Positions 1-64,000 of a stretch of DNA of 64,000 bases are shown piece after piece. A model generated the notes under the pieces. That model saw only the letters and a list, made by a program, of their open reading frames with translations. It was not told where the DNA came from and searched no databases. The DNA comes from an uncultured Clostridia bacterium (GTDB taxonomy: Bacteria; Bacillota; Clostridia; Oscillospirales; CAG-382): contig CANRAV010000010.1 in assembly GCA_947628695.1 (NCBI GenBank), forward strand, positions 1 through 64,000, in the 5' to 3' direction. How positions within the stretch are numbered: the stretch's first letter is position 1; every line of letters begins with the position of its first letter. The position numbers were made by a program, and so were the translations under genes.

Positions 1-97
1 CAACTCAATTCTACCACGAAATCTTCGCTATGGATTTGTTTTTTTACTATTGCAACTTCATTTTACAATCTGCGAAATAATATAATTCTTAAAGTTA

Positions 98-126
98 TTG
101 AAATTTAAAATTTGTTGTTGTATAAT
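98..126 (+). promoter_or_regulatory. Sigma-A-type promoter for the sigma factor gene
   Basis: TTGAAA at 98-103 and TATAAT at 121-126 are separated by exactly 17 bp. The expected start of transcription is about 50 nt ahead of the GTG start codon at 185. A second TATAAT at 80-85 lacks a good -35 element. Confidence 0.7.
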
Positions 127-184
127 TCACTTAAAGAGATAAATCCGAAGGTTTTACAAGGCCTTTTGCATTGGAGGTTGAAAC

Positions 185-712
185 GTGAAAAAAAGAAAGC
201 ATCCGAAAAAGCTTTCCGAAGATCAAAAGCGCTTTGCGGAAGAGCTTTTTGAAAGCACCAAAGGCTCTGTCCGATTTGTTATTTCAAGGGTCTTGGGAAG
301 CAAATACGCGTATCTGCTTAACGACTGCCTCGGCGAGCTTGCTTTGCTTGTCTGCAGCAAAATAGAAGAGCTGCAGAAGCACCCGCAGCCGCGCGCCTGG
401 GTATACGTGGCGGCAAGGAATATCGCGCACAAGCAGATGGAAAAGGACGCAAAGTTCCAAAGCAGTGTTTCCATTGAAGAAACGGATCAACGCCTTAAAT
501 ACACAGACCCCGGTTTTGAAGAGGTGCTTTACAGCGCCGAGATCGATCAAAGCGTAAAGCCTTTTCTGACCGGTCGGGAGTATCAGGTATTCTGCAAGCT
601 TTTTAAAGACGAAAACGACATAAAGACGGTGTCTGAGGAGCTTGGGATAAGCGAAAGCACCGTCAGGGTTTTAAAAAAGACTTTAACAGACAAGTTAAAA
701 AAGCTTTTTTAG
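185..712 (+). CDS. RNA polymerase sigma factor, sigma-70 family (small, ECF-like)
   Basis: This 175-aa protein has the layout of a two-domain sigma factor. An N-terminal region 2-like helical segment covers about residues 10-85. A C-terminal region 4 helix-turn-helix covers about 127-175, where LTGREYQVF and ELGISESTVRVLKK look like the DNA-binding helices. It starts at GTG, placed 7 nt after a strong GGAGGT site (172-177). The gene is followed after 14 nt by a single-pass membrane protein, the usual arrangement of a sigma factor and its membrane-bound anti-sigma factor. The promoter it recognises is not evident. The lysine-rich N-terminus is typical of small clostridial sigma factors. Confidence 0.85.
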   Translation: MKKRKHPKKLSEDQKRFAEELFESTKGSVRFVISRVLGSKYAYLLNDCLGELALLVCSKIEELQKHPQPRAWVYVAARNIAHKQMEKDAKFQSSVSIEETDQRLKYTDPGFEEVLYSAEIDQSVKPFLTGREYQVFCKLFKDENDIKTVSEELGISESTVRVLKKTLTDKLKKLF

Positions 713-726
713 TTGGAGAGGATACT

Positions 727-1758
727 ATGGCCGACACAAACAAAAAAATACCCGAGGATTGTTCGGGCAAAGAAATAAAAGATATGTACCTTAAGGGAGA
801 AGCCTTGCTTGACGAGCTTTCCGCAGAACAGCTTTACAAATTGGCAGACTTTGAAATCGAGCAGCTGCAAACAGGCGGCGGCGACATGGAGCTTATAGAT
901 AAGTGCTCTTCTCTTATAAACGCAAAGTCAACGGAGCATTTTTCCGACGCAGAAATAAAGAGTGCCCTTGAAAACGCTTTTGAAAAACACGAATCCGACG
1001 ACGGCGCGGAGAAGGGCGTAAAAAGGTTAAGCTTCCGCAGACTTGCCGTAATATTCGCTGCGGCGCTGCTTGCAGCGGCGGTGACGGTTACGGCGGCCTC
1101 TGCGGGCTTCAGCGGCCAAAATGACGACTATTTTTCCATGGGTCAGAGCATATTAGATTCCGTAGCCTTCGGACACAGCACTTTTTATCAAATAAAAAGT
1201 GCTGCGAAAAAGCTTGGAGATATGTTTGCAAGCGGGAAAGATACGAGACATTTCGCTTCCGTAGATGAGATGAAGCGGGAAACCGGGCTTAAATTTCTGA
1301 GTCCCGAAAGCTGGCCCGGCGGTGCGGAAACAAAAAGCGTGACACTTTCTAAGAATGAATACGGCGAGGAAGTGCTGGAGATAGAGACAAGCAACCCCGA
1401 TATAAGCTTTTCAGTGATCTTTAAAATGGATGCAAGCCGCATGTTGGTATGTCAGCCCGGCGAAGTTTGCAATAACGGCGACGCACAGTTTTGGTTGTAT
1501 GAAAAGTACGACGGATGTTATGCAAACGCATGTTATGACGGCAATTATTACACAATCCATACCGGAAGCACTGACGACTCCCCGTATTCCTATCGCGACC
1601 GTTTCACCGTGAGCGCAGACAGCCGAGACGACATAACGATTGTAGACGGATTCGGCGAGCCCCCGTATTATGACAGCGATTCTTACACTGCTCCCGCCGA
1701 AGGCTTTGAAGCCCTAAGGTATATAGTTGACAATCTGCAATTTTACGAAAGGCAGTAA
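727..1758 (+). CDS. Single-pass membrane protein, probable anti-sigma partner
   Basis: This is a 343-aa protein. Residues 1-100 are a charged cytoplasmic domain, 106-126 form one alanine/valine-rich transmembrane helix, and about 215 residues lie outside. The basic KGVKRLSFRR just before the helix predicts an N-in, C-out topology. The extracellular part is rich in Tyr, Asp and Gly near its end, resembling DUF4367-type domains found next to clostridial sigma factors, but I cannot confirm the family. It lies 14 nt after the sigma factor gene, so co-transcription is near certain. A role in holding the sigma factor at the membrane until an outside signal arrives is inferred from context only. Confidence 0.6.
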   Translation: MADTNKKIPEDCSGKEIKDMYLKGEALLDELSAEQLYKLADFEIEQLQTGGGDMELIDKCSSLINAKSTEHFSDAEIKSALENAFEKHESDDGAEKGVKRLSFRRLAVIFAAALLAAAVTVTAASAGFSGQNDDYFSMGQSILDSVAFGHSTFYQIKSAAKKLGDMFASGKDTRHFASVDEMKRETGLKFLSPESWPGGAETKSVTLSKNEYGEEVLEIETSNPDISFSVIFKMDASRMLVCQPGEVCNNGDAQFWLYEKYDGCYANACYDGNYYTIHTGSTDDSPYSYRDRFTVSADSRDDITIVDGFGEPPYYDSDSYTAPAEGFEALRYIVDNLQFYERQ

Positions 1759-1835
1759 AGACCTGCTGTGCAACCTGTGGTTGACAAATTTCCAGCCGCC
1801 GTATGGTGGACTGCTGCCGCAAAAGGCGCTATTAT

Positions 1836-1870
1836 ATTTTAGGCGGCCGGGGGACTGCGCCGCCTAAAAT
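1836..1870. promoter_or_regulatory. Perfect 12-bp inverted repeat ahead of the XRE gene
   Basis: ATTTTAGGCGGC (1836-1847) and its exact complement GCCGCCTAAAAT (1859-1870) flank an 11-nt spacer. The right arm ends 8 nt before the GGAGGG ribosome-binding site of the next gene. No T-tract follows, so it may be a weak terminator of the sigma operon, an operator for the XRE regulator, or an RNA hairpin limiting its translation. Confidence 0.5.
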
Positions 1871-1889
1871 AACTTGCGGAGGGAAGAAA

Positions 1890-2870
1890 ATGATTTTAGC
1901 GGATAAGATTATCAACCTAAGGAAAAAGAACGGATGGTCTCAAGAGGAGCTTGCGGAAAAGATGCAGGTGTCCCGTCAGGCGGTTTCAAAGTGGGAGGGC
2001 GCGCAGACTACCCCGGATTTGGACAAGATTTTGGCGCTGAGCAAGCTGTTCGGCGTCACGACGGATTACCTTCTGAAAGACGAAATAGAAGACGAGGAAT
2101 TTACGGACGAAGCGGAAGCGACCCCCGTAAAAAGGGTCTCTCTTGCCCTGGCAAACGAATTTTTGGGGTGGAGAAAGCGCGCTGCCAAGCGCATTGCCGC
2201 GGCAACTTTTCTGTGCATTTTCTCTGTAGTATCGCTGCTTATTTTAGCCGCGGCAACGGAGCTTCCGGGAAGCCCCATCTCCGAGAATTTTGCAGCGGGC
2301 TTGGGACTTACCCTGCTTCTTGCTTTTGTCGCGGCAGCAGTTGCAATTTTCGTCTCCTGCGGATTTAAGAACGCCCCCTTCGAGTTTATCGACAAGGAGC
2401 CGTTTGAAACGGAATACGGCGTCGACGGCATGGTAAAGGAAAGGCAGAAGGAGTACCGCCCTTCTTACGCGAAATGCAACGTTGCCGCAACGTGCCTGTG
2501 TGTACTCTCTCCGATACCTCTTTTTGTTGGAATGGTTTTAAAAAGCGAATTTCTTACGGTTGTGATGCTGACCGTCACATTGCTGCTTGTAGGTATAGGA
2601 GCGGCCTTGTTTATCTTAGCCGGCGTCCGCTGGGCAAGCATGCAGAAGCTTCTCAAAGAAGGAGCCTATGCAAAGCGCGACAGGAGGGAAGAACGCATCA
2701 AGGAAACCGTTTCCTCTATATATTGGCTTACTGCCACCGCTATTTATCTCTCTATAAGCTTTTTGACAAAGGCCTGGGAAGACACCTGGATTGTTTGGCC
2801 CGTAGCCGGGGTTATGTTCGCCGTCGTTATGTGTATTTGCAATATTTTTATAGACAAAGACAATAAGTAG
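1890..2870 (+). CDS. XRE-family regulator fused to membrane helices
   Basis: This 326-aa protein has an N-terminal Cro/C1-type helix-turn-helix over about residues 1-60. Its core is WSQEELAEKMQVSRQAVSKW, followed by TPDLDKILALSKLFGVTTDYLL, a very common clostridial XRE form. The rest is membrane protein with four probable helices (about 90-115, 128-150, 195-245 as a pair, and two near the C-terminus). The ATG at 1890 follows GGAGGG. An upstream in-frame ATG at 1803 would put the start before the inverted repeat and lacks a binding site, so I rejected it. The architecture suggests a membrane-tethered DNA-binding sensor. The signal is unknown. Confidence 0.8.
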   Translation: MILADKIINLRKKNGWSQEELAEKMQVSRQAVSKWEGAQTTPDLDKILALSKLFGVTTDYLLKDEIEDEEFTDEAEATPVKRVSLALANEFLGWRKRAAKRIAAATFLCIFSVVSLLILAAATELPGSPISENFAAGLGLTLLLAFVAAAVAIFVSCGFKNAPFEFIDKEPFETEYGVDGMVKERQKEYRPSYAKCNVAATCLCVLSPIPLFVGMVLKSEFLTVVMLTVTLLLVGIGAALFILAGVRWASMQKLLKEGAYAKRDRREERIKETVSSIYWLTATAIYLSISFLTKAWEDTWIVWPVAGVMFAVVMCICNIFIDKDNK

Positions 2871-2903
2871 AGAAAAACTTTAAAATTTTCAAAAAATCCC
2901 TTT

Positions 2904-2944
2904 GCGTAAGGTATTGCTTGTTACGCTGCGTAATGATGTATACT
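2904..2944 (+). promoter_or_regulatory. MerR-type promoter with 19-bp spacer and palindromic operator
   Basis: TTGCTT (2914-2919) and TATACT (2939-2944) are 19 bp apart, the over-long spacing characteristic of MerR-controlled promoters. The spacer contains TTACGC-T-GCGTAA (2921-2933), a palindrome around one base. A third copy of GCGTAA lies at 2904-2909. This is very likely the autoregulatory operator of the MerR gene that follows. Confidence 0.7.
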
Positions 2945-2967
2945 GAATGCGAAAGGAGGTAAATGCT

Positions 2968-3693
2968 ATGTCAAAATACACGACCGGAGAAATGGCAAAG
3001 CTTTGCGGCGTGTCCGTAAGGACCGTACAGTATTACGACACCCGCGGCGTGCTTACGCCAAGCGAGCTTTCCGAAGGCGGCAGACGGCTTTATTCGGAAG
3101 GCGATCTTAAACGAATGAAGGTAATCTGCTTCCTTCGCGAAGCAGGCATTTCCATCAACGGTATCGGAAAACTTCTGTCGGAGGCTGACCCCGAAAGCGT
3201 CATCTATGTCCTTCTGGAGCAGCAGAAAAACGAGCTTTCAGAAGAAATTGAGGAAAGGCAGTCAAAGCTGCGGCTCCTTTCCGACATAGAGAGGGAATTA
3301 AAAAGCGTTTCCGATTTCTCCATCGAATCAATAGGTGATATAGCTTATCAAATGAAGACCAAAAAAGAACTAAAGTACCTTCGTGCAATTATGCTGTTGA
3401 CGGCGATACCTTTCGGTATATTACAGTGGGGTTCAATCGTACTGTGGATTGTCAAAGGCATATGGTGGCCTTTTGCGGTTTGGTCCGTGCTGGTCATACC
3501 CTATGGGGTTTGGATAACAAGGTACTATTTCACAAATGTCGCCTATATCTGCCCGCGATGCCACGAGGTGTTCAAACCCAATTTCAAAGAGGCGTTTTGG
3601 GCAAGGCATACTCTTACTTTAAGGAAGCTCACCTGCACGCACTGCGGACATAAGGGCTTTTGCGTAGAGACCTACAGAAGGGAAACAAATTAA
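2968..3693 (+). CDS. MerR-family regulator with two membrane helices and a C-terminal zinc ribbon
   Basis: This is a 241-aa protein. Residues 4-70 are a MerR winged helix: YTTGEMAKLCGVSVRTVQYY, then RGVLTPSELSEGGRRLYSEGDL. Residues 80-115 form the usual dimerising coiled coil. Unusually, two transmembrane helices follow (about 139-162 and 165-184), then a zinc-ribbon-like tail with C195-x2-C198 and C223-x2-C226. The start at 2968 sits behind AAAGGAGGT. An earlier in-frame ATG at 2947 would place this site inside the gene. The upstream 19-bp-spaced promoter suggests autoregulation. The inducer is unknown. The fusion predicts a membrane-bound activator whose cytoplasmic zinc ribbon may sense or dock. 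Confidence 0.8.
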   Translation: MSKYTTGEMAKLCGVSVRTVQYYDTRGVLTPSELSEGGRRLYSEGDLKRMKVICFLREAGISINGIGKLLSEADPESVIYVLLEQQKNELSEEIEERQSKLRLLSDIERELKSVSDFSIESIGDIAYQMKTKKELKYLRAIMLLTAIPFGILQWGSIVLWIVKGIWWPFAVWSVLVIPYGVWITRYYFTNVAYICPRCHEVFKPNFKEAFWARHTLTLRKLTCTHCGHKGFCVETYRRETN

Positions 3694-3706
3694 ACTAAAA
3701 CGCAAA

Positions 3707-3734
3707 GAAGCCGCGGCCATTTGACCGCGGCTTC
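3707..3734. terminator. Bidirectional terminator between convergent genes
   Basis: A perfect 10-bp stem, GAAGCCGCGG (3707-3716) with CCGCGGCTTC (3725-3734), has an 8-nt loop. T-rich sequence follows on both strands. It separates the MerR gene from the convergent ABC ATPase gene. Confidence 0.8.
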
Positions 3735-3749
3735 GTTTACTGTTTACTA

Positions 3750-4865
3750 TCAGTGAACTACTATCTGCTCTGTATCCTTGTCGAATATGTGAAGGAGGTC
3801 GGCGTTGATAGCGAACTTAAGAGTGTCGCCCTGGCGAGCCTTTGTACGGGAGGAAACGCGGGAAATCAAATTGCACTCCTCGTCAACCTTGAGGTAGAGG
3901 TAAAACTCCGCACCCATAAGCTCCGAAACCTCAACGTAGGCTTCGATTACGGAATCCGGGTACATCTCTATAAACCTTTCCTCGTCATGCACAAGCTCCG
4001 GACGGAGACCGCCGATAACTTCCTTGCCTATATAAGCCTGAAGTGCAGGATCCTTGCCTTTTTCCGCAGGAAGCTTAAGAGAATACTTGGAGAAGCTGAA
4101 GTAAACGTCGTCACCCTTCTTCTCTATCTTGCCGGGGATAAAGTTCATCTGCGGGGTGCCTATGAAGCCGGCAACAAACAAATTAACGGGCTTGTCGTAA
4201 AGGTTCTGCGGCGTGTCAACCTGCTGAATGATACCGTCCTTCATAACGACTATCCTGGTAGCCATCGTCATAGCCTCTACCTGGTCGTGGGTAACGTATA
4301 CGAAGGTTGTCTGCAGCCTCTGATGGAGCTTTGTAAGCTCCGTTCTCATGGAAGCACGAAGCTTCGCGTCCAGGTTGGAAAGCGGCTCGTCAAGAAGGAA
4401 AACCTTCGGCTCACGAACTATAGCACGGCCAAGCGCAACCCTCTGCTTCTGACCACCGGACAAAGCCTTAGGACGCCTTTCAAGATACGCCTCAATGTCA
4501 AGTATCCTGGCAGCCTCTTCAACCCTGCGCTTTATCTCTTCCTTCCTGACCTTGCGAAGCTTAAGACCGAAGGCCATATTTTCAAAAACCGTCATATGGG
4601 GATAAAGTGCGTAGCTCTGGAAAACCATCGCAATATCCCTGTCCTTAGGCGCAACGTCGTTTACAAGCTTGTCGCCGATGTAAAGCTCGCCCTCGGTTAT
4701 CTCCTCAAGGCCTGCTATCATTCTCAGCGTGGTGGACTTACCGCAGCCGGAAGGACCAACGAGTATGATAAACTCTTTATCCTTGATTTCAAGATTGAAA
4801 TCCGAAACGGCGGTAACGCCGCCCTGATAACGCTTGGTGATGTGCCGTAGTGATAGACTTGCCAT
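3750..4865 (-). CDS. ABC transporter ATPase, UgpC/MalK/MsmK type
   Basis: This 371-aa protein is a full-length sugar-type CUT1 ATPase. Walker A is GPSGCGKST (about 37-45), the signature is [14 protein letters not shown], and Walker B is [15 protein letters not shown]-terminal TOBE-like regulatory domain covers about 240-371. It starts at ATG after CAGGAGG. No permease or binding protein lies nearby. Such orphan ATPases (MsmK, MsiK) are known in Firmicutes and actinobacteria to energise several sugar importers encoded elsewhere, so that role is likely here. The gene is transcribed alone, convergent with the MerR gene across a strong terminator. Confidence 0.9.
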
Positions 4866-5009
4866 TTATAAACCTCCTGAATATGCACATGCTGTGTGGT
4901 ACAAATTATTTTACTATATCATAGCAAATTTGCGCTTCAAATGGTAGATGTTATTTAAACAAAGTTTTGCGCTTCGATTTGTGCAAAATACACATATTTT
5001 CGACAAGAA

Positions 5010-5726
5010 TCAGAAATGTCCCTTCAAAGCCGCCGCTTCTTCATCGGTAAGAGGGCGATATTCCGCACAATTCAAAGCCTCGTCAAGCTTTACACCGCCT
5101 ATGGAAATGCGCTTAAGCGTGCATATGCGGTTGCCTGCCGACTCGAACATGCGTTTTATTTGGTGGTACTTTCCCTCGCAAACCGTTATCGCGCCGCGTC
5201 TTTCTCCAAGCCTTGTAAGCTTTGCGGGAAGGCACACATACCCGTCGTCAAGCACCACTCCGCTTTCAAAAAGCTCGAAATACCCGTCTTCAAACGGATC
5301 TTCAAGCTCAAACTCATAGCTTTTTTCAACGTGCTTCGAGGGCGACAGCAGCGAGTGCGCAAGAGGACCGTCATTCGTGAGGATTATAAGCCCGGTCGTG
5401 TCCTTGTCAAGCCTTCCTATGCTGAAAAGCGGCAGCCTTTGCAGCGCTTCGTCAAGCAGCTCGTTTACAATGGGGCTTGAAGGGTCGTCTGTAGAGCACA
5501 CGTATCCCTTGGGCTTGTTCATCATTATGTAGGTATACCTCTTGTAAAGTATCTTCCGGCCGTCAAGAGTAAGCTCGTCTTCCTCCGTTGCCTTTGCGGA
5601 CGTGTCCTTTATCACCGCACCGTTAAGGCGTATTCGCCTTTCGGCGGCTGCCCTTTTTGCGTCCTTGCGTGACATTAGGCCGGTAGAGGCTATTATTTTG
5701 TCAACCCGTTCTTTAAACTTTTCCAT
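5010..5726 (-). CDS. 16S/23S rRNA pseudouridine synthase, RsuA/RluB family
   Basis: This is a 238-aa protein. An N-terminal S4 RNA-binding domain covers about 1-60: RVDKIIASTGLMSRKDAKR, then RIRLNG. The pseudouridine synthase domain follows. The catalytic motif GRLDKDTTGLIILTNDG carries the active-site aspartate, and YHQIKRMFESAGN is the family C-terminal motif. It converts a specific uridine in rRNA to pseudouridine. Length suits RsuA/RluB-type enzymes, but the modified site cannot be told from sequence. It starts 3 nt after the stop of the upstream DUF4830-like gene, so the two are probably co-transcribed. Confidence 0.9.
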   Translation of the reverse strand: MEKFKERVDKIIASTGLMSRKDAKRAAAERRIRLNGAVIKDTSAKATEEDELTLDGRKILYKRYTYIMMNKPKGYVCSTDDPSSPIVNELLDEALQRLPLFSIGRLDKDTTGLIILTNDGPLAHSLLSPSKHVEKSYEFELEDPFEDGYFELFESGVVLDDGYVCLPAKLTRLGERRGAITVCEGKYHQIKRMFESAGNRICTLKRISIGGVKLDEALNCAEYRPLTDEEAAALKGHF

Positions 5727-5729
5727 AAT

Positions 5730-6227
5730 TTATTTTTCTTCGCTTTTTTCATCCGAGCATTCAAAACCGTGAATGAACCCGCCTTCACCGACGCAGCAAA
5801 TGTCGCCGCCGACTATCCTTTCGTTGTAAACCAAAATGTTTGCCAGAACGTCCTTCCCGTCCGGGGCATTGTGGTTCGTAACCTTGTAAGTATATCTTGT
5901 AACCGTTTTCCCGCTGCAGCGCTTAAGGTTAAGCCCCTGTGCACGCTGAATATCGTTGTATTTCTCGTATACGCTGTCAAAGGTCTCAGGCACCTTGACC
6001 TTTTCGACCTCCAGCGGTGTTTCATCAACCGTATACCCGAAGCCTTCCAGAAAATCCACCCTGTCCTCGTTGCAGGTAATGTTGTCGTAGCTGTAATTGA
6101 CAACCGCCACATTCCCCAAATTTTCGGGTCTCGGTATCACCGCCGCAAGCGTAAGAAGTATTGCAACGGAGCATATAAGCAAAGCAAAGAATTTAAGCCT
6201 TGAGGCTTTTACGGTATAAACGAACAT
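5730..6227 (-). CDS. DUF4830-like exported or membrane-anchored protein
   Basis: This is a 165-aa protein with a basic N-terminus and one hydrophobic helix at about 10-31 that could be a signal anchor. The rest is a soluble domain. Its sequence order (FLEGFGYTVDETPLEVEKV, ETFDSVYEKYNDIQRAQGL, then TRYTYKVTNH and ANILVYNERIVGGDIC) resembles the clostridial DUF4830 family, whose function is unknown. The start follows AAGGAGTG. An 8-bp inverted repeat, AAGACCAC (6228-6235) with GTGGTCTT (6263-6270), brackets the ribosome-binding site and could limit translation or end the upstream ABC-F transcript. No function is assigned. Confidence 0.7.
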   Translation of the reverse strand: MFVYTVKASRLKFFALLICSVAILLTLAAVIPRPENLGNVAVVNYSYDNITCNEDRVDFLEGFGYTVDETPLEVEKVKVPETFDSVYEKYNDIQRAQGLNLKRCSGKTVTRYTYKVTNHNAPDGKDVLANILVYNERIVGGDICCVGEGGFIHGFECSDEKSEEK

Positions 6228-6284
6228 AAGACCACTCCTTGTATTTTTGCTAAAATATATGCGTGGTCTTTCAAAATATGCCCG

Positions 6285-8171
6285 TCAGTCCATGAATGAG
6301 AGAAGCTCGTCGAGGTATTCGAGAAGCTTGCCGTCAAGAGCGCTCTTTTCCTCGTCAAGCTTTTGCAGAAGTACGTAATCCGTCGGGTTCTCCTCCATTT
6401 CGCATTCTATTTCGGAGATCCGCTTTTCCAGCCTTTCAGTTTCGCTTGTCAAGAATTCCTTTCGCTTTTCCTCGCGCCGCTTTTCGCTTTTTTCTTTCTT
6501 TCTCGCGCAGTAATCCTTCGCGCCGTCTGTGACGGCCCTTTCGCGTTTTACCGCCGGCTCAGTGCTTACGCGCCGACGCAGGTATTCCTCGTAGCCGCAG
6601 TCGTAAAGCTTGTATCCGTCTTTAAGCGAAGGGTCTATTTCCAAAATCCTCGTCGCAAGGGAAGACACAAGGTATCTGTCGTGCGAAACGCAAATAAGCG
6701 TCCCGCCGTAGTTCTTAAGTGCATCCTCCAGCACTTCTTTTGACTGAATGTCAAGGTAATTGGTAGGCTCGTCCAGTATGAGAAGCCCTGCACCCGAAAG
6801 CACAAGCTTTGCAATTGCAAGCCTCGCTCTTTCGCCGCCGGAAAGGTCGGAAACGGACTTGAAGACGTCGTCGCCGCGGAAGCCGTAGCACGCAAGCGAG
6901 CTCCTAAGCTCCGTCTGCGTCATACCCGGATGTGCGTCCCAAAGCTCTGTTATGACGTTGACGCCGTCGTTAAGAAGCATCTGCTCCTGGTCGTAATATC
7001 CCGGCTGCTGGTTATAGCCAAGCTCCGACACTCCCCCGTCGGGTTCAATAACGCCGTTTATAAGCTTCAAAAGCGTAGATTTTCCTGTTCCGTTGCCGCC
7101 TATGACAAAAAGCCTGTCTGCCTTTTTAAGTTCGAACGAAAGGGAAGAGAAAAGCACTTTCCCGCCAAAGCTTTTTGAAAGATTTCGCACGGACAAAACG
7201 TCGCTGCTGCTTTTAGAAGCGCTGTTTATGCGGATATTTATCGCAGACGGCGCATTCTCCGGCTTTTCCAGCTTGTCCATGCGCTCTATGGCCTTCATGC
7301 GGCTTTCTGCGGCGATGATGTTTCTCTCGCGGTTCCACTTCCTCTGATTTTCAATAAACGCCTCAAGGCGTGCAATTTCCTTCTGCTGCAGCTTATAGTG
7401 CTTTTCGTAGTCCTCGCGAAGCTTCTTTTTCTTTTCCTTAAACTGAGAATAAGAGCCCTTGTAAAGCGTAGAGTGCGTATTTTCAATCTCAAGTGTATCC
7501 GTCGTAGTCCTGTCAAGGAAATAGCGGTCGTGCGAGACGATAATGAAGGTAGAAGCAGACGCGCGAATCTGCTCTTCAAGCCAGCGTGTGGCCTCAATAT
7601 CAAGGTGGTTGGTCGGCTCGTCAAGCAGCACAATGTCCGGCTTCGAAAGCAGCAGCGCTGCAAGGGAAAGCCTCGTCTTCTGCCCCCCGCTTAAGCTGTC
7701 CGCAGCTTTGTTCATGTCCTCGTCGGAAAAGCCGAACCTTTTAACGGTGGATATAGCCTTCGACTTGTATTCGTAACCTCCGAGGATTTCAAAGCGGTCC
7801 CTTAAAGCCGTATAACGTTTAATTATATCTTCGTCTCCGTTGTCAAGGCAAGCCTCAAGCGACAAAAGCTCTGCCTCCATTTCACGCAGGGAAGAGAACT
7901 TTTCCAAAGCAACGTCCGCAACGGTCTTCCCCAAAAAAGAACTGTCCGTGTACTGCTCAAGCGTGCCAAGCCTTGCACCCTTTGCAATGCTGACGTTTCC
8001 GCTGTCGGGACGCAGAGCGCCGCTGATTATTTTTAAAAGCGTGGATTTCCCCGCGCCGTTTACGCCGATTATACCAAGCCTTGCGCCTTCGTTAAGAGTA
8101 AAGCCTACGTCTTCAAGAATGACATCCGTACCGTAAGCAAGGCTTATACCGCTGCAGCTGAGAATGCTCAT
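6285..8171 (-). CDS. ABC-F family ATPase (ribosome-associated type)
   Basis: This is a 628-aa protein with two tandem ABC domains and no membrane segments. Domain 1 has Walker A GVNGAGKST and the signature SLSGGQKTRLSLAALLL. Domain 2 has GGNGTGKST and DLSGGERARLAIAKLVL. A charged linker between the domains matches the P-site tRNA-interaction motif of ABC-F proteins, and a basic coiled coil covers about 540-629. ABC-F proteins act on ribosomes as translation factors or antibiotic-protection factors. The overall form is Uup/YdiF-like, so a housekeeping role is more likely than resistance. ATG at 8171 follows AAAGGAGG. The in-frame TTG just upstream is not needed. Confidence 0.9.
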   Translation of the reverse strand: MSILSCSGISLAYGTDVILEDVGFTLNEGARLGIIGVNGAGKSTLLKIISGALRPDSGNVSIAKGARLGTLEQYTDSSFLGKTVADVALEKFSSLREMEAELLSLEACLDNGDEDIIKRYTALRDRFEILGGYEYKSKAISTVKRFGFSDEDMNKAADSLSGGQKTRLSLAALLLSKPDIVLLDEPTNHLDIEATRWLEEQIRASASTFIIVSHDRYFLDRTTTDTLEIENTHSTLYKGSYSQFKEKKKKLREDYEKHYKLQQKEIARLEAFIENQRKWNRERNIIAAESRMKAIERMDKLEKPENAPSAINIRINSASKSSSDVLSVRNLSKSFGGKVLFSSLSFELKKADRLFVIGGNGTGKSTLLKLINGVIEPDGGVSELGYNQQPGYYDQEQMLLNDGVNVITELWDAHPGMTQTELRSSLACYGFRGDDVFKSVSDLSGGERARLAIAKLVLSGAGLLILDEPTNYLDIQSKEVLEDALKNYGGTLICVSHDRYLVSSLATRILEIDPSLKDGYKLYDCGYEEYLRRRVSTEPAVKRERAVTDGAKDYCARKKEKSEKRREEKRKEFLTSETERLEKRISEIECEMEENPTDYVLLQKLDEEKSALDGKLLEYLDELLSFMD

Positions 8172-8200
8172 CAAAGGCCTCCTTTTTAAGTATCAAGCCA

Positions 8201-8229
8201 AGTATAGCACAAATTGTGCACAATAACAA
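8201..8229 (-). promoter_or_regulatory. Promoter of the ABC-F gene with overlapping palindromes in the spacer
   Basis: Read on the minus strand, TTGTTA (8224-8229) and TATACT (8201-8206) are 17 bp apart. The spacer holds GCACAA-A-TTGTGC (8207-8219) and overlaps ATTGTGCACAAT (8213-8224), both palindromic. A repressor site is plausible. Confidence 0.5.
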
Positions 8230-8413
8230 CACAATTTTTGAAAACCGATTTAAAAATAACACAAAACAAACCCACATTTTTTCCACACACATTATCTTGA
8301 CCGTGCCAAATTGCCTAATCCCAAATAATGTGTTTTAAAAACAGGTTTACATAACACTGTTTACATAATTCGTCGGCAGAATCACCAATTTTAAAATATT
8401 GTATAAAAACGTC

Positions 8414-8462
8414 TTGCTTTTTTTGTCGGTTTATATTATTATGTATTCACAATGTATTCACA
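8414..8462 (+). promoter_or_regulatory. proC promoter followed by a perfect 11-bp tandem repeat
   Basis: TTGCTT (8414-8419) and TATTAT (8437-8442) are 17 bp apart. ATGTATTCACA occurs twice back to back (8441-8451, 8452-8462), running from the -10 element through the start of transcription. This placement suits an operator. Confidence 0.45.
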
Positions 8463-8511
8463 TCGTTCTTAAGCGATGCGATTCTTTTTGAGAGGGGCTT
8501 ATTTTTGTTTT

Positions 8512-9348
8512 ATGTCGATAAAGCACATGAAAATTTGCTTTTTGGGCGCGGGGAATATTGCCGGCGCCATAATTAACGGGCTTGTTTCAAAGCGTCTTTT
8601 GCCCTCGGATTTTATATACGTTTACGACCTTGACAAGGAGAAATATAAAAGCGACATAATGCAGCACGTCAACTGCTGTGACACAGCTGAGGATGCGGTT
8701 TCCGCGTCCGACTTGGTACTGCTTGCACTAAAGCCTTCTGTCATATCGGGTGCAGTTAAACAGCTCTCGGGTAGCTGCAAGGATTTTGCTGACAAGACCT
8801 ATATTTCCGTGGCTGCCGGCATTTCTTCCGATTTTATCTGTAAGTGCTTCGGCCGTGATGTTCCCGTTATTCGAACCATGCCGAACACTCCGCTCCTTCT
8901 CGGTGCCGGTGCGGTTGCAGTCTCGCACAATGCATATGTTGACGAAAAGGTTTTTCGTTACGTATGCCGTCTGTTTTCCGGCATTGCGGAAATCGCAGTG
9001 GTTGACGAGTCGATGATGAACAGCATTATTTCCGTCAACGGTTCGTCTCCGGCCTATGTTTACCTCTTTTATAAGGCAATGCTTGACGGTGCGGTTGCGC
9101 AGGGGATACCAGCCGACAAGGCGTCACCGCTTATTCTGCAGTCGATAAGAGGTGCTGCCGCCATGATTGAAAGGTCGGGTAAGGACATCGATACGCTTAT
9201 AAAGGACGTCTCTTCTCCCGGAGGTACGACACTTGCTGCGCTTTCCGTGTTTGAAAAAGCGGGATTTACAGGGATAGTTGCCGACGCTATGAATGCCTGC
9301 ACTGTCCGTGCGGAGGAAATGGCAAGGGAAGCCGAAAGCAAGCTGTAA
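8512..9348 (+). CDS. proC: Pyrroline-5-carboxylate reductase
   Basis: This is a 278-aa protein. The N-terminal Rossmann fold begins MKICFLGAGNIAGAIINGL, with the dinucleotide-binding GxGNxA pattern. The C-terminal helical domain has the family motif DVSSPGGTTLAAL. RTMPNTP and GSSPAYVYLF are also typical. It reduces 1-pyrroline-5-carboxylate to L-proline with NAD(P)H, the last step of proline synthesis, in the cytosol. I chose ATG 8512, 14 nt after AGAGGGG. ATG 8527 is a possible alternative, and ATG 8476 adds an implausible Phe-rich lead. The gene has its own promoter and is followed by spoIIM-like and xerD genes. Confidence 0.93.
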   Translation: MSIKHMKICFLGAGNIAGAIINGLVSKRLLPSDFIYVYDLDKEKYKSDIMQHVNCCDTAEDAVSASDLVLLALKPSVISGAVKQLSGSCKDFADKTYISVAAGISSDFICKCFGRDVPVIRTMPNTPLLLGAGAVAVSHNAYVDEKVFRYVCRLFSGIAEIAVVDESMMNSIISVNGSSPAYVYLFYKAMLDGAVAQGIPADKASPLILQSIRGAAAMIERSGKDIDTLIKDVSSPGGTTLAALSVFEKAGFTGIVADAMNACTVRAEEMAREAESKL

Positions 9349-9406
9349 TAAGCTTTTGTAAATGCGCATAATGTATTATTGTAAAACTGCTTCGGAGGTT
9401 TTTGCA

Positions 9407-10003
9407 ATGATACAAACCGATTTTACTGAGAAGGCGCTTGTCCCTTACGAACCGGCGGTAATTTCCGAGCCTTTGGCAGAAGGAAGCTTATTTGACAGAC
9501 TTTTTGACGCCCGCAAAGGCAATTACTTCGTCTTTCTGGGGCTGTTCTTTTTGTCATCCGCCTTTGCAAGGTGTGTGTCCGCCTTTAACCCGGGTGTTGC
9601 GGCTTTGCTTTACGCAGACGCCGGCGCGGCCACTGCAGGCGGTGCGTCTGCGCTGCTTCTGCGTTTTCTGCTGCAGCATGCGGCGCTTATTTTGACTGCG
9701 TTTTTGTCGGGCTTTACGCCCTTTGCACTGCCTGTTGCGCTTTTTTCGGCCGTGCACAACTTCTTCGGCATTTCATTCTTTTATTTTGCCGTAACAGCGG
9801 ATATTAACTTTGACCTTTACGTCGGGCTTTCGGTTTTGCTGTCTCTTTCGCTTATCGCCGCGACAGGTATACTTTTTTATACAGAGGTGTTATTTCTTCA
9901 GCACGGGAAAGGCGTTTTTCACTACCTTATTTACGCTTTTCTGTTTTTGCTTTACCCGTCTGTCATCTATTTTGTTTTGCGTTACCTTTTGACAATTATT
10001 TGA
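9407..10003 (+). CDS. Multi-pass membrane protein, possible SpoIIM-like
   Basis: This 198-aa protein has a soluble N-terminal segment of about 35 residues and then five probable transmembrane helices. Size and helix number match stage II sporulation protein M, part of the engulfment machinery with SpoIID and SpoIIP. A SpoIIM gene commonly precedes xerD in Firmicutes, and xerD starts 21 nt downstream here. Sequence motifs alone are too weak to be sure, so the assignment rests mainly on topology and gene order. ATG at 9407 follows CGGAGG. The in-frame ATG at 9362 has no such site. Confidence 0.45.
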   Translation: MIQTDFTEKALVPYEPAVISEPLAEGSLFDRLFDARKGNYFVFLGLFFLSSAFARCVSAFNPGVAALLYADAGAATAGGASALLLRFLLQHAALILTAFLSGFTPFALPVALFSAVHNFFGISFFYFAVTADINFDLYVGLSVLLSLSLIAATGILFYTEVLFLQHGKGVFHYLIYAFLFLLYPSVIYFVLRYLLTII

Positions 10004-10024
10004 TTTTGAAACGGAGCTTTATTT

Positions 10025-10942
10025 ATGGTTGCTGTAAAATCTTCCACAAGCATGCTTAAAGCACAATTTGATGAATTTTTACGTTTTCAGAAAAATACAA
10101 AGAAGGCTTCCTCCAACACTTTGCAGGCTTACATACGCGACCTGTCGAAGTTTATGGATTATATAAGTGTTAAGTACGGCTGTCAGTCCGTCGATCAGAT
10201 AACTACGGAAATCGTAAGGAACTTTAAGCAGGAGATGAATTTAAACGGCTTCTCGCCCTCTACGGTTTCAAGGACTCTGTCGGCTGTGCGCAGCATGATG
10301 CAGTATTACGTTTCGACCGGTGCTTTGGAGTTCAATCCCGCGCGTGAGATACACAACGACAAGACGGACGCACGTCCGCCCGTTGTTCTTACCAAGGAAG
10401 AGGTGGTGCGTCTTCTTGCACAGCCCTCCGGGAACGACAGCAAAAGCATCAGGGACAAGGCTATACTGGAGCTGCTTTATGCAACCGGCATAAAGGCGTC
10501 GGAGCTTATAGATCTCAACGTTGGGGACGTAAACCTGCAGCTTGCCTTTGTAAAATGCGAAAAGGGCGAGAAGGCGCGTGTAATACCGCTGTACCCTATT
10601 GCGGTAAAAGCCCTTGCGGAGTATATAAACAGCGCCCGAAAGATGCTTATATTTAATCCGAACGAGCGCGCACTGTTCGTGAATTTGTCCGGTGAAAGGA
10701 TGACCAGGCAGGGGCTTTGGAAGCTTTTGAAGGTGTACGCCTCCGAGGCGCGTATTTTTACCGACATTACGCCGCACACGCTGCGTCACTCTTTTGCGGC
10801 GCACCTGCTTGAGAACGGGGCGGACATACGGGAGATACAGGAGATACTCGGGCATTCCGACATTTCGTCGACACAGCGATATGCGCATTTCCTGAAGGAA
10901 CATCACAGGAAAAACTACATGCAGTTTCATCCCCGTGCGTAG
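10025..10942 (+). CDS. xerD: Tyrosine recombinase, XerD-like
   Basis: This is a 305-aa protein. An N-terminal SAM-like core-binding domain (about 1-95) is followed by a catalytic domain (about 115-300). HTLRHSFAAHLLENGAD gives the His-x-x-Arg pair, and LGHSDISSTQRYAH gives the last His and the nucleophile Tyr. XerD-type proteins resolve chromosome dimers at dif. At the first catalytic arginine, where XerD usually reads TGLRVSEL, this protein reads TGIKASEL, so Arg I is Lys. No phage or element genes surround it, so a chromosomal Xer role is likely. It is downstream of the SpoIIM-like gene, as in many Firmicutes. Confidence 0.85.
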   Translation: MVAVKSSTSMLKAQFDEFLRFQKNTKKASSNTLQAYIRDLSKFMDYISVKYGCQSVDQITTEIVRNFKQEMNLNGFSPSTVSRTLSAVRSMMQYYVSTGALEFNPAREIHNDKTDARPPVVLTKEEVVRLLAQPSGNDSKSIRDKAILELLYATGIKASELIDLNVGDVNLQLAFVKCEKGEKARVIPLYPIAVKALAEYINSARKMLIFNPNERALFVNLSGERMTRQGLWKLLKVYASEARIFTDITPHTLRHSFAAHLLENGADIREIQEILGHSDISSTQRYAHFLKEHHRKNYMQFHPRA

Positions 10943-10968
10943 CTTATTCAAATAAGAAGAGGTAAAAA

Positions 10969-11970
10969 GTGAGTTTTTTTGACAGAGTTACCGGCAACAA
11001 AACGAGAGAAGAAGACCTGCCGGAGGAGAAGGCACGGTTTGTAGACGGCAAGTTCGGTTTTGTTTCGTTCTTTAAGCTTGCCTTCCACAGGGTGGGGAAT
11101 CTGTGCAAGCTTAACCTTTTGATCCTGCTTATGATTTCCCCCATAATATTTACGCTTTTCGGGTTTTCCGGAAGCTTTTTTGCTTGGCAGATATCGGATA
11201 CGGCCTTTTCTCCCACCTCTGCCGTTTTTCCCAACTATCAGGGCATAGCGGCCTACGAAAGCGGAAGTGCGTTTGAGGGGCTTCAAACGACTTTTTCCTT
11301 CCTCACGACGGTAAACATTGACAACACCGCAACAACGGTGCTTAAATGGCTTGGCATTATCGTTGTGTTCCTGTTCGGGCCTATGAACGTCGGATGCACC
11401 TATGTGCTTCGCAACACCGTCAAAGAGGAGCATGTCTTCCTTTGGCAGGACTTTTTCTACGCTATAAAGAAAAATTTCAAGCAGGCTATGATATTCGGCG
11501 TGCTGGACTGCGTTTTTATAGCGGCTATAGTTTACGCACTTCCTTTTTATTACTCCAATGCAAACACCTTCGCCATAAAGATGCTTTTTGCGGCGATGAT
11601 AATGATAGCTCTGCTGTATTTTGTCATGCGCATCTACATCTATTTGATGATAGTTACGTTTGATTTAAGCTTCAGAAAGCTGTTTAAATACGCGTTTATA
11701 CTGACAACCGCCGGGATAAAGCGCACTCTTGTTATGCTTTTGGGGCTTGCGCTGCTGTTCCTTGCAAGCGTTTACCTTGTGATTCTTCTGCGTGGCTTCG
11801 GTATGGTTCTTTTCTTCATCTTCCTGCTTGCTTTTGCGTATTTAATTTGCATATATTGCTCTTACCCGGTCATGAAAAAATATATGATTGACCCGTTTTA
11901 TGACGAGGACGGAAGCATGAAGGAAGACGAACCGGACGGCGAAGGGAAAGAGCAGCCCTCTGTCTCTTAG
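10969..11970 (+). CDS. YesL/DUF624-like membrane protein
   Basis: This is a 333-aa protein with about six transmembrane helices and an acidic C-terminal tail of about 30 residues. The segment GCTYVLRNTVKEEHVFLWQD, followed by FFYAIKKNFKQA, is typical of DUF624 (YesL) proteins, which often accompany carbohydrate transporters but have no settled function. The start is GTG at 10969, 6 nt after AAGAGGT. It follows xerD by 26 nt and ends before a strong terminator, so it is the last gene of a proC- or xerD-led unit. Confidence 0.6.
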   Translation: MSFFDRVTGNKTREEDLPEEKARFVDGKFGFVSFFKLAFHRVGNLCKLNLLILLMISPIIFTLFGFSGSFFAWQISDTAFSPTSAVFPNYQGIAAYESGSAFEGLQTTFSFLTTVNIDNTATTVLKWLGIIVVFLFGPMNVGCTYVLRNTVKEEHVFLWQDFFYAIKKNFKQAMIFGVLDCVFIAAIVYALPFYYSNANTFAIKMLFAAMIMIALLYFVMRIYIYLMIVTFDLSFRKLFKYAFILTTAGIKRTLVMLLGLALLFLASVYLVILLRGFGMVLFFIFLLAFAYLICIYCSYPVMKKYMIDPFYDEDGSMKEDEPDGEGKEQPSVS

Positions 11971-11998
11971 GTAATTTTCCGGTTAAGTAAAACAATTA

Positions 11999-12038
11999 AA
12001 GGTCCGTGAAGGCAAAATAGCTTTCACGGGCCTTTTTT
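11999..12038 (+). terminator. Intrinsic terminator after the YesL-like gene
   Basis: A stem of about 14 bp pairs AAGGTCCGTGAA (11999-12010) with TTCACGGGCCTT (12023-12034), with one G-U pair. An extended GGC/GCT base around an A-rich loop and a run of six T complete it. Confidence 0.9.
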
Positions 12039-12040
12039 CA

Positions 12041-12396
12041 AGCATAAAAATCTGCGTTTTCCCATAAAGATTTTATTATAGCCGGTCTTTTACAAAAATA
12101 TTCATTCAGGCAGATTTTGCACCAAAACCCGATTTTAAGATTTAAAAGGAAATTTTTGACAAAAACAGCTTCGAAAAAGGCATTAACGCCGGCAAAACCG
12201 TGCGCTGTATGGTTTGCATTGCCGAAAAATGCTATCAGGTCGCAAAGTCGAAAAATGACGCCTAAAAAAACACCGAATTTTGCGTAATATCGCAAACTTT
12301 TTACTGCGATTTTAACTGCCGTATTTGTATTTTTATGTATCTCTGCAGGCAAAAAAGGGCAAACTTGTTTTGCAAATCTTTTGCGGAGGTGCAGCA
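12041..12396. other. Non-coding region ahead of sigG
   Basis: About 355 bp hold no convincing gene. A minus-strand open frame here has no ribosome-binding site and reads antisense into sigG. A short inverted repeat, TTTGCG (12279-12284) with CGCAAA (12291-12296), lies 100 bp before sigG. In Bacillus sigG is transcribed by forespore sigma factors. I could not identify such a promoter with confidence. Confidence 0.5.
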
Positions 12397-13167
12397 ATGT
12401 ACAATAAGGTTGACATAAGCGGCATAAACACTTCGAATCTTTCGGTGCTTTCGGCAGAAGAAAAGCAAGAGCTGCTTGAAAAAGCGTCGAAAGGGGACAA
12501 AGACGCGCGAAACAGACTGATAAACGGGAATTTACGCCTTGTTTTAAGCGTAGTGCAGGGCTTCGCCTGCAGAGGCGAAAACCCTGACGACCTGTTTCAA
12601 GTCGGCTGCATAGGCCTTATGAAGGCAATTGACAACTTTGACCTTTCGCTTAACGTAAAGTTCTCAACCTATGCTGTCCCGCTTATAGCCGGCGAGATGA
12701 GGAGATATATAAGAGACAACAACTCCATCAGAGTTTCGCGTTCTCTGCGCGACCTTGCGTATAAAACACTCCAAACGCGTGAGGAATTGTCCGGAAAGCT
12801 TCAGAGAGAGCCGACAATAGAGGAAATTTCAACCGCAATGCAGGCGCCGAAATCGGATATAATAAACTCTTTAGAGGCAATTTCAGCTCCCGTCTCCATT
12901 TACGAGCCAGTTTATTCCGACGGTGCGGATTCCGTGTACCTTTTAGACCAAATCAAGGACACCAAAAACACAGACGAATCCTGGATAAACAGCATAGCCC
13001 TTACGGACGCGATAAAAAAGTTGGACAAAAGGGAGCAGAAGATACTTGCCCTTCGTTTTTTCCGCGGAAAAACCCAAACAGAGGTCGCCGGAGAGATCGG
13101 AATTTCGCAGGCACAGGTCAGCAGAATTGAAAAAAGCGCCATCGAAAAGGTGAAACTGCAGATATAA
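12397..13167 (+). CDS. sigG: Sporulation sigma factor SigG
   Basis: This 256-aa protein matches the late forespore sigma factor along its whole length. The N-terminus YNKVDISGINTSNLSVLS and region 2 (NGNLRLVLSVVQ, DLFQVGCIGLMKAIDNFDLS, VKFSTYAVPLIAGEMRRY) are nearly those of Bacillus SigG. Region 3 is present. Region 4 ends GKTQTEVAGEIGISQAQVSR. SigG directs transcription in the engulfed forespore. ATG at 12397 follows GCGGAGGTG. The spoIIGA-sigE genes that often precede sigG in clostridia are absent. The gene is direct evidence for a spore-forming ancestry. Confidence 0.95.
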   Translation: MYNKVDISGINTSNLSVLSAEEKQELLEKASKGDKDARNRLINGNLRLVLSVVQGFACRGENPDDLFQVGCIGLMKAIDNFDLSLNVKFSTYAVPLIAGEMRRYIRDNNSIRVSRSLRDLAYKTLQTREELSGKLQREPTIEEISTAMQAPKSDIINSLEAISAPVSIYEPVYSDGADSVYLLDQIKDTKNTDESWINSIALTDAIKKLDKREQKILALRFFRGKTQTEVAGEIGISQAQVSRIEKSAIEKVKLQI

Positions 13168-13287
13168 AACAGGGTCAATTTTAAATCTTTTTCGGGTGCT
13201 ATTAGCAAAAACATTACTTTTTATGGGTTTATACGGTTTACGTAATGTGTATCGACACGATTCGACATTTGTTAACAAAAAATTGTG

Positions 13288-13315
13288 TTGACTATTATTT
13301 TTTTAGTGCTATCAT
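13288..13315 (+). promoter_or_regulatory. Promoter ahead of the small unknown gene
   Basis: TTGACT (13288-13293) and TATCAT (13310-13315) are 16 bp apart. The leader to the next start codon is unusually long, about 130 nt, with no structure I can name. Confidence 0.45.
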
Positions 13316-13451
13316 AAAATTAGAAAAACAAATCAAAGAAAAGCTTTTTTGCGCAAAGAATCCTTGATTCGACAAATTAATTATACTTCTTGTAGTAGTA
13401 TTGATAAAGACAAACCATTTGGTTAAAAATTTTAAGAAAGGAGCCGGTTTG

Positions 13452-13838
13452 ATGACAAGAATCAGGACCTACAAGAATTACACACTGCTGTACGATGCAC
13501 ACAGGGAGGACGGTGGATATCTATTTTCCATCGAAAAAAGCGGCAACTCGGGGATCGAGAAAAGCACTTACTTCGTCCACGGATCGGAGCATGAATTTAA
13601 TGATCTTCTCTTCCGACTTTGGAGAAGCGGCGTAACTCCGATGAGCCTCGTTTACATTTTGGAAGACGAGGGTTACATCCCGAGAGAGGTCGACAACGAA
13701 ACCGGTGAGATTAAACCTCTTGTACACATCGTAAAAAGAAGGCAAAAGAAGTTTGTGCCCGAAACAGACAGTCCTTTGGCCTTCCTACCTAAGAACTTCG
13801 CGTCGATAGGCAATGAGCCGGAAGGCAAAGACAAGTAA
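13452..13838 (+). CDS. Small protein of unknown function
   Basis: This is a 128-aa soluble, basic protein. It contains YTLLYDAHREDGGYLFSIEK and LLFRLWRSGVTPMSLVYILE, then a Lys/Arg-rich tail. There is no signal peptide or membrane helix. It resembles small conserved clostridial proteins of the DUF6514 sort in size and start, but I cannot assign a family safely. ATG at 13452 follows AAAGGAG. It has its own promoter and terminator, so it is a single-gene unit between sigG and the pyrimidine operon. Confidence 0.6.
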   Translation: MTRIRTYKNYTLLYDAHREDGGYLFSIEKSGNSGIEKSTYFVHGSEHEFNDLLFRLWRSGVTPMSLVYILEDEGYIPREVDNETGEIKPLVHIVKRRQKKFVPETDSPLAFLPKNFASIGNEPEGKDK

Positions 13839-13864
13839 GCTTTGTCCCTTCCGCTTGCCGCAAA

Positions 13865-13907
13865 ACCGTCTGCCGCGTACTGCGCGCGGCAGGCGGTCTT
13901 TGCTTTT
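13865..13907 (+). terminator. Intrinsic terminator after the small unknown gene
   Basis: CCGTCTGCCGCG (13866-13877) pairs with CGCGGCAGGCGG (13885-13896), with one G-U pair and a short loop. CTTTGCTTTT follows. Confidence 0.85.
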
Positions 13908-13966
13908 AAACAGCAGTATGCATAAAAATATTTACAGCGCTTTCTTTCAAATATTGAAAACTACCA

Positions 13967-13995
13967 TTGACAACGCCGATGCTAAATGGTATAAT
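13967..13995 (+). promoter_or_regulatory. Promoter of the pyrimidine operon
   Basis: TTGACA (13967-13972) and TATAAT (13990-13995) are a consensus pair with a 17-bp spacer. The leader to pyrC is only about 60 nt and shows no PyrR-type attenuator, so control is probably not by PyrR anti-terminator switching at this site. Confidence 0.85.
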
Positions 13996-14062
13996 ATCCG
14001 TAACATTTCGGCAGATGACGCTTGCGTCTTTTTTGAGTACTGCGGAAGGGTGGTTTCATTTG

Positions 14063-15274
14063 ATGCTGAAAAACGGATGTGGAAATAGCTTTGCCGTATC
14101 GGACGGTTCCACCGTCGTTTTTCGTGATTTTCTTTCAAAGGACGCCACACTTTCCGGTTTTTTATCTCCAGAATATTCTTTATTTCCCGGCTTTTGCGAT
14201 GTGCATGTTCATTTTCGCGAGCCGGGTTTTTCTTATAAAGAGACTATAGAAAGCGGCTCTATGGCGGCAGCACACGGTGGATATACGGCTGTTTGTACCA
14301 TGCCTAATTTAAACCCGGTTCCCGACTGTACGGAAAGTCTGGCGGTGGAAGAAAAGGCAATTTCCGACTGCGGGATTATCAACGTCTACCCCTACGGCGC
14401 CGTCACCGTGGGCGAAAAGGGAGAAAGGCTTTCCGATATAGAGGGCATGAAGGGGCGCGTCGTCGCCTTTTCCGACGACGGAAGGGGTATTCAAAGCGCT
14501 TCCTTAATGCGGGAGGCCATGGTTGCCGCAAAGGCTGCGGGGAAAATAATAGCGGCGCATTGCGAGGACAATTCGCTGCTTTGCGGCGGCTATATCAACG
14601 CGGGGAAATACGCCGCCTCACACGGGCACGCCGGCATTTGCGCGGAGAGTGAGTGGCGACCTATAGAGCGCGACCTGAAGCTTGCGGCCGAAACCGGCTG
14701 TGCCTATCACGTCTGCCACATTTCCACTGCCGAAAGCGTAAGCCTTATTCGAAAGGCCAAGGCGGAAGGCGTCAATGTGACCTGCGAGACTGCGCCGCAT
14801 TACCTGATACTGGACGACGGATGCCTTGAAGAAGACGGCCGTTTTAAAATGAACCCTCCGCTTCGTTCCGAAAGGGACAGGGAGGCGCTTATAGAGGGAA
14901 TAACAGACGGCACAATCGACATGATAGCTACGGACCACGCGCCGCATTCCGCAGAGGAGAAGTCAAAGGGGCTTGCAGGCAGTGCGTTTGGCGTTGTGGG
15001 GCTGGAAACGGCCTTCCCTGCGCTTTATACGTATCTTGTGAAAACGGGGACGGTAAGCCTCTACAAGCTTATGGAGCTGCTTGTTTACAACCCGAGGAAG
15101 AGGTTCGGCATACCGCTTGGCATCGATTTTTCGGTTTGGGATCTGAGTAAGGCGTACAGGGTAGACCCCGAAAGCTTCCTGTCAAAGGGCAGGTCAACGC
15201 CCTTTGCGGGTATGGAGCTTTACGGAAAGTGTCTGCTTACCGTCTGCGGCGGCAGGGTAGTTTACAAAGGATAA
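14063..15274 (+). CDS. pyrC: Dihydroorotase
   Basis: This is a 403-aa amidohydrolase of the class I (metal-dependent, bacterial pyrC) type. The metal-binding start is FCDVHVHFREPGF (about residues 45-57). Further metal or substrate residues occur in AAHCEDN, YHVCHIST and MIATDHAPHS. It closes carbamoyl-aspartate to dihydroorotate, the third step of pyrimidine synthesis. ATG at 14063 was chosen because the longer frame to 13967 would start inside the promoter. It is the first gene of an eight-gene operon. Confidence 0.95.
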   Translation: MLKNGCGNSFAVSDGSTVVFRDFLSKDATLSGFLSPEYSLFPGFCDVHVHFREPGFSYKETIESGSMAAAHGGYTAVCTMPNLNPVPDCTESLAVEEKAISDCGIINVYPYGAVTVGEKGERLSDIEGMKGRVVAFSDDGRGIQSASLMREAMVAAKAAGKIIAAHCEDNSLLCGGYINAGKYAASHGHAGICAESEWRPIERDLKLAAETGCAYHVCHISTAESVSLIRKAKAEGVNVTCETAPHYLILDDGCLEEDGRFKMNPPLRSERDREALIEGITDGTIDMIATDHAPHSAEEKSKGLAGSAFGVVGLETAFPALYTYLVKTGTVSLYKLMELLVYNPRKRFGIPLGIDFSVWDLSKAYRVDPESFLSKGRSTPFAGMELYGKCLLTVCGGRVVYKG

Positions 15275-15294
15275 CACAGAATAAGAGGTATAAA

Positions 15295-18200
15295 ATGGCT
15301 AAGAGAACGGACATCAAAAAAGTAATGATAATAGGATCCGGCCCTATAGTAATCGGGCAGGCGGCGGAGTTTGACTACGCCGGCACACAGGCGTGCCTTG
15401 CCTTGAAGGAGGAGGGCTACGAGGTCGTTCTGGTAAACTCCAACCCCGCTACGATTATGACGGATACTACGATCGCCGACAAGGTTTATATGGAGCCTTT
15501 GACGCTTGAATACGTCGCAAAGATACTTCGATATGAAAGGCCGGACGCCATTGTGCCCGGCATAGGCGGTCAGACAGGGCTTAATCTTGCCATGCAGCTT
15601 GAGAAAAAGGGCGTGCTTAAAGAGTGCGGGACAGAGCTTTTGGGCACGGACAGCCGCAGCATAGAGCGTGCCGAGGACAGGGAGCTTTTTAAAGAGCTTT
15701 GCCAGTCGATAGGCGAGCCGGTCATTCCCTCCGAAATCACTTACGGCATAGAGGAGGCTAAAGCAGCTGCCGAAAGAATCGGCTACCCCGTTGTGCTTAG
15801 GCCCGCGTTTACTCTCGGCGGTACGGGCGGCGGTTTTGCCAACGACGAAGAAGAGCTTGTCGATATAGGGCTTAACGCCTTCAAGCTGTCCCCGGTTCAT
15901 CAGGTGCTTGTGGAGAAAAGCGTAAAGGGCTATAAGGAGATAGAGTTTGAGGTTATGCGTGACTCGAACGATCACGCAATAACCATCTGCGGCATGGAAA
16001 ACATAGACCCCGTAGGTGTACACACTGGTGACTCTATTGTCGTAGCGCCGATAATGACGCTGAGTGACAGCGACCTTAAAATGCTTAACGACAGCGCGAT
16101 AAAGATAATAAAAGAGCTTAAAATAGAAGGCGGCTGCAACGTTCAGTTTGCCCTTAACCCTTCAAGCAGCGAGTATTTCCTCATCGAAGTCAATCCTCGC
16201 GTTTCGCGCTCTTCCGCGCTCGCCTCCAAGGCAAGCGGCTATCCGATAGCGCGCGTCACTGCGAAGATAGCCCTCGGCATGGCGCTTGAGGACATAACCG
16301 TTGCAAACACCAACGCTGCGTTCGAGCCGTCTCTTGACTATGTCGTGGCAAAGCTTCCCCGATTCCCGTTTGACAAGTTCACCGGGGCTCCGAATACGCT
16401 TGGCACGCAGATGAAGGCAACCGGCGAGGTCATGGGTATAGGCTCTACCTTGGAGGAGTGCCTGCTTAAGTCCGTGCGCTCGCTTGAGACGGGCGTGTGC
16501 CATTTCCGTCTCTCTAAGTTCGACGGTTTTGAAACAGAGGCACTGTTTGACTATATAAGCGAGTTTAAGGACGACAACGTCTTTGCGATAGCAGAGCTGT
16601 TCCGTCGCGGTGCGGACGTCAAGGCAATTCACGACGTCACCATGATAACCGATTATTTCCTTGAATCAATCAAGAAAATAGTGCAGGCCGAAAGCGCGAT
16701 TGCGGAAAAGCCGTTTGACAAGGATACTCTCTTAACGGCTAAAAAGACGGGCTTTTCGGACAAGTACATCGCCTTCCTTTGGGGTACGGACGAGGAAAAG
16801 GTTTACGCCTTTAGGAAGACCGAGGGGATCTTTCCCGTTTACCGCATGGTTGACACCTGTCACACGGGCGCTTATATACCGTATTTCTACTCGTCTTACG
16901 AGGACGAAAATTCCTCCGTGCTGACGGATAAGAAAAAGCTTGTGGTTCTGGGTGCAGGGCCCATAAGAATAGGGCAGGGCGTGGAATTTGACTACTCCAC
17001 GGTGCATGCGGTTACTACCATTAAAAAGTCCGGCTACGAAGCGATAATAATAAACAACAACCCGGAAACGGTTTCGACGGACTACACCACTGCGGATAAG
17101 CTGTATTTCGAGCCGCTTACTCCCGAAGACGTGATGAATATAATTGAGTTTGAAAAGCCGGAGGGCGTTATAGCCTCCCTCGGCGGACAAACGGCTATTA
17201 ACCTTGCCGCACCGCTTATGGAACGCGGCGTGCGGATAATAGGCACCGACTGTGAGGCAATAGAACGCGCGGAGAACCGCGACAGCTTTGAAAAGATACT
17301 TTCCGACCTCAATATTCCGCAGCCCAAGGGCAAGGCAGTTACAAGCATAGAGGCGGGCGTCGCCGCTGCGGAGGAGATAGGCTATCCGGTTCTTGTTCGC
17401 CCAAGCTTTGTCCTCGGCGGCAGAGCTATGCAGATAGTCGCAAACGAAAGCCAGCTTAGAAGGTACCTGAAGACAGCCGTGGAGATTGACGAGGACAAGC
17501 CCGTCCTTGTCGACAAATATATCGAGGGCAAGGAGGTTGAGGTTGACGCCATATGCGACGGAAGGGATGTCTTCGTCCCCGGCATAATGGAGCTTGTGGA
17601 ACGCACCGGCATCCACAGCGGCGACTCTATAAGCGTTTATCCCACCTTCAGCATTTCCGACAGGGTCAAGGGCGTAATCCTGCAGTACGCCAAAAAACTG
17701 GGGTTGGGCCTTGGCATTGTGGGGCTTTACAACATCCAGTTCATTGTTGACAAAAGCGACAACGTCTATATTATCGAGGTCAACCCGCGTTCCTCAAGGA
17801 CGGTTCCGTTCCTTTCAAAGGCAACGGGTTACAGCCTTGCAGATATAGCAACCGAGGTTATAATGGGCAGAAGCCTTAAAGAGCAGGGCATTTTCGACAT
17901 ATATCCGACGGAGAAGAAGCGCTGGTACGTGAAGGTTCCTGTGTTCTCCTTCAACAAGATACGCGGGCTGGACGCGTATCTTTCCCCGGAGATGAAGTCG
18001 ACTGGTGAGGCGATAGGCTATGACGGTAAGCTGAACCGTGCGCTGTACAAGGCGCTTCAGGCGTCCGGCATGCGCCTGCAGAACTACGGCACCGTGTTCG
18101 CTACCATCTCCGACAAGGACAAAGAGGAGGCGCTTCCACTTATGCGCCGCTTCTACAACCTGGGCTTTAATATAGAGGCAACAACCGGCACTGCGCAGTT

Positions 18201-18468
18201 CTTAAAAGCGCAAGGCATAAGGACGCATGCGCTTAGGAAGATAAGCGAGGGCACGGAGGAGATACTTGACTCCATCAGGCAGGGGCACATTGCCTACGTC
18301 ATAAGCACCCGCGACATAGAGCGGGACGATCAAACGGACGACGGCAGGAAGATTCGCCAATGCGCTACGGAGAACAATGTGACCATTTTCACAGCGCTTG
18401 ACACGGTTCGCGTGCTTCTCGACGTGCTTGAGGAGACAACGCTTACAATTTCCACAATTGACGCTTGA
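15295..18468 (+). CDS. carB: Carbamoyl-phosphate synthase large subunit
   Basis: This is a full-length 1057-aa protein with two ATP-grasp halves. The first begins [20 protein letters not shown] and the second [20 protein letters not shown]. A C-terminal MGS-like allosteric domain covers about 930-1057. It makes carbamoyl phosphate from ammonia, bicarbonate and two ATP. The ammonia normally comes from the glutaminase subunit CarA, whose gene is not in this window and not beside carB. Start ATG at 15295 follows AAGAGGT. The gene lies between pyrC and pyrK, so its product feeds pyrimidine synthesis. Arginine synthesis may use the same or another enzyme. Confidence 0.95.
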   Translation: [1057 protein letters not shown]

Positions 18469-18479
18469 CGGTGAAAGAT

Positions 18480-19214
18480 ATGAAGCAGTCGTTTTTTGAG
18501 ATAAGGGAAAACGTAAAGCTTGCAGACGGCGTGTACAGGATGAAGCTTGAAGGCGACACCTCCGCAATAACCGCAAGCGGACAGTTTGTAAACATAAAGC
18601 TTGACGGGCTGTTTTTGAGAAGGCCCATTTCCGTTTGCGACGTTGAAGGCGATATACTTACACTGATTTACAAGGTCGTCGGCAAAGGGACTGCGCAAAT
18701 GGCCGCAATGCAAAGCGGTAAGCTTGACCTTCTCACAGGGCTAGGCAACGGCTATGACACAAGCACTTCCGGAAGTAAGCCGCTGCTTATAGGCGGCGGC
18801 GTGGGCGTACCCCCCTTGTACATGCTTGCAAAAAAACTGCTTGCGGAGGGGAAAAGCCCGCACGCTGTGCTTGGCTTCAACACGAAAAGCGAGGTGTTTT
18901 ATGCTAAAGAGTTTGCCTCTCTCGGTGCGGGCGTTACGATTGCAACCGTTGACGGCAGCTTTGGCGTGAAGGGCTATGTTACCGATGCACTTTCCGGCCT
19001 TGATTACACATACTTCTACACCTGCGGGCCGGAGCCTATGCTTAAAGCGGTCTACAATGCAGCGTCTACAAGCGGGCAGTTCAGCTTTGAGGAGAGGATG
19101 GGCTGCGGATTTGGCGCCTGCATGGGCTGCTCCTGCCAAACGGTCACCGGATACAAGCGCATATGCAGGGACGGTCCGGTGCTTTTTAAGGAGGAAATAC
19201 TGTGGCGGAAATGA
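18480..19214 (+). CDS. pyrK: Dihydroorotate dehydrogenase electron-transfer subunit
   Basis: This 244-aa protein is a ferredoxin-reductase-type flavoprotein. The FAD-binding RRPISVCDVE and the nucleotide-binding IGGGVGVPPLYMLAKKL are present. The C-terminal [2Fe-2S] motif CGFGACMGCSC is followed by a distal Cys. PyrK passes electrons from PyrD's FMN to NAD+. The start is uncertain. ATG 18480 has a weak GGTG site six bases upstream, and in-frame GTG 18471 or TTG 18465 are alternatives that overlap carB's stop. It overlaps pyrD by 13 nt, so the two subunits are probably made by coupled translation. Confidence 0.92.
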   Translation: MKQSFFEIRENVKLADGVYRMKLEGDTSAITASGQFVNIKLDGLFLRRPISVCDVEGDILTLIYKVVGKGTAQMAAMQSGKLDLLTGLGNGYDTSTSGSKPLLIGGGVGVPPLYMLAKKLLAEGKSPHAVLGFNTKSEVFYAKEFASLGAGVTIATVDGSFGVKGYVTDALSGLDYTYFYTCGPEPMLKAVYNAASTSGQFSFEERMGCGFGACMGCSCQTVTGYKRICRDGPVLFKEEILWRK

Positions 19215-20113
19215 AGGTAAACCTTTGCGGCATAGAGCTTGACAACCCCGTAATTCCCGCAAGCGGAACCTTCGGCTACGGGTGGGAGTTTGCCGAGCTT
19301 TACGACATAAATATCCTCGGAACCTTTTCCTTTAAGGGCACTACGGCGGCTGCGCGCTTCGGCAACCCTACACCGAGAATTGCGGAATGCACCTCCGGCA
19401 TGATAAACGCCGTCGGCCTTCAAAATCCGGGTGTCGACAGGGTCATCGATACAGAGCTTCCAAAGCTTGAAAAGTGCTTTCACAAAAAGGTCATGGCAAA
19501 CGTAAGCGGCTTTTCCGCCGAAGATTACGCGTATACCTGTTCAAGGCTTGACAAGTGCGATATCGTCGGCTGGCTTGAGGTAAACGTAAGCTGTCCCAAT
19601 GTGCACGGCGGGGGGATGAGCTTCGGCACAGACCCCAAGGCTGCCGCGACTGTTACAAAGGCCGTAAAGGCTGTAACAAAAAAGCCGGTTATTGTAAAGC
19701 TTTCCCCGAACGTGACGGACATTGCGGAAATAGCAAAGTCCTGCGAGGCAGCAGGTGCAGACGGCATAAGCCTTATAAACACGCTCTTGGGGATGCGCAT
19801 AGATCTAAAAAAAAGGCGTCCCGTGATAGCCAACAAAATGGGCGGCTTTTCCGGCAGCGCGATTTTCCCCGTGGCTTTGCGCATGGTTTACCAGGTTGCG
19901 GGTGCTGTTTCCGTCCCCGTCGTGGGCATAGGCGGCGTTTCAAGCGCAGAGGACGTTTTGGAAATGATGCTTGCGGGTGCAACAGCCGTCGAAGTGGGGG
20001 CTGCCAATCTCGTAAACCCATACGCCTGCAGGGACATAATCGAAGAGCTTCCGAATGCAATGGAAAAATACGGCATTAAAAGCCTTAGCGAAATAATAGG
20101 AGGTGCGCTTTAA
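19202..20113 (+). CDS. pyrD: Dihydroorotate dehydrogenase, catalytic subunit (class 1B)
   Basis: This 303-aa protein is an FMN-binding TIM barrel. The N-terminus reads NPVIPASGTFGYG, and NVSCPNVHGGG and KLSPNVTDI are class 1B signatures. The catalytic Cys lies in the VSCPN segment. FMN-phosphate contacts are in GIGGVSSAEDV. With PyrK it oxidises dihydroorotate to orotate, using NAD+. The start is GTG at 19202, eight bases after AAGGAGG, inside the end of pyrK. Confidence 0.95.
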   Translation: MAEMKVNLCGIELDNPVIPASGTFGYGWEFAELYDINILGTFSFKGTTAAARFGNPTPRIAECTSGMINAVGLQNPGVDRVIDTELPKLEKCFHKKVMANVSGFSAEDYAYTCSRLDKCDIVGWLEVNVSCPNVHGGGMSFGTDPKAAATVTKAVKAVTKKPVIVKLSPNVTDIAEIAKSCEAAGADGISLINTLLGMRIDLKKRRPVIANKMGGFSGSAIFPVALRMVYQVAGAVSVPVVGIGGVSSAEDVLEMMLAGATAVEVGAANLVNPYACRDIIEELPNAMEKYGIKSLSEIIGGAL

Positions 20114-20811
20114 TGGGAAAAGACGTAATAGTCGCCTGCGATTTCAGCAGCGAAAAGCAGACCCTTGAATTCCTCGACAAATTTAAGGGAAGGAAGCCGT
20201 TTGTAAAAATAGGCATGGAGCTGTTTTATTCGGCAGGTCCCGGGATAGTTCGCGAGATAAAGAAGCGGGGACACCGCATTTTTCTCGACCTTAAGCTGCA
20301 CGACATTCCAAACACCGTCAAAAAGGCGATGGCAGTTCTTTCGGGGTTGGACGTCGACATCTGCAACCTTCACGCAGCGGGCACTGTGCGCATGATGCAG
20401 GCCGCGCTTGAGGGGCTTACAAGGGCGGACGGAACAAGGCCGCTGCTTATTGCCGTTACCCAGCTTACGTCCACCGACGAGGAAAGCCTGAAGGAAGAGC
20501 TGCTTGTAGACAGACCGATGGACGAGGTCGTAATGCACTATGCGTTAAGCGCAAAGAAGGCGGGGCTTGACGGCGTTGTTTGCTCGCCGCTTGAGGCGGG
20601 CAAGGTCCACTCTGTATGCGGAAGCGGGTTTTTGACGGTAACGCCCGGTGTTCGCTTTGCGGACGGGGACGCGGGTGATCAAAAGCGCGTAACCACACCG
20701 GCGCAGGCGAAGGAAAACGGTTCGGATTACATAGTCGTCGGCAGGCCTATAACTGCGGCCGAAGACCCCGTAGCTGCGTACGAACGCTGCGTAAAAGATT
20801 TTGTCGACTGA
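20113..20811 (+). CDS. pyrF: Orotidine 5-phosphate decarboxylase
   Basis: This is a 232-aa TIM-barrel enzyme. FLDLKLHDIPNTV carries the conserved Asp-x-Lys-x-x-Asp catalytic array. TPGVRFADGDAGDQKRVTTP and the phosphate-binding VVGRPIT complete the family pattern. It removes CO2 from OMP to give UMP. ATG overlaps the pyrD stop (TAATG), so translation is coupled. In pathway order it acts after PyrE, which is the next gene. Confidence 0.95.
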   Translation: MGKDVIVACDFSSEKQTLEFLDKFKGRKPFVKIGMELFYSAGPGIVREIKKRGHRIFLDLKLHDIPNTVKKAMAVLSGLDVDICNLHAAGTVRMMQAALEGLTRADGTRPLLIAVTQLTSTDEESLKEELLVDRPMDEVVMHYALSAKKAGLDGVVCSPLEAGKVHSVCGSGFLTVTPGVRFADGDAGDQKRVTTPAQAKENGSDYIVVGRPITAAEDPVAAYERCVKDFVD

Positions 20812-20827
20812 TAAGGAGGTTTGAATT

Positions 20828-21469
20828 TTGGAAAAACTGATTGCAAAAGATCTTCTTTCTATCGGTGCGGTGTTTTTCCGCCCGGACAAGCCCTTTATAT
20901 GGGCAAGCGGGATAAAAAGCCCGGTTTACTGCGACAACAGGCTTACTCTTACCGCGCCTTCCGTGAGAGGCGACGTGGAGAACGGACTTGCGGAAAACAT
21001 AAGACGGCATTACCCGCAGGCAGAGGTTTTGATGGGGACGTCCACCGCCGGGATAGCGCATGCGGCGATAACGGCGCACATTATGGGGCTGCCCATGGGC
21101 TACGTGCGCTCCGGCGCCAAAGACCACGGCAGGCAGAACCGGATAGAGGGGAAGCTTGAAAAGGGGCAGAAGGTCGTCGTGGTTGAAGACCTTATCTCCA
21201 CCGGAGGGAGCGTTTTGGAGGTTGTAGACGCCCTGCGTGAAGCCGGTGCGGAGGTTCTCGGCGTAGTAAGCATATTTACATACGGCATGAAAAAAGGCCT
21301 TCAAAGGCTTGCGGAGGCAAACGTTAAAAACGTGTCTCTTACAAATTTCGGCGTTGTCGCACAGGTGGCAGCCGACGAGGGGTATATAAAGCCGGAGGAC
21401 GTAAAAAGGCTTTTGGCGTTCAGGGACAATCCTTCCGACGAAAGCTGGATAGGAACGGAGGCGTTATAA
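20828..21469 (+). CDS. pyrE: Orotate phosphoribosyltransferase
   Basis: This 213-aa type I phosphoribosyltransferase has the PRPP-binding loop VVVVEDLISTGGSVLEVV (about 118-135). The flexible loop region RSGAKDHGRQNRIEG holds the catalytic Lys/His. It joins orotate to PRPP to give OMP. The start is TTG at 20828, after AAGGAGGT with the usual spacing. No better ATG is in frame. It lies between pyrF and pyrB in the pyrimidine operon. Confidence 0.94.
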   Translation: MEKLIAKDLLSIGAVFFRPDKPFIWASGIKSPVYCDNRLTLTAPSVRGDVENGLAENIRRHYPQAEVLMGTSTAGIAHAAITAHIMGLPMGYVRSGAKDHGRQNRIEGKLEKGQKVVVVEDLISTGGSVLEVVDALREAGAEVLGVVSIFTYGMKKGLQRLAEANVKNVSLTNFGVVAQVAADEGYIKPEDVKRLLAFRDNPSDESWIGTEAL

Positions 21470-21472
21470 GCC

Positions 21473-22393
21473 GTGAGAAGCCTTATTGATATACTCGATT
21501 TGTCAACGGAGGAGATCGATTCTCTGATTCATACAGCCATTGACATAATCAATTATCCCGAAAAGTACAGCAATATGTGTCGGGGCAAGAAGCTTGCGAC
21601 CTTGTTTTTCGAGCCTTCAACAAGAACCCGCCTAAGCTTTGAGGCGGCTATGTACGAGCTTGGCGGCAATGTTATAGGCTTTTCGGAGGCAAACAGCTCC
21701 TCATCTGCAAAAGGGGAAAGCGTTGCAGACACCGCAAAAACCGTCAGCTGCTATGCAGACATTATAGCTATGCGTCACCCCAAGGAGGGCGCGCCGCTTG
21801 TCGCCTCCAAAAACGCGACAATACCGGTTATAAACGCAGGTGACGGCGGGCACAACCACCCGACGCAGACGCTTGCGGACCTTCTTACCGTTTACCGCGA
21901 AAAGGGCGGCTTCGGCGGATTTACCGTCGGCTTCTGCGGCGACTTGAAGTTCGGCAGAACGGTGCATTCGCTTATAAACGCCCTCTCCCGCTACAAGGAC
22001 ATAAACGTCGTTCTCATCTCGCCGGAGGAGCTTATGCTGCCCGGATATGTAAAGACGGACGTGCTTTTGAAAAACGGCATTCCCTTTGAAGAGACGACGG
22101 ACCTTGAGGCGGCTATGCCAAAGCTTGACATACTTTATATGACAAGGGTTCAAAGGGAGCGTTTCTTCAACGAAGAGGATTATTTGCGGCTTAAGGACAG
22201 CTATATTCTGACACCGGATAAATTGAAGGACGCAAAGGACGACCTTTGCATAATGCACCCTCTGCCCCGCGTCAACGAGATAAGCGTTGCCATTGACAGC
22301 GACCCGAGAGCCTGCTATTTCAAGCAGGTGTTAAACGGCAAATACATGCGCATGGCGCTTATTTTAATGCTTTTGAAGGAGGCGGGGAAGTGA
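21473..22393 (+). CDS. pyrB: Aspartate carbamoyltransferase, catalytic subunit
   Basis: This 306-aa protein has the carbamoyl-phosphate site [16 protein letters not shown] (about 44-59). [11 protein letters not shown] and the PLPRVNEIS motif near the C-terminus are also present. It joins carbamoyl phosphate and aspartate, the committed step of the pathway. The start is GTG at 21473, 3 nt after pyrE. The following gene encodes the regulatory chain PyrI, so an allosteric PyrB/PyrI complex like that of enteric bacteria is expected. Confidence 0.95.
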
Positions 22394-22806
22394 ATATAGA
22401 CTCCATTACGAACGGCGTCGTTATCGACCACATTACAGCCGGCAGGGGCATGAAGCTTTACGAGCTTTTAAAGCTTGACGGGCTGGACTGCTGCGTTGCG
22501 ATAATAAAGAACGTTCAGAGCAAAAAAATGGGAAAGAAGGATATTATAAAGATCGACGCTTTAATTCCCATAAGCTTTGACGTTGTCGGCTATGTCGACC
22601 CGGGCGCTACCGTAAACATCATAAAAAACGGCGTCCTTGCCGACAAAAAAACTATAGAAATGCCGCTTACTCTTACCAACGTTATAAAATGCAAAAATCC
22701 GCGCTGCATCACGTCAGTAGAGCAGGAGCTTGACCACGTGTTTAAGCTTTCGAACGGCGAAAACAACGTTTACCGCTGTATCTACTGCGAGTCGGAAGCA
22801 AATTAA
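22390..22806 (+). CDS. pyrI: Aspartate carbamoyltransferase, regulatory subunit
   Basis: This 138-aa protein has an N-terminal nucleotide-binding domain that begins [20 protein letters not shown]. The C-terminal zinc domain has four cysteines in the pattern CKNPRC (about 97-102) and CIYC (about 133-136). PyrI binds CTP or ATP and tunes PyrB. The GTG start overlaps the pyrB stop by 4 nt, giving tight translational coupling. It is the last gene of the pyrimidine operon. I see no terminator between it and the purine promoter, so some read-through is possible. Confidence 0.94.
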
Positions 22807-22828
22807 CACAAAACAGCAAATTCGTGCC

Positions 22829-22857
22829 TTGACACATTTATACACAAGTGGTATAAT
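22829..22857 (+). promoter_or_regulatory. Promoter of the purine operon
   Basis: TTGACA (22829-22834) and TATAAT (22852-22857) form a consensus pair with 17 bp between them. Transcription should start at about 22864, just before the riboswitch. Confidence 0.88.
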
Positions 22858-22871
22858 AAAACCGAATATAT

Positions 22872-22953
22872 GGTTCTTTGCTACTGACGGATTAAGTGGA
22901 GTACCACAGAGGAACAGAGAACCGCAGAAAATTATTAGGCCGACCGTCTGGGC
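22872..22953 (+). promoter_or_regulatory. ZTP (pfl) riboswitch
   Basis: The leader matches the pfl/ZTP aptamer. P1 pairs GGTTCT (22872-22877) with AGAACC (22918-22923). Inside are ACTGACGG and the hairpin GTGG-AGTA-CCAC followed by AGAGGAAC. The strongly conserved 3-prime element GGCCGACCGTCTGGGCA lies at 22938-22954. Riboswitches of this class sense ZMP/ZTP, which accumulates when 10-formyl-tetrahydrofolate is short, and switch on purine and one-carbon genes. The operon below encodes exactly such genes. Confidence 0.9.
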
Positions 22954-22994
22954 ACACTTCTATTTTTTATAGCAGTGTGTCCGTTTGCGTTTTT
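22950..22994 (+). terminator. Riboswitch-controlled terminator
   Basis: GGGCACACT (22950-22958) pairs with AGTGTGTCC (22974-22982). An inner CTAT/ATAG pair and the T-rich tail GTTTGCGTTTTT follow. The left arm overlaps the last conserved bases of the aptamer, so ligand binding would block terminator formation and allow transcription of purE onward. The tail ends against the purE ribosome-binding site, so an effect on translation is also possible. Confidence 0.8.
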
Positions 22995-23004
22995 CGGAGG
23001 ATTT

Positions 23005-23496
23005 ATGAAAAAAGTCGGAATTGTCATGGGAAGCGAAAGCGACCTTCCCATTGTAGAAAAAGCCATAAAGGTTTTAAAGAAGCTGGAGATACCCTTTGAG
23101 GTGCATGTATATTCGGCTCACCGCACGCCGGAGCAGGCGCGTGCCTTTGCATTAAACGCCCGCGCAAACGGGTTTGCGGCAATAATTGCGGCTGCGGGCA
23201 TGGCTGCGCATTTGGCGGGCGCTTTGGCTGCAAACACCACGCTTCCCGTCATAGGCATACCGTGTGCGGGGTCTAACCTTGACGGGCTGGACGCTCTGCT
23301 TTCGACCGTGCAGATGCCGTCCGGCATCCCGGTTGCGGCCGTTGCGGTAAACGGAGGGGCCAACGCCGCTCTCCTTGCCGCACAGATAATTGCGGTGGAG
23401 GACGCATCCCTTGCCGCCCGCCTTGACGGCAGAAGAAGGGAAGAGGCCGGGAAGGTTCTCTTGAAGGACGCTTCTCTTACAGAACAATACAAATAA
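23005..23496 (+). CDS. purE: N5-carboxyaminoimidazole ribonucleotide mutase
   Basis: This is a 163-aa protein. The N-terminus VGIVMGSESDLPIVEKA is the PurE phosphate-binding signature, and VYSAHRTPEQ holds the active-site His. GMAAHLAGALAANTTLPVIG is also typical. It moves the carboxylate of N5-CAIR to carbon 4 in purine synthesis. PurK, its usual partner, is not in this window, nor are purC and purB. ATG 23005 follows TCGGAGGA at the end of the riboswitch leader. It heads an eleven-gene operon. Confidence 0.94.
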   Translation: MKKVGIVMGSESDLPIVEKAIKVLKKLEIPFEVHVYSAHRTPEQARAFALNARANGFAAIIAAAGMAAHLAGALAANTTLPVIGIPCAGSNLDGLDALLSTVQMPSGIPVAAVAVNGGANAALLAAQIIAVEDASLAARLDGRRREEAGKVLLKDASLTEQYK

Positions 23497-23515
23497 AAAT
23501 ACCGGAGGATATTAC

Positions 23516-24940
23516 ATGGGCGGTTTTTTCGGTGTCGCCGCGAGGGGCGACGCCATTGAGGACGTTTTTTTCGGGACGGACTATCATTCCCACCTCGGCA
23601 CGCGCAGGGGCGGTATGGCGGCTTACGACAAAGAGATAGGGCTGCAAAGGGAGATACACAATATTCAAAACTCGCCGTTCCGCACGAAGTTTGAGCACGT
23701 CTTTGACGAAATGAAGGGCACCTCGGCCATAGGCATAATCAGCGACTACGACCCGCAGCCGCTGCTTATACGGTCAAACCTCGGCACCTATTCGATATGT
23801 ACGATAGGCGTCGTAAACAACGCGACAAGCCTTATAAAGCACTTTTTGTCATACAGCGGCGGGCATTTTGACGCCATGACCGGCGGCAACGTCAACGGGA
23901 CAGAGCTTGTCGCGGCCCTTATAAACCAGAAAAGCAATTTTGTGGACGGCATAAAATTTGCGCAGAAAGAGATAGACGGCACAGCGTCAATTCTCATACT
24001 CAAAGACGACGGTTCGATTATTGCGGCAAGAGACAAGCTGGGAAGGCTGCCCGTTGTCGTAGGCAAGGGCGAGGACGGGTACTGCGTGTCGTTCGAGTCA
24101 TTTGCATACCGCAAGCTCGGCTATGAGGACTACATGGAATTGGGGCCCGGCGAGATAGTGCAGATAACTGCCGACGGCGTAACACAGCTTGCCGGTCCCG
24201 GTGACAAGATGCGAATCTGCTCTTTCCTGTGGAGCTATTACGGGTATCCCACCTCCGGCTACGAGGGCGTAAACGTAGAGATGATGAGATACCGCAACGG
24301 CAAAATCATGGCGAGAAGCGACATGGAACGCGGCAAAAGCGAGGGCGTGGATTACGTAAGCGGCGTACCGGATTCGGGCACACCGCACGCAATAGGCTAC
24401 GCAAACGAAAGCGGCATACCGTTCGCACGTCCATTTATAAAGTACACGCCTACCTGGTCGAGAAGCTTTATGCCGACCAAGCAAAACGAGCGCAACAAGG
24501 TCGCAAAGATGAAGCAAATCCCCGTGCACGACCTAATTAAGGGCAAGAGCCTGCTTTTTGTAGACGATTCGATAGTCAGAGGGACACAGCTTAAAGAGAC
24601 GGTGGAGTTTCTTTACGAAAACGGCGCAAAGGAGGTTCACATGCGCTCCGCCTGCCCGCCAATAATGTTCGGCTGCAAGTACCTTAACTTTTCGCGCTCT
24701 ACCGGCGTGATGGAGCTTATAGGCCGGCGCGTTATAATGGAGCTTGAGGGCGAGGAAGGCTTCGACTACATTGACGAATACGCCGATTCTTCTACCGAGC
24801 GCGGGAAGAGGTTCAGGGAAACCATATGCAGGCAGCTGCATCTCGCGTCGCTGGAGTATCAGTCGCTTGACGGGGTGATAGAGGCAATAGGCCTTGACCC
24901 GTGCAAGCTTTGCACATACTGCTGGAACGGAAAGGAATAA
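23516..24940 (+). CDS. purF: Amidophosphoribosyltransferase-like protein without N-terminal Cys
   Basis: This is a 474-aa protein with an Ntn-hydrolase glutaminase-like half and a phosphoribosyltransferase half. The PRPP loop [18 protein letters not shown] lies at 346-363. Cysteines likely to hold a [4Fe-4S] cluster are present in RICSF, near 380-387 and in CKLCTYC (463-469). Ordinary PurF begins, after processing, with catalytic Cys in a CGVFG-like stretch. This protein begins MGGFFGV after a clear CGGAGGA site, with Gly in the nucleophile position and no upstream extension. It may use free ammonia or another ammonia donor to make phosphoribosylamine. Gene order supports a PurF role. A sequencing error is unlikely because the start context is intact. 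Confidence 0.85.
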
Positions 24941-24942
24941 CT

Positions 24943-25986
24943 ATGAACACACAATCGAAATCCGAAAGCTACGCTGCGGCAGGCGTCGACATCACCGCAG
25001 GATATAAGGCCGTAGAGCTTATGAAGAAGCACATCGCTTCCACCGTAACAAAGGGCGTCTGCTCGGACGTGGGCGGCTTCGGAGGCCTTTTCGAGCTTGA
25101 CCTTGAGGGCATAAAACGCCCTGTTTTGGTCAGCGGTACCGACGGCGTCGGTACGAAGCTTAAAATTGCTTTCCTTATGGACAGGCACGACACCGTCGGA
25201 ATAGACTGTGTGGCAATGTGCGTGAACGATATTATATGCTGCGGAGCAAAGCCTTTGTTCTTCCTTGACTACATCGCCTGCGGCAAAAACGTGCCGGAGA
25301 AGATAGCCGACATTGTAAAGGGCGTGTGCGACGGCTGCCGGCAGTCGGGAGCTGCGCTTATAGGAGGCGAAACGGCGGAAATGCCCGGATTTTACCCGGT
25401 CGACGAGTACGACCTTGCAGGGTACTGCACCGGCGTTGTCGACAAGGAAAAAATAATAGACAACAAACGCATGAAGAAGGGCGACGTTGTAATTGCCCTG
25501 CCTTCCTCCGGCGTGCATTCCAACGGGTTTTCTTTGGTACGCAAGGTCTTTGACGTGGAAAACAAAGACATTAAGTCGCCTGTGGCGGAGCTTGGCGGGA
25601 AGTCGATAGGAGACGCGCTTTTGACTCCAACGAAGATTTACGTCTCCGCTGTTCTCTCTCTGCTTGAAAAGGCTGATGTGAAGGGCATTTCGCACATAAC
25701 CGGCGGCGGGTTTTACGAGAATATACCGCGCAGCGTGCCGGAGGGTCTGTGCGCAAAGATAGAAAAAAGCGCTGTAAGGGTGCTTCCCGTGTTTGACCTT
25801 ATTGCAAAGCAGGGAGGAATATCCGAGCGCGACATGTTCAACACCTTCAACATGGGCGTCGGCATGAGCATAGTTGTTTCGGGGAACGACGCAGACAGGG
25901 CGTTGGAAGACCTTAAAGCGCACGGAGAGGACGCATACATAATAGGCGAGATAACCGAGGCTGAGGACAGAATATGTCTGTGTTAG
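24943..25986 (+). CDS. purM: Phosphoribosylformylglycinamidine cyclo-ligase
   Basis: This 347-aa protein begins [20 protein letters not shown], the family N-terminus. It has [15 protein letters not shown], the ATP-binding [11 protein letters not shown], and [14 protein letters not shown]. It closes FGAM to AIR with ATP, the fifth step of purine synthesis. ATG at 24943 lies 3 nt after the purF stop, with AAAGGA as ribosome-binding site. It overlaps the next, membrane-protein gene by 13 nt, which argues that the latter is a true part of the operon. Confidence 0.95.
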
Positions 25987-26591
25987 CACGGGTTTTAAGC
26001 GGCGTTTCGGCAGGCATGCTTATCGCCGTCGGCGGAAGCGTCTATCTTGCGTGTGACAACAAATACGTCGGTGCTGTCCTGTTTTCCGTTGCGCTGCTTT
26101 GCATCTGCTTCCGCGGTTACTCGCTTTTCACCGGGAAGGTCGGCTTTATGGCGGAAAAGCACGGCAAGCGGGAGTGGAGCGTGCTTTTGCTTGGCCTTTT
26201 GGGCAACGCCATTGCGGCAATAGGGCTGGGCTTTGCGATACGCTTTGCATTGCCGCAGCTTGGTGACAAGGCGGCCGATATATGCATCGCGAAGCTTGCG
26301 CAGGATACGCTCAGCGCACTTATCCGTGCCCTTTTCTGCGGCGTGCTTATGTACATGGCCGTCGGCATATACAGGGACGGAAAAAGCGTACTCGGTATAC
26401 TTTTCTGCATACCCGTGTTTATCCTAAGCGGGTTCGAGCATTCCGTTGCGGATATGTTCTATTTCGGGGCATCGGCCATAATAAACGCAAGGTCGCTTCT
26501 GTATCTTTTCCTGATTGTTGTCGGTAACGCAGCCGGTGCATTATTTGCGGCCTTCCTTGAAAAATTCGGTAGGGAGAGGACTGAAAAATGA
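25974..26591 (+). CDS. Compact formate/nitrite transporter (FNT) family channel
   Basis: This 205-aa protein has six probable transmembrane helices (about 7-27, 33-53, 68-91, 110-132, 137-155, 172-195). FNT hallmarks are visible. The first helix carries [13 protein letters not shown] (51-55) matches the ELFT-type motif at the helix 2 break, GFEHSVADM (153-161) matches GFEHxxANM at the helix 5 break, and GNAAGA lies in helix 6. FocA-type channels are about 280 aa, so this one is short in loops and termini. It overlaps purM by 13 nt and purN by 4 nt. Formate would feed Fhs in the same operon. The substrate is inferred from context. Confidence 0.75.
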
Positions 26592-27199
26592 GAAAAGCGA
26601 AAATAACCGTGCTGGTTTCCGGCGGAGGAACAAACCTTCAGGCGCTTATAAACGCGCAGAAAAAAGGGATAATCAAAAGCGGCGAGATATGCCTTGTCAT
26701 ATCCAACAAAGAGGACGCCTACGCGTTAAAGCGCGCGGAAAAGGCGGGCATAGCGACACGCGTTATAACGAAAAAGGAATGCGGTTCGCAGGAGAATTTC
26801 GAAAGCGAGCTTATAAAGGCCATTGACGGCGCAGGGACGGATCTTATAGTGCTTGCGGGGTTTATGAGCATTCTCGGGGAAGGCTTCACGGCGCACTATG
26901 ACAAGCGTATAATAAACGTTCACCCTTCCTTGATACCCTCGTTTTGCGGTAAGGGATTTTACGGGCTTCGCGTGCACGAGGCTGCGCTTGAAAAGGGCGT
27001 GAAGGTGACGGGTGCTACGGTGCACTTCGTCAACGAGATACCCGACGGCGGAGAGATAATAATGCAAAAGTCGGTAAACGTCCTGCCGGGCGACACAGCA
27101 GAGACGCTTCAAAAGCGCGTTATGCGCCTTGCGGAGTGGAAAATATTACCGCTTTCGGCGGAAAAGGTTTGCTTTGATATAACAAATAAAGAGGTGTAA
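26588..27199 (+). CDS. purN: Phosphoribosylglycinamide formyltransferase
   Basis: This 203-aa protein begins ITVLVSGGGTNLQALINA, the PurN signature. Its catalytic residues lie in RIINVHPSLIPSF, with His and the following Asn-region residues, and in the later Asp of VNEIPDGGEII. It transfers formyl from 10-formyl-THF to GAR. The ATG overlaps the stop of the FNT gene (ATGA). The Fhs enzyme encoded downstream makes its formyl donor. Confidence 0.94.
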   Translation: MRKAKITVLVSGGGTNLQALINAQKKGIIKSGEICLVISNKEDAYALKRAEKAGIATRVITKKECGSQENFESELIKAIDGAGTDLIVLAGFMSILGEGFTAHYDKRIINVHPSLIPSFCGKGFYGLRVHEAALEKGVKVTGATVHFVNEIPDGGEIIMQKSVNVLPGDTAETLQKRVMRLAEWKILPLSAEKVCFDITNKEV

Positions 27200-27201
27200 A
27201 A

Positions 27202-27921
27202 ATGAACGTATACGAAACAGTTGACATTGCAAAGCTTATAAAGGGAAATTCCTATGTGGGCAGGGGAATAGTCATAGGTAAAAGCAGCGACGGCAAAAAC
27301 GCCTGCTGCGCGTATTTCATCATGGGTAGAAGTGCCAACAGCCGCAACCGCGTGTTTGCGGAGAGGGACGGCGTGCTTTATACAGAGCCGTTTGACGCCT
27401 CAAAGGTAGAGGACCCAAGCCTTATCATTTACGCTGCCGTCAGAGAATACGAGAACAAGCTTATAGTTACAAACGGCGACCAGACGGACACGGTATACGA
27501 GGGGCTTAAGGCCGGGAAGGGCTTTGCGTGTTCTCTTAAATCGCGCCGCTTTGAACCGGACGCACCGAACCTTACACCGCGCATAAGCGGTCTTTTGTGC
27601 TTTGAAAACGGCGATTTTACATACAAAATGAGCATCCTTAAAAGTGCCGACGAAAAGGGAACCGCCTGCAATCGGTACACTTTTGATTACGAGCCGCTTC
27701 CCGGCGTCGGGCATTTTATACACACCTACGTGTGCGACGGGGACCCCATACCTACCTTTACAGGCGAGCCGGAGCGTGTGTGCATAGACAACGATATAGA
27801 CGTTTTCACTGATAAGCTTTGGGACGCACTTGACGAGGACAACAAAATCTCTTTGTATGTGCGTTACACCGACCTCAAAACCGGCGGCTGCGTAAGCCGT
27901 TTGATAAACAAGAACAAGTAA
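27202..27921 (+). CDS. purO: IMP cyclohydrolase, PurO (archaeal) type
   Basis: This is a 239-aa soluble protein. The N-terminal GNSYVGRGIVIGKSSDGKN and the following FIMGRSANSRNRVF match the PurO family, first known from archaea, which closes FAICAR to IMP. YVRYTD and GGCVSRLINK near the end also fit. In most bacteria this step is carried out by the N-terminal domain of PurH. Here the neighbouring PurH homologue has only the formyltransferase half, so PurO is needed. It starts 2 nt after purN, with GAGGTG. Confidence 0.85.
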   Translation: MNVYETVDIAKLIKGNSYVGRGIVIGKSSDGKNACCAYFIMGRSANSRNRVFAERDGVLYTEPFDASKVEDPSLIIYAAVREYENKLIVTNGDQTDTVYEGLKAGKGFACSLKSRRFEPDAPNLTPRISGLLCFENGDFTYKMSILKSADEKGTACNRYTFDYEPLPGVGHFIHTYVCDGDPIPTFTGEPERVCIDNDIDVFTDKLWDALDEDNKISLYVRYTDLKTGGCVSRLINKNK

Positions 27922-27938
27922 ACGGAGGAAGCTCGAAA

Positions 27939-29123
27939 ATGAAGGAATTTGAACTTAAATACGGTTGTAATCCGAACCAAAAGCCGGCAAGGATTTATAT
28001 GCACGACGGAAGCGAGCTGCCTATTGAAATCCTAAACGGCAAGCCCGGCTACATAAATTTTTTGGACGCCTTCAACTCCTGGCAGCTGGTTAAGGAGCTT
28101 AAGGCGGCACTCGGTATGCCCGCAGCCACTTCATTTAAGCACGTCAGCCCCACGTCCGCGGCCGTGGGCACGCCTCTTTCCGACAAGCTTAAAAGGGCTT
28201 GCTTCGTTGACGACGTTGAAGGGCTTGACGGGTCGGCCATAGGCTGCGCCTATGCCCGCGCAAGAGGAACGGACAGGATGTGTTCTTTCGGCGATTGGGT
28301 TGCGTTAAGCGACGTGTGCGACGTTGTCACGGCAAAGATGGTTAAGCGCGAGGTCTCCGACGGTATAATAGCTCCGGGATATGAACCGGAGGCCTTGGAA
28401 ATATTAAAAAGCAAAAGGAAGGGCGGCTACAACATAGTAAAGATAGACCCGGATTTTGTTCCCGACGAAGCGGAGCATAAGCAGGTTTTCGGCATTACCT
28501 TCGAGCAGGGAAGAAACAACTTTAGAATCGACCGCGAGCTTCTTTCAAATATAGTTACCGCAAACAAAAACCTTCCCGAATCGGCCGTTCGCGACCTGAT
28601 AGTCTCGCTTATAACGCTTAAATACACGCAGTCGAACTCCGTTTGCTTTGCGGTGGACGGGCAGGCCATCGGCGTCGGCGCAGGGCAGCAGTCGAGGATT
28701 CATTGCACTCGACTCGCCGGCTCTAAGGCGGACACCTGGTTTCTGCGCCAGCACGACAAGGTTTTGAACCTTCCGTTCAAGCCCGAGCTTGGCAGGCCCG
28801 ACAGGGACAACGTCATAGACGGATATATAAACAAAAACGAGGAAGACGTCTGCGCCGACGGCAATTGGCAAAAGTATTTTACAAGAAAGCCGGAGCCGTT
28901 GACGGACGGTGAGATAAGGACTTATCTTTCCGAAATTGACGGGGTGTCTCTCGGCTCCGATGCGTTCTTCCCGTTCAGCGACAACATAGAACGTGCGAAG
29001 AAGAGCGGAGTAAAATACATAGCCGAACCGGGCGGCTCCATAAGAGACGACATTGTCATCGAGTGCTGCGATAAATACGGCATTGCCATGGCGTTTACGG
29101 GAATGCGCCTGTTCCACCATTAA
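27939..29123 (+). CDS. purH: AICAR formyltransferase (stand-alone PurH C-terminal domain)
   Basis: This 394-aa protein corresponds to the formyltransferase half of bifunctional PurH. KYGCNPNQKPARIY is the usual start of that domain, ATSFKHVSPTSAAVG holds the catalytic Lys-His, and VCFAVDGQAIGVGAGQQSRI is a strong signature. The IMP-cyclohydrolase half is missing and is supplied by the preceding purO. It transfers a formyl group from 10-formyl-THF to AICAR (ZMP). ZMP is the ligand of the riboswitch ahead of this operon, so the enzyme's own substrate controls its synthesis. Confidence 0.9.
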   Translation: MKEFELKYGCNPNQKPARIYMHDGSELPIEILNGKPGYINFLDAFNSWQLVKELKAALGMPAATSFKHVSPTSAAVGTPLSDKLKRACFVDDVEGLDGSAIGCAYARARGTDRMCSFGDWVALSDVCDVVTAKMVKREVSDGIIAPGYEPEALEILKSKRKGGYNIVKIDPDFVPDEAEHKQVFGITFEQGRNNFRIDRELLSNIVTANKNLPESAVRDLIVSLITLKYTQSNSVCFAVDGQAIGVGAGQQSRIHCTRLAGSKADTWFLRQHDKVLNLPFKPELGRPDRDNVIDGYINKNEEDVCADGNWQKYFTRKPEPLTDGEIRTYLSEIDGVSLGSDAFFPFSDNIERAKKSGVKYIAEPGGSIRDDIVIECCDKYGIAMAFTGMRLFHH

Positions 29124-29137
29124 GGAGGAGTTGCTTT

Positions 29138-30409
29138 ATGAAGATTCTTGTTGTCGGCGGCGGCGGAAGAGAGCACGCCATAATAAAGAAGCTTAAGGAG
29201 AATAAAAACGTCACCAAGATATACGCTTTGCCGGGCAACGGCGGCATAGCGCGTGACGCCTGCACGGTAGATATAAGTGCTGTGGACATTCCGGCGATAA
29301 AGGAATTTGCACTTTACAACGGCATCGATTACGCCGTTGTCGCGCCGGATGACCCGCTTGTATTAGGCTGTGTTGACGAGCTGGAGGCTGCGGGTATACT
29401 CTGCTTCGGGCCGAATAAGGCTGCCGCAATTATAGAGGGCAGCAAGGTATTTTCCAAAAACCTTATGAAGAAATACGGCATACCTACGGCAAGGTATGAG
29501 GTTTTTGACGACAGAGACAAGGCACTGCAGTACCTTAAAACAGCGCCTGTTCCCACCGTTATAAAGGCAAACGGCCTTGCTCTTGGAAAAGGCGTTATAA
29601 TTGCAGAGACGAGAGAAGCGGCGGAAAACGCCGTAAAGGCCATGATGGACGACAAGATCTTCGGCAAAAGCGGCGAAAGCATAGTTATTGAAGAGTTTTT
29701 GACCGGTCCGGAGGTTTCGGTGCTTTCCTTTACCGACGGGAAGACGCTTGTTCCGATGGTTTCTTCCATGGATCACAAGCGCGCCGGCGACAACGACACG
29801 GGCCTAAACACCGGCGGCATGGGCACCGTTGCGCCGAATCCTTTCTATACAAAGGAAGTGGCTGCGGAATGCATGGAGAAGATTTTCATGCCCACAGTCC
29901 GCGCCATGAATGCAGAGGGCAGGACGTTTAAGGGCTGCCTGTACTTTGGGCTGATGCTTACCCCCGACGGGCCGAAGGTCATAGAATACAATTGCCGTTT
30001 CGGTGACCCCGAAACGCAGGTCGTCCTTCCGCTTTTAAAGACCGACCTTCTCACTGTTATGCAGGCGGTAAGCAGCGGAACCCTTTCCGACATAAAGGTC
30101 GAGTTTGCGGATAAAAGCGCTTGCTGCGTAATTGTCGCTTCCGGAGGATACCCCGGCTCTTATAAAAAGGGCTGCCTCATAGATATGCCAGAAGACGTCG
30201 CAGAGAAGGCGTACATAGCCGGTGCTACCGAAAAGGACGGGAGGCTTTACACAAGCGGCGGACGCGTGCTGGGAGTTACGGCTGTCGCAGATGATTTAAG
30301 GTCTGCGGTTGAGGGTGCCTACGCCATGGCGAAGGAAGTGAAGTTTGAAAACTCGTTCTACCGCAGGGATATCGGCGCAAGGGCGCTTTCGGCACTAAAG
30401 GAGGATTGA
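29138..30409 (+). CDS. purD: Phosphoribosylamine-glycine ligase
   Basis: This 423-aa ATP-grasp enzyme begins MKILVVGGGGREHAIIKKL. NTGGMGTVAPNPFYT and the FGDPETQVVLPLL motif are diagnostic of PurD. It ligates glycine to phosphoribosylamine, giving GAR. The start follows AAGGAGG. It lies between purH and purL with gaps of 14 and 3 nt. Confidence 0.95.
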   Translation: MKILVVGGGGREHAIIKKLKENKNVTKIYALPGNGGIARDACTVDISAVDIPAIKEFALYNGIDYAVVAPDDPLVLGCVDELEAAGILCFGPNKAAAIIEGSKVFSKNLMKKYGIPTARYEVFDDRDKALQYLKTAPVPTVIKANGLALGKGVIIAETREAAENAVKAMMDDKIFGKSGESIVIEEFLTGPEVSVLSFTDGKTLVPMVSSMDHKRAGDNDTGLNTGGMGTVAPNPFYTKEVAAECMEKIFMPTVRAMNAEGRTFKGCLYFGLMLTPDGPKVIEYNCRFGDPETQVVLPLLKTDLLTVMQAVSSGTLSDIKVEFADKSACCVIVASGGYPGSYKKGCLIDMPEDVAEKAYIAGATEKDGRLYTSGGRVLGVTAVADDLRSAVEGAYAMAKEVKFENSFYRRDIGARALSALKED

Positions 30410-30412
30410 CGT

Positions 30413-33400
30413 ATGGTTTACAGAGTTTTCGCTGAAAAAAAGGAAGGGCTTGACAACGAGGCAAGGGCGCTTCTTTCGGACATACGCACTCTTCTTGGCA
30501 TAGAATCGCTTGAAAAGCTTCGCTTGTTTAACAGGTACGACGTTGAAAACATAGACGAAAAGCTTTTTGAATACGCTAAAAACACTGTTTTTTCGGAGCC
30601 GCAGCTCGATTTGACCTATTCCGATTTGACGCTTGACGGCGCTTTCGTCTTCGCCGTTGAGTATCTTCCGGGTCAATTTGACCAGCGGGCGGATTCGGCA
30701 GCGCAGTGCATACAGATAATATCCCGCGGAGACAGGCCGACCGTTCGCACCGCGAAGGTGTACGCCCTGTACGGGGATCTGAAGCAAAGCGAAATAGACG
30801 AGATCAAAAAATATGTTATAAACCCCGTGGAGGCAAGGGAGGCAGCTCTTGAAAAGCCCACAACACTTGCTGCGGAATACGTTGTTCCCGAAGCCGTTCA
30901 AACGCTTCACGGTTTTACAAAGCTTGACAACGCAGGACTTGACGCATTTATAAAGCAGTACGGCTTGGCGATGGACATCGATGACATTGCCTTTTGCAAA
31001 AGCTATTTTGCCGAAGAGGGCAGGGATCCGACGATAACCGAGATCCGCATGATAGATACGTACTGGTCCGACCATTGCCGTCACACCACCTTTCAAACGA
31101 TCATAGACGACGTTGTATTTGAAGACGAGCTTCTCCAAAAGACGTACAACGACTACCTTGAGACGAGGAAGGCTCTTGGCAGGACAAAGCCCGTCTGCCT
31201 GATGGACATTGCCACGCTTGCAGTCAGATACCTGAAAAAAGAGGGCAAGCTTGAAAAGCTTGACGAATCGGACGAGATAAACGCCTGCACAGTAAAAATA
31301 GAGATAGAGGTTGACGGCAAAAAAGAGCCGTGGCTTCTGCTCTTCAAGAACGAGACGCACAACCATCCGACGGAGATAGAACCCTTCGGCGGTGCCGCAA
31401 CCTGCATAGGCGGCGCCATACGCGACCCGCTTTCCGGCCGCGCATATGTCTACGGGGCGATGCGCGTTACGGGTGCAGCCGACCCTTTAAAGCCCGTAAG
31501 CGAGACGATAAAGGGCAAGCTTCCGCAAAGAAAGATTGTCACTACGGCAGCCGCTGGCTATTCTTCATACGGCAACCAGATAGGTCTTGCTACCGGTATA
31601 GTTGACGAGATTTACCATCCGGGCTACGCCGCAAAGCGCATGGAAATAGGCGCGGTTATTGCCGCCGCACCTGCCGAAAACGTCAGGCGCGAGGTTCCGA
31701 CCCCTGGAGACGCAGTAATTCTTCTGGGCGGCAGCACCGGCAGGGACGGCATAGGCGGGGCTACCGGTTCATCCAAGGCACATGATTCGCACTCCGTTGA
31801 AACATGCGGTGCGGAGGTACAAAAGGGCAACGCCCCGGAGGAGAGGAAGCTTCAAAGGCTGTTCCGCAATCCAAGAGCGTCAAAGCTTATCAAGCGCTGC
31901 AACGATTTCGGCGCAGGCGGTGTTTCCGTCGCAATAGGCGAGCTTGCCGACGGCCTTGAGATCGATTTAAACGCCGTTCCCAAAAAGTACGAGGGCCTTG
32001 ACGGGACGGAGCTTGCGATAAGCGAATCGCAGGAGCGCATGGCTGTTATAGTGGACGCGTCGGATGTAGATACCTTCCTCGCCTTGGCAAAGGAAGAAAA
32101 CCTTCAGGCCTGCCGTGTTGCGTCGGTAACCGATACGAACAGGCTTGTAATGAACTGGAACGGTGCGAAAATTGTAGATATAAGCAGAGAATTTCTAAAT
32201 TCAAACGGTGCAGAGAAGCATATAACCGTAACACCCTCTGCGCCCGTCTATTTAGGAAAGACTGTAAAAGGCTCGTTTGCGGAGAATATGAAAGCTGTCG
32301 CTTCCGATCTCAACACCTGTTCAAAGCGCGGCCTTTCTGAAAGGTTTGATTCTACTATCGGCGCGGGCACCGTGCTTATGCCCTTCGGCGGCAAAAACCA
32401 GCGAACGCCCATACAAAGCATGGTGCAGAAAATCTCCGTTGAAGAAGGCCATACAGACGACTGCTCTTTTATGTCCTTCGGCTACAACCCGTTTATATCG
32501 GAGGGCAGCCCGTACCACGGTGCCTACCTTGCGGTTGTAGAGTCGGTCTGCAAGCTTATCGCCTCCGGTGCGGAATTTAAAGATGTGTATCTGTCTTTCC
32601 AGGAGTATTTCGAGCATCCGAGGAAGGACGGCAAAAGATGGGGCAAGCCGCTTGCGGCGCTTCTGGGCGCTTTCAGGGCACAAAAGGAGCTTTCTGTCGC
32701 TTCCATCGGCGGCAAGGACTCTATGAGCGGTTCTTTTGAAGATTTGGACGTTCCGCCAACGCTTGTGTCGTTTGCAGTTACCACGGGGAAGACAAGCGAC
32801 GTCGTGTCGCCGGAGTTCAAGGCTGCCGGCAGCAAGATCGCCGTTTTAAGGCCGGAGTACGGCGAAGACGGGCTGCCTGCGGCTGCTTCACTTTTACAGC
32901 TGTTTGACAAGGTCACCTCGCTTATAAGAAGCGGAAGTGTGCTTTCCTGTTACACTCCGGGCATGGGCGGAGTTGCGGAAGCGGTTATGAAAATGTGTTT
33001 CGGCAACGGTCTTGGTGCGTCTCTTGAGAACATCTCAATGGAAGAGCTTTTCGGTTATTCCTACGGCTCGTTTGTGCTTGAGGTAAAGGAAGGCGCTTGT
33101 GTCGGCGGCATAGTCGGCGAAGTTGTTGACAACGGGAAGCTTTCATACCGGGGAGAGAGTATAGGGCTGAAAGAGCTTTCGGATTTGTACGAAGGCGTTC
33201 TTGAAAGTGTTTACAGCTGCAACATTAAGCCTTCCGGCGGTGCTGCCGAAACTTTTTCCTATAGCGGTAAAGGCAATAGATCTGCCTCTGTAAAGGCAGC
33301 AAAGCCGAGGGTGCTTATACCCGTTTTTCCCGGTACGAACTGTGAATACGACAGCGCAAAGGCGGTTGAAGACGCCGGAGGAGTTTCGGAAATAGTGGTT

Positions 33401-34099
33401 ATAAACAACCTGTCTGCTGCGGGAATTACCGATTCCGTTGAGAGGTTTGCAAAGGCTCTTCACAATGCGCAGGCTGTGTTTATACCCGGCGGCTTTTCCG
33501 GCGGCGATGAGCCGGACGGAAGCGGCAAGTTTATAACGGCGTTTTTCCGCAACGCTGCGGTCAAAGACGGCGTTTCGGAGCTTTTGGAGAAGCGTGACGG
33601 CCTTATGTGCGGGATATGCAACGGCTTTCAGGCGCTTATAAAGCTTGGGCTAGTGCCTTACGGGAAGATAATCGACACAGACGAGAAGTGCCCTACGCTG
33701 ACTTTCAACACGATAGCGCGGCATCAATCGAAGATAGTGCGCACACGCGTTGCCTCCAACAAATCTCCGTGGCTGTCTCTTACAGAGGTCGGCGATGTTT
33801 ACAGCGTGCCGATTTCACACGGCGAGGGAAGATTTTTGGCGGACGAAGCTCTTATTCGAAGCCTTGCGGAAAACGGTCAAATTGCCACACAGTATGTTGA
33901 CTTTGACGGAAAGGCGACAGAAGACATACAGTTCAACCCCAACGGCTCGATGTTTGCAATTGAAGGTATAACCTCTCCGGACGGCAGGGTGTTCGGCAAA
34001 ATGGGTCACAGCGAGAGGAAGGGAAGCGGTCTTTATAAAAACGTTCCCGGCAACTACGACATTCGCATGTTTGAGGCTGCGGTAAAATATTTTAAATAG
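30413..34099 (+). CDS. purL: Phosphoribosylformylglycinamidine synthase, single-chain
   Basis: This is a 1228-aa protein of the large single-chain class common in Clostridia, which needs no separate PurS and PurQ. The two synthetase halves include WSDHCRHTTF, FKNETHNHPTEIEPFGGAAT and GGKDSMSGSFEDL. The C-terminal glutaminase domain (from about 965) has the nucleophile in GICNGFQ and the catalytic His in SHGEGRF. It converts FGAR to FGAM using glutamine and ATP. ATG at 30413 follows AAGGAGG, 3 nt after purD. Confidence 0.95.
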   Translation: MVYRVFAEKKEGLDNEARALLSDIRTLLGIESLEKLRLFNRYDVENIDEKLFEYAKNTVFSEPQLDLTYSDLTLDGAFVFAVEYLPGQFDQRADSAAQCIQIISRGDRPTVRTAKVYALYGDLKQSEIDEIKKYVINPVEAREAALEKPTTLAAEYVVPEAVQTLHGFTKLDNAGLDAFIKQYGLAMDIDDIAFCKSYFAEEGRDPTITEIRMIDTYWSDHCRHTTFQTIIDDVVFEDELLQKTYNDYLETRKALGRTKPVCLMDIATLAVRYLKKEGKLEKLDESDEINACTVKIEIEVDGKKEPWLLLFKNETHNHPTEIEPFGGAATCIGGAIRDPLSGRAYVYGAMRVTGAADPLKPVSETIKGKLPQRKIVTTAAAGYSSYGNQIGLATGIVDEIYHPGYAAKRMEIGAVIAAAPAENVRREVPTPGDAVILLGGSTGRDGIGGATGSSKAHDSHSVETCGAEVQKGNAPEERKLQRLFRNPRASKLIKRCNDFGAGGVSVAIGELADGLEIDLNAVPKKYEGLDGTELAISESQERMAVIVDASDVDTFLALAKEENLQACRVASVTDTNRLVMNWNGAKIVDISREFLNSNGAEKHITVTPSAPVYLGKTVKGSFAENMKAVASDLNTCSKRGLSERFDSTIGAGTVLMPFGGKNQRTPIQSMVQKISVEEGHTDDCSFMSFGYNPFISEGSPYHGAYLAVVESVCKLIASGAEFKDVYLSFQEYFEHPRKDGKRWGKPLAALLGAFRAQKELSVASIGGKDSMSGSFEDLDVPPTLVSFAVTTGKTSDVVSPEFKAAGSKIAVLRPEYGEDGLPAAASLLQLFDKVTSLIRSGSVLSCYTPGMGGVAEAVMKMCFGNGLGASLENISMEELFGYSYGSFVLEVKEGACVGGIVGEVVDNGKLSYRGESIGLKELSDLYEGVLESVYSCNIKPSGGAAETFSYSGKGNRSASVKAAKPRVLIPVFPGTNCEYDSAKAVEDAGGVSEIVVINNLSAAGITDSVERFAKALHNAQAVFIPGGFSGGDEPDGSGKFITAFFRNAAVKDGVSELLEKRDGLMCGICNGFQALIKLGLVPYGKIIDTDEKCPTLTFNTIARHQSKIVRTRVASNKSPWLSLTEVGDVYSVPISHGEGRFLADEALIRSLAENGQIATQYVDFDGKATEDIQFNPNGSMFAIEGITSPDGRVFGKMGHSERKGSGLYKNVPGNYDIRMFEAAVKYFK

Positions 34100-34114
34100 A
34101 ACAGGAGATTGAAA

Positions 34115-35791
34115 ATGGCCTACTTATCCGATATTGAAATCGCTCAGCAATGCAGGATGGAGCCTATAACCGAGATAGCAAAGAAGGCTCATATCGACGA
34201 AAAGTACATAGAACAGTACGGGAAATACAAGGCAAAAATCGATCCGTCACTGCTTAACGACACAAAGCGTGAAAACGGCAAGCTTATTCTTGTCACGGCT
34301 ATAACCCCGACTCCCGCAGGAGAGGGCAAGACGACTACTACAATAGGTCTTGCCGACGGCCTTAAGCGCCTCGGCAAGGACGTGACTGTCGCTTTAAGGG
34401 AGCCTTCCCTCGGCCCGGTTTTCGGCGTAAAAGGCGGCGCTGCAGGCGGCGGATACGCGCAGGTTGTGCCTATGGAGGACATAAACCTTCACTTTACGGG
34501 CGACTTCCACGCGATAGGTGCGGCAAACAACCTTCTTGCCGCGATGCTTGACAATCACATACAGCAGGGCAATTCGCTTGGCATAGATCCCCGCAAAATC
34601 TGCTGGAAGCGCTGCGTCGATATGAACGACCGTCAGCTTCGCTATGTTGTGGACGGACTTGGCGGGAAGGCAAACGGCGTTCCGAGGGAGGACGGCTTTG
34701 ACATAACCGTTGCCTCCGAGATTATGGCGGTTTTGTGCCTTGCGGATTCCATATCGGATTTGAAGGAAAGGCTGTCAAGGATAATAGTCGGATACACCTA
34801 TGACGATGAGCCTGTCACCTGCGGCCAGCTTAAGGCGGCCGGCGCAATGACGGCGCTGCTTAAGGACGCGATAAAGCCAAACCTTGTGCAGACGCTTGAA
34901 GGCACGCCTGCTTTTGTACACGGCGGACCCTTTGCAAATATCGCCCACGGCTGCAATTCCGTTATGGCTACAAGGCTTGCGCTTAAAATGGGTGACTACA
35001 CGGTTACGGAGGCAGGCTTCGGTGCAGACCTCGGCGCTGAGAAGTTTTTGGATATAAAGTGCCGCATGGCGTCTCTCGTTCCGGATGCAGTTGTCGTGGT
35101 GGCGACGGTGCGCGCTTTGAAGATGCACGGGGGACTTGCAAAGACAGAGCTTGCAAATGAAGACCTTCAAGCACTTGAAAGGGGCGTTCCGAATCTCCTA
35201 AAGCATGTTTCAAACATAAAGAACGTTTACGGTCTTCCCTGCGTGGTCGCTGTAAACCGCTTTCCCACGGATACGGATGCGGAAATTGCTTTTATAATTG
35301 AAAAATGCCGTTCGCTTGGCGTAAACACAGTGCTTTCCACCGTTTGGGCAGAGGGCGGAAAAGGCGGCGAGGCTCTTGCAAAAGAGGTAATTCGCCTTTG
35401 CGAAGAAGAGAAGGCGTCTTTCAGGTTTTCTTATGAACTTGACTGTACAATAGAAGAAAAGATAGAAGCCGTGGTTAAAAAAATCTACGGGGGAGACGGT
35501 ATAATAGTTTTGCCATCCGCGAAGAAGCAGATTGAAAAGCTTACCTCTCTCGGCTTTGACCGCGTACCTGTGTGCATTGCCAAGACACAGTACAGCTTTT
35601 CCGACGACCCGTCAAAGCTTGGCGCACCCGGGGGCTTTAAGGTCACGGTTAAAAACGTCAAGGTGTCGGCCGGCGCGGGCTTTATTGTCGTGCTTACAGG
35701 TGACATACTTACCATGCCGGGGCTGCCGAAGTCGCCCGCTGCGGAGAGGATAGACGTTGACGAAAACGGCAGAATTTCCGGGCTGTTTTAA
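34115..35791 (+). CDS. fhs: Formate-tetrahydrofolate ligase
   Basis: This 558-aa protein has the P-loop [18 protein letters not shown] (about 64-81) and [33 protein letters not shown] also fits the family. It activates formate with ATP to 10-formyl-THF, the donor for the PurN and AICARFT reactions encoded just upstream. Together with the FNT channel in the same operon this gives a local route from external formate to the purine ring. ATG at 34115 follows AGGAGA. The upstream in-frame TTG is not needed. Confidence 0.95.
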
Positions 35792-35801
35792 GGAGGATTC
35801 C

Positions 35802-36830
35802 ATGACTGTAGTTAAGTTGGGAAAAACGGGGATTTTTTCCGCCAAAAACGCGTTCGGCGCTCTGCCGATACAGCGCGTTTCTACCGAATACGCAGGAAAG
35901 CTGCTTAAAAAGGCATATGCAAACGGCATAACCTTTTTTGATACGGCGCGCGCGTATTCCGACAGCGAGGAGAAGATAGGCCTTGCCCTGTCCGACGTTC
36001 GCAAAAACATCACAATTGCCACAAAAACCGGCGCGGAAACCGTAGAGGGCTTTTGGCGCGACCTTGAGACGAGCCTTAAAAACTTAAAGACCGATTACAT
36101 CGATATCTATCAGTTCCACAACATTTCATTTTGCCCCAAGCCCGGCGACGGAACCGGGCTTTACGAGGCGATGCTTGAAGCTAAGGCTTCCGGAAAAATC
36201 AGGCACATCGGTATAACCAACCACCGTCTTGCTGTCGCCGAAGAGGCGGTTAAAAGTGGGCTTTACGAGACGCTGCAGTTCCCGTTTTGCTATCTTGCCG
36301 GTGAAAAGGACATTTCCCTTGTGCGCCTTTGCCGCGAGAACGACGTGGGCTTTATAGCGATGAAGGGCCTTTCCGGGGGACTTATCAACAATTCCGCCGC
36401 AGCGTATGCCTGGATGGCGGAGTTTGACAACGTGCTTCCGATATGGGGAATTCAGCGCGAGAGCGAGCTTGACGAATTTTTGTCCTACAACGACAACCCG
36501 CCTTCCATGACAGGCGCAATGAAGGACCTTATCGAAAGAGACAGAAGGGAGCTTGCAGGCTCGTTCTGCCGCGCCTGCGGCTACTGCATGCCCTGCCCGC
36601 AGGGTATAGTTATAAACAACTGTGCGAGAATGTCGCAGCTTATAAGAAGAAGCCCGTCGGCACAGTGGCTTTCCGAAAGAAGCAGAGAGATGATGTTTCA
36701 AATAGAAAAATGCGTCGGCTGCGGCAGGTGTAAAAGCAAATGCCCTTACGGTCTTGACACGCCCGCACTTTTGAAACAGAATCTTGAAGATTACAAAAAA
36801 ATTCTTTCCGGCGAGATACATCTTGATTAA
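35802..36830 (+). CDS. Aldo/keto reductase with C-terminal ferredoxin-like [4Fe-4S] domain
   Basis: This is a 342-aa protein. Residues 1-250 form an aldo/keto-reductase barrel, with the catalytic Tyr probably in FFDTARAYSDSEEK and the Lys in IATKTG. The C-terminal part has two cysteine sets, CRACGYCMPC followed by a distal Cys (about 263-285), and CVGCGRCKSKCP (about 309-320), expected to hold two [4Fe-4S] clusters. Such proteins are common in anaerobes and lack a defined substrate. It follows fhs by 10 nt with its own AAGGAGG, and is the last gene before a hairpin. Why it belongs to a purine operon is unclear. Confidence 0.85.
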   Translation: MTVVKLGKTGIFSAKNAFGALPIQRVSTEYAGKLLKKAYANGITFFDTARAYSDSEEKIGLALSDVRKNITIATKTGAETVEGFWRDLETSLKNLKTDYIDIYQFHNISFCPKPGDGTGLYEAMLEAKASGKIRHIGITNHRLAVAEEAVKSGLYETLQFPFCYLAGEKDISLVRLCRENDVGFIAMKGLSGGLINNSAAAYAWMAEFDNVLPIWGIQRESELDEFLSYNDNPPSMTGAMKDLIERDRRELAGSFCRACGYCMPCPQGIVINNCARMSQLIRRSPSAQWLSERSREMMFQIEKCVGCGRCKSKCPYGLDTPALLKQNLEDYKKILSGEIHLD

Positions 36831-36837
36831 ACTTTGT

Positions 36838-36858
36838 CCCTGCGGTTTTACCGCAGGG
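36838..36858 (+). terminator. Hairpin at the end of the purine operon
   Basis: CCCTGCGGT (36838-36846) and ACCGCAGGG (36850-36858) form a perfect 9-bp stem with a TTT loop. The downstream T-tract is poor, so termination may be partial. Confidence 0.6.
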
Positions 36859-36892
36859 CAGGTTGGTATTTAAAGGATTTTGCTGCTTTCTG

Positions 36893-36921
36893 TTTACAAA
36901 ACCTTTAATTTGTATTATAAT
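36893..36921 (+). promoter_or_regulatory. Promoter of the DRTGG gene
   Basis: TTTACA (36893-36898) and TATAAT (36916-36921) are 17 bp apart, 20 nt before the GTG start. Confidence 0.75.
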
Positions 36922-36941
36922 GACCGTGGGGTGAGACGGCA

Positions 36942-37271
36942 GTGACAGTGCGTGAAATGGCGGAAAGACTTGAGCTTAAAATTTTCTGCGGGGACGCAGA
37001 CAGGGAAGTCTGCGGTGTTTACTGCTGCGACCTGTTAAGCCGCGTTCTTGTAAGCGCAGAAGAGGGAAGCGTGTGGCTTACAGTCATGAACAACGCAAAC
37101 GTTGCGGCTGTTGCTTACGCTAAAGGCTTGTCGGCGGCCGTGCTTACCGAGGGCTTCATTCCGGACGGCGAGCTTTTGAATGCAGCAAGGACGCACGGCG
37201 TGTGTCTTCTCGGGACAAGCCTTAGTACATACGGCCTTTCGTGCGAATTGTACGGTATCTTCGGGAGTTAA
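36942..37271 (+). CDS. DRTGG-domain-like accessory protein
   Basis: This 109-aa protein resembles the small DRTGG-domain proteins that accompany clostridial bifurcating hydrogenases. The N-terminus TVREMAERLELKIF and the central SVWLTVMNNANVAAVAYA are typical of the group. DRTGG domains are thought to bind nucleotides, and a regulatory or assembly role is inferred. The start is uncertain: GTG 36942 is best placed after the promoter, with GTG 36948 and ATG 36957 as alternatives. It has its own promoter and lies 150 bp before the hydrogenase structural genes, which have a second promoter. Confidence 0.7.
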   Translation: MTVREMAERLELKIFCGDADREVCGVYCCDLLSRVLVSAEEGSVWLTVMNNANVAAVAYAKGLSAAVLTEGFIPDGELLNAARTHGVCLLGTSLSTYGLSCELYGIFGS

Positions 37272-37337
37272 ATTCGACTTTAAGTAACAAACAGACAAAA
37301 AATTCGAAAAATTATTACAAATATCGTTTTTATACCA

Positions 37338-37366
37338 TTGACCTTTTAAAACCAACATGGTATAAT
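37338..37366 (+). promoter_or_regulatory. Promoter of the hydrogenase operon
   Basis: TTGACC (37338-37343) and TATAAT (37361-37366) are 17 bp apart. The leader to the first gene is about 50 nt. Confidence 0.8.
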
Positions 37367-37420
37367 GTATTGGTTTATTAAATAACTATTTTTACGTACC
37401 AAAAGGAGGAGCTCATTAAG

Positions 37421-37918
37421 ATGAGGAATAAGCTTGAAACAATTCCTTTTAAGGACACGCCGGAGCAAAAGGCTCAGCTTGAAGCGATCATTGCGGAGTT
37501 TAAGGACGTACCCGGTTCGCTTGTGCAGGTTCTTAAGAGGGCGCAGGAGGTTTACGGTTATCTGCCCTTGGAGGTTCAGATGACCGTGGCAAGCGGTCTT
37601 GACGTTCCGCTGGAGGATGTTTACGGGGTTGTGTCTTTTTACTCTCTGTTTTCCATCTATCCGAAGGGTGAGCACAGGATTTCCGTTTGTCTCGGTACAG
37701 CGTGCTATGTCAAAGGCAGCGGTGACATTTACGACGCACTGCAGCAGAAGCTTGGCATTAAGGGCGGCACCTGCACGCCGGACGGCAAGTTTTCGCTTGA
37801 CGCCTGCCGCTGCGTCGGCGCCTGCGGCCTTGCCCCTGTTTTGACAGTCGGCGATGAGGTTTACGGCAGACTTACCGTTAAGGACGTTGACGGGATACTT
37901 GCAAAGTACGGCGCGTAA
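37421..37918 (+). CDS. hydC: NuoE-like [2Fe-2S] subunit of NAD-dependent hydrogenase (HydC/HndA)
   Basis: This 165-aa thioredoxin-fold protein has the four cluster cysteines in CLGTACYVKG (C-x4-C) and CRCVGACGLAP (C-x3-C at its end). The N-terminal helical part resembles NuoE. It is the smallest subunit of trimeric hydrogenases that couple NADH and ferredoxin oxidation to H2 formation. ATG at 37421 follows AAAGGAGGAGC. The next gene overlaps by one base (TAATG). Confidence 0.92.
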   Translation: MRNKLETIPFKDTPEQKAQLEAIIAEFKDVPGSLVQVLKRAQEVYGYLPLEVQMTVASGLDVPLEDVYGVVSFYSLFSIYPKGEHRISVCLGTACYVKGSGDIYDALQQKLGIKGGTCTPDGKFSLDACRCVGACGLAPVLTVGDEVYGRLTVKDVDGILAKYGA

Positions 37919-38400
37919 TGCGCAGCCTGGCTTTGTCGCTTATTGACCTTATACAGAACTCTTTGGACGCGGGTGCGGACCTTGTAAAGGTCATTATTCG
38001 CGAAAGTACGGAGGACAAAGAGCTTTTTATAAGCGTCGAAGACAATGGCGCGGGTATGACCGAAGAACAGGCAAAACAGGCGGAGGATCCGTTTTTTACG
38101 ACAAAAGCAGATAGAAGCGTCGGCCTTGGCATCGCTCTTTTTAAGCAGCGTGCTTTGCTGACGGGTGGAAGCTTCGGCATATCGTCTGCCGTCGGCCGCG
38201 GCACTGCCGTGAACGGCGTTTTCAAGACGGACAGTGTGGACTTTGTACCTCTTGGGGACTTAGAGTCTGCCATAGAATGTGTGCTTCTCGCCTCTCATTC
38301 AGACTTTGTTTTTGACGTAGACACGCGGAAAACATGTTTTGCATTTGATACGCGCACTAAAGGCGGCAGGGAAATAAAGAATAATACCGAAAGGATATAG
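37918..38400 (+). CDS. Stand-alone GHKL-type ATPase domain protein
   Basis: This 160-aa protein is a bare histidine-kinase-like ATPase domain. The N-box is DLIQNSLDAGADLV, the G1-box is VEDNGAGMT and the G2-box is GLGIALF. There is no sensor, dimerisation or phospho-acceptor domain. Proteins like this recur within clostridial hydrogenase operons beside NuoE-like genes, and their role is unknown. An anti-sigma-like or assembly function is possible. The start overlaps the hydC stop, so the two are translationally coupled. Confidence 0.8.
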   Translation: MRSLALSLIDLIQNSLDAGADLVKVIIRESTEDKELFISVEDNGAGMTEEQAKQAEDPFFTTKADRSVGLGIALFKQRALLTGGSFGISSAVGRGTAVNGVFKTDSVDFVPLGDLESAIECVLLASHSDFVFDVDTRKTCFAFDTRTKGGREIKNNTERI

Positions 38401-38405
38401 AATCG

Positions 38406-38774
38406 ATGAAAAACGTTGAAGAGCTATTGGCGATTAAAGAACGTATGCAGTACCAGATGGGCATAAGGAATGACAAGAACGAGGCAGGTAAGATCGTTGT
38501 CGGCATGGGGACCGTTGGGATTGCCGCAGGTGCCAAGGACGTCGTTCTTGCCTTTACCGAGAACCTCGGTAAAAACAATATTTTCAACATTGCCGTTATT
38601 CAGGACGGCAGCATAGGCTGTGAAAAGTGCAGCCCCATGGCAGAGGTGCACATGGGCGACGCGGAGAAGGTTACATACGTAAACCTCACTCCCGAAAAGG
38701 TCGCAAAGATTGTTGCAGAGCACATTATTGGCGGCAAGGTTGTCGCGGAATATACTGCAAGCGCAGGTAAATAA
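38406..38774 (+). CDS. HndB-like thioredoxin-fold protein with incomplete cluster motif
   Basis: This 122-aa protein aligns by eye with the HndB/[2Fe-2S]-ferredoxin-like subunit of clostridial hydrogenase operons. It carries KIVVGMGTVGIAAGAKDV and later EKVTYVNLTPEKVAKIV, then EHIIGGKVV. In usual members the first motif reads GMGTCGIAAGA and the second TGCIGLC-EP. Here the first Cys is Val37, and the second motif reads DGSIGCEKCSP, leaving only C72 and C75. A standard four-Cys cluster is therefore unlikely. It may have become structural, or share a cluster between subunits. Start ATG 38406, 5 nt after the ATPase gene. Confidence 0.7.
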   Translation: MKNVEELLAIKERMQYQMGIRNDKNEAGKIVVGMGTVGIAAGAKDVVLAFTENLGKNNIFNIAVIQDGSIGCEKCSPMAEVHMGDAEKVTYVNLTPEKVAKIVAEHIIGGKVVAEYTASAGK

Positions 38775-38788
38775 AGGAGGAAAAACAA

Positions 38789-40576
38789 ATGTATCGTTCA
38801 CACATTCTTATCTGCGGCGGTACCGGCTGTACCGCTTCGGGCAGCGCTTCCGTTATTGCCGCACTTGAAAGCGAGATAAAGGCTCACGGCCTTGAGAACG
38901 AGGTAAAGGTTGTAAGAACAGGCTGCTTCGGTCTTTGTGCCGTAGGTCCTATAATGATCGTTTACCCCGAGGGCTGCTTCTACTCTGCGGTTAAGGCGGA
39001 GAACATCCCACGCATAGTTGAAGAGCACATTATTAAGGGCAGACCCGTTAAGGAGCTGCTTTACAAAGAGACGGTTACAGAGGACGCAATAAAGTCCCTT
39101 AACCAGACCGATTTTTACAACAAGCAGAAGCGCGTTGCACTTCGCAACTGCGGCGTTATAAACCCGGAGTCGATAGACGAGTACATAGCGTACAACGGCT
39201 ACCAGGCTCTTGCAAAGTGCCTTAACGAGTATACGCCTCAGCAGGTTATTGACATCGTAAAGGCAAGCGGCCTTCGCGGCAGAGGCGGCGCAGGCTTCCC
39301 CACAGGGCTTAAGTGGAGCTTTGCCGCAGCAAACAAAGCAGATCAGAAGTACGTTTGCTGCAACGCCGACGAAGGCGACCCCGGTGCGTTCATGGACCGT
39401 TCCGTTCTTGAGGGCGACCCCCATGCAGTGCTGGAGGCAATGGCAATAGCGGGCTACGCGATAGGCGCTTCGCAGGGCTACATTTACATCCGTGCAGAGT
39501 ACCCCATAGCCGTTGAAAGGCTTGAAATCGCCATAAAGCAGGCTCGTGAATACGGCCTTTTAGGCAAGAACATCTTCGGCAAGGGCTTTGACTTTGACAT
39601 AGAGATAAGGCTTGGCGCCGGAGCATTCGTTTGCGGCGAGGAAACTGCGCTTATGACCTCTATCGAGGGCAAGCGTGGCGAGCCGAGACCTCGTCCTCCG
39701 TTCCCCGCACTTAAGGGCCTTTTTGCAAAGCCTACAATTCTTAACAACGTTGAAACGTATGCGAATATAGCCCAGATAATTCTCAACGGTCCGGAATGGT
39801 TCGCTTCCGTCGGCACCGAGAAGAGCAAGGGCACCAAGGTGTTCGCTCTCGGCGGCAAGATAAACAACACCGGCCTTGTTGAGGTTCCGATAGGCACCAC
39901 CCTTCGCACCGTTATTGAGGAAATCGGCGGCGGCATACCCAAGGGCAAGAAGTTCAAGGCTGCACAGACCGGCGGTCCTTCCGGCGGCTGCATCCCGGCA
40001 GAGTATCTCGACCTCCCAATTGACTATGAAAGCCTTATTTCCATCGGCGCAATGATGGGCTCCGGCGGACTTATAGTTATGGACGAGGACAACTGCATGG
40101 TCGACATCGCCAAATTCTTCCTTGAGTTTACGGTTGACGAGTCCTGCGGTAAATGTACGCCTTGCCGTATCGGTACAAAGCGTCTTTATGAAATGCTTGA
40201 CAAGATAACCAAGGGTCAGGGCACGCTTGAGGATCTTGACGAGATGGAAAAGCTTTGCAACTACATAAAGAACAATTCGCTTTGCGGCCTCGGTCAGACC
40301 GCACCGAACCCCGTTCTTTCTACTCTGCGTCACTTCCGCAACGAGTATATCGCTCACGTTGTCGATAAGAAGTGTCCCGCAGGCGTGTGCAAGGACCTTC
40401 TCACCTTTGTAATTGATCCCGAAAAGTGCAAGGGCTGCACGCTTTGCGCAAGGAACTGCCCGGTTAATGCAATCAGCGGTTCCGTTAAGCAGCCGCACAC
40501 CATTGATACCGCCAAGTGTATAAAGTGCGGAACTTGCCTTGACAACTGTAAGTTCGGCGCAATAAGCAAGAAATAA
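38789..40576 (+). CDS. hydB: NADH-binding flavoprotein subunit of trimeric hydrogenase (HydB/NuoF-like)
   Basis: This is a 595-aa protein with four parts in order. A thioredoxin-like [2Fe-2S] domain (CGGTGCTASG, then TGCFGLCAVGP) is followed by the FMN/NADH core (LRGRGGAGFPTGLKW, NADEGDPGAFMDR, GAGAFVCGEETAL). A [4Fe-4S] site (SCGKCTPCRIG) and a C-terminal two-cluster ferredoxin (CKGCTLCARNCP, CIKCGTCLDNC) complete it. This is the architecture of the bifurcating hydrogenase beta subunit. Start follows AAAGGAGG. It exchanges electrons between NADH, ferredoxin and HydA. Confidence 0.94.
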   Translation: MYRSHILICGGTGCTASGSASVIAALESEIKAHGLENEVKVVRTGCFGLCAVGPIMIVYPEGCFYSAVKAENIPRIVEEHIIKGRPVKELLYKETVTEDAIKSLNQTDFYNKQKRVALRNCGVINPESIDEYIAYNGYQALAKCLNEYTPQQVIDIVKASGLRGRGGAGFPTGLKWSFAAANKADQKYVCCNADEGDPGAFMDRSVLEGDPHAVLEAMAIAGYAIGASQGYIYIRAEYPIAVERLEIAIKQAREYGLLGKNIFGKGFDFDIEIRLGAGAFVCGEETALMTSIEGKRGEPRPRPPFPALKGLFAKPTILNNVETYANIAQIILNGPEWFASVGTEKSKGTKVFALGGKINNTGLVEVPIGTTLRTVIEEIGGGIPKGKKFKAAQTGGPSGGCIPAEYLDLPIDYESLISIGAMMGSGGLIVMDEDNCMVDIAKFFLEFTVDESCGKCTPCRIGTKRLYEMLDKITKGQGTLEDLDEMEKLCNYIKNNSLCGLGQTAPNPVLSTLRHFRNEYIAHVVDKKCPAGVCKDLLTFVIDPEKCKGCTLCARNCPVNAISGSVKQPHTIDTAKCIKCGTCLDNCKFGAISKK

Positions 40577-40592
40577 GGAGGTACGGAAACAG

Positions 40593-42347
40593 ATGGAACT
40601 TAAAAATTTAAAAATTAACGGTAAAGAGTATTCCGTTCCCAACGACATGACAATTCTTGAGGCCTGCCGTCACGTCGGGGTGTACATTCCCACGCTGTGC
40701 TGGCTCAAGGATATAAATGAAATCGGCGCTTGCCGTATCTGCGTTGTAGAGGTTAAGGGCGCAAGGTCGCTTGTCGCTTCCTGCGTTTATCCCGTGTCGG
40801 AGCTTAGGCCCGATTCCGAGATATTCACCAATTCTCCCGCAGTTATAGAGTCGAGGAAGACTACTTTGCAGCTTATCCTCTCCAACCACGAGAGGAGATG
40901 TCTCTCCTGCGTTCGTTCCGGCAGCTGTGAGCTTCAGACTCTCTGCAACGAGTACGGAGTAGAGGACGAAGGCAAGTTCGACGGCGCTAACAACACCTAT
41001 GAGATTGACGCCACGGCTACCCACATGGTAAGGAACAACAACAAGTGCATACTTTGCCGCCGTTGCTCCGCAGTGTGCTCTAAGATTCAGTCCGTTGCGG
41101 TTATCGGCCCCAATGAGCGCGGCTTTAAGACGCACATTGGCTGTGCTTTCGAGGCAGACCTCGGCGACGTTGCCTGCGTTTCCTGCGGCCAGTGCATCAA
41201 TGTCTGCCCGACCGGTGCTCTCACCGAAAGGGACGACACGGATAAGGTGTTTGCAGCTCTCAACGATCCTTCCAAGCACGTAATTGTTCAGACCGCTCCT
41301 TCAATAAGGGTTGCCCTCGGTGAGGAGTTCGGTATGCCCATAGGTTCTATAGTGACCGGCAAGATGGTTGCCGCTCTCAAGAGGCTCGGCTTTGACGGTG
41401 TGTTTGATACAAACTTTTCCGCTGACCTTACAATCATGGAAGAGGCGAACGAGTTTGTGGAGAGGTTTACGAAGAAGGAAAACCTTCCGCTTATAACCTC
41501 CTGCTCTCCCGGCTGGATAAAGTACTGCGAGCACTATCATCCCGACATGATCCCCAACCTTTCCACCTGCAAGTCTCCTCAGGGCATGTTCGGTGCCTCC
41601 GCAAAAACCTATTATGCGGAGAAGATGGGCATAGATCCCAAGGACATCGTCGTAGTAAGCGTTATGCCCTGTACAGCTAAGAAGTTTGAGGCAGAGCGTG
41701 TAGATCACAGCGCCGTTAAGGGTCTGCCCGATATAGACGTTGCAATCACCACGCGTGAGCTTGCACGTATGATAAAGAAGTGCGGCATTATGTTTACCGC
41801 CCTTCCGGACGAGCAGTTTGACAAGCCCTTCGGTCTCGGCAGCGGTGCCGGCACCATATTCGGCGCCACCGGCGGCGTTATGGAGGCGGCTCTTAGGACT
41901 GCGGCTATCAAATACCTCGGCGTAGAGCTTCCTTCGATAGAGCTTAACCAAGTAAGGGGCGTTGACGGCATAAAAGAGGCGGAGTTCAACCTCGGCGGTA
42001 CCGTTGTAAGGGTTGCCGTTGCAAGCGGGCTTGCAAACGCAAACAAGCTTCTTAAGATGGTTAAGAGCGGGGAAAAGACCTACGACTTTATTGAGATAAT
42101 GGCTTGTCCCGGCGGCTGTGTGAACGGCGGCGGTCAGCCCATTCAGCCTGCGTCTGTACGCAACTTTGTTGACCTGCGTGCAGTTCGTGCTGCAGCTCTT
42201 TACGAGGATGACAGGCAGCTTCCCGTAAGGCTTTCTCACGAGAACGAGGACATAAAGGCCATATACGACGAGTATTTCGGCAAACCCGGCAGCCACCGTG
42301 CGCACGAGGTTCTTCATACCGGATACACTGTTCGTTCCAGGTATTGA
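40593..42347 (+). CDS. hydA: [FeFe]-hydrogenase catalytic subunit, NADH-dependent type
   Basis: This is a 584-aa protein. It has an N-terminal [2Fe-2S] domain, a His-ligated cluster motif (HERRCLSCVRSGSC), and two [4Fe-4S] clusters (CILCRRCSAVC, CVSCGQCINVCP). The H-cluster domain has L1 TSCSPGW, L2 MPCTAKKFE and L3 MACPGGCVNGGGQP. L1 has Ser where many enzymes have a second Cys, a variation included in published family patterns. With HydB and HydC it forms a cytosolic complex that makes H2 to dispose of fermentation electrons. The maturation genes hydE, hydF and hydG are not in this window. Confidence 0.95.
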   Translation: MELKNLKINGKEYSVPNDMTILEACRHVGVYIPTLCWLKDINEIGACRICVVEVKGARSLVASCVYPVSELRPDSEIFTNSPAVIESRKTTLQLILSNHERRCLSCVRSGSCELQTLCNEYGVEDEGKFDGANNTYEIDATATHMVRNNNKCILCRRCSAVCSKIQSVAVIGPNERGFKTHIGCAFEADLGDVACVSCGQCINVCPTGALTERDDTDKVFAALNDPSKHVIVQTAPSIRVALGEEFGMPIGSIVTGKMVAALKRLGFDGVFDTNFSADLTIMEEANEFVERFTKKENLPLITSCSPGWIKYCEHYHPDMIPNLSTCKSPQGMFGASAKTYYAEKMGIDPKDIVVVSVMPCTAKKFEAERVDHSAVKGLPDIDVAITTRELARMIKKCGIMFTALPDEQFDKPFGLGSGAGTIFGATGGVMEAALRTAAIKYLGVELPSIELNQVRGVDGIKEAEFNLGGTVVRVAVASGLANANKLLKMVKSGEKTYDFIEIMACPGGCVNGGGQPIQPASVRNFVDLRAVRAAALYEDDRQLPVRLSHENEDIKAIYDEYFGKPGSHRAHEVLHTGYTVRSRY

Positions 42348-42362
42348 TTTCTTTAGATTCTC

Positions 42363-42396
42363 TTTATGCGGCAGGGTTTTTGCCCTGCCGCATAAA
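42363..42396 (+). terminator. Perfect 14-bp hairpin after hydA
   Basis: TTTATGCGGCAGGG (42363-42376) and CCCTGCCGCATAAA (42383-42396) are exact complements around a TTTTTG loop. A T-tract does not follow directly, but the position after hydA and before pfkA fits termination or 3-prime protection of the hydrogenase transcript. Confidence 0.7.
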
Positions 42397-42470
42397 TCAG
42401 AAAAAGAAAAAGTGTGTTTGTATCTATAAAACATTGTTTTTCTTTTTTTGTTTTCACTTGGAGGTTTGTC

Positions 42471-43541
42471 ATGAAAAAGAGAGAAATTAAAAGGATAGGC
42501 GTGCTTACGTCGGGCGGCGACGCTCCCGGCATGAACGCCGCAATTCGCGCCGTTACAAGGATGGCGCTTTTCAGCGGGCTTGAGGTTGTGGGTATACGCA
42601 ACGGTTATCAGGGTCTGCTTGACCAGGATATGGTTGATTTGCACGTTCGCGACGTTTCGTATATCATAAATCGCGGCGGTACGATGCTTTACACTGCCCG
42701 TTGTGAAGAATTCAGAACTCCCGCAGGGATAAAGAAGGCTGCGCAGATCTGCCGCGACAGGGGCATTGACGGCCTTATAACACTTGGCGGCGACGGTACG
42801 TTCAGGGGTGCTTACGAGCTGTCGGAGCAGGGGATACCTTGCGTGGGCGTTCCGTGCACGATCGACAACGATATTGCCGCAACGGACGTAACCATCGGTT
42901 TTGACACCGCAATGAACACGGTTGTTGAGCTTATCGATAAAATCCGCGACACGGGCGAAAGCCATGCTCGCTGCAACGTTGTGGAGGTTATGGGCAGGCA
43001 GGCCGGCGATATAGCCATACAGACCGCGCTTTCGGTAGGCGCTGTTGCCGCGATAGTGCGCGAGTACGACGTTGACATTGGCGCGATGATCGAAAAGATG
43101 AAAAAAGTGCGTCTTACAGGCAAGCGCAACTTTATAATAATAGTGTCCGAAGGTATGGGCAAGGATTACAGCAACGAGCTTGTAAAGCGTGTTCAGACTG
43201 AAACGGGCATTGAAACGCGTTTGTCCATTCTCGGCTATATTCAGCGCGGAGGTTCTCCTACGCTTAGGGACAGGGTTCTTGCAACGCAGATGGGTGCGGC
43301 TGCTGTCAGCAATTTGATTTTGGGCGACACGAACGATGTAATTTGCGCTCACGGCTCCAATATTGTGTCGGAGGAGATGTCTTACGCAGTTTCGCTTGAC
43401 AACCTTTACAAGGGACATATGAAGCCGGAAGAGATTCAAAAAATGCCCCCAAGCTTGAAGTATGAGATGGACAAGGTGATAGCCGAGAAAAAGGCTTACT
43501 ACGCGTACATCCAAAATTTGATAGGCACAGTAAGCTTGTAA
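42471..43541 (+). CDS. pfkA: 6-phosphofructokinase
   Basis: This 356-aa protein begins RIGVLTSGGDAPGMNAAIRA. Its GGDGTFRGA motif has Gly, not Asp, after GGD, which indicates an ATP-dependent rather than pyrophosphate-dependent enzyme. CTIDNDIAATDVTIGFDTA contains the catalytic Asp of TIDND. It makes fructose 1,6-bisphosphate, the committed step of glycolysis. It is somewhat longer than the 320-aa Bacillus type. ATG at 42471 follows TTGGAGG. The T-rich leader is not strongly promoter-like, so some transcription may come from the hydrogenase operon. Confidence 0.92.
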   Translation: MKKREIKRIGVLTSGGDAPGMNAAIRAVTRMALFSGLEVVGIRNGYQGLLDQDMVDLHVRDVSYIINRGGTMLYTARCEEFRTPAGIKKAAQICRDRGIDGLITLGGDGTFRGAYELSEQGIPCVGVPCTIDNDIAATDVTIGFDTAMNTVVELIDKIRDTGESHARCNVVEVMGRQAGDIAIQTALSVGAVAAIVREYDVDIGAMIEKMKKVRLTGKRNFIIIVSEGMGKDYSNELVKRVQTETGIETRLSILGYIQRGGSPTLRDRVLATQMGAAAVSNLILGDTNDVICAHGSNIVSEEMSYAVSLDNLYKGHMKPEEIQKMPPSLKYEMDKVIAEKKAYYAYIQNLIGTVSL

Positions 43542-43567
43542 AGCACGGCAAAGGAAAAACACAAAAA

Positions 43568-43595
43568 GGGCGGCGTGGTGCAGACCATGCCGTCC
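43568..43595. terminator. Bidirectional terminator between pfkA and hpt
   Basis: GGGCGGCGTGGT (43568-43579) pairs with ACCATGCCGTCC (43584-43595), with two G-U pairs and a GCAG loop. A-rich sequence precedes and T-containing sequence follows, serving both convergent genes. Confidence 0.75.
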
Positions 43596-43614
43596 TTCAA
43601 CTTTAATATAAACG

Positions 43615-44154
43615 TCAGTTGTTTATTGCCTCTTCCTTCAAGATGCCGATATACGGAAGGTTCCGGTAGTCCTCGCCATAGTCAAGGCCGTAGCCGACTA
43701 CAAACGCGTCAGGTATCGTAAAACCGTAATAGTCCGCAACAATGTCCGACTTCCTTCTCTCCGGCTTGTCAAGAAGTGTGCAAATTCTTATGCTCCTCGG
43801 CCCCCTTGGAAGAAGCAGCTTTTTTATGTAAGAAAGCGTAACTCCGCTGTCAAGTATATCCTCTACGATAAGTATGTCAAAGTCCTTTATAGGCTTGTTC
43901 AAATCGAGAATTATGCGCACCTGCCCGGAAGTCTGCGTACCTGCGCCGTAAGACGATACGCTCATAAAGTCTATTTTGCAGTTCGTCTTTATAGCCCGCA
44001 TCAAATCCGCCATAAAGACCATTGACCCCTTGAGAATGCCGACAAGAAGCAGCGGCTTCCCCCTGTAATCCTCGGTTATCTTTGCACCCAATTCTCGGAC
44101 CTTAGCCCTTATTTCATCCTCGCTTATCAAAACCCTGTCAATAAAGCTTTCCAA
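43615..44154 (-). CDS. hpt: Hypoxanthine phosphoribosyltransferase
   Basis: This 179-aa protein has the PRPP loop ILIVEDILDSGVTLSYIKKL (about 98-117). The purine-site DAFVVGYGLDYGEDYRNLPYIG is also present. It salvages hypoxanthine, and probably guanine, to nucleotides. The start is TTG at 44154 after GGGCGGTG, which is a weak site. No ATG is near. It is monocistronic, convergent with pfkA, and complements the de novo purine operon 7 kb away. Confidence 0.93.
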   Translation of the reverse strand: MESFIDRVLISEDEIRAKVRELGAKITEDYRGKPLLLVGILKGSMVFMADLMRAIKTNCKIDFMSVSSYGAGTQTSGQVRIILDLNKPIKDFDILIVEDILDSGVTLSYIKKLLLPRGPRSIRICTLLDKPERRKSDIVADYYGFTIPDAFVVGYGLDYGEDYRNLPYIGILKEEAINN

Positions 44155-44185
44155 AATACAACACCGCCCTTTTTAAAGTGCTTTT

Positions 44186-44213
44186 ATTATAGCATATATT
44201 TTGCTTTTTTCAA
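44186..44213 (-). promoter_or_regulatory. hpt promoter
   Basis: On the minus strand, TTGAAA (44208-44213) and TATAAT (44186-44191) are 16 bp apart, about 35 nt before the TTG start. Confidence 0.6.
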
Positions 44214-44257
44214 CAATTAAAATCGTAAAATATAGAAAAACTTTTATTTATTTGTTA

Positions 44258-44286
44258 TTGCAATCTGCGGGCGCTTGGTGTAAAAT
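44258..44286 (+). promoter_or_regulatory. Promoter of the carboxyltransferase operon
   Basis: TTGCAA (44258-44263) and TAAAAT (44281-44286) are 17 bp apart, 48 nt before the start codon at 44335. Confidence 0.55.
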
Positions 44287-44334
44287 AATACACAGTATGG
44301 ATACTTTTAGTTTTTTAACATGGAGGGGTCAGGT

Positions 44335-44493
44335 ATGGCAAACAAAACGGCAAAAGACGGCGTTCTTACAAAAGACAGCGTTGTTGACGGCATGAATGCA
44401 AAAGAGCTTGCCGCAATAATTTCCGCTGCGATAGCCGCCGCAAACGGCGACGGTAAGGTCAATTTCAGAATAAGGTCAATCAAACAGCTTTAA
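44335..44493 (+). CDS. 52-aa protein like the C-terminal tail of OadG/MmdD (MmdE-like)
   Basis: This is a short gene of 52 codons. The second half, MNAKELAAIISAAIAAANGD followed by VNFRIRSIKQL, matches the C-terminal motif of decarboxylase gamma/delta subunits, where an AAI-rich helix is followed by Arg-Ile-Arg-Ser-Ile. The first 18 residues are hydrophilic, and the membrane helix usual in OadG is absent. This is how MmdE of methylmalonyl-CoA decarboxylase is built, a small subunit that stabilises the complex. ATG follows GGAGGGGTCAGGT. It lies 13 nt before the biotin-carrier gene. Confidence 0.7.
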   Translation: MANKTAKDGVLTKDSVVDGMNAKELAAIISAAIAAANGDGKVNFRIRSIKQL

Positions 44494-44506
44494 AAAGGAG
44501 CACATC

Positions 44507-44902
44507 ATGATAAGAAAGTATATTGTAACAATCGACGGCAGCAAATTTGAGGTTGAGGTTGAGGAAAACGGCGTTGTAAAGAGTGAGAAGGTCGCTGCAC
44601 CCGTTGCGGCTGCACCCGCTGCGGCACCTGCGCCGGCGGCACCTGCTGCTCCCGCTCCCGCGGCTGCTCCCGCTGCTGCACCTGCAGACGGCAACAAGGT
44701 CACCGCACCGCTTCCCGGTACGCTTCTTAGGATAACGGCAAAGCAGGGCACCACCGTTAAAGAGGGTGACGAGCTTTGCGTTATAGAGGCGATGAAGATG
44801 GAAAATCCCATTGCTTCTCCCTTCTCCGGCACCGTTGTTTCCGTTGCCGCAAACGAAGGCTCTATGCTTAACGCAGGCGACCTTATCCTTGTTATTGCAT
44901 AA
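44507..44902 (+). CDS. Biotin carboxyl carrier protein of a decarboxylase/carboxyltransferase
   Basis: This 131-aa protein has an N-terminal domain of about 35 residues, then a long Ala/Pro linker (about 30-62). The C-terminal biotinyl domain carries IEAMKMENPI, in which the Lys is biotinylated. It resembles the gamma (biotin) subunit of methylmalonyl-CoA or glutaconyl-CoA decarboxylases and the 1.3S subunit of transcarboxylase. ATG follows AAAGGAG. The neighbouring OadA-like subunit lacks its own biotin domain, so this protein provides it. Confidence 0.9.
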   Translation: MIRKYIVTIDGSKFEVEVEENGVVKSEKVAAPVAAAPAAAPAPAAPAAPAPAAAPAAAPADGNKVTAPLPGTLLRITAKQGTTVKEGDELCVIEAMKMENPIASPFSGTVVSVAANEGSMLNAGDLILVIA

Positions 44903-44913
44903 AGGAGCAGAGT

Positions 44914-46314
44914 ATGGCAAAAGTTAAAATAACAGAAACCGTTCTGCGCGATTCGCATCAGTCACTTGCGGCAACGCGCATGACGACAGAGCAGATGCTT
45001 CCCATCCTGCAGGCTCTCGACAACGTCGGGTATCACGCGCTGGAGGCCTGGGGCGGTGCTACGTTTGACGTATGCATGCGTTTTTTAAACGAGGACCCAT
45101 GGGAAAGACTTCGCATAATTCGCAAAAACGTTAAAAACACAAAGCTTCAGATGCTTTTCCGCGGTCAGAACATACTTGGATATCGGCATTATTCCGATGA
45201 CGTGGTGCAGTATTTTGTTCAGAAGTCTATAGCTAACGGCATAGATATAATCAGGGTTTTTGACGCATTGAACGACCCGCGCAATCTTAAAACCGCGATA
45301 AAGGCTACGAAGAAAGAGAAGGGTCACCTTCAGGCTGCCATAAGCTATACGACAAGCCCGGTCCACAATAACGAGTTTTTTGCGGACTTTTCCGTACAGC
45401 TTGCGGAAATGGGTGCGGATTCCATATGCATAAAGGACATGGCAGGGCTTTTGAAGCCGTATGACGCTTACGAGCTTGTTAAGGCGATAAAGGCGAAGTG
45501 CTCGCTTCCGCTTGAGATACACACGCACTACACCACCGGCCTTGCTTCCATGACGGTGCTTAAGGCTGTGGAGGCAGGTGCCGACATCATAGACACCGCT
45601 ATTTCTCCCTTCGCGATGGGCACTTCCCAGCCGCCTACGGAGCCGATAGTTGCCACCCTTGCGGGGACGGAGTACGACACCGGTCTTGACCTTGACAAGC
45701 TGAACGTCGTGTCTAAGTATTTTGCGCAGCTTAGGACAGAGTATTTGAACAGCGGGCTTATAGATCCGGCGGTTCTTAAGGTTGACGTTAACGCGCTGCG
45801 TTATCAGGTGCCCGGCGGCATGCTTTCAAACCTTGTTTCTCAGCTTAAACAGCTTGGCAGCTTTGACAAGCTGCAGGAGGTACTTGAAGAGGTTCCGCGC
45901 GTTAGGGCGGATGCCGGCTATCCTCCGCTTGTTACGCCGACCTCGCAGATCGTGGGCACTCAGGCAGTGCAGAACGTTTTGCAGGGTGAAAGGTACAAGC
46001 TTGTAACAGGTGAGTTTAAAGGCCTTGTAAAGGGCGAGTACGGCCGTACTCCCGCTCCGATAGATCCCAAATTCCAAAAGAAGATAATCGGCGACGAAAA
46101 GCCCGTTACTTCCCGTCCGGCAGACGCTTTGTCGCCGGAGCTGCCCTCTTTGAAAAAGGCTTGCGAAAAGTTCGCTATTCAGGACGAGGACGTGCTTTCC
46201 TACGCTCTTTTTGAGAAGGTTGCCGTTAAGTTCTTTGAGCAGCGCAAGAAGTACATGGCGGAAAAGGAAGCCGACGCCAACGCTTTGTTTGTGGCAAAGG
46301 TAGAGGAAGATTAG
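44914..46314 (+). CDS. OadA-like carboxyltransferase subunit (pyruvate/oxaloacetate type)
   Basis: This 466-aa protein begins VKITETVLRDSHQSLAATRM, the metal- and keto-acid-binding start of the pyruvate/oxaloacetate carboxyltransferase family. LFRGQNILGYRHY, the metal-binding IHTHYTTG and a conserved PASLA-type C-terminal domain follow. It stops at about residue 466 without a biotinyl domain. It would move a carboxyl group between oxaloacetate/pyruvate and biotin. The membrane beta subunit (OadB) is not in this window, so it could be a sodium-pumping decarboxylase with beta elsewhere, or a transcarboxylase or pyruvate carboxylase part. Confidence 0.88.
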   Translation: MAKVKITETVLRDSHQSLAATRMTTEQMLPILQALDNVGYHALEAWGGATFDVCMRFLNEDPWERLRIIRKNVKNTKLQMLFRGQNILGYRHYSDDVVQYFVQKSIANGIDIIRVFDALNDPRNLKTAIKATKKEKGHLQAAISYTTSPVHNNEFFADFSVQLAEMGADSICIKDMAGLLKPYDAYELVKAIKAKCSLPLEIHTHYTTGLASMTVLKAVEAGADIIDTAISPFAMGTSQPPTEPIVATLAGTEYDTGLDLDKLNVVSKYFAQLRTEYLNSGLIDPAVLKVDVNALRYQVPGGMLSNLVSQLKQLGSFDKLQEVLEEVPRVRADAGYPPLVTPTSQIVGTQAVQNVLQGERYKLVTGEFKGLVKGEYGRTPAPIDPKFQKKIIGDEKPVTSRPADALSPELPSLKKACEKFAIQDEDVLSYALFEKVAVKFFEQRKKYMAEKEADANALFVAKVEED

Positions 46315-46338
46315 TTCTTTTAAAAGATGATAAAAAGT

Positions 46339-46370
46339 TGCGGTGCAGTGCCCTTTGGCACTGCACCGCA
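46339..46370. terminator. Perfect 14-bp terminator hairpin
   Basis: TGCGGTGCAGTGCC (46339-46352) and GGCACTGCACCGCA (46357-46370) are exact complements with a CTTT loop. It lies between convergent genes and probably serves both. Confidence 0.85.
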
Positions 46371-46384
46371 CGTATTTATATGGT

Positions 46385-46993
46385 TTACTGATTGACGCTT
46401 TCCGTAGGTGCGTTCACGGCTGACGTCTTCTTTCCCAAAACATTTGTCATGTAAAGGATGGTCAGAATCGAGAGCACAAGAGCCCCGAGAGTAAGCAGAA
46501 CATATAGCCACCCGGATATTGATAAAAGTACCGAGCCCAACATTCCTATAGACGAATGAAGGAATGAATACGAGGAAATTAACCACAGCAGCGAAAAGAG
46601 AGAAAATACAGAAGACGGAAGTATGTAATAATATTTCCATTTTTTGCCAATAAACATCGGGAGAAGCAAAACAACCAATACTGCAAGGTGGAAAAGTATG
46701 AACATCACCTTTACAAAGACAGAGCCACCAAACATACCAATTGTTACACCGCTCCTATAGGTAAAAGGATTGAAAAGCAAAAAGATGAAGCTGAGGAAAA
46801 CCAAACCGAGGTTGACAAAGTAAAACACTGTGCTTTTGCCAAGCTCCGAAACAGCGGTTTTCATATTCGCCGATATGCCGGCAGTCGAAAACTGCTGGTT
46901 TACCGAATTGCCGCTTGAACCGGCCATTGTTCCGCAGGCAGAACAAAACTTCTCGTTTTCGCCTAACTCTTTACCGCATTTTGCACAAAACAT
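46385..46993 (-). CDS. Zinc-ribbon membrane protein
   Basis: This 202-aa protein begins MFCAKCGKELGENEKFCSAC, a zinc ribbon with two CxxC pairs. A linker follows, then four probable transmembrane helices, with a short polar tail. Many such small proteins occur in Firmicutes and none has a clear function. The start at 46993 follows GGGGG on the minus strand. An upstream in-frame ATG at 47035 adds 14 residues across that site, so I did not use it. Confidence 0.75.
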   Translation of the reverse strand: MFCAKCGKELGENEKFCSACGTMAGSSGNSVNQQFSTAGISANMKTAVSELGKSTVFYFVNLGLVFLSFIFLLFNPFTYRSGVTIGMFGGSVFVKVMFILFHLAVLVVLLLPMFIGKKWKYYYILPSSVFSLFSLLWLISSYSFLHSSIGMLGSVLLSISGWLYVLLTLGALVLSILTILYMTNVLGKKTSAVNAPTESVNQ

Positions 46994-47138
46994 AATCTTA
47001 CCCCCTAATATTAATTTTTTTGTGTGCTTATGCATGAATTTTGAAAATTCACATTTTCATTGTAGCACTTTGAAAGTGCATTTTCAAGTCATTTTGAATA
47101 AAATGTCACCAACTGTTAAGAAAAAATATAGAAAAATC

Positions 47139-47194
47139 TTGACATTGGCGCAAAAATGTCGTATAATAAATTGAAATTAAGACTTAATATCAAT
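47139..47194 (+). promoter_or_regulatory. Promoter and Fur-family operator of the zinc-uptake operon
   Basis: TTGACA (47139-47144) and TATAAT (47162-47167) are consensus elements 17 bp apart. Directly after the -10, positions 47170-47194 form a near-perfect palindrome. ATTGAAATTAAG and CTTAATATCAAT face each other around one A, with one mismatch. The core has the 7-1-7 form typical of Fur-family boxes and covers the start of transcription, so bound repressor would block initiation. Confidence 0.75.
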
Positions 47195-47210
47195 TTTAGA
47201 AGGTGCAGAT

Positions 47211-47618
47211 TTGACAAACGACCGTCAAAGATACAACACAAAACAGCAGTCGCTGATATACGAATTCTTTAAGAAAAGCTCCGGCGCACATTTTACGGCG
47301 GACGAGGTTTGCGACTCTTTAAAGCAAAGCGGCGTATCCCGCGCAACCGTATACAGGGCCGTCGAAAAGCTTACCGAGGAAGGCGTTCTGATAAAGTACA
47401 ACTTCGGAAAAGGACAAAGCGCCTGTTATGAGTTTTGCTCCGAAGAATCGGAAAACGACACCTTCCACTTTATCTGCACAAAGTGCAAGCGGCTTATGCA
47501 CCTCGATTGCAGTGCGCTTAGCGATCTGGAGGAGCATTTGAGCAAGGATCACGCCCTAAAAATCGACCGTTCTCTAACGGTTCTTTACGGCACGTGCGGG
47601 AGGTGCATGAAAGAATGA
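47211..47618 (+). CDS. zur: Fur-family metal repressor, probably Zur
   Basis: This 135-aa protein has an N-terminal winged helix (about 10-80, with GVSRATVYRAVEKLTEEGVL) and a C-terminal metal-binding and dimerisation domain. The structural zinc site is formed by CTKC (about 96-99) and CGRC (about 129-132). FHFIC precedes the first pair. The start is TTG at 47211 after AGAAGGTG. It is followed with overlap by the genes of a zinc-type ABC importer and preceded by a palindromic operator. This makes Zur the best guess over Fur, PerR or a manganese sensor. Confidence 0.85.
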   Translation: MTNDRQRYNTKQQSLIYEFFKKSSGAHFTADEVCDSLKQSGVSRATVYRAVEKLTEEGVLIKYNFGKGQSACYEFCSEESENDTFHFICTKCKRLMHLDCSALSDLEEHLSKDHALKIDRSLTVLYGTCGRCMKE

Positions 47619-48523
47619 AGCGTACAACTGCACTTATTTTTGCTTTACTGCTTACTCTTACAGTTGTTTCATGCAAATCGGAAGAAAGGACGGAGGAAGA
47701 GGGGCTTGTCGTTGTCGCATCCATTTTCCCGGAATACGACTTTGCAAGGGCGATTTTGGGGGAGAAGGGAAGTGCAAAGCTTTTGCTTAGCCCCGGGGCA
47801 GACAGCCACAGCTTTGAAATAAAACCGTCCGATATGAATTTGATAAACGGAAGCGACTTGTTCATATACACCGGCAGCAATATGGAAATTTGGGTAGACG
47901 GCATACTTCCGTCGATAGACAAAAGCGTTAAGGTCGTCGACATGTCCGCTGCCTCTGCCGACGTCACAGACGAACACGGTCACAGCGACCCGCACATTTG
48001 GACAAGTCCCGTCATCGCAAGAAAAATGCTTAGTATAATTTATGAAGCTATTTGCGAAATTGACAGCGAAAACTCGGAAATTTATAAAAGCAATTACGAG
48101 AAGTACGACGGGCTTCTTGTGTCTTTGGACGAGGAGTTCCGGGAAATTGCAGCCGACGCAGCAGATAAGACCCTCTATTTCAGCGGTGCATTTGCCTTTG
48201 CGCATTTCACGGAGGAATACGGCTTTTCGTATTGTGCGCCGTTCAACAGCTGCTCGGACGTTCAGCTCGAAAGCGTTGCGGCCGTAAACACACTGATAAC
48301 CAAAATGAAGGAAAGCGGTGCAAAGTACGTTTTTTATCAGGAGCTTTCAAACGACTCGATATTAAGCACCGTTACGGCAGAAACCGGCGCAGTCCCTCTG
48401 CAGCTTCACAGCGTCCACAACGTAAGCAGGGAGGACTTTAATAACGGCGTGACCTATGTTTCGCTTATGGAACAGAATGCCGAAAACTTAAGAAAGGCAC
48501 TTTGCGATGACGAAGCTTCTTGA
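47615..48523 (+). CDS. znuA: Zinc ABC transporter substrate-binding lipoprotein
   Basis: This 302-aa protein has a lipoprotein signal ending LTVVSC, so C20 is the likely lipid anchor. Cluster A-1 binding-protein features are present. VASIFPEYDFARAILG, GADSHSFEIKPSDM and HGHSDPHIWTSPVIA place three His in the expected metal positions. The His-rich loop is very short. Zinc is the likelier metal from the Zur context, although manganese cannot be excluded. The ATG overlaps the stop of the regulator gene by 4 nt. Confidence 0.88.
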   Translation: MKRTTALIFALLLTLTVVSCKSEERTEEEGLVVVASIFPEYDFARAILGEKGSAKLLLSPGADSHSFEIKPSDMNLINGSDLFIYTGSNMEIWVDGILPSIDKSVKVVDMSAASADVTDEHGHSDPHIWTSPVIARKMLSIIYEAICEIDSENSEIYKSNYEKYDGLLVSLDEEFREIAADAADKTLYFSGAFAFAHFTEEYGFSYCAPFNSCSDVQLESVAAVNTLITKMKESGAKYVFYQELSNDSILSTVTAETGAVPLQLHSVHNVSREDFNNGVTYVSLMEQNAENLRKALCDDEAS

Positions 48524-49226
48524 ATGTAAAAATTTATGTGTCACTATCGACGGAAGAACCATAATTGACGATATATCGTTTGATGTTGAAGAGAACGACT
48601 TTATCTGTATAGCGGGCGAGAACGGAACAGGGAAGACGACGCTTACAAACGCCATACTCGGCCTTGTGCCGATTTCCGGCGGAGACATAAGCTTTTACGG
48701 GATTTCAAAAAGCGATATCGGCTTTCTTCCGCAAAAGCTTAAGGTGGAAAACAACTTTCCGGCATCGGTTTACGAAATAATAATGTCCGGCTTTGTCGGC
48801 AAGTCGTTTTTAAGGCCCTTCTTTACTAAAAGCCAAAAGTGCAAAGCCGACGACTGCCTAAAGCTTTTAGCGATTGAAAAGCTAAAAAATCGTTCGTTTT
48901 TAGAGCTTTCCGGTGGGCAGCAGCAGCGGGTCTTGCTTGCGCGCGCAATATGCGCCGCAGAAAAGCTTGTTCTGCTTGACGAGCCCGTAACGGGGCTTGA
49001 CGCCGCCTCCGGTGCGGGATTTTACGAGCTTATAAAGCATTTGAATTCGCACCACGGTATAGCGGTTCTTATGGTATCACACGACATCGAACGCGCTGTC
49101 GGTTTTTGCAGCAAGGTTCTGCACCTTGGCTCCGGCAAGTATTTCTTCGGTAAGTCGGAGGATTACGTAAACACAGACTTTTTCCGCAATTATTTGAAAG
49201 CCGGGGCTGATAAAGATGAGCATTGA
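48507..49226 (+). CDS. znuC: Zinc ABC transporter ATPase
   Basis: This 239-aa ATPase has Walker A GENGTGKTT (about 34-42), the signature ELSGGQQQRVLLARA, and Walker B KLVLLDEPVTGLD. It belongs to the metal-chelate type paired with ZnuA/ZnuB. ATG at 48507 lies inside the end of znuA, and the gene overlaps znuB by 11 nt. Confidence 0.9.
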   Translation: MTKLLECKNLCVTIDGRTIIDDISFDVEENDFICIAGENGTGKTTLTNAILGLVPISGGDISFYGISKSDIGFLPQKLKVENNFPASVYEIIMSGFVGKSFLRPFFTKSQKCKADDCLKLLAIEKLKNRSFLELSGGQQQRVLLARAICAAEKLVLLDEPVTGLDAASGAGFYELIKHLNSHHGIAVLMVSHDIERAVGFCSKVLHLGSGKYFFGKSEDYVNTDFFRNYLKAGADKDEH

Positions 49227-50070
49227 AGACATAAAAGCGGTTTTTACAACGGAATATCTCAGAAATGCACTTATAGTAGGGCTTCTTATATCCGTCTGCA
49301 CGGCTATCCTCGGGGTGGAGCTTGTGCTTAAAAAGTTTTCCATGCTGGGTGACGGACTTTCGCACGTAAGCTTCGGCACATTGGCGGTGGCCGCAGCCTT
49401 CAATTTTGAAAGGCTGGAGCTTTCGCTTGTTGTAGTAGTTCTCGTTGCGTTCCTGCTGCTTCAGATAAAGCAGAACAGCAAAATAAACGGCGACGCCGCT
49501 GTTGCCATAGTTTCGGGCAGCTTTATGGCGCTTGGTATTTTCGCGTCCTCCTATTCGGGAGGAGCAAATACAGACTTTAACAGCTATATGTTTGGAAGCA
49601 TCTTTGCCATAAACAGGGGTAATTTTGCGATAAGCGTCGCAATGTGTGCGGTTGTAATTGCCGTGTATCTGCTTTTCTACAACAAAATATTTGCTGTTAC
49701 CTTTGACGAGAGCTTCTGCAAGGCCACCGGCGGAAAGTCAGGAGCTTATAATCTTATAATAGCGGTGCTGACAGCTGTGACTGTCGTTATAGGAATGCGG
49801 CTTATCGGCACCTTGCTTATAGCAAGCCTTACGGTGTTTCCCGTTGTTTCGTCTTACCGGCTTGCAAAGAACTTCAAAAGCTGCGTTCTGTACTCTGCAA
49901 TTATTTCCGTTGCGGCGTTCCTCGCCGGCTTTGCGCTGTCGCTAAGCTTTGAAAAAATGCCCCTTAGCACAGGAGTTATCTTTTCTAATCTGTTTATTAT
50001 GCTTTTGTGCGGAGCAGCCGTAAAAATAAAAAACGCCTGCCTAAGCAGGCGCAGAACTGTAAAAAAATAA
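49216..50070 (+). CDS. znuB: Zinc ABC transporter permease
   Basis: This 284-aa protein has about eight transmembrane helices. It shows the ABC-3 family order, starting with FTTEYLRNALIVGLLI. GVELVLKKFSMLGDGLSHVS and the later TVVIGMRLIGTLLIASLTVF also match. It forms the membrane channel for ZnuA/ZnuC. The last codons contain a small hairpin (GCCTGC-CTAA-GCAGGC, 50035-50050). The basic C-terminus SRRRTVKK is cytoplasmic. Confidence 0.9.
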   Translation: MSIEDIKAVFTTEYLRNALIVGLLISVCTAILGVELVLKKFSMLGDGLSHVSFGTLAVAAAFNFERLELSLVVVVLVAFLLLQIKQNSKINGDAAVAIVSGSFMALGIFASSYSGGANTDFNSYMFGSIFAINRGNFAISVAMCAVVIAVYLLFYNKIFAVTFDESFCKATGGKSGAYNLIIAVLTAVTVVIGMRLIGTLLIASLTVFPVVSSYRLAKNFKSCVLYSAIISVAAFLAGFALSLSFEKMPLSTGVIFSNLFIMLLCGAAVKIKNACLSRRRTVKK

Positions 50071-50083
50071 ATACTTTCCGGTG

Positions 50084-50140
50084 GGGAAACCCGGCGTGAC
50101 GAAAAACTGCGGCAAAAATCGCTCCCGGGCTTCCCTTCAT
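50084..50140 (+). terminator. Large imperfect stem-loop after the zinc operon
   Basis: GGGAAACCCGG (50084-50094) pairs with CCGGGCTTCCC (50125-50135) with one mismatch across a 30-nt loop, followed by TTCATTTTTC. It is likely the operon terminator. I considered a riboswitch but recognise no class. The remaining sequence to 50340 shows nothing clear. Confidence 0.4.
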
Positions 50141-50340
50141 TTTTCAACATCCTATTATACAAAATGCAAATTTTGTTCAATTGAGTGGGGGGAGAATGAA
50201 AGGATTTTTAAGGATGGGTGGCGCGAAGACCGTATGATAGATTGGAAAGCCATATGGGTCAATGTGGGCTAAAACGGCTTAAAATCAAGGATTTTTGATG
50301 CTTTTATAAATAAGGTTTTAGAGCTTTTTAATTATTGGAA

Positions 50341-51036
50341 TTATGGAAGTACTATAGATCCGCCGTAATCGTACAGCGGATCGCTGCACAGGCTTTTTAC
50401 TTTTTTGTTATGCTTTTCACAAAAGCTTTGGATCTCGGCAAAGCTTTCGTGCGCTTCGATTTTTCCCGTGAAATACACCGTATCGTTTGTCGTAAATGCG
50501 CATCCACCTATAAAGCCGTTTTTATAGCCGTTAAGCCTGACGCCGTCGTTTGAAACAAGCAGCACGTCGTGCCCGTTTTCCGAAAGCGCCTTCGCAATAC
50601 CTTTGTCCGATGTTATAAAAGCTTCGCTGTTCAGCTTTACGGTGCTGCATGCGGCATAGCCCTGATTTACAGTTACTCTTTTAAGTCCAAGCTCTTCACA
50701 GCTTTTTGTTATTTCTTCAGCAGTATAGCGGCCAGATATTAAGCAATATTTCGTATAAAAACAGTTAAAAACACAGTCAAACGGATATTTTGCACCCTGA
50801 TGCGTCTTTGACACTATGCACTCGCAAAATGTTTCTAAATTGTGAACAGGTTCTAAAGAAGGGGACAGGAGCAGCTTATTGTTTGGCAGCAAAAAGTACA
50901 GCATATCGGGGTGATATGCTGTTTCATCACAAATTACGGAAGATCTGCCTGCGTTTATAAGCTCAAAGCCTTCGCAAGCAAGAGGGTGCCTTATATTTTC
51001 TGGCAGCAGCGACGACACAATAAGTCTTGTTTTCAT
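50341..51036 (-). CDS. DUF6873-like protein (possible GME fold)
   Basis: This is a 231-aa soluble protein without signal or membrane segments. NQGYAACSTVKLNSEAFITS and GFIGGCAFTTNDTVYFTG resemble clostridial proteins described as DUF6873, predicted to share the guanidine-modifying-enzyme fold. Cys residues occur in the positions where that fold often has its nucleophile, but I cannot show activity. The start overlaps the radA stop by 4 nt, so it is co-transcribed with radA. Confidence 0.6.
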   Translation of the reverse strand: MKTRLIVSSLLPENIRHPLACEGFELINAGRSSVICDETAYHPDMLYFLLPNNKLLLSPSLEPVHNLETFCECIVSKTHQGAKYPFDCVFNCFYTKYCLISGRYTAEEITKSCEELGLKRVTVNQGYAACSTVKLNSEAFITSDKGIAKALSENGHDVLLVSNDGVRLNGYKNGFIGGCAFTTNDTVYFTGKIEAHESFAEIQSFCEKHNKKVKSLCSDPLYDYGGSIVLP

Positions 51037-52406
51037 AGCCCCAACAGGCCTTTAAGGTCGTAAACGCCTCTTATCGGCACTATCTCGACGCCGCTGTACT
51101 TCTTTTTCAGCGTTTTTGCGGAGTGTGCAGGTATGGCAATGGTTTTAAAACCAAGGCGTATAGCCTCGTTAATTCTAAGCTCCATTCCGGTGACAGAGCG
51201 GCATTCTCCGGCAAGCCCGATTTCGCCGAAAGCTATAAGATCCTCCGGAATCGGCGTGTCCTTTAGCGAAGAAATAAGCGCAAGCGCCGTCGGCATATCG
51301 CTTGCCGTTTCGTAAAGTTGCAGCCCGCCTGTGACATTTAAATAAACCTCTAATGAGGAAAACTTCAAGCCCAGCCGTTTCTCAAGCACTGCCAAAAGCA
51401 AGGCAGAGCGGTTGTAGTCTATGCCTGACGCCATCCTTCGCGGTGACGGCGTAGGCGAGCTGTTTACAAGCGCCTGAATCTCAGCTATAATAGGCCGCGT
51501 GCCTTCCATAACACAAACAGCGCAAGAGCCTGAAACGCCGTGCGGGCGCTGGGAAAGAAGCGCTTCCGACGGATTTGCTACCTCTGTAAGACCGTCGTCC
51601 CCCATTTCGAAGACACCTATCTCGTTTGTAGAGCCGAAACGGTTTTTTGCAGCCCTGATTATCCTGTAAAGGTGCTGCTTGTTTCCTTCAAAATATAAAA
51701 CCGAATCCACCATGTGCTCCAAAACCTTAGGTCCTGCAATGGCGCCGTCCTTGTTGACGTGCCCAACGATAATAACGGCAGTTCCCAAGGTTTTTGCTAT
51801 GCTTATAAGACACATGGCGCTTTGCTTTACCTGAGTTACAGTACCGGGCATTGACGCAAGGTTGTCGTCGTACATAGTCTGGATAGAGTCTATAATCACA
51901 ACCTTCGGTTTTATGGCCTCTATCTCGGTTGTGATATTGTTTATATTCGTTTCGCAAAGTATGGAAAGGCTCTCCGTAGTTACGCCAAGCCTTTCGGCGC
52001 GGTGCTTGATCTGCGGTGCGCTTTCCTCGCCGGAAACGTAAAGTATATCCGTACCCTCCGCAATAGAGCTGCATATCTGCAAAAGCAAAGTCGACTTCCC
52101 TATCCCGGGCTCGCCCGAAAGCAGAACAACGCTTCCCTCGACTATGCCTCCGCCAAGCACGCGGTCAAATTCGCCTATTCCCGTGGAAAACCTAAAACAA
52201 TCGGTGTAGGTTATATCCTTTATTTTCATCGATTTGGAGGCAGAATTTAACGCCGTACGGGTGACCTTCCTTGCAGCGCCTTTTGGCTTTTCCGCGGACT
52301 CTACTTCCCTTTCTTCAAGCGTGTTCCACTCCCCGCAAAGAGGGCATCTTCCCATCCATTTCGACGTGGTGTATTCACAGTTAGTGCAAATGTACTGTGT
52401 CTTCAT
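51033..52406 (-). CDS. radA: DNA repair protein RadA
   Basis: This 457-aa protein begins with a four-Cys zinc finger (CTNCEYTTSKWMGRCPLCGEW region). The RecA-like ATPase has Walker A GEPGIGKST and the RadA-specific motif AAKNRFGSTNEIGVF. A C-terminal Lon-protease-like domain without a protease role begins near PRRMASGIDYNR. RadA drives branch migration in recombination. It lies 3 nt after cwlD on the same strand. Confidence 0.95.
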   Translation of the reverse strand: MKTQYICTNCEYTTSKWMGRCPLCGEWNTLEEREVESAEKPKGAARKVTRTALNSASKSMKIKDITYTDCFRFSTGIGEFDRVLGGGIVEGSVVLLSGEPGIGKSTLLLQICSSIAEGTDILYVSGEESAPQIKHRAERLGVTTESLSILCETNINNITTEIEAIKPKVVIIDSIQTMYDDNLASMPGTVTQVKQSAMCLISIAKTLGTAVIIVGHVNKDGAIAGPKVLEHMVDSVLYFEGNKQHLYRIIRAAKNRFGSTNEIGVFEMGDDGLTEVANPSEALLSQRPHGVSGSCAVCVMEGTRPIIAEIQALVNSSPTPSPRRMASGIDYNRSALLLAVLEKRLGLKFSSLEVYLNVTGGLQLYETASDMPTALALISSLKDTPIPEDLIAFGEIGLAGECRSVTGMELRINEAIRLGFKTIAIPAHSAKTLKKKYSGVEIVPIRGVYDLKGLLGL

Positions 52407-52409
52407 CTT

Positions 52410-53159
52410 TTACCTCTCCCGTATGTATTTCATTATCCCGCAGTAAATTGCAAAGGCAAGCTTGTTTTGATAATCCTCAGACGACAAAAGACGGCTTTCC
52501 TCCGGGTTGGAAAGAAAACCGCACTCCACCAAAACCGCAGTTTTCTTTGTGTTTTCAAGGATGTATATAGTCTTTCCGTCCGGTTTTACAGAGCGCTTAT
52601 TTGAAGGGTCCAAGAGCTTTGCATACTCTTGTATATACCCCGCAAGAATACCGGCGTCGTCAGAGGCGGAAGCGTAAAAGGTTTGAAGCCCCTTTGCAGA
52701 CGGCGACTGAAATTTGTTCATATGTATGCTTACAAAAACGCAGTTTTCAGTGGAGTTAAGTATCCTAAGCCGCTCGTTCAGGTCGGCTGCCTTGCGGCCG
52801 TTTGCGGCGTCTTCCTGCCCGAGAAGCGTGTCGTCAGTCCTTGTAAGAACAACCTCTGCGTCCGATAACGCCAAAAAGCACTGAAGCTTTTTTGCAAGCT
52901 TTAGATTAAGGTCCTTCTCCACCAGGCCGTTTGCTATGGCGCCGGGGTCTACGCCGCCGTGCCCTGCATCCACTATGACCGTAACCCGCGGCACGGAAGC
53001 GGAAGCGACGGCCTTATCCCTGTGTCCGGTCTTGCTGTAGCCAAACGAGGCGGCAAGAGAAGCAAAGCCGAAATAGCTGACAAGCACTATAAAGATTATT
53101 ATAAGCACCACGGAAGTATAGGCAATTTTTTTATATTTCACAAAATACACCGCCGTCAT
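52410..53159 (-). CDS. cwlD: N-acetylmuramoyl-L-alanine amidase, CwlD-like
   Basis: This 249-aa protein has a basic N-terminus, one membrane anchor (about 15-36) and an Amidase_3 domain. The zinc ligands are seen in VDAGHGGVDPGA, the Glu of GLVEKDLNLK and the His of VSIHMNKF. The catalytic Glu is in LVECGFLSNPEE. Size and architecture match CwlD, which helps make muramic lactam in spore cortex. The start is uncertain. ATG 53159 gives a normal anchor but lacks a Shine-Dalgarno site and lies in a hairpin. In-frame GTG 53225 would overlap the upstream gene. Confidence 0.82.
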   Translation of the reverse strand: MTAVYFVKYKKIAYTSVVLIIIFIVLVSYFGFASLAASFGYSKTGHRDKAVASASVPRVTVIVDAGHGGVDPGAIANGLVEKDLNLKLAKKLQCFLALSDAEVVLTRTDDTLLGQEDAANGRKAADLNERLRILNSTENCVFVSIHMNKFQSPSAKGLQTFYASASDDAGILAGYIQEYAKLLDPSNKRSVKPDGKTIYILENTKKTAVLVECGFLSNPEESRLLSSEDYQNKLAFAIYCGIMKYIRER

Positions 53160-53183
53160 TTTTTTAAAATCATATGACGGCGG
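53150..53183. promoter_or_regulatory. Inverted repeat covering the probable cwlD start codon
   Basis: CCGCCGTCAT (53150-53159) and ATGACGGCGG (53174-53183) are exact complements around 14 nt. On the minus strand the second arm contains the ATG chosen as the cwlD start. The hairpin could hide this start or act as an attenuator between the upstream genes and cwlD. Confidence 0.5.
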
Positions 53184-53196
53184 CGCAGAAAAAATG

Positions 53197-53796
53197 CTAT
53201 TTCCTTTTTTTGACCGAGGGGTCACCCGTGGTTGGCTTCATGCCAAAGAATGTCTTTATCTGCACGTCTTCCGTACCGAGATAATAGCCAAGAAAATACG
53301 CAAAAACTGCGGGAATAAAGTACAAAAGGAAGAAAAGCGGATACGCCTTCGGCATAGCACCCGCAAGCATCCAGGAAAAACCAAGGTACATGCCGTTGCA
53401 GACGAAGAGCGAAATAGTGGTAAAAACGGTAAGTGCACCGTCAACGGCACTAACGCCGGCAAGCGATATAAGCGTTAAAACCACAGACGGTATCACAAAC
53501 AGCATTGACGGGATGTAGGCAAAAAGCGCAACGGCCGCACCGTGAAACGGCCGCTTTTTAAGCCTTCCGTTTAAAATCCTGTTGCGATCCCTTGCACCCT
53601 CTTCCCAAGCGCCGTCATAAAGCAAGGCACAGAAGAAAAGAGCCGCGCAAACCGTTGCTATGATCATAGCCGTTTGGCTCATGGACGTGGAAATAATGAC
53701 CATAAAGCCGAACAGGCCGATGGCGATTTGATTCAGCAGAAACTTGTGAATAAGCTTCATGTTGTCAAGGTAGAAGTTTTTAAGCTTGTTAAACAT
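53197..53796 (-). CDS. Membrane protein of unknown function
   Basis: This is a 199-aa protein with about five transmembrane helices, a basic loop between helices 2 and 3 (DRNRILNGRLKKRP) and a basic tail. I recognise no family. ATG at 53796 was chosen because GGAG lies 8 nt ahead of it, while the in-frame TTG at 53802 is too close. It begins at the end of the zincin gene, so translation is probably coupled. Confidence 0.55.
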   Translation of the reverse strand: MFNKLKNFYLDNMKLIHKFLLNQIAIGLFGFMVIISTSMSQTAMIIATVCAALFFCALLYDGAWEEGARDRNRILNGRLKKRPFHGAAVALFAYIPSMLFVIPSVVLTLISLAGVSAVDGALTVFTTISLFVCNGMYLGFSWMLAGAMPKAYPLFFLLYFIPAVFAYFLGYYLGTEDVQIKTFFGMKPTTGDPSVKKRK

Positions 53797-53798
53797 TT

Positions 53799-54212
53799 TC
53801 AACGCTCCGAATGCTTTCCGTACAGGTCGATGTCTTTTGTGGGAATATACTCCCCGGTTCTGTTATAATGCTCTTTTTGTATGGCGTCCTTTACCTCCAG
53901 GTCGTGGTCTCCCGCAAGCGACTCGTTATGATGGGTAAGCTCGTGGATGAGTACATCTTTCAGGTGCTTTTTAAGCTCTTCGTCGCTTTTTCCGCCGTAA
54001 AGCCTGCGAAACGAACCGTAATAAAGCACAATATACCTGCCCATAGCCCTGCTTTTTATATATTCACCGAGGATGTAAAGCGAAGGAGTTTTAAGGTCCC
54101 GCTTTTCGTCGGGAACCATGTTTATTCCGCCGTTAAGCTGCCTTGAAAGCTCTGCTGGCAGCCCGTCCGCGACACCGTCAAGGTATGCGGCCGCTTCCTC
54201 AAAGCTAAGCAT
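53799..54212 (-). CDS. Metallopeptidase-family protein (minimal zincin)
   Basis: This 137-aa protein has the zinc motif HELTHHNESLAGDHDLEVKD, that is HExxH followed by a third ligand region typical of the small zincin-like family. It has no signal peptide and so is cytoplasmic. The natural substrate is unknown. It starts just after xth with a 1-nt gap and is followed with overlap by the membrane protein. Confidence 0.8.
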   Translation of the reverse strand: MLSFEEAAAYLDGVADGLPAELSRQLNGGINMVPDEKRDLKTPSLYILGEYIKSRAMGRYIVLYYGSFRRLYGGKSDEELKKHLKDVLIHELTHHNESLAGDHDLEVKDAIQKEHYNRTGEYIPTKDIDLYGKHSER

Positions 54213-54213
54213 G

Positions 54214-54972
54214 TCAAAGCTCCATTATAAGCCCGACGGGGCAATGGTCGCTTCCCTGCACCTCCGGGTAAATAAGGCTGTCTTTTATCCTGTCCTTGGC
54301 GTTTTCCGAAACCACAAAATAGTCTATACGCCAGCCGACGTTGTTTGCACGGGCATTGGAACGGTACGACCACCAGGTGTAGGCATCCCGCGCATCGGGA
54401 TACAGGTACCTGTATGAGTCGACAAATCCTGCGTTGAGAAGTGCGGAAAAGCAGCTTCTTTCTTCGTAGGAAAAGCCCGGATTCCCTACATTGCTTTTCG
54501 GGTTTTTAAGGTCTATTTCGTTGTGGGCAACGTTCAAATCTCCGCACAAAATGACCGGCTTTGTACGTGAGAGATTCGAAAGCCAATCTCTCAAATCGTC
54601 TTCGTATTTCATGCGGTATTCTATACGTTTAAGCTCCGGCTGAGCGTTTGGAGAATAACTTGTGGTTATGTAAAATCCGTCAAACTCAAGAGTTATGACC
54701 CTGCCTTCGTCGTTGTACGCGCCTTCAAGCCCGTAAAACACATTCATCGGCTCTTCCTTTGAAAGGACAAGCGTGCCGGAATAACCACGTTTGTCTGCAC
54801 TGTTCCAGTACTGATAATAGCCGTCAAAGCTGAAATCAGCCTGTTCCTTCAGCATTTTTGTTTCCTGAATGCAGAAAACGTCGGCGTTTGCTGCAGCAAA
54901 GAAGTCAAAAAAGCCTTTATTTGCACAGGCCCTGAGGCCGTTGACGTTCCAGGAGATAAATTTTTTCATCAT
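54214..54972 (-). CDS. xth: Exodeoxyribonuclease III
   Basis: This 252-aa endonuclease/exonuclease/phosphatase-family enzyme begins KFISWNVNGLRACANKGF. The metal-binding Glu lies in CIQETKM, the Asn/Asp pair in CGDLNVAHNEID, and the catalytic His near the end in GSDHCPVGLI. It cuts at abasic sites in DNA repair. The start ATG overlaps the stop of the beta-lactamase-fold gene (ATGA), which physically links DNA-repair genes to the surface-modification operon upstream. Confidence 0.95.
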   Translation of the reverse strand: MMKKFISWNVNGLRACANKGFFDFFAAANADVFCIQETKMLKEQADFSFDGYYQYWNSADKRGYSGTLVLSKEEPMNVFYGLEGAYNDEGRVITLEFDGFYITTSYSPNAQPELKRIEYRMKYEDDLRDWLSNLSRTKPVILCGDLNVAHNEIDLKNPKSNVGNPGFSYEERSCFSALLNAGFVDSYRYLYPDARDAYTWWSYRSNARANNVGWRIDYFVVSENAKDRIKDSLIYPEVQGSDHCPVGLIMEL

Positions 54973-56390
54973 TCAAGGCTTTCCGCACTGCCGGTGCTTT
55001 CATTGCTCTCCGCAATATCGGCACTGTCCGCGCTTTCGGGAGCAGTGCTGTTTTCGGGGTCTTCACTGCTGCTTTCAACTTGCACGCTCTCTTCTCCGGC
55101 CGATTCGTCGAACGCGGGCGCGTCCGTTCCGCCGCCATCCAGGTAGGCGTTATATTCAACCATCAGCTCTGCTAAAAGCTGTGTCACAAAGTTGAACTGG
55201 AATTGGCTGGAGCTGTCTTTTACTCCGTCCCTGCCCATAAGCACCGCGATGACGTACTCATGCCCGTCAGCGTAGACTATGCCCGCGTCGTTGAAGGCCT
55301 TACCGCTCCACCCGGATTTGTGCGCTGCTTCATACTGCGGTATAGCACGCCAGATATAGTTGTACTGAGCGTGCATAAAGCGGTCAAGCAGCTCTGCACC
55401 GCTGTCACAGCTTTTGCTGTAATAGTATATCTCGCGCCAAACGCGCGCCATTTCAAGGCCGGTTATATTACCCCAGTTGCTTCCCTGAGGGATAACCCTC
55501 GTACCGCCGAGAGCGGCGATCATCTTTTCAAAGTTTTCAGCACCTACGCGCTCCTTTATCATAAGGTAAGCCTGGTTGTCGCTTATCCTTACCATATAGT
55601 CCATAAGCGTTTTCAAAGTAAATTCCGTCCCGAACGGCGAGTTCTGAACAAGCCCGGTGCTGTCCTTTTGGAAATGATAAGGCTTATATGTCAGAACCGT
55701 GTCCCAGGAAAGGTCACCGTTGTCTATACAGCGGTATGTGAAAAGCGCCATCGGCCCCTTTATAGAGCTTGCGGTTGCTATTTTTGTGTCCTTGGAATAG
55801 CAGAAGACCATATCCGTATCCATGGAAATCAGCACCACGGACTGCGCATGAGAGAAGGAGGCAAAACGTGAAGCAAACTTCTGCACAAGCGCGTCACTTA
55901 GCCTGAAATCGGTATTGTAAAGCTCCATCCCGCCATTTGACCAAGCTCTATCAAGCTTAAGATTCGGTCCTACAAGGTCAAAATCGCCAGTTATAACCTC
56001 TTCCGTTGAACTGTCCTCCGGGTCGTCAACCGGTGCTTCTGTCGATTCTGCGGAAGAATCCGGTCCCGAAGACGTGGGGTCTTCCGAAGACGGCTCTTCC
56101 GCTGACGGCTCCTCCGACGAGGGAGCGTCTTCCGAAGGGGCGTTGCTTGAAAAGTCTACGGATTCATCGGATATGCTGCTTTCGTCAAGAGAAGCTGCAG
56201 ATGACCCGTCGGTATCTGCCGACGAGGACGAGGATGTGTCCACAGAGGATGCATTATCCGCAGAGGACGAGAAAACACTCGTATCCGCTGCAGAGCTTTC
56301 GTCTCCGTTTTCAACGCTCGTACAGGAAACCGCGCTTAAATACAAAGCGACGCACAAAAGAACCGCCGCGCATCTTTTAAAATAGGCCAT
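54969..56390 (-). CDS. Beta-lactamase-fold serine hydrolase lipoprotein with Ser/Glu/Asp stalk
   Basis: This is a 473-aa protein. A lipoprotein signal ends LSAVSC (lipid on C23). Then comes a low-complexity Ser/Asp/Glu/Ala/Pro stalk to about residue 135, and a class A beta-lactamase or penicillin-binding-type domain. Its motifs are SSIK (S208-x-x-K211), SDN (270-272) and KSG. A second acidic Ser-rich tail closes the protein. It may bind or cut peptidoglycan, or act as an esterase. True beta-lactamase activity is less likely. ATG at 56390 follows AAGGAG, and an upstream ATG lacks one. It is the last gene of the MBOAT operon. Confidence 0.8.
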   Translation of the reverse strand: MAYFKRCAAVLLCVALYLSAVSCTSVENGDESSAADTSVFSSSADNASSVDTSSSSSADTDGSSAASLDESSISDESVDFSSNAPSEDAPSSEEPSAEEPSSEDPTSSGPDSSAESTEAPVDDPEDSSTEEVITGDFDLVGPNLKLDRAWSNGGMELYNTDFRLSDALVQKFASRFASFSHAQSVVLISMDTDMVFCYSKDTKIATASSIKGPMALFTYRCIDNGDLSWDTVLTYKPYHFQKDSTGLVQNSPFGTEFTLKTLMDYMVRISDNQAYLMIKERVGAENFEKMIAALGGTRVIPQGSNWGNITGLEMARVWREIYYYSKSCDSGAELLDRFMHAQYNYIWRAIPQYEAAHKSGWSGKAFNDAGIVYADGHEYVIAVLMGRDGVKDSSSQFQFNFVTQLLAELMVEYNAYLDGGGTDAPAFDESAGEESVQVESSSEDPENSTAPESADSADIAESNESTGSAESLE

Positions 56391-56411
56391 CGCTGACTCC
56401 TTAAACATCGC

Positions 56412-56651
56412 TTACTTTGAACGTTCACGAATTATGTCAACCATCTCGCCGACATTTTTCATGGTGGAAACTTCCTTCATGCTGAACTTGACGGAAAATT
56501 CGTCTTCGACTGCGGAAATAAGGGTTATATGCGTAAGGCTGTCCCAATCTTCAACGTCTTCTGCGGTCGTGTCCGCCGTCAGCTTTATTTTTTCGTCAAA
56601 CACGTCTTCAAAGATTTCTTCAAGCTTCTCGTATATTTCCGTATCCTTCAT
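56412..56651 (-). CDS. Acyl carrier protein, operon-dedicated
   Basis: This 79-aa protein is an acyl carrier protein, with the phosphopantetheine site DWDSLTHITLISAVEDEF (S38). It is acidic and full length. It is not near fatty-acid genes. It lies 10 nt after the FkbH-type gene and 21 nt before the beta-lactamase-fold gene. The likely role is to accept an acyl group loaded by FkbH and offer it to the MBOAT enzyme, as DltC does for DltB. Confidence 0.9.
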   Translation of the reverse strand: MKDTEIYEKLEEIFEDVFDEKIKLTADTTAEDVEDWDSLTHITLISAVEDEFSVKFSMKEVSTMKNVGEMVDIIRERSK

Positions 56652-56661
56652 GTCAAATCTC

Positions 56662-58437
56662 CTAATTCACTTTAATATATCTGTTTTTGTTTACATATCC
56701 GGCTGTGTCAAGCTCCCAAACGGTGTTTCCGGCGTCGTCTTCGCTTATTTTTTTAAAGCCGAAATCGCCGAACAGATTCTTCACCATGCCGTTTTTTGCC
56801 GTCGGATAATAGAGGCCTTCTATTTTTTCAATCCCCTGCTTTTTGCAGCTGTCGACAAGAACGTCAAGCATGGCATATTCCATGTCGCGCTTAAGCACGC
56901 GGCAGGACATGATCCACAGGCCAATACAAAGCCTTTTGCCTTCCTTTTTGCCGATTACCACGGAAACAACGCCGTTGTCGCCAAACCTGTCGCAAAGTCT
57001 GCCGTAAAGGTCGATGTATTCGCCGCTTTCGGAGACGGCGGCAATTTCTTCCGCGGTATAGCGTTTTGTTGTCACATTAAACTGGTTGCTTTTGTTGGTA
57101 AGCTGAGCTATGCGCTGAATGTACACGGGCGCAAAGGGGGCGATCTCCGCCGTCATGTCAAGGCTTTTAAGGTACTCGCCGTAATCCTCAAAAGAGTGCA
57201 TCTCCTGCTCTCTAAGCGCGTTTGCTTTGTACATTTCGTTCCGCTTAAGATCGTCTTCGGAAAGTGTCGTAACCTCAAAAAAACCGCTCCTGTCGAGAAC
57301 GCGTATATAGTCGCCAACCGTGCCTATATCGGGCGCAGCCGAAGGAAGCGAACGTCTTACGTTTTCTCGCTCCACCGGGTTGTCGTCGACAAAGACTATT
57401 GAATCGGACATTATGTTAAGCTCTTTTGCCGTCCGCGCAACATTTCGGCCCTTAGGCTCCCAATTAGCCTTTATAACAAGAAAGTCTTCCGGCTTTAAAG
57501 CGCAGTCGGGATGGTTCAACCCGTCAATGGCGTTATTGTAGTCGTTTTTAGAGCAAACGGTAAGCATAACGCCTATTTCCTTGTTTTTCTTTATATACTG
57601 CTGAAATTCAAGGAAGGCCTGCCCCGTCGGTGTTTCGCTGCCTATTTCAAGGCCTTCAACACCGTCGTCGCCGACAACGCCGCCCCAAAGCGTGTTGTCA
57701 AGGTCAAGCGCCAGCGCCTTTTTGTTCTTACCGAAAATCGACTTTACTATGTTTGAAAGGTTAAAGGAAAGGTACGGTATTGCCTCCAGCGCGCAGGCGT
57801 ACTTGTACATGCACCAGCTGTTTACGTCGTGCCATTTGTCAAGCCCGAAGCAGGCGGAAACGTAATTTATGTCGTTTACAAAAAACGACTCGTGCTTGGC
57901 GGCGTATTCCGAGACGAAGGAATTCATCCTGTTTACGAAATTTGTCCGTCCGCGGTAGTCAACCGTGTCACGGTTGCCGAGAATCCTATATGCGGGCAGC
58001 TCGAAATTGTTCTGTATTACCGGGCGGTGGAAGGTCTCCTCAAGCTTGCGCCACATGGACAGGAAATGATCCTTCGCATCATCAAGGCGTTTTTCCGCAT
58101 CTTCTTTGCTGTCCTTTATTTCGGGAAAGAACCTTTCAAGGTTCCTTACCGTGGTATGGACGTAAACAATATCCGGCTTAAACAAATTGAGGGATTCGTT
58201 CCCAAACATCGCGTCCTGCCAATACTGCGCATACTCCGACAGGTAAAACGTCGGCTCTATTCCCTGTTTAAGCAGAAAAAGCTCTAAAACGTCCGCAACG
58301 TCGTTGACCGTAGAACCGCCGAGTATTGCAATATTTTTCTTTATTCGCGCAGAGCCGTCTGCAAGAAGCTCTCTTTTAAGCTTGCGCTTAAGCCTTAGTA
58401 TTTCCGACGGGTTAAAAGGATATGACAAAACCGACAT
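56662..58437 (-). CDS. FkbH-type HAD-IIIC enzyme (acyl-ACP loading)
   Basis: This 591-aa protein has three parts. The N-terminal region is SGNH-like (about 30-220, starting ILGGSTV). A HAD-IIIC phosphatase core (about 238-375) has the nucleophile in ALDLDNTLWGG (D245, D247), CSKND and VFVDDNPVE. The C-terminal part is a GNAT-like domain (about 430-590). FkbH relatives take 1,3-bisphosphoglycerate, remove a phosphate and place a glyceryl group on a carrier protein for polyketides and tetronates. The gene here sits directly before an ACP gene but far from any polyketide synthase. Glyceryl loading is inferred from family membership. Confidence 0.88.
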   Translation of the reverse strand: MSVLSYPFNPSEILRLKRKLKRELLADGSARIKKNIAILGGSTVNDVADVLELFLLKQGIEPTFYLSEYAQYWQDAMFGNESLNLFKPDIVYVHTTVRNLERFFPEIKDSKEDAEKRLDDAKDHFLSMWRKLEETFHRPVIQNNFELPAYRILGNRDTVDYRGRTNFVNRMNSFVSEYAAKHESFFVNDINYVSACFGLDKWHDVNSWCMYKYACALEAIPYLSFNLSNIVKSIFGKNKKALALDLDNTLWGGVVGDDGVEGLEIGSETPTGQAFLEFQQYIKKNKEIGVMLTVCSKNDYNNAIDGLNHPDCALKPEDFLVIKANWEPKGRNVARTAKELNIMSDSIVFVDDNPVERENVRRSLPSAAPDIGTVGDYIRVLDRSGFFEVTTLSEDDLKRNEMYKANALREQEMHSFEDYGEYLKSLDMTAEIAPFAPVYIQRIAQLTNKSNQFNVTTKRYTAEEIAAVSESGEYIDLYGRLCDRFGDNGVVSVVIGKKEGKRLCIGLWIMSCRVLKRDMEYAMLDVLVDSCKKQGIEKIEGLYYPTAKNGMVKNLFGDFGFKKISEDDAGNTVWELDTAGYVNKNRYIKVN

Positions 58438-58453
58438 ACCGCATCCTCCGATA

Positions 58454-59683
58454 TCACGGCGCTGTCCGCAGCTCTTCTATATGCTTGTAAACAACGCCTG
58501 TGGCGGTGTTTGCGGATATTGCAAAGACGGCGTCCGTCGCGCCGACCTCCTTGCAAAGCTTAACGCCGTTTCTTTTATAGTATCTGATGTCAACAATGTA
58601 TATCTCGTCAAAGGAAGCCAGCGTAAAAGGCGCAAAAGCGTTGCCGTAGCTGTCTTTAAATATAACAAGCTTTCTTCCGGTGTTGTTCTTCGTCACGACT
58701 TTAACTGTGTAAGAGTCGCCGCATATGAATGCACCGGCATAGCCCATTGTGTCAAATACGATGTTGTCCCTTTCAAAGTTCGGGCTTGAAAGGTCGTAGT
58801 TCCCCTCGTTGTAGTAATATGCCGTGCACTCTGTCTGCGGCATGTAAATTACAAAATCCTCGGGGTTGTTCTTTATTACATCCGCCTTTGAGAAGGTGTA
58901 GGCACTGCCGACATACCCCTGCTTAACTATTTTTTTGTAGCTGTCAAGCGGAGGAAAGCTTACATTCGCTTCCTTTGCAAAGGCCTCTGCCGCGTAGTAA
59001 CCCGCCAAGGCTGCCCAGTGGAGCTCCGTGCGGTGATAAATCGGCTCGTCAACGTGTTCCCAAAGCGCATTGTAAACGTCAACGTAGTGAACGTTCGGCG
59101 CGCATTTTTCCTTTAGGTTGGCAAAATTCATTCTGCCTCGCTCTATAAGATTCGAATAGCTGCTTGGCGCATAGTAGCAGCTTGTGTGTGGCGCAACGGC
59201 AGTGTACACTTCAACGCCGTCGCCAAGGTCATTTTTAAAGTCACCTATCATTTTGGAGCAGCTTGCGCCGGATTCCGGAGAGCCGAAGTATTGCTCCATC
59301 CCCCTTGTGCCGGTTATGAGTATCCCGTTTGCAAGATACGCGGTGTCGTCCCCCGCTTCGGAATTCACAGACGCCGACACGTCGGCAGCCGAGCTGTCCT
59401 CCTCGGACACAGGCGGTTCAGGAACCGAAACGTCGACGGTGACGTCGGCAGAGCTTTCCGGAACGGAGCATTCGGATGTTTCATTGCTGCCTGAGCTTTC
59501 GGCCGTCTCTGCGCTTGAAGATTCAACGCTGCTGTCTGCAGACTCACTTACGTCGCTTTCCGCAGCAGAAGAATTAGAAGAAGCATCTGCAGAAGAAGGT
59601 TCAGCATCCGGGGACTCTATCCCGGAGCAGGCACTTATAAGCAAGCAGAAAGCCAAAAACACGCAAAGTGCAAAGCGCTTCAT
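58454..59683 (-). CDS. DHHW/AlgJ-type SGNH lipoprotein, copy 2
   Basis: This is a 409-aa protein. A lipoprotein signal ends LLISAC (C19). A Ser/Glu/Asp/Ala stalk runs to about residue 112, then a SGNH-like domain of the DHHW family follows. The His motif reads TELHW (219-223), so the Asp of the usual D-x-H-W is Glu. The probable nucleophile lies in KDSYGNAFAP (S345). Near its end is VDIRYY. Such proteins act outside the membrane in transferring acyl groups to surface polymers, together with MBOAT enzymes. It starts one base inside the stop of copy 1. Confidence 0.8.
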   Translation of the reverse strand: MKRFALCVFLAFCLLISACSGIESPDAEPSSADASSNSSAAESDVSESADSSVESSSAETAESSGSNETSECSVPESSADVTVDVSVPEPPVSEEDSSAADVSASVNSEAGDDTAYLANGILITGTRGMEQYFGSPESGASCSKMIGDFKNDLGDGVEVYTAVAPHTSCYYAPSSYSNLIERGRMNFANLKEKCAPNVHYVDVYNALWEHVDEPIYHRTELHWAALAGYYAAEAFAKEANVSFPPLDSYKKIVKQGYVGSAYTFSKADVIKNNPEDFVIYMPQTECTAYYYNEGNYDLSSPNFERDNIVFDTMGYAGAFICGDSYTVKVVTKNNTGRKLVIFKDSYGNAFAPFTLASFDEIYIVDIRYYKRNGVKLCKEVGATDAVFAISANTATGVVYKHIEELRTAP

Positions 59684-60909
59684 TATCTGGACCTCATCTC
59701 GGCAATTTTCTTGCAGTTGCCGCCCATAGCGGAGAAGGAGCTAAGCGCAAAAATAACGTCCGTTGCGCCTACATCCTTGCAGAAGGTAATCGAATTCCCG
59801 GTATAGTACCTTATGTCAACTACATAAACAGTCTCATACACAGACATAAGAAGCGGAGCAAAGGCATTGCCGAAGCTGTCCTTGAAAACAACGGCGGTTT
59901 TGCCGTTATTAGTCCCCGTGTTAATCTTGCAAAGATTGTTGTCCGCATCGAGGAAGGTCATATACCAGGCGCTGTTGTATTCGTCGCTTATATGCAGGTT
60001 GCAGGTGTCTCTTGTAGCTTTAAGCGTCTTCCCGGTTTCAACGTCGTAATAATCCACGCTGTAGGTGTGGTTGAAGTCGTACCAGAAGAACTCGTCCGGG
60101 TTGTCCCTAAGCACGGCAGGTGACCCGGCAGAGTTGAAAAGCGAGCCCAAGAAAGGCTTAGGCGAGCCGTCGTCGTTGTATTTGCCGTTCTTTGTGTAAT
60201 ATCCGCTGTCAAGCTTTTTAAAGTCAAGCCCTGCGACTTCCGCAAATTTCTCCGCCGCATAGTATGCGCCAAGCTGTGTCCAGTGCCAGTCTGTGCGGAA
60301 GTAAATCTGCTCATCCCAATGGCTGTACAGTGCGTCATACACGTTGACCGATTTAACACCGGTGCCTTCGAATTTTTCGTCGAGGTAGTCAAGCTTTTCC
60401 GCCTGGCTGCCGCCGTACTTTTCATAGAAGTCAACACCGTCCCTCACCACGTTGCGAAGGTAAATGGATGATGAAGTCGGAGCAACCAGCGAGTAAACGT
60501 CTACACTGTCCCCAAGGTCCTTTTTGTACTGTGCAACCACCTGCGCGTAGTAATTTGCGCTGTCATAAGTGCCGCCGAAGGACTCCATGCAGCGGTCGCC
60601 GAGGATGATAAGGCCGTTTGCAAAGTCAAGGCCTGCACCGGTGTCCGACACATCCTCAAATGCAGAGCTGTCGTCTGTGCCGGCAACGGATTCCGGCTCG
60701 CTTGCCGCAGAGCTGTCGTCAATAGCTGCGGAAGAGTCGTCTGTACCCGAAGCCGAAGAGGCCGCATCACTTCCCTGCTCGGAATTAACGGTGCCTGAAT
60801 TGTATATATCCGGTTCATCGCTGCCGTCATCGTATTCGATGTTGGAGCAGGCTGTAAAAGCCGTCAACACTGTGATTATTGCCAAAATAATTGCTGCTGT
60901 TTTTTTCAT
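59683..60909 (-). CDS. DHHW/AlgJ-type SGNH lipoprotein, copy 1
   Basis: This is a 408-aa protein and a paralogue of the next gene. The lipoprotein signal ends TAFTAC (C21). A Ser/Asp/Glu/Ala/Thr stalk runs to about residue 92, followed by the SGNH-like domain. It keeps the full TDWHW motif (206-210, Asp and His of the AlgJ-type triad) and KDSFGNAFAP (S345). The N-terminal ENR-x-L/I-x-x-FP module found in ordinary DHHW proteins is missing. It is encoded separately by the upstream 118-aa gene. It probably carries the main acyl-transfer or esterase activity of the operon. Confidence 0.82.
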   Translation of the reverse strand: MKKTAAIILAIITVLTAFTACSNIEYDDGSDEPDIYNSGTVNSEQGSDAASSASGTDDSSAAIDDSSAASEPESVAGTDDSSAFEDVSDTGAGLDFANGLIILGDRCMESFGGTYDSANYYAQVVAQYKKDLGDSVDVYSLVAPTSSSIYLRNVVRDGVDFYEKYGGSQAEKLDYLDEKFEGTGVKSVNVYDALYSHWDEQIYFRTDWHWTQLGAYYAAEKFAEVAGLDFKKLDSGYYTKNGKYNDDGSPKPFLGSLFNSAGSPAVLRDNPDEFFWYDFNHTYSVDYYDVETGKTLKATRDTCNLHISDEYNSAWYMTFLDADNNLCKINTGTNNGKTAVVFKDSFGNAFAPLLMSVYETVYVVDIRYYTGNSITFCKDVGATDVIFALSSFSAMGGNCKKIAEMRSR

Positions 60910-60970
60910 CTTTCCTTCGCGGTAATACCGCGCCTTTCTTTAATTTCTTGATTTTTAAGACGACAAAACC

Positions 60971-61327
60971 TTATCCGTTGTAGTCGTCAAAAGAATATTC
61001 AACATCGCTTTCCGGGCGGGAATCATGCGCACCGTCTTGAATATTTGTGCCTATCAAATCCGTCTTTATGCCGTACAGGGACTTGATATCGACGATAAGC
61101 GAACGGAAGTTGGCCCTGTAAGGTATGGAATCCGTGTACCAGTCCGCTATCTGCGCGGTGTATTCCCCGCTGAAATACGCATCCGTGCTGAAACGCGGGA
61201 ATTTTACAATATAACGGTTCTCACTGTCTGCAAAGCCGTAAGTCCGCGTGCCGAAGGACATAAGACATATGACCGCAGCAAAAACAAGCAGTATACATAC
61301 AAGATTTATGATGTAAAACTTTTTCAT
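60971..61327 (-). CDS. Membrane-anchored DHHW N-terminal domain protein
   Basis: This 118-aa protein has one transmembrane helix (about 5-25). The module ENRYIVKFPRFSTDAYFSG and a following DSIPYRANFRSL match the N-terminal part of DHHW-family proteins. It ends shortly after, with an acidic tail (SDVEYSFDDYNG) and no SGNH domain. The stop codon is clean and the next gene starts with its own signal peptide, so this looks like a stable split rather than a frameshift. It lies 10 nt after the MBOAT gene and may link it to the lipoproteins. Confidence 0.75.
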   Translation of the reverse strand: MKKFYIINLVCILLVFAAVICLMSFGTRTYGFADSENRYIVKFPRFSTDAYFSGEYTAQIADWYTDSIPYRANFRSLIVDIKSLYGIKTDLIGTNIQDGAHDSRPESDVEYSFDDYNG

Positions 61328-61336
61328 GCCGTCCCC

Positions 61337-62767
61337 CTAAAACCTAAAGTACAAAAACGGGTTGTTTGTGGAGTCCGTAAGCATTATCACGCACAAAACA
61401 AGCAGTGCCGCATTTGTAACCGCAGTGACGCACACAGCGGCAGCCTCGCCCCTGCTTGTGGCATAAAGGCGCTTTTTGATGCATGGAACAATGGGTGTAC
61501 ACGCAACGGCGGCGAAAATAATCAGGAACAAAGAACTTAAAACCGTAGACTTTGAAAACGGGTCAATCAAAGCGTTGCCGTTTGCGCAGACCAGATTTTT
61601 AAAGAAATTGCCGAGGTCCTTTAAGTTCTCAAAGTAGAAGATGCCGAACCCGATTACAATGACAAGCAGCGAATAGATGTGAGAAACCACAGCCGGTATC
61701 TTTTTCATCCGCTTCTTCCCTATCAGCATCTCTATGAAAATAAAGGTGCCGAAATACAAGCCCCAGATTATGAAGTTCCAGGAAGCGCCGTGCCAAAACC
61801 CGGTGCAGAACCATACAAGGAAAAGGCTTAAATACTTCCGCCTCTTGCCGAATATCGGCACGTAAAGCAAATAGTCCCTGAAAAACGTTCCGAGGGAGAT
61901 GTGCCACCTCTGCCAAAACTCCGAAATATTTCTGCTTACGAAGGGATGCTTGAAGTTTTCGTTAAAGTGGAAGCCGAATATCCTGCCAAGCCCTATCGCC
62001 ATATCGGAGTATCCGGAAAAATCGTAGTAAACGTAAAGCGCAAAGCATATGACACCGACAACAGTACCGAAAAGGCTTTGCCCGACAAGCTTGCTGCCGA
62101 TAAAGTTCGTCTCTTCATAGCTTCCAAGCAGTTCCCCGACGACGGAATACAAAGCGTTTGCAACAAGCACCTTCTTTGAAAGACCCACTACAAAGCGCGT
62201 AGCCCCTTCGCTTAAATCCTTAAGCGTCGTCTTCCTGTCGTCGATTTCTTTTTCGATTGTGGAATAACGAACAATCGGCCCTGCAACAAGCTGCGGAAAC
62301 AGCGAGACGTACAAAAGCAGCTTGAAAAAGTTGATCTGCACATCTACCTTTTCCCAATAGCAGTCGATAATGTAAGACATTATCTGGAAGGTGAAAAAGC
62401 TTATGCCTATAGGCAGCCTGACGCCGGTAAGCGGTATAGATGTCTTTAGCAGCGCATTTATGTTTTCAATAAAGAAATCCGTGTACTTGAATACAAACAG
62501 CATCCCTATGTTGAAAACGATAGCAACAGTAACAGCTGCCTTCGCCTTGCCCGTGTTGCGGTGTTCCTCAATAACAAGCCCCGCAAAGTAGTTGACAAAC
62601 GCCGAAAGAAGCAGCAAAACGACATACGTCGGCTCTCCCCAGGCGTAAAATATCAGCGAAAATATTATAAGAACAGCGTTTTTTACCTTGATTTTCGGGA
62701 CAGCGAAGTAGCAAACGAAACAAGCTGCCAAGAAAACAAAAATAAAGAACAAGTCTGAAAAAACCAT
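61337..62767 (-). CDS. MBOAT-family O-acyltransferase (AlgI/DltB-like)
   Basis: This is a 476-aa protein with about eleven transmembrane helices. The conserved MBOAT stretches are YYDFSGYSDMAIGLGRIFG (247-265), ISEFWQRWHISLGTFFRDYL (281-300) and GFWHGASWNFIIWG (323-336), which includes catalytic His326. The order and length match AlgI, which moves acetyl groups for alginate O-acetylation, and the DltB-type superfamily. It would carry an acyl group across the membrane to the DHHW proteins. It is the first gene of the operon, behind a consensus promoter. The ribosome-binding site (CGGGTG) is weak. Confidence 0.93.
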   Translation of the reverse strand: MVFSDLFFIFVFLAACFVCYFAVPKIKVKNAVLIIFSLIFYAWGEPTYVVLLLLSAFVNYFAGLVIEEHRNTGKAKAAVTVAIVFNIGMLFVFKYTDFFIENINALLKTSIPLTGVRLPIGISFFTFQIMSYIIDCYWEKVDVQINFFKLLLYVSLFPQLVAGPIVRYSTIEKEIDDRKTTLKDLSEGATRFVVGLSKKVLVANALYSVVGELLGSYEETNFIGSKLVGQSLFGTVVGVICFALYVYYDFSGYSDMAIGLGRIFGFHFNENFKHPFVSRNISEFWQRWHISLGTFFRDYLLYVPIFGKRRKYLSLFLVWFCTGFWHGASWNFIIWGLYFGTFIFIEMLIGKKRMKKIPAVVSHIYSLLVIVIGFGIFYFENLKDLGNFFKNLVCANGNALIDPFSKSTVLSSLFLIIFAAVACTPIVPCIKKRLYATSRGEAAAVCVTAVTNAALLVLCVIMLTDSTNNPFLYFRF

Positions 62768-62808
62768 AAGTACACCCGCGTTTTAATATAAACGTAAAAA
62801 CACGATTC

Positions 62809-62837
62809 ATTATATATCATTTTCCTAAATAAGTCAA
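62809..62837 (-). promoter_or_regulatory. Promoter of the MBOAT operon
   Basis: On the minus strand, TTGACT (62832-62837) and TATAAT (62809-62814) are exactly 17 bp apart, about 42 bp before the MBOAT start codon. No other strong promoter was found before 54 kb, so one transcript may cover the whole operon and perhaps the repair genes after it. Confidence 0.8.
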
Positions 62838-62875
62838 TACTATTTACCTTAAGTCGGCATTATTTGGGCAAAAAT

Positions 62876-62899
62876 AATCCCCCGCTTTTGCGGGGGATT
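62876..62899 (-). terminator. Intrinsic terminator of the PotD-like gene
   Basis: AATCCCCCGC (62876-62885) and GCGGGGGATT (62890-62899) form a perfect 10-bp stem with a four-base loop. On the minus strand it is followed by a run of T, ending the PotD-like transcript before the MBOAT promoter. Confidence 0.9.
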
Positions 62900-62903
62900 G
62901 CGC

Positions 62904-64000
62904 TTAACTTAAGTTGTAATAAGCTTCGTCTATTTTGCGCTTTTTCTTTGTGTAAACCTTTATAATCATCATTGCCGCAAGTACTGCCACAATAATGCCG
63001 CAGGTGACGTAAATCCCTACCGTATTTCCGCCGTCGGCTTTTATAGACGACCACTCGTAGTTCATGGTGTTTATAATCTCCTGCTTTTGGTTGCGGAACA
63101 TAAGGCTGTGGTTGAATGGCTTTGACCCGTCAAGCTCCGGCGGGTAGAGTATGTTATACGCGTACTCGTCGTTTTCCTTGCTAAAGATGTAGTCCGGGTT
63201 TTCTACAACCGTTTTGTTCGGGCTTGCATAGCAGATGTACTCCGCATTTGCAAGAGCAATGTCCTCGCGCAGCATGTAGTCAATAAACTTCTCCGCTTCG
63301 CTTACGTGCGTGCTGTTTTTGGTTATGCACATTACGTCTATAAACTGGTTTGTTATAAGCTCTCCCTGCTCGTTTCTGGGATAAAAGAACTCTAAGTCTT
63401 CGTTTTCATCCTTCATGGTCAGAAAGTCGCCTGCGTAATAGGTCGCAACTGCGGCGTTGCCGTCCTCCATGATGTCAAAAATCTCGTCGTTGACGTAGCG
63501 TTTTAAAACCTTTTTTTGGCGTCTCAGCTCGTCGGAAGCTTGCTTCCAGTCGTTGACATTATCGGAGTTTACGTCAATCCCAAGCTTAAACTGTGCAATT
63601 GCGAAGGCGTCACGCGGGTTGTCAAACATAAGAATCTGCCCCGCATAGTCTTCACTCCAAAGAAGGTCCCAGTTTTCCGGAGGGTCGCTTACAATGCCGG
63701 AGTCGTATATCACCCCGACCATGCCGACAGTGTACGGTATTGAATACTCGTCGTTCGGGTCAAACGGGAAAATTCCCTTGTAAATATCCGCAATGTTTTT
63801 GTAATTGGGGATATTTTCCGTGTTTATCTTTTGAAGATAACCCTCTTCATACAGCCTTTCAAACATGTAGTCGGAAGGCACGACTATGTCGTAGGTAATC
63901 CCCCCGTTTGAGAGCGCCGCATAAAGCTCCTCGTTATTGGCATAGGTTATATATTCAACGTCTATGCCGGTTTCCTTCTCAAACTCCGCGATAACGTCAA
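62904..64000 (-). CDS. PotD-like polyamine-binding protein with C-terminal membrane anchor (partial)
   Basis: The frame is open to the window edge, so the N-terminus lies outside. At least 364 codons are present. The start of the visible part, FEKETGIDVEYITYANNEEL and YDIVVPSDYM, is typical of spermidine/putrescine-binding PotD, as are IPYTVGMVGVIYD and the ENWDLLW stretch. After the binding domain comes an extra transmembrane helix (TVGIYVTCGIIVAVLAAMMI) and a basic tail (KVYTKKKRK), which anchors the protein with its C-terminus inside. Ordinary PotD is only a lipoprotein. A fusion to a PotC permease upstream is possible and cannot be checked here. Confidence 0.85.
   Translation of the reverse strand, partial: DVIAEFEKETGIDVEYITYANNEELYAALSNGGITYDIVVPSDYMFERLYEEGYLQKINTENIPNYKNIADIYKGIFPFDPNDEYSIPYTVGMVGVIYDSGIVSDPPENWDLLWSEDYAGQILMFDNPRDAFAIAQFKLGIDVNSDNVNDWKQASDELRRQKKVLKRYVNDEIFDIMEDGNAAVATYYAGDFLTMKDENEDLEFFYPRNEQGELITNQFIDVMCITKNSTHVSEAEKFIDYMLREDIALANAEYICYASPNKTVVENPDYIFSKENDEYAYNILYPPELDGSKPFNHSLMFRNQKQEIINTMNYEWSSIKADGGNTVGIYVTCGIIVAVLAAMMIIKVYTKKKRKIDEAYYNLS

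Follow-up and report, generated by a model that had tools for sequence, protein, structure and literature searches.

A seven-gene operon was found on the minus strand of the stretch of DNA analysed here (64,000 nucleotides, referred to as the window), which comes from an uncultured bacterium with Clostridia as its closest named relatives. It is read as an MBOAT-SGNH set provided with its own carrier protein and an FkbH-type enzyme, which would esterify a surface polymer with glycerate derived from 1,3-bisphosphoglycerate; we give this reading a probability of about 0.6. The gene content and order, the active-site residues, the shuttle motif and the co-occurrence of the genes on which it draws are direct observations.

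Organization of the operon

The seven genes are closely packed, and their annotated coordinates and strand were confirmed. From the MBOAT gene to the end of the gene for a beta-lactamase-fold lipoprotein the gaps are 9, 61, -1, 16, 10 and 3 bp. Directly before the first gene, that of the MBOAT, lies the sigma-70-type promoter-like site TTGACT-17-TATAAT (62809..62837, minus strand; consensus match 11/12), the top-scoring one of its strand; the scanned 13.8 kb contained 22 promoter-like sites against 14.1 expected from shuffles. The original prediction of tightly spaced genes behind one consensus promoter was thus confirmed, and Pfam/NCBIfam searches agreed with the identities it had assigned: an MBOAT, a DHHW N-module, two SGNH lipoproteins, FkbH, an ACP and the beta-lactamase-fold lipoprotein. 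An intrinsic terminator-like hairpin on the minus strand (62876..62899, read from 62899 to 62876; 10 pairs, 7 GC, T-rich tail) sets the seven genes apart from the upstream gene.

The prediction had also taken 54969..62767 as the unit. The seven genes do lie there, but an end at 54969 is improbable. The following minus-strand genes (50341..54972; named by eye as xth, 137-aa and 201-aa proteins, an amidase, RadA and a 231-aa protein) continue with gaps of -4, 1, -4, -29, 3 and -4 bp. Given the 4-bp overlap of xth with the last gene and the nearly gapless run of genes down to 50341, the unit probably ends beyond 54969. These further genes are possibly co-transcribed but stand outside the acylation system. 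The other genes of the window look housekeeping-like by eye.

Recurrence of the gene set

Genes were scored as linked when they lay on the same strand as FkbH, the ACP gene within 1.5 kb and the MBOAT or DHHW gene within 6 kb. In the 80 named loci, which are the best 80 of at least 568 confirmed FkbH relatives, an ACP was linked in 70, an MBOAT in 56, a DHHW gene in 38 and all four genes occurred together in 30, as counted with HMMs that were built from window-seeded hits, hence from window-like loci. Because of this origin of the HMMs divergent partners were missed in the counts, an example being the proteins of 358-409 aa that adjoin the MBOAT in L221 and L223 and have no Pfam match. One locus, L009, contains all seven genes in identical order. 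As the set recurs in many genomes, and in L009 in the same order, its arrangement is more than chance. FkbH-ACP-MBOAT combinations were also found in other gene orders and phyla. The set is not particular to the window: it is found widely among Clostridia, and Alphaproteobacteria have related modules. The conservation that was to be tested by a genome search was found.

Close FkbH ORFs numbered 35, in 34 loci, across the 197 genomes of the order, with the broken FkbH of L136 entered twice. They had a linked ACP in 31 cases, an MBOAT in 23, a DHHW gene in 17 and either of the latter two in 28. The corresponding numbers for the 12 distant FkbH ORFs were 1, 2, 0 and 2 (Fisher p 8e-7 for ACP and 2e-4 for MBOAT/DHHW, for rows that are not independent and with a limit between near and distant, 320 bits, chosen after the scores were seen). 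Adjoining MBOAT and DHHW genes were both absent in 16 of the best 80 loci and for 7 of the 35 near ORFs; L121, L143 and L159 among the latter are on short contigs, L122, L127, L141 and L151 are not, and L127 and L141 also have no ACP beside FkbH.

FkbH, its carrier protein and the acyl group

The FkbH-type enzyme (591 aa; 56662..58437, minus strand) scored 281.1 bits against TIGR01686 (cut-off 146.65). It consists of FkbH_N, HAD phosphatase and GNAT-like C-terminal domains, with Asp245/Asp247 and Cys512, and gave fold matches to HAD (3slr) and GNAT proteins; the predicted model, from an alignment without P0029 (repeated segments), had a pTM of 0.48. Asp245, Asp247, Ser296, Lys297, Asp351 and Asp352 are present in 114/114 near and 12/12 distant rows, and Cys512 in all 112 near rows having a residue there and in 12/12 distant ones. 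The ACP (79 aa; 56412..56651, minus strand; PP-binding PF00550, 26.8 bits) is encoded 10 bp from FkbH and carries WDSL with Ser38 for phosphopantetheine. Of the 103 ACPs that adjoin close FkbH proteins, one has WES at this site and the other 102 have W[DN]S. The score above the TIGR01686 cut-off, the HAD motifs, the cysteine and the adjoining ACP are features that the window FkbH has in common with glyceryl transferase-phosphatases of the FkbH/OzmB type that work with a stand-alone ACP. From the conserved residues we infer that the window FkbH subfamily forms glyceryl-ACP.

The FkbH/OzmB type differs in its partner, which is a polyketide or tetronate synthase and not an MBOAT-SGNH pair, and the accessible part of the FkbH literature concerns polyketides and peptides. 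A Streptomyces plasmid FkbH relative adjoins KS/KASIII genes. In the host assembly neither ketosynthase PF00109 nor NRPS condensation PF00668 gave a match, which bears out the earlier statement that polyketide genes are absent; like all absences from the host genome this is provisional, because the assembly is 87.4% complete. A polyketide or NRPS partner for the FkbH-ACP pair was found neither there nor among the other window genes.

The same carrier-fed surface acylation could operate with a related hydroxyacyl group: lactyl, phosphoglyceryl, or a unit that enzymes encoded elsewhere have altered. FkbH-ACP is paired with MaoC and SDR enzymes in L122 (G191) and L036, so that the loaded unit may be altered in some clusters, and polyketide schemes propose a further oxidation of glyceryl-ACP (PMC7489565, available in part). 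For the window this alternative seems unlikely: by Pfam/NCBIfam the operon contains no modifying enzyme, no family outside the core set reaches more than 13 of the best 80 loci plus the window in the vicinity of FkbH, and the invariance of the HAD nucleophile Asp245 in the near rows speaks for phosphate removal.

The MBOAT and its shuttle motif

The MBOAT acyltransferase (476 aa; 61337..62767, minus strand; PF03062, 77.1 bits) has the conserved His289 and His326 (RWHIS, GFWHG). It matched the DltB structures 6bug and 8jem with an E of 6e-21 each, and scored 152.5 bits against the DltB equivalog TIGR04091, under the cut-off of 375. Its residues 471-476 are FLYFRF (codons 61340..61357, minus strand; Tyr473 at 61349-61351). 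This corresponds to the FXYXXF acyl-shuttle motif, which together with acyl-Tyr chemistry is described for PatA and which in Dlt is carried by DltX (PMC12148441, in the portion available). Judged from its sequence, this C-terminus of the MBOAT itself appears to supply the missing DltX function, a point absent from the original prediction, and because the motif is fused to the MBOAT the set would be a Dlt/Pat hybrid. The FXYXXF terminus was present in 39/39 distinct MBOATs of at least 430 aa linked to FkbH and DHHW genes, and also in 40/42 unlinked ones, so it is not specific to FkbH partners.

MBOATs of the window-type clade follow FkbH across genomes, also where the genes are unlinked. In a tree of the 'quick' type only, with long branches, identical rows entered once and MBOATs below 430 aa left out, the window MBOAT fell inside a set of 43 rows (SH-aLRT 100), 35 of which are linked to FkbH and DHHW. 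Eight were scored unlinked, L021 by the distance cut only and the other seven coming from genomes with FkbH elsewhere. Among the matches listed, an MBOAT of at least 56% identity occurred in 16 genomes, and FkbH was present in every one of them (15/15 without the host's own), versus 38/197 overall. Nine genomes whose FkbH had no adjoining MBOAT were searched; seven of them encode a window-clade MBOAT elsewhere, and G178 and G191 do not.

This tracking bears on the possibility that the MBOAT-DHHW pair is an ordinary acetyl-CoA-fed O-acetyltransferase, similar to PatA1/PatB1 or CcsH/CcsI, which merely shares its operon with an FkbH-ACP pair making another product. DHHW proteins over the cut-off occur in 143/197 genomes and FkbH in 38/197, at L008 the host genome encodes an MBOAT-DHHW pair that FkbH does not accompany, and the characterised DHHW enzyme PatB1 O-acetylates, according to the accessible text of PMC9487903. 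Nevertheless, this possibility is improbable, as the window-type clade follows FkbH even when unlinked, the host's second MBOAT falls outside that clade, FkbH-ACP-MBOAT is seen again in other gene orders and phyla, and the host assembly offers no polyketide or NRPS partner.

The DHHW proteins and the acceptor

The DHHW N-module (118 aa; 60971..61327, minus strand) covers only positions 1-74 of DHHW PF14286 and has a hydrophobic N-terminal stretch (by eye). SGNH/DHHW lipoprotein 1 (59683..60909, minus strand) covers positions 77-385 with TDWHW, KDSF and DIRY, and lipoprotein 2 (58454..59683, minus strand) positions 81-385 with TELHW, KDSY and DIRY; both have a lipobox-like N-terminus, called by a loose pattern. 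The Ser, Asp-x-His-Trp and D-x-R-Y of an SGNH/DHHW partner were hence found, by an aligned count, with Glu for Asp in lipoprotein 2 as in copy 2 of L009 and both L123 copies. Lipoprotein 1 matched 4nzk (157.8 bits) and PatB1 5v8e (26.9 bits); 4NZK, a solved structure without characterised function, is the product of an FkbH-linked DHHW gene. Separate N-modules of 120-127 aa also occur in L009, L069, L076 and L123. This recurrent split led us to reject a frameshifted DHHW gene, and so did the catalytic part with its own start and its signal-peptide-like, lipobox-like N-terminus. In sequence the three proteins look like a single DHHW protein in two parts and an additional catalytic copy.

Among the clusters shared by at least 5 of the best 80 loci plus the window, no widespread glycan-synthesis neighbour was found that would name the polymer; a glycosyltransferase family is near FkbH in 7 loci. 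As no such family recurs widely, the acceptor is not given by gene context. To our knowledge, stand-alone dlt operons are also devoid of glycan genes, which counts against a role of the set in the synthesis or export of a small secreted metabolite or of a lipid, such as a glycolipid headgroup ester. In favour of such a role are the same scarcity of glycan genes and the occurrence of FkbH otherwise, in the sources partly available, in natural-product pathways, but it is very improbable given SGNH lipoproteins with PatB1-like motifs, of which the characterised cases in those sources act on envelope polymers, and a related Sinorhizobium meliloti module 5-8 kb from capsule export genes.

The beta-lactamase-fold lipoprotein

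The last gene (54969..56408, minus strand) encodes a lipoprotein with SxxK, SDN and KSG motifs (Beta-lactamase2 PF13354, 110.7 bits) and fold matches to PBP-A and beta-lactamases. Its family comprises 52 proteins at E<=1e-8, itself counted. In the 26 aligned members Ser208-x-x-Lys211, Ser270-Asp271-Asn272 and Lys358-Ser359-Gly360 (numbering of P0121, 473 aa) are invariant and the lipobox Cys is nearly so. At the position where the usual spacing places ExxLN (Glu166), the family reads GxNWG by eye. A classical class A beta-lactamase is not favoured, as ExxLN is missing there; the score against NF033103 was 52.2 bits (threshold 200). The gene does not belong to the core set, because it was found in only one of the best 80 loci (L009). 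By analogy, its fold, motifs and place in the operon make the protein best read as a candidate DltE-like esterase; DltE of L. plantarum is a serine protein of the PBP/beta-lactamase fold encoded in the dlt operon (PMC10241514, available in part).

Proposed mechanism

In the proposed glycerate route each chemical step, the identity of the glyceryl group and the polymer acceptor are what we infer. 1,3-Bisphosphoglycerate would give up its activated acyl group to Cys512 in the GNAT-like domain of FkbH, the HAD domain (Asp245/Asp247) would remove the 3-phosphate, and FkbH would then load the glyceryl group onto the Ser38-phosphopantetheine of the ACP. An adenylating ligase of the DltA kind would therefore be dispensable. 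At the cytoplasmic face the MBOAT would receive glyceryl-ACP, and its catalytic histidines would pass the glyceryl group to Tyr473 of the shuttle, on the outer side of the membrane. The membrane N-module would recruit the SGNH domains, with lipid anchors keeping them in place, and these domains would accept the group on their Ser and transfer it to a glycan of the wall or surface. Hydrolysis or relocation of the ester may be the task of the beta-lactamase-fold lipoprotein, in the way that DltE acts on D-Ala-LTA.

Relation to known systems

The window set resembles Dlt (DltA-DltB-DltC-DltX-DltD) in its carrier protein, DltB-like MBOAT, SGNH partner and single operon, and the L. plantarum version with DltE also in the PBP/beta-lactamase-fold protein. 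It differs in that FkbH replaces the adenylating ligase, the DltX-type motif is fused to the MBOAT, and the place of the SGNH partner is taken by DHHW lipoproteins whose membrane module is separate. Membership of Dlt was rejected: the MBOAT stays under the DltB cut-off, no DltA was detected among the seven operon proteins (Pfam/NCBIfam) or over the TIGR01734 cut-off in the host genome (best 112.9 of 559.85 bits), and DltD PF04914 had 0 matches in that genome. In the 197 genomes FkbH occurs in 38 and DltD in 13, never together (p 0.056, genomes not independent). Of the Dlt-like acylation first proposed, FkbH in DltA's place, the dedicated ACP and the conserved unit were retained, the DltX role was added and a parallel with gellan was revised.

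PatA/PatB, AlgI/J/X, PatA1/PatB1 and CcsH/CcsI likewise combine an MBOAT ending in FXYXXF with an SGNH/DHHW partner. The window operon differs in encoding a dedicated ACP and its loader. MBOAT-SGNH pathways other than Dlt are said to use acyl-CoA and to 'lack a similar carrier protein' (PMC12148441, 2025, in the part available); the ACP (WDSL) in the window operon, a Dlt feature, and those beside 31/35 close FkbH ORFs argue against such a donor.

1,3-bisphosphoglycerate would yield D-glycerate. Gellan, a bacterial polysaccharide with glycerate esters, has L-glycerate as its substituent (PMC9104527, available in part), and on this stereochemical ground the parallel was set aside. Among the papers listed in a literature search, none had a title naming a gellan glyceryl transferase and none was on such a carrier-fed FkbH-MBOAT-DHHW system.

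The system is likely a variant of known bacterial surface acylation routes. In the published division, as far as the available text of PMC12148441 goes, Dlt has a carrier and, as a distinct peptide, the shuttle; in the other MBOAT-SGNH systems acyl-CoA goes with a fused shuttle. The window set joins carrier and fused shuttle, with FkbH instead of an adenylating loader. A broader version, a third feeding route for extracellular acylation that is paid by glycolysis, has in our view an even chance of being right: FkbH would feed glycolytic 1,3-bisphosphoglycerate to the ACP, the MBOAT tyrosine would shuttle the glyceryl group across the membrane and the DHHW lipoproteins would esterify the surface with D-glycerate, so that the coat reports glycolytic flux and is edited by the operon's esterase; the system would replace Dlt in Clostridia, where it is widespread, and its cousins in Alphaproteobacteria, S. 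meliloti among them, would lie close to capsule genes. This last species is a tractable relative, and 4NZK provides an available structure. If true, the main reading would predict D-glycerate as the surface ester and tell which donor serves a distinct clade of Clostridia MBOAT-DHHW genes that are as yet uncharacterised. It would also take the chemistry of FkbH out of natural products and into the biology of the cell envelope.

Organization of the gene unit

The original prediction described seven tightly spaced genes on the minus strand (54969..62767) behind one consensus promoter. The seven genes were confirmed by gene calls and domain matches, the intergenic gaps measured 9, 61, -1, 16, 10 and 3 bp, and a promoter-like site with 11/12 consensus positions was found ahead of the unit at 62837-62809. 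A terminator-like hairpin (62899-62876) lies between the preceding gene and the unit. The gene xth overlaps the last gene of the unit by 4 bp and the spacing is just as tight in genes as far as 50341, so the transcription unit may be longer than seven genes. The other genes of the window, named by eye from their translations, are housekeeping-like (purine and pyrimidine synthesis, a hydrogenase-like set and RadA). Just upstream of the terminator, a minus-strand gene at 62904-64000, likewise named by eye, resembles that of the substrate-binding protein of a polyamine-type ABC transporter; its product has a hydrophobic stretch close to the C-terminus.

The MBOAT of the window is partnered with FkbH

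A quick tree built from 109 MBOATs placed that of the window inside a set of 43 (SH-aLRT 100), of which 35 adjoin FkbH and DHHW and eight were scored as unlinked. One of these eight, at locus L021, has its FkbH link at 3,993 bp, past the distance allowed, and the remaining seven are from genomes in which FkbH stands at a different place. These genomes belong to nine that were searched for MBOAT because none adjoined their FkbH; a window-set MBOAT was found elsewhere in seven of the nine and in neither G178 nor G191. Genus g56 is represented by five genomes: MBOAT and FkbH are truly separate in G108, G136, G159 and G181, and in G067 the contig with FkbH breaks off. The second MBOAT-DHHW pair of the own genome (L008), which is without FkbH, lies outside the 43-member set.

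As a choice-free test of the link, the window MBOAT was searched against 197 genomes of the order. Among the matches listed, MBOATs at least 56% identical occurred in 16 genomes (own included), all of which have FkbH over the cut-off, against a background of 38/197; the next MBOATs among these matches, at most 51% identical, came from genomes both with and without FkbH. When the own genome was left out (15/15), the hypergeometric probability was 9e-13, calculated on related and hence non-independent genomes. The window-type MBOAT is partnered with FkbH.

His289 and His326 of this MBOAT align to conserved histidines of DltB, the active residues of which are treated in a passage of PMC11035591. 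Its six C-terminal residues are FLYFRF. The terminal FXYXXF was present in 39/39 MBOATs linked to FkbH and DHHW, in 24/28 with FkbH as the sole linked partner (of the four exceptions, two stop at a contig edge) and in 40/42 of the remaining ones. This implies that the motif is general among MBOATs and that the new feature is the carrier.

Conservation of the gene set around FkbH

The own genome contained a single FkbH match. A scan of named genomes with the FkbH alignment gave at least 568 confirmed relatives, the best 80 of which were kept as loci. Partners were counted if they lay on the same strand, ACP within 1.5 kb of FkbH and the others within 6 kb. In these 80 loci ACP was found 70 times, MBOAT 56 times and DHHW 38 times; MBOAT or DHHW was present in 64 and neither in 16, the misses being upper bounds as some contigs stop near FkbH. 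All seven genes occur in identical order in L009, a Clostridia locus from goat caecum. Non-Bacillota names were attached to three of the 80 loci (L066, Alphaproteobacteria; L073, Treponema; L078, Synergistaceae), all of them metagenome bins and possibly misbinned.

The 197 genomes of the order had been chosen without regard to likeness to the window, and FkbH over the cut-off was present in 38 of them. Forty-four stretches, covering the 45 over-cut-off FkbH matches outside the own genome, were fetched and contained 47 FkbH ORFs. The 35 near ORFs (above 320 bits; 34 loci, with the broken FkbH of L136 included twice) were accompanied by ACP in 31 cases, MBOAT in 23, DHHW in 17 and MBOAT or DHHW in 28, whereas the 12 distant ORFs had ACP once, MBOAT twice, DHHW never and MBOAT or DHHW twice. 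The complete MBOAT-DHHW-FkbH-ACP set, on which the original prediction was built, recurs in 30 of the best 80 loci and around 12/35 near ORFs, as against none of the distant ones. The partner association is a property of this near FkbH subfamily, with the caution that the 320-bit limit was chosen once the scores were known and that the partner models, seeded from window-like loci, are biased toward the near group.

At L136 5655-7433, in one genome of the order, a stop codon interrupts the FkbH copy; the neighbouring ACP and MBOAT frames are open. FkbH-ACP clusters at L122 10339-11584 and L036 14608-15990 include an SDR enzyme and a dehydratase of the MaoC type, which suggests that in some lineages further modification of the unit follows its loading by FkbH.

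Conserved residues of FkbH, ACP and the SGNH proteins

The HAD residues Asp245, Asp247, Asp351 and Asp352 of FkbH were found in 114/114 near and 12/12 distant rows. In the C-terminal motif Ser-Cys-Arg, Cys512 was found in 112/112 near rows that have a residue at this position and in 12/12 distant rows. The predicted FkbH structure is of modest confidence (pLDDT 76, pTM 0.48) and its fold matches the HAD protein 3slr and GNAT. The GDSL-like lipase 3p94 was also among the fold matches of this model (m551d8b8b6d0b); this gives a hint that FkbH itself has an SGNH-like domain, probably at its N-terminus. The phosphopantetheine motif of the ACP reads W[DN]S in 102/103 cases and WES in 1/103.

Both SGNH lipoproteins have kept KDS, x-HW and DIRY; in copy 2 Glu replaces Asp, likewise in L009 and L123. 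According to a passage in PMC9487903, PatB1 is the one acetyltransferase characterised in the DHHW family, which also has one uncharacterised structure, 4NZK from E. siraeum. Over 339 residues the fragment in 4NZK shows 100% identity to the DHHW lipoprotein at L142 12180-13334, whose gene directly precedes DHHW-FkbH-ACP. A solved structure is therefore available for the family of this system.

The beta-lactamase-fold lipoprotein

At least 52 matches to this lipoprotein at E<=1e-8, itself among them, were obtained from 7,987 scored candidates. For 13 of the 51 others the longest contig is exactly as long as that of an FkbH relative among the 23 closest, an indication, short of proof, that the two genes share contigs. 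Among the 80 best FkbH loci and the window, its gene was found in L009 and the window only, and it thus marks one lineage and stands outside the core. SxxK, SDN and KSG were invariant across 26 aligned family members. The core of the predicted structure is confident, with class A beta-lactamase and PBP-A as nearest folds. As described in part of PMC10241514, the dlt operon of L. plantarum encodes DltE, a PBP-fold D-Ala-LTA esterase. Both are operon-encoded serine proteins, DltE with a PBP fold and the window lipoprotein with a beta-lactamase fold. Given its fold, its motifs and this precedent, the lipoprotein may be read as a putative esterase acting on the new ester.

Polyketide and Dlt genes

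The absence of polyketide genes noted in the window extended to the own assembly (87.4% complete), in which no match to the ketoacyl synthase PF00109 was found (control positive in 14/14 genomes), nor any condensation domain (PF00668). Without a PF00109 match in this assembly (G000), FabF/FabB are possibly absent and outside fatty acids may be relied on. The same assembly contained no DltD and no DltA over the cut-off. DltD and FkbH occurred together in no genome, as none of the 13 DltD-positive genomes among the 197 has FkbH over the cut-off (p 0.056, genomes related). At most, this hints that the FkbH set and Dlt replace each other.

FkbH-ACP pairs on plasmids

An FkbH relative was present in 114 plasmid records, five of which were opened. 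The Rhodobacteraceae SC52 plasmid has ACP-FkbH-MBOAT and S. meliloti pSymB has MBOAT-unknown-ACP-FkbH (L223 4636-9671), with capsule export genes 5-8 kb away. In strain ml28 the pSymB relatives of FkbH, ACP and MBOAT are U8C41_12035, U8C41_12030 and U8C41_12020. The unknown gene encodes a 409-aa protein without Pfam match, annotated as TonB receptor, a doubtful name; an SGNH-like role is possible. FkbH-ACP is accompanied by a WcbI-like acetyltransferase and an SDR on the Niveispirillum plasmid, by KS/KASIII genes on the Streptomyces plasmid, and on the Subdoligranulum plasmid by an unannotated stretch in which no MBOAT or DHHW match was found. With neighbours that differ in this way, the FkbH-ACP pair looks like a portable donor cassette serving varied acceptors.

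Nature of the system

For a cyanobacterial peptide, a passage of PMC13122637 mentions both FkbH and MBOAT, as separate steps of one natural product; the other FkbH passages seen in the literature concern polyketides. No publication on an FkbH-MBOAT surface system was among those listed from the open-licence PMC literature. In the study of OzmB, 1,3-bisphosphoglycerate is reportedly diverted by this protein. The anatomy and co-occurrence of the genes give good support to surface acylation by a carrier-fed MBOAT-SGNH set. The presence of FkbH in the set makes glyceryl a candidate, and the best guess, for the acyl group that would be transferred.
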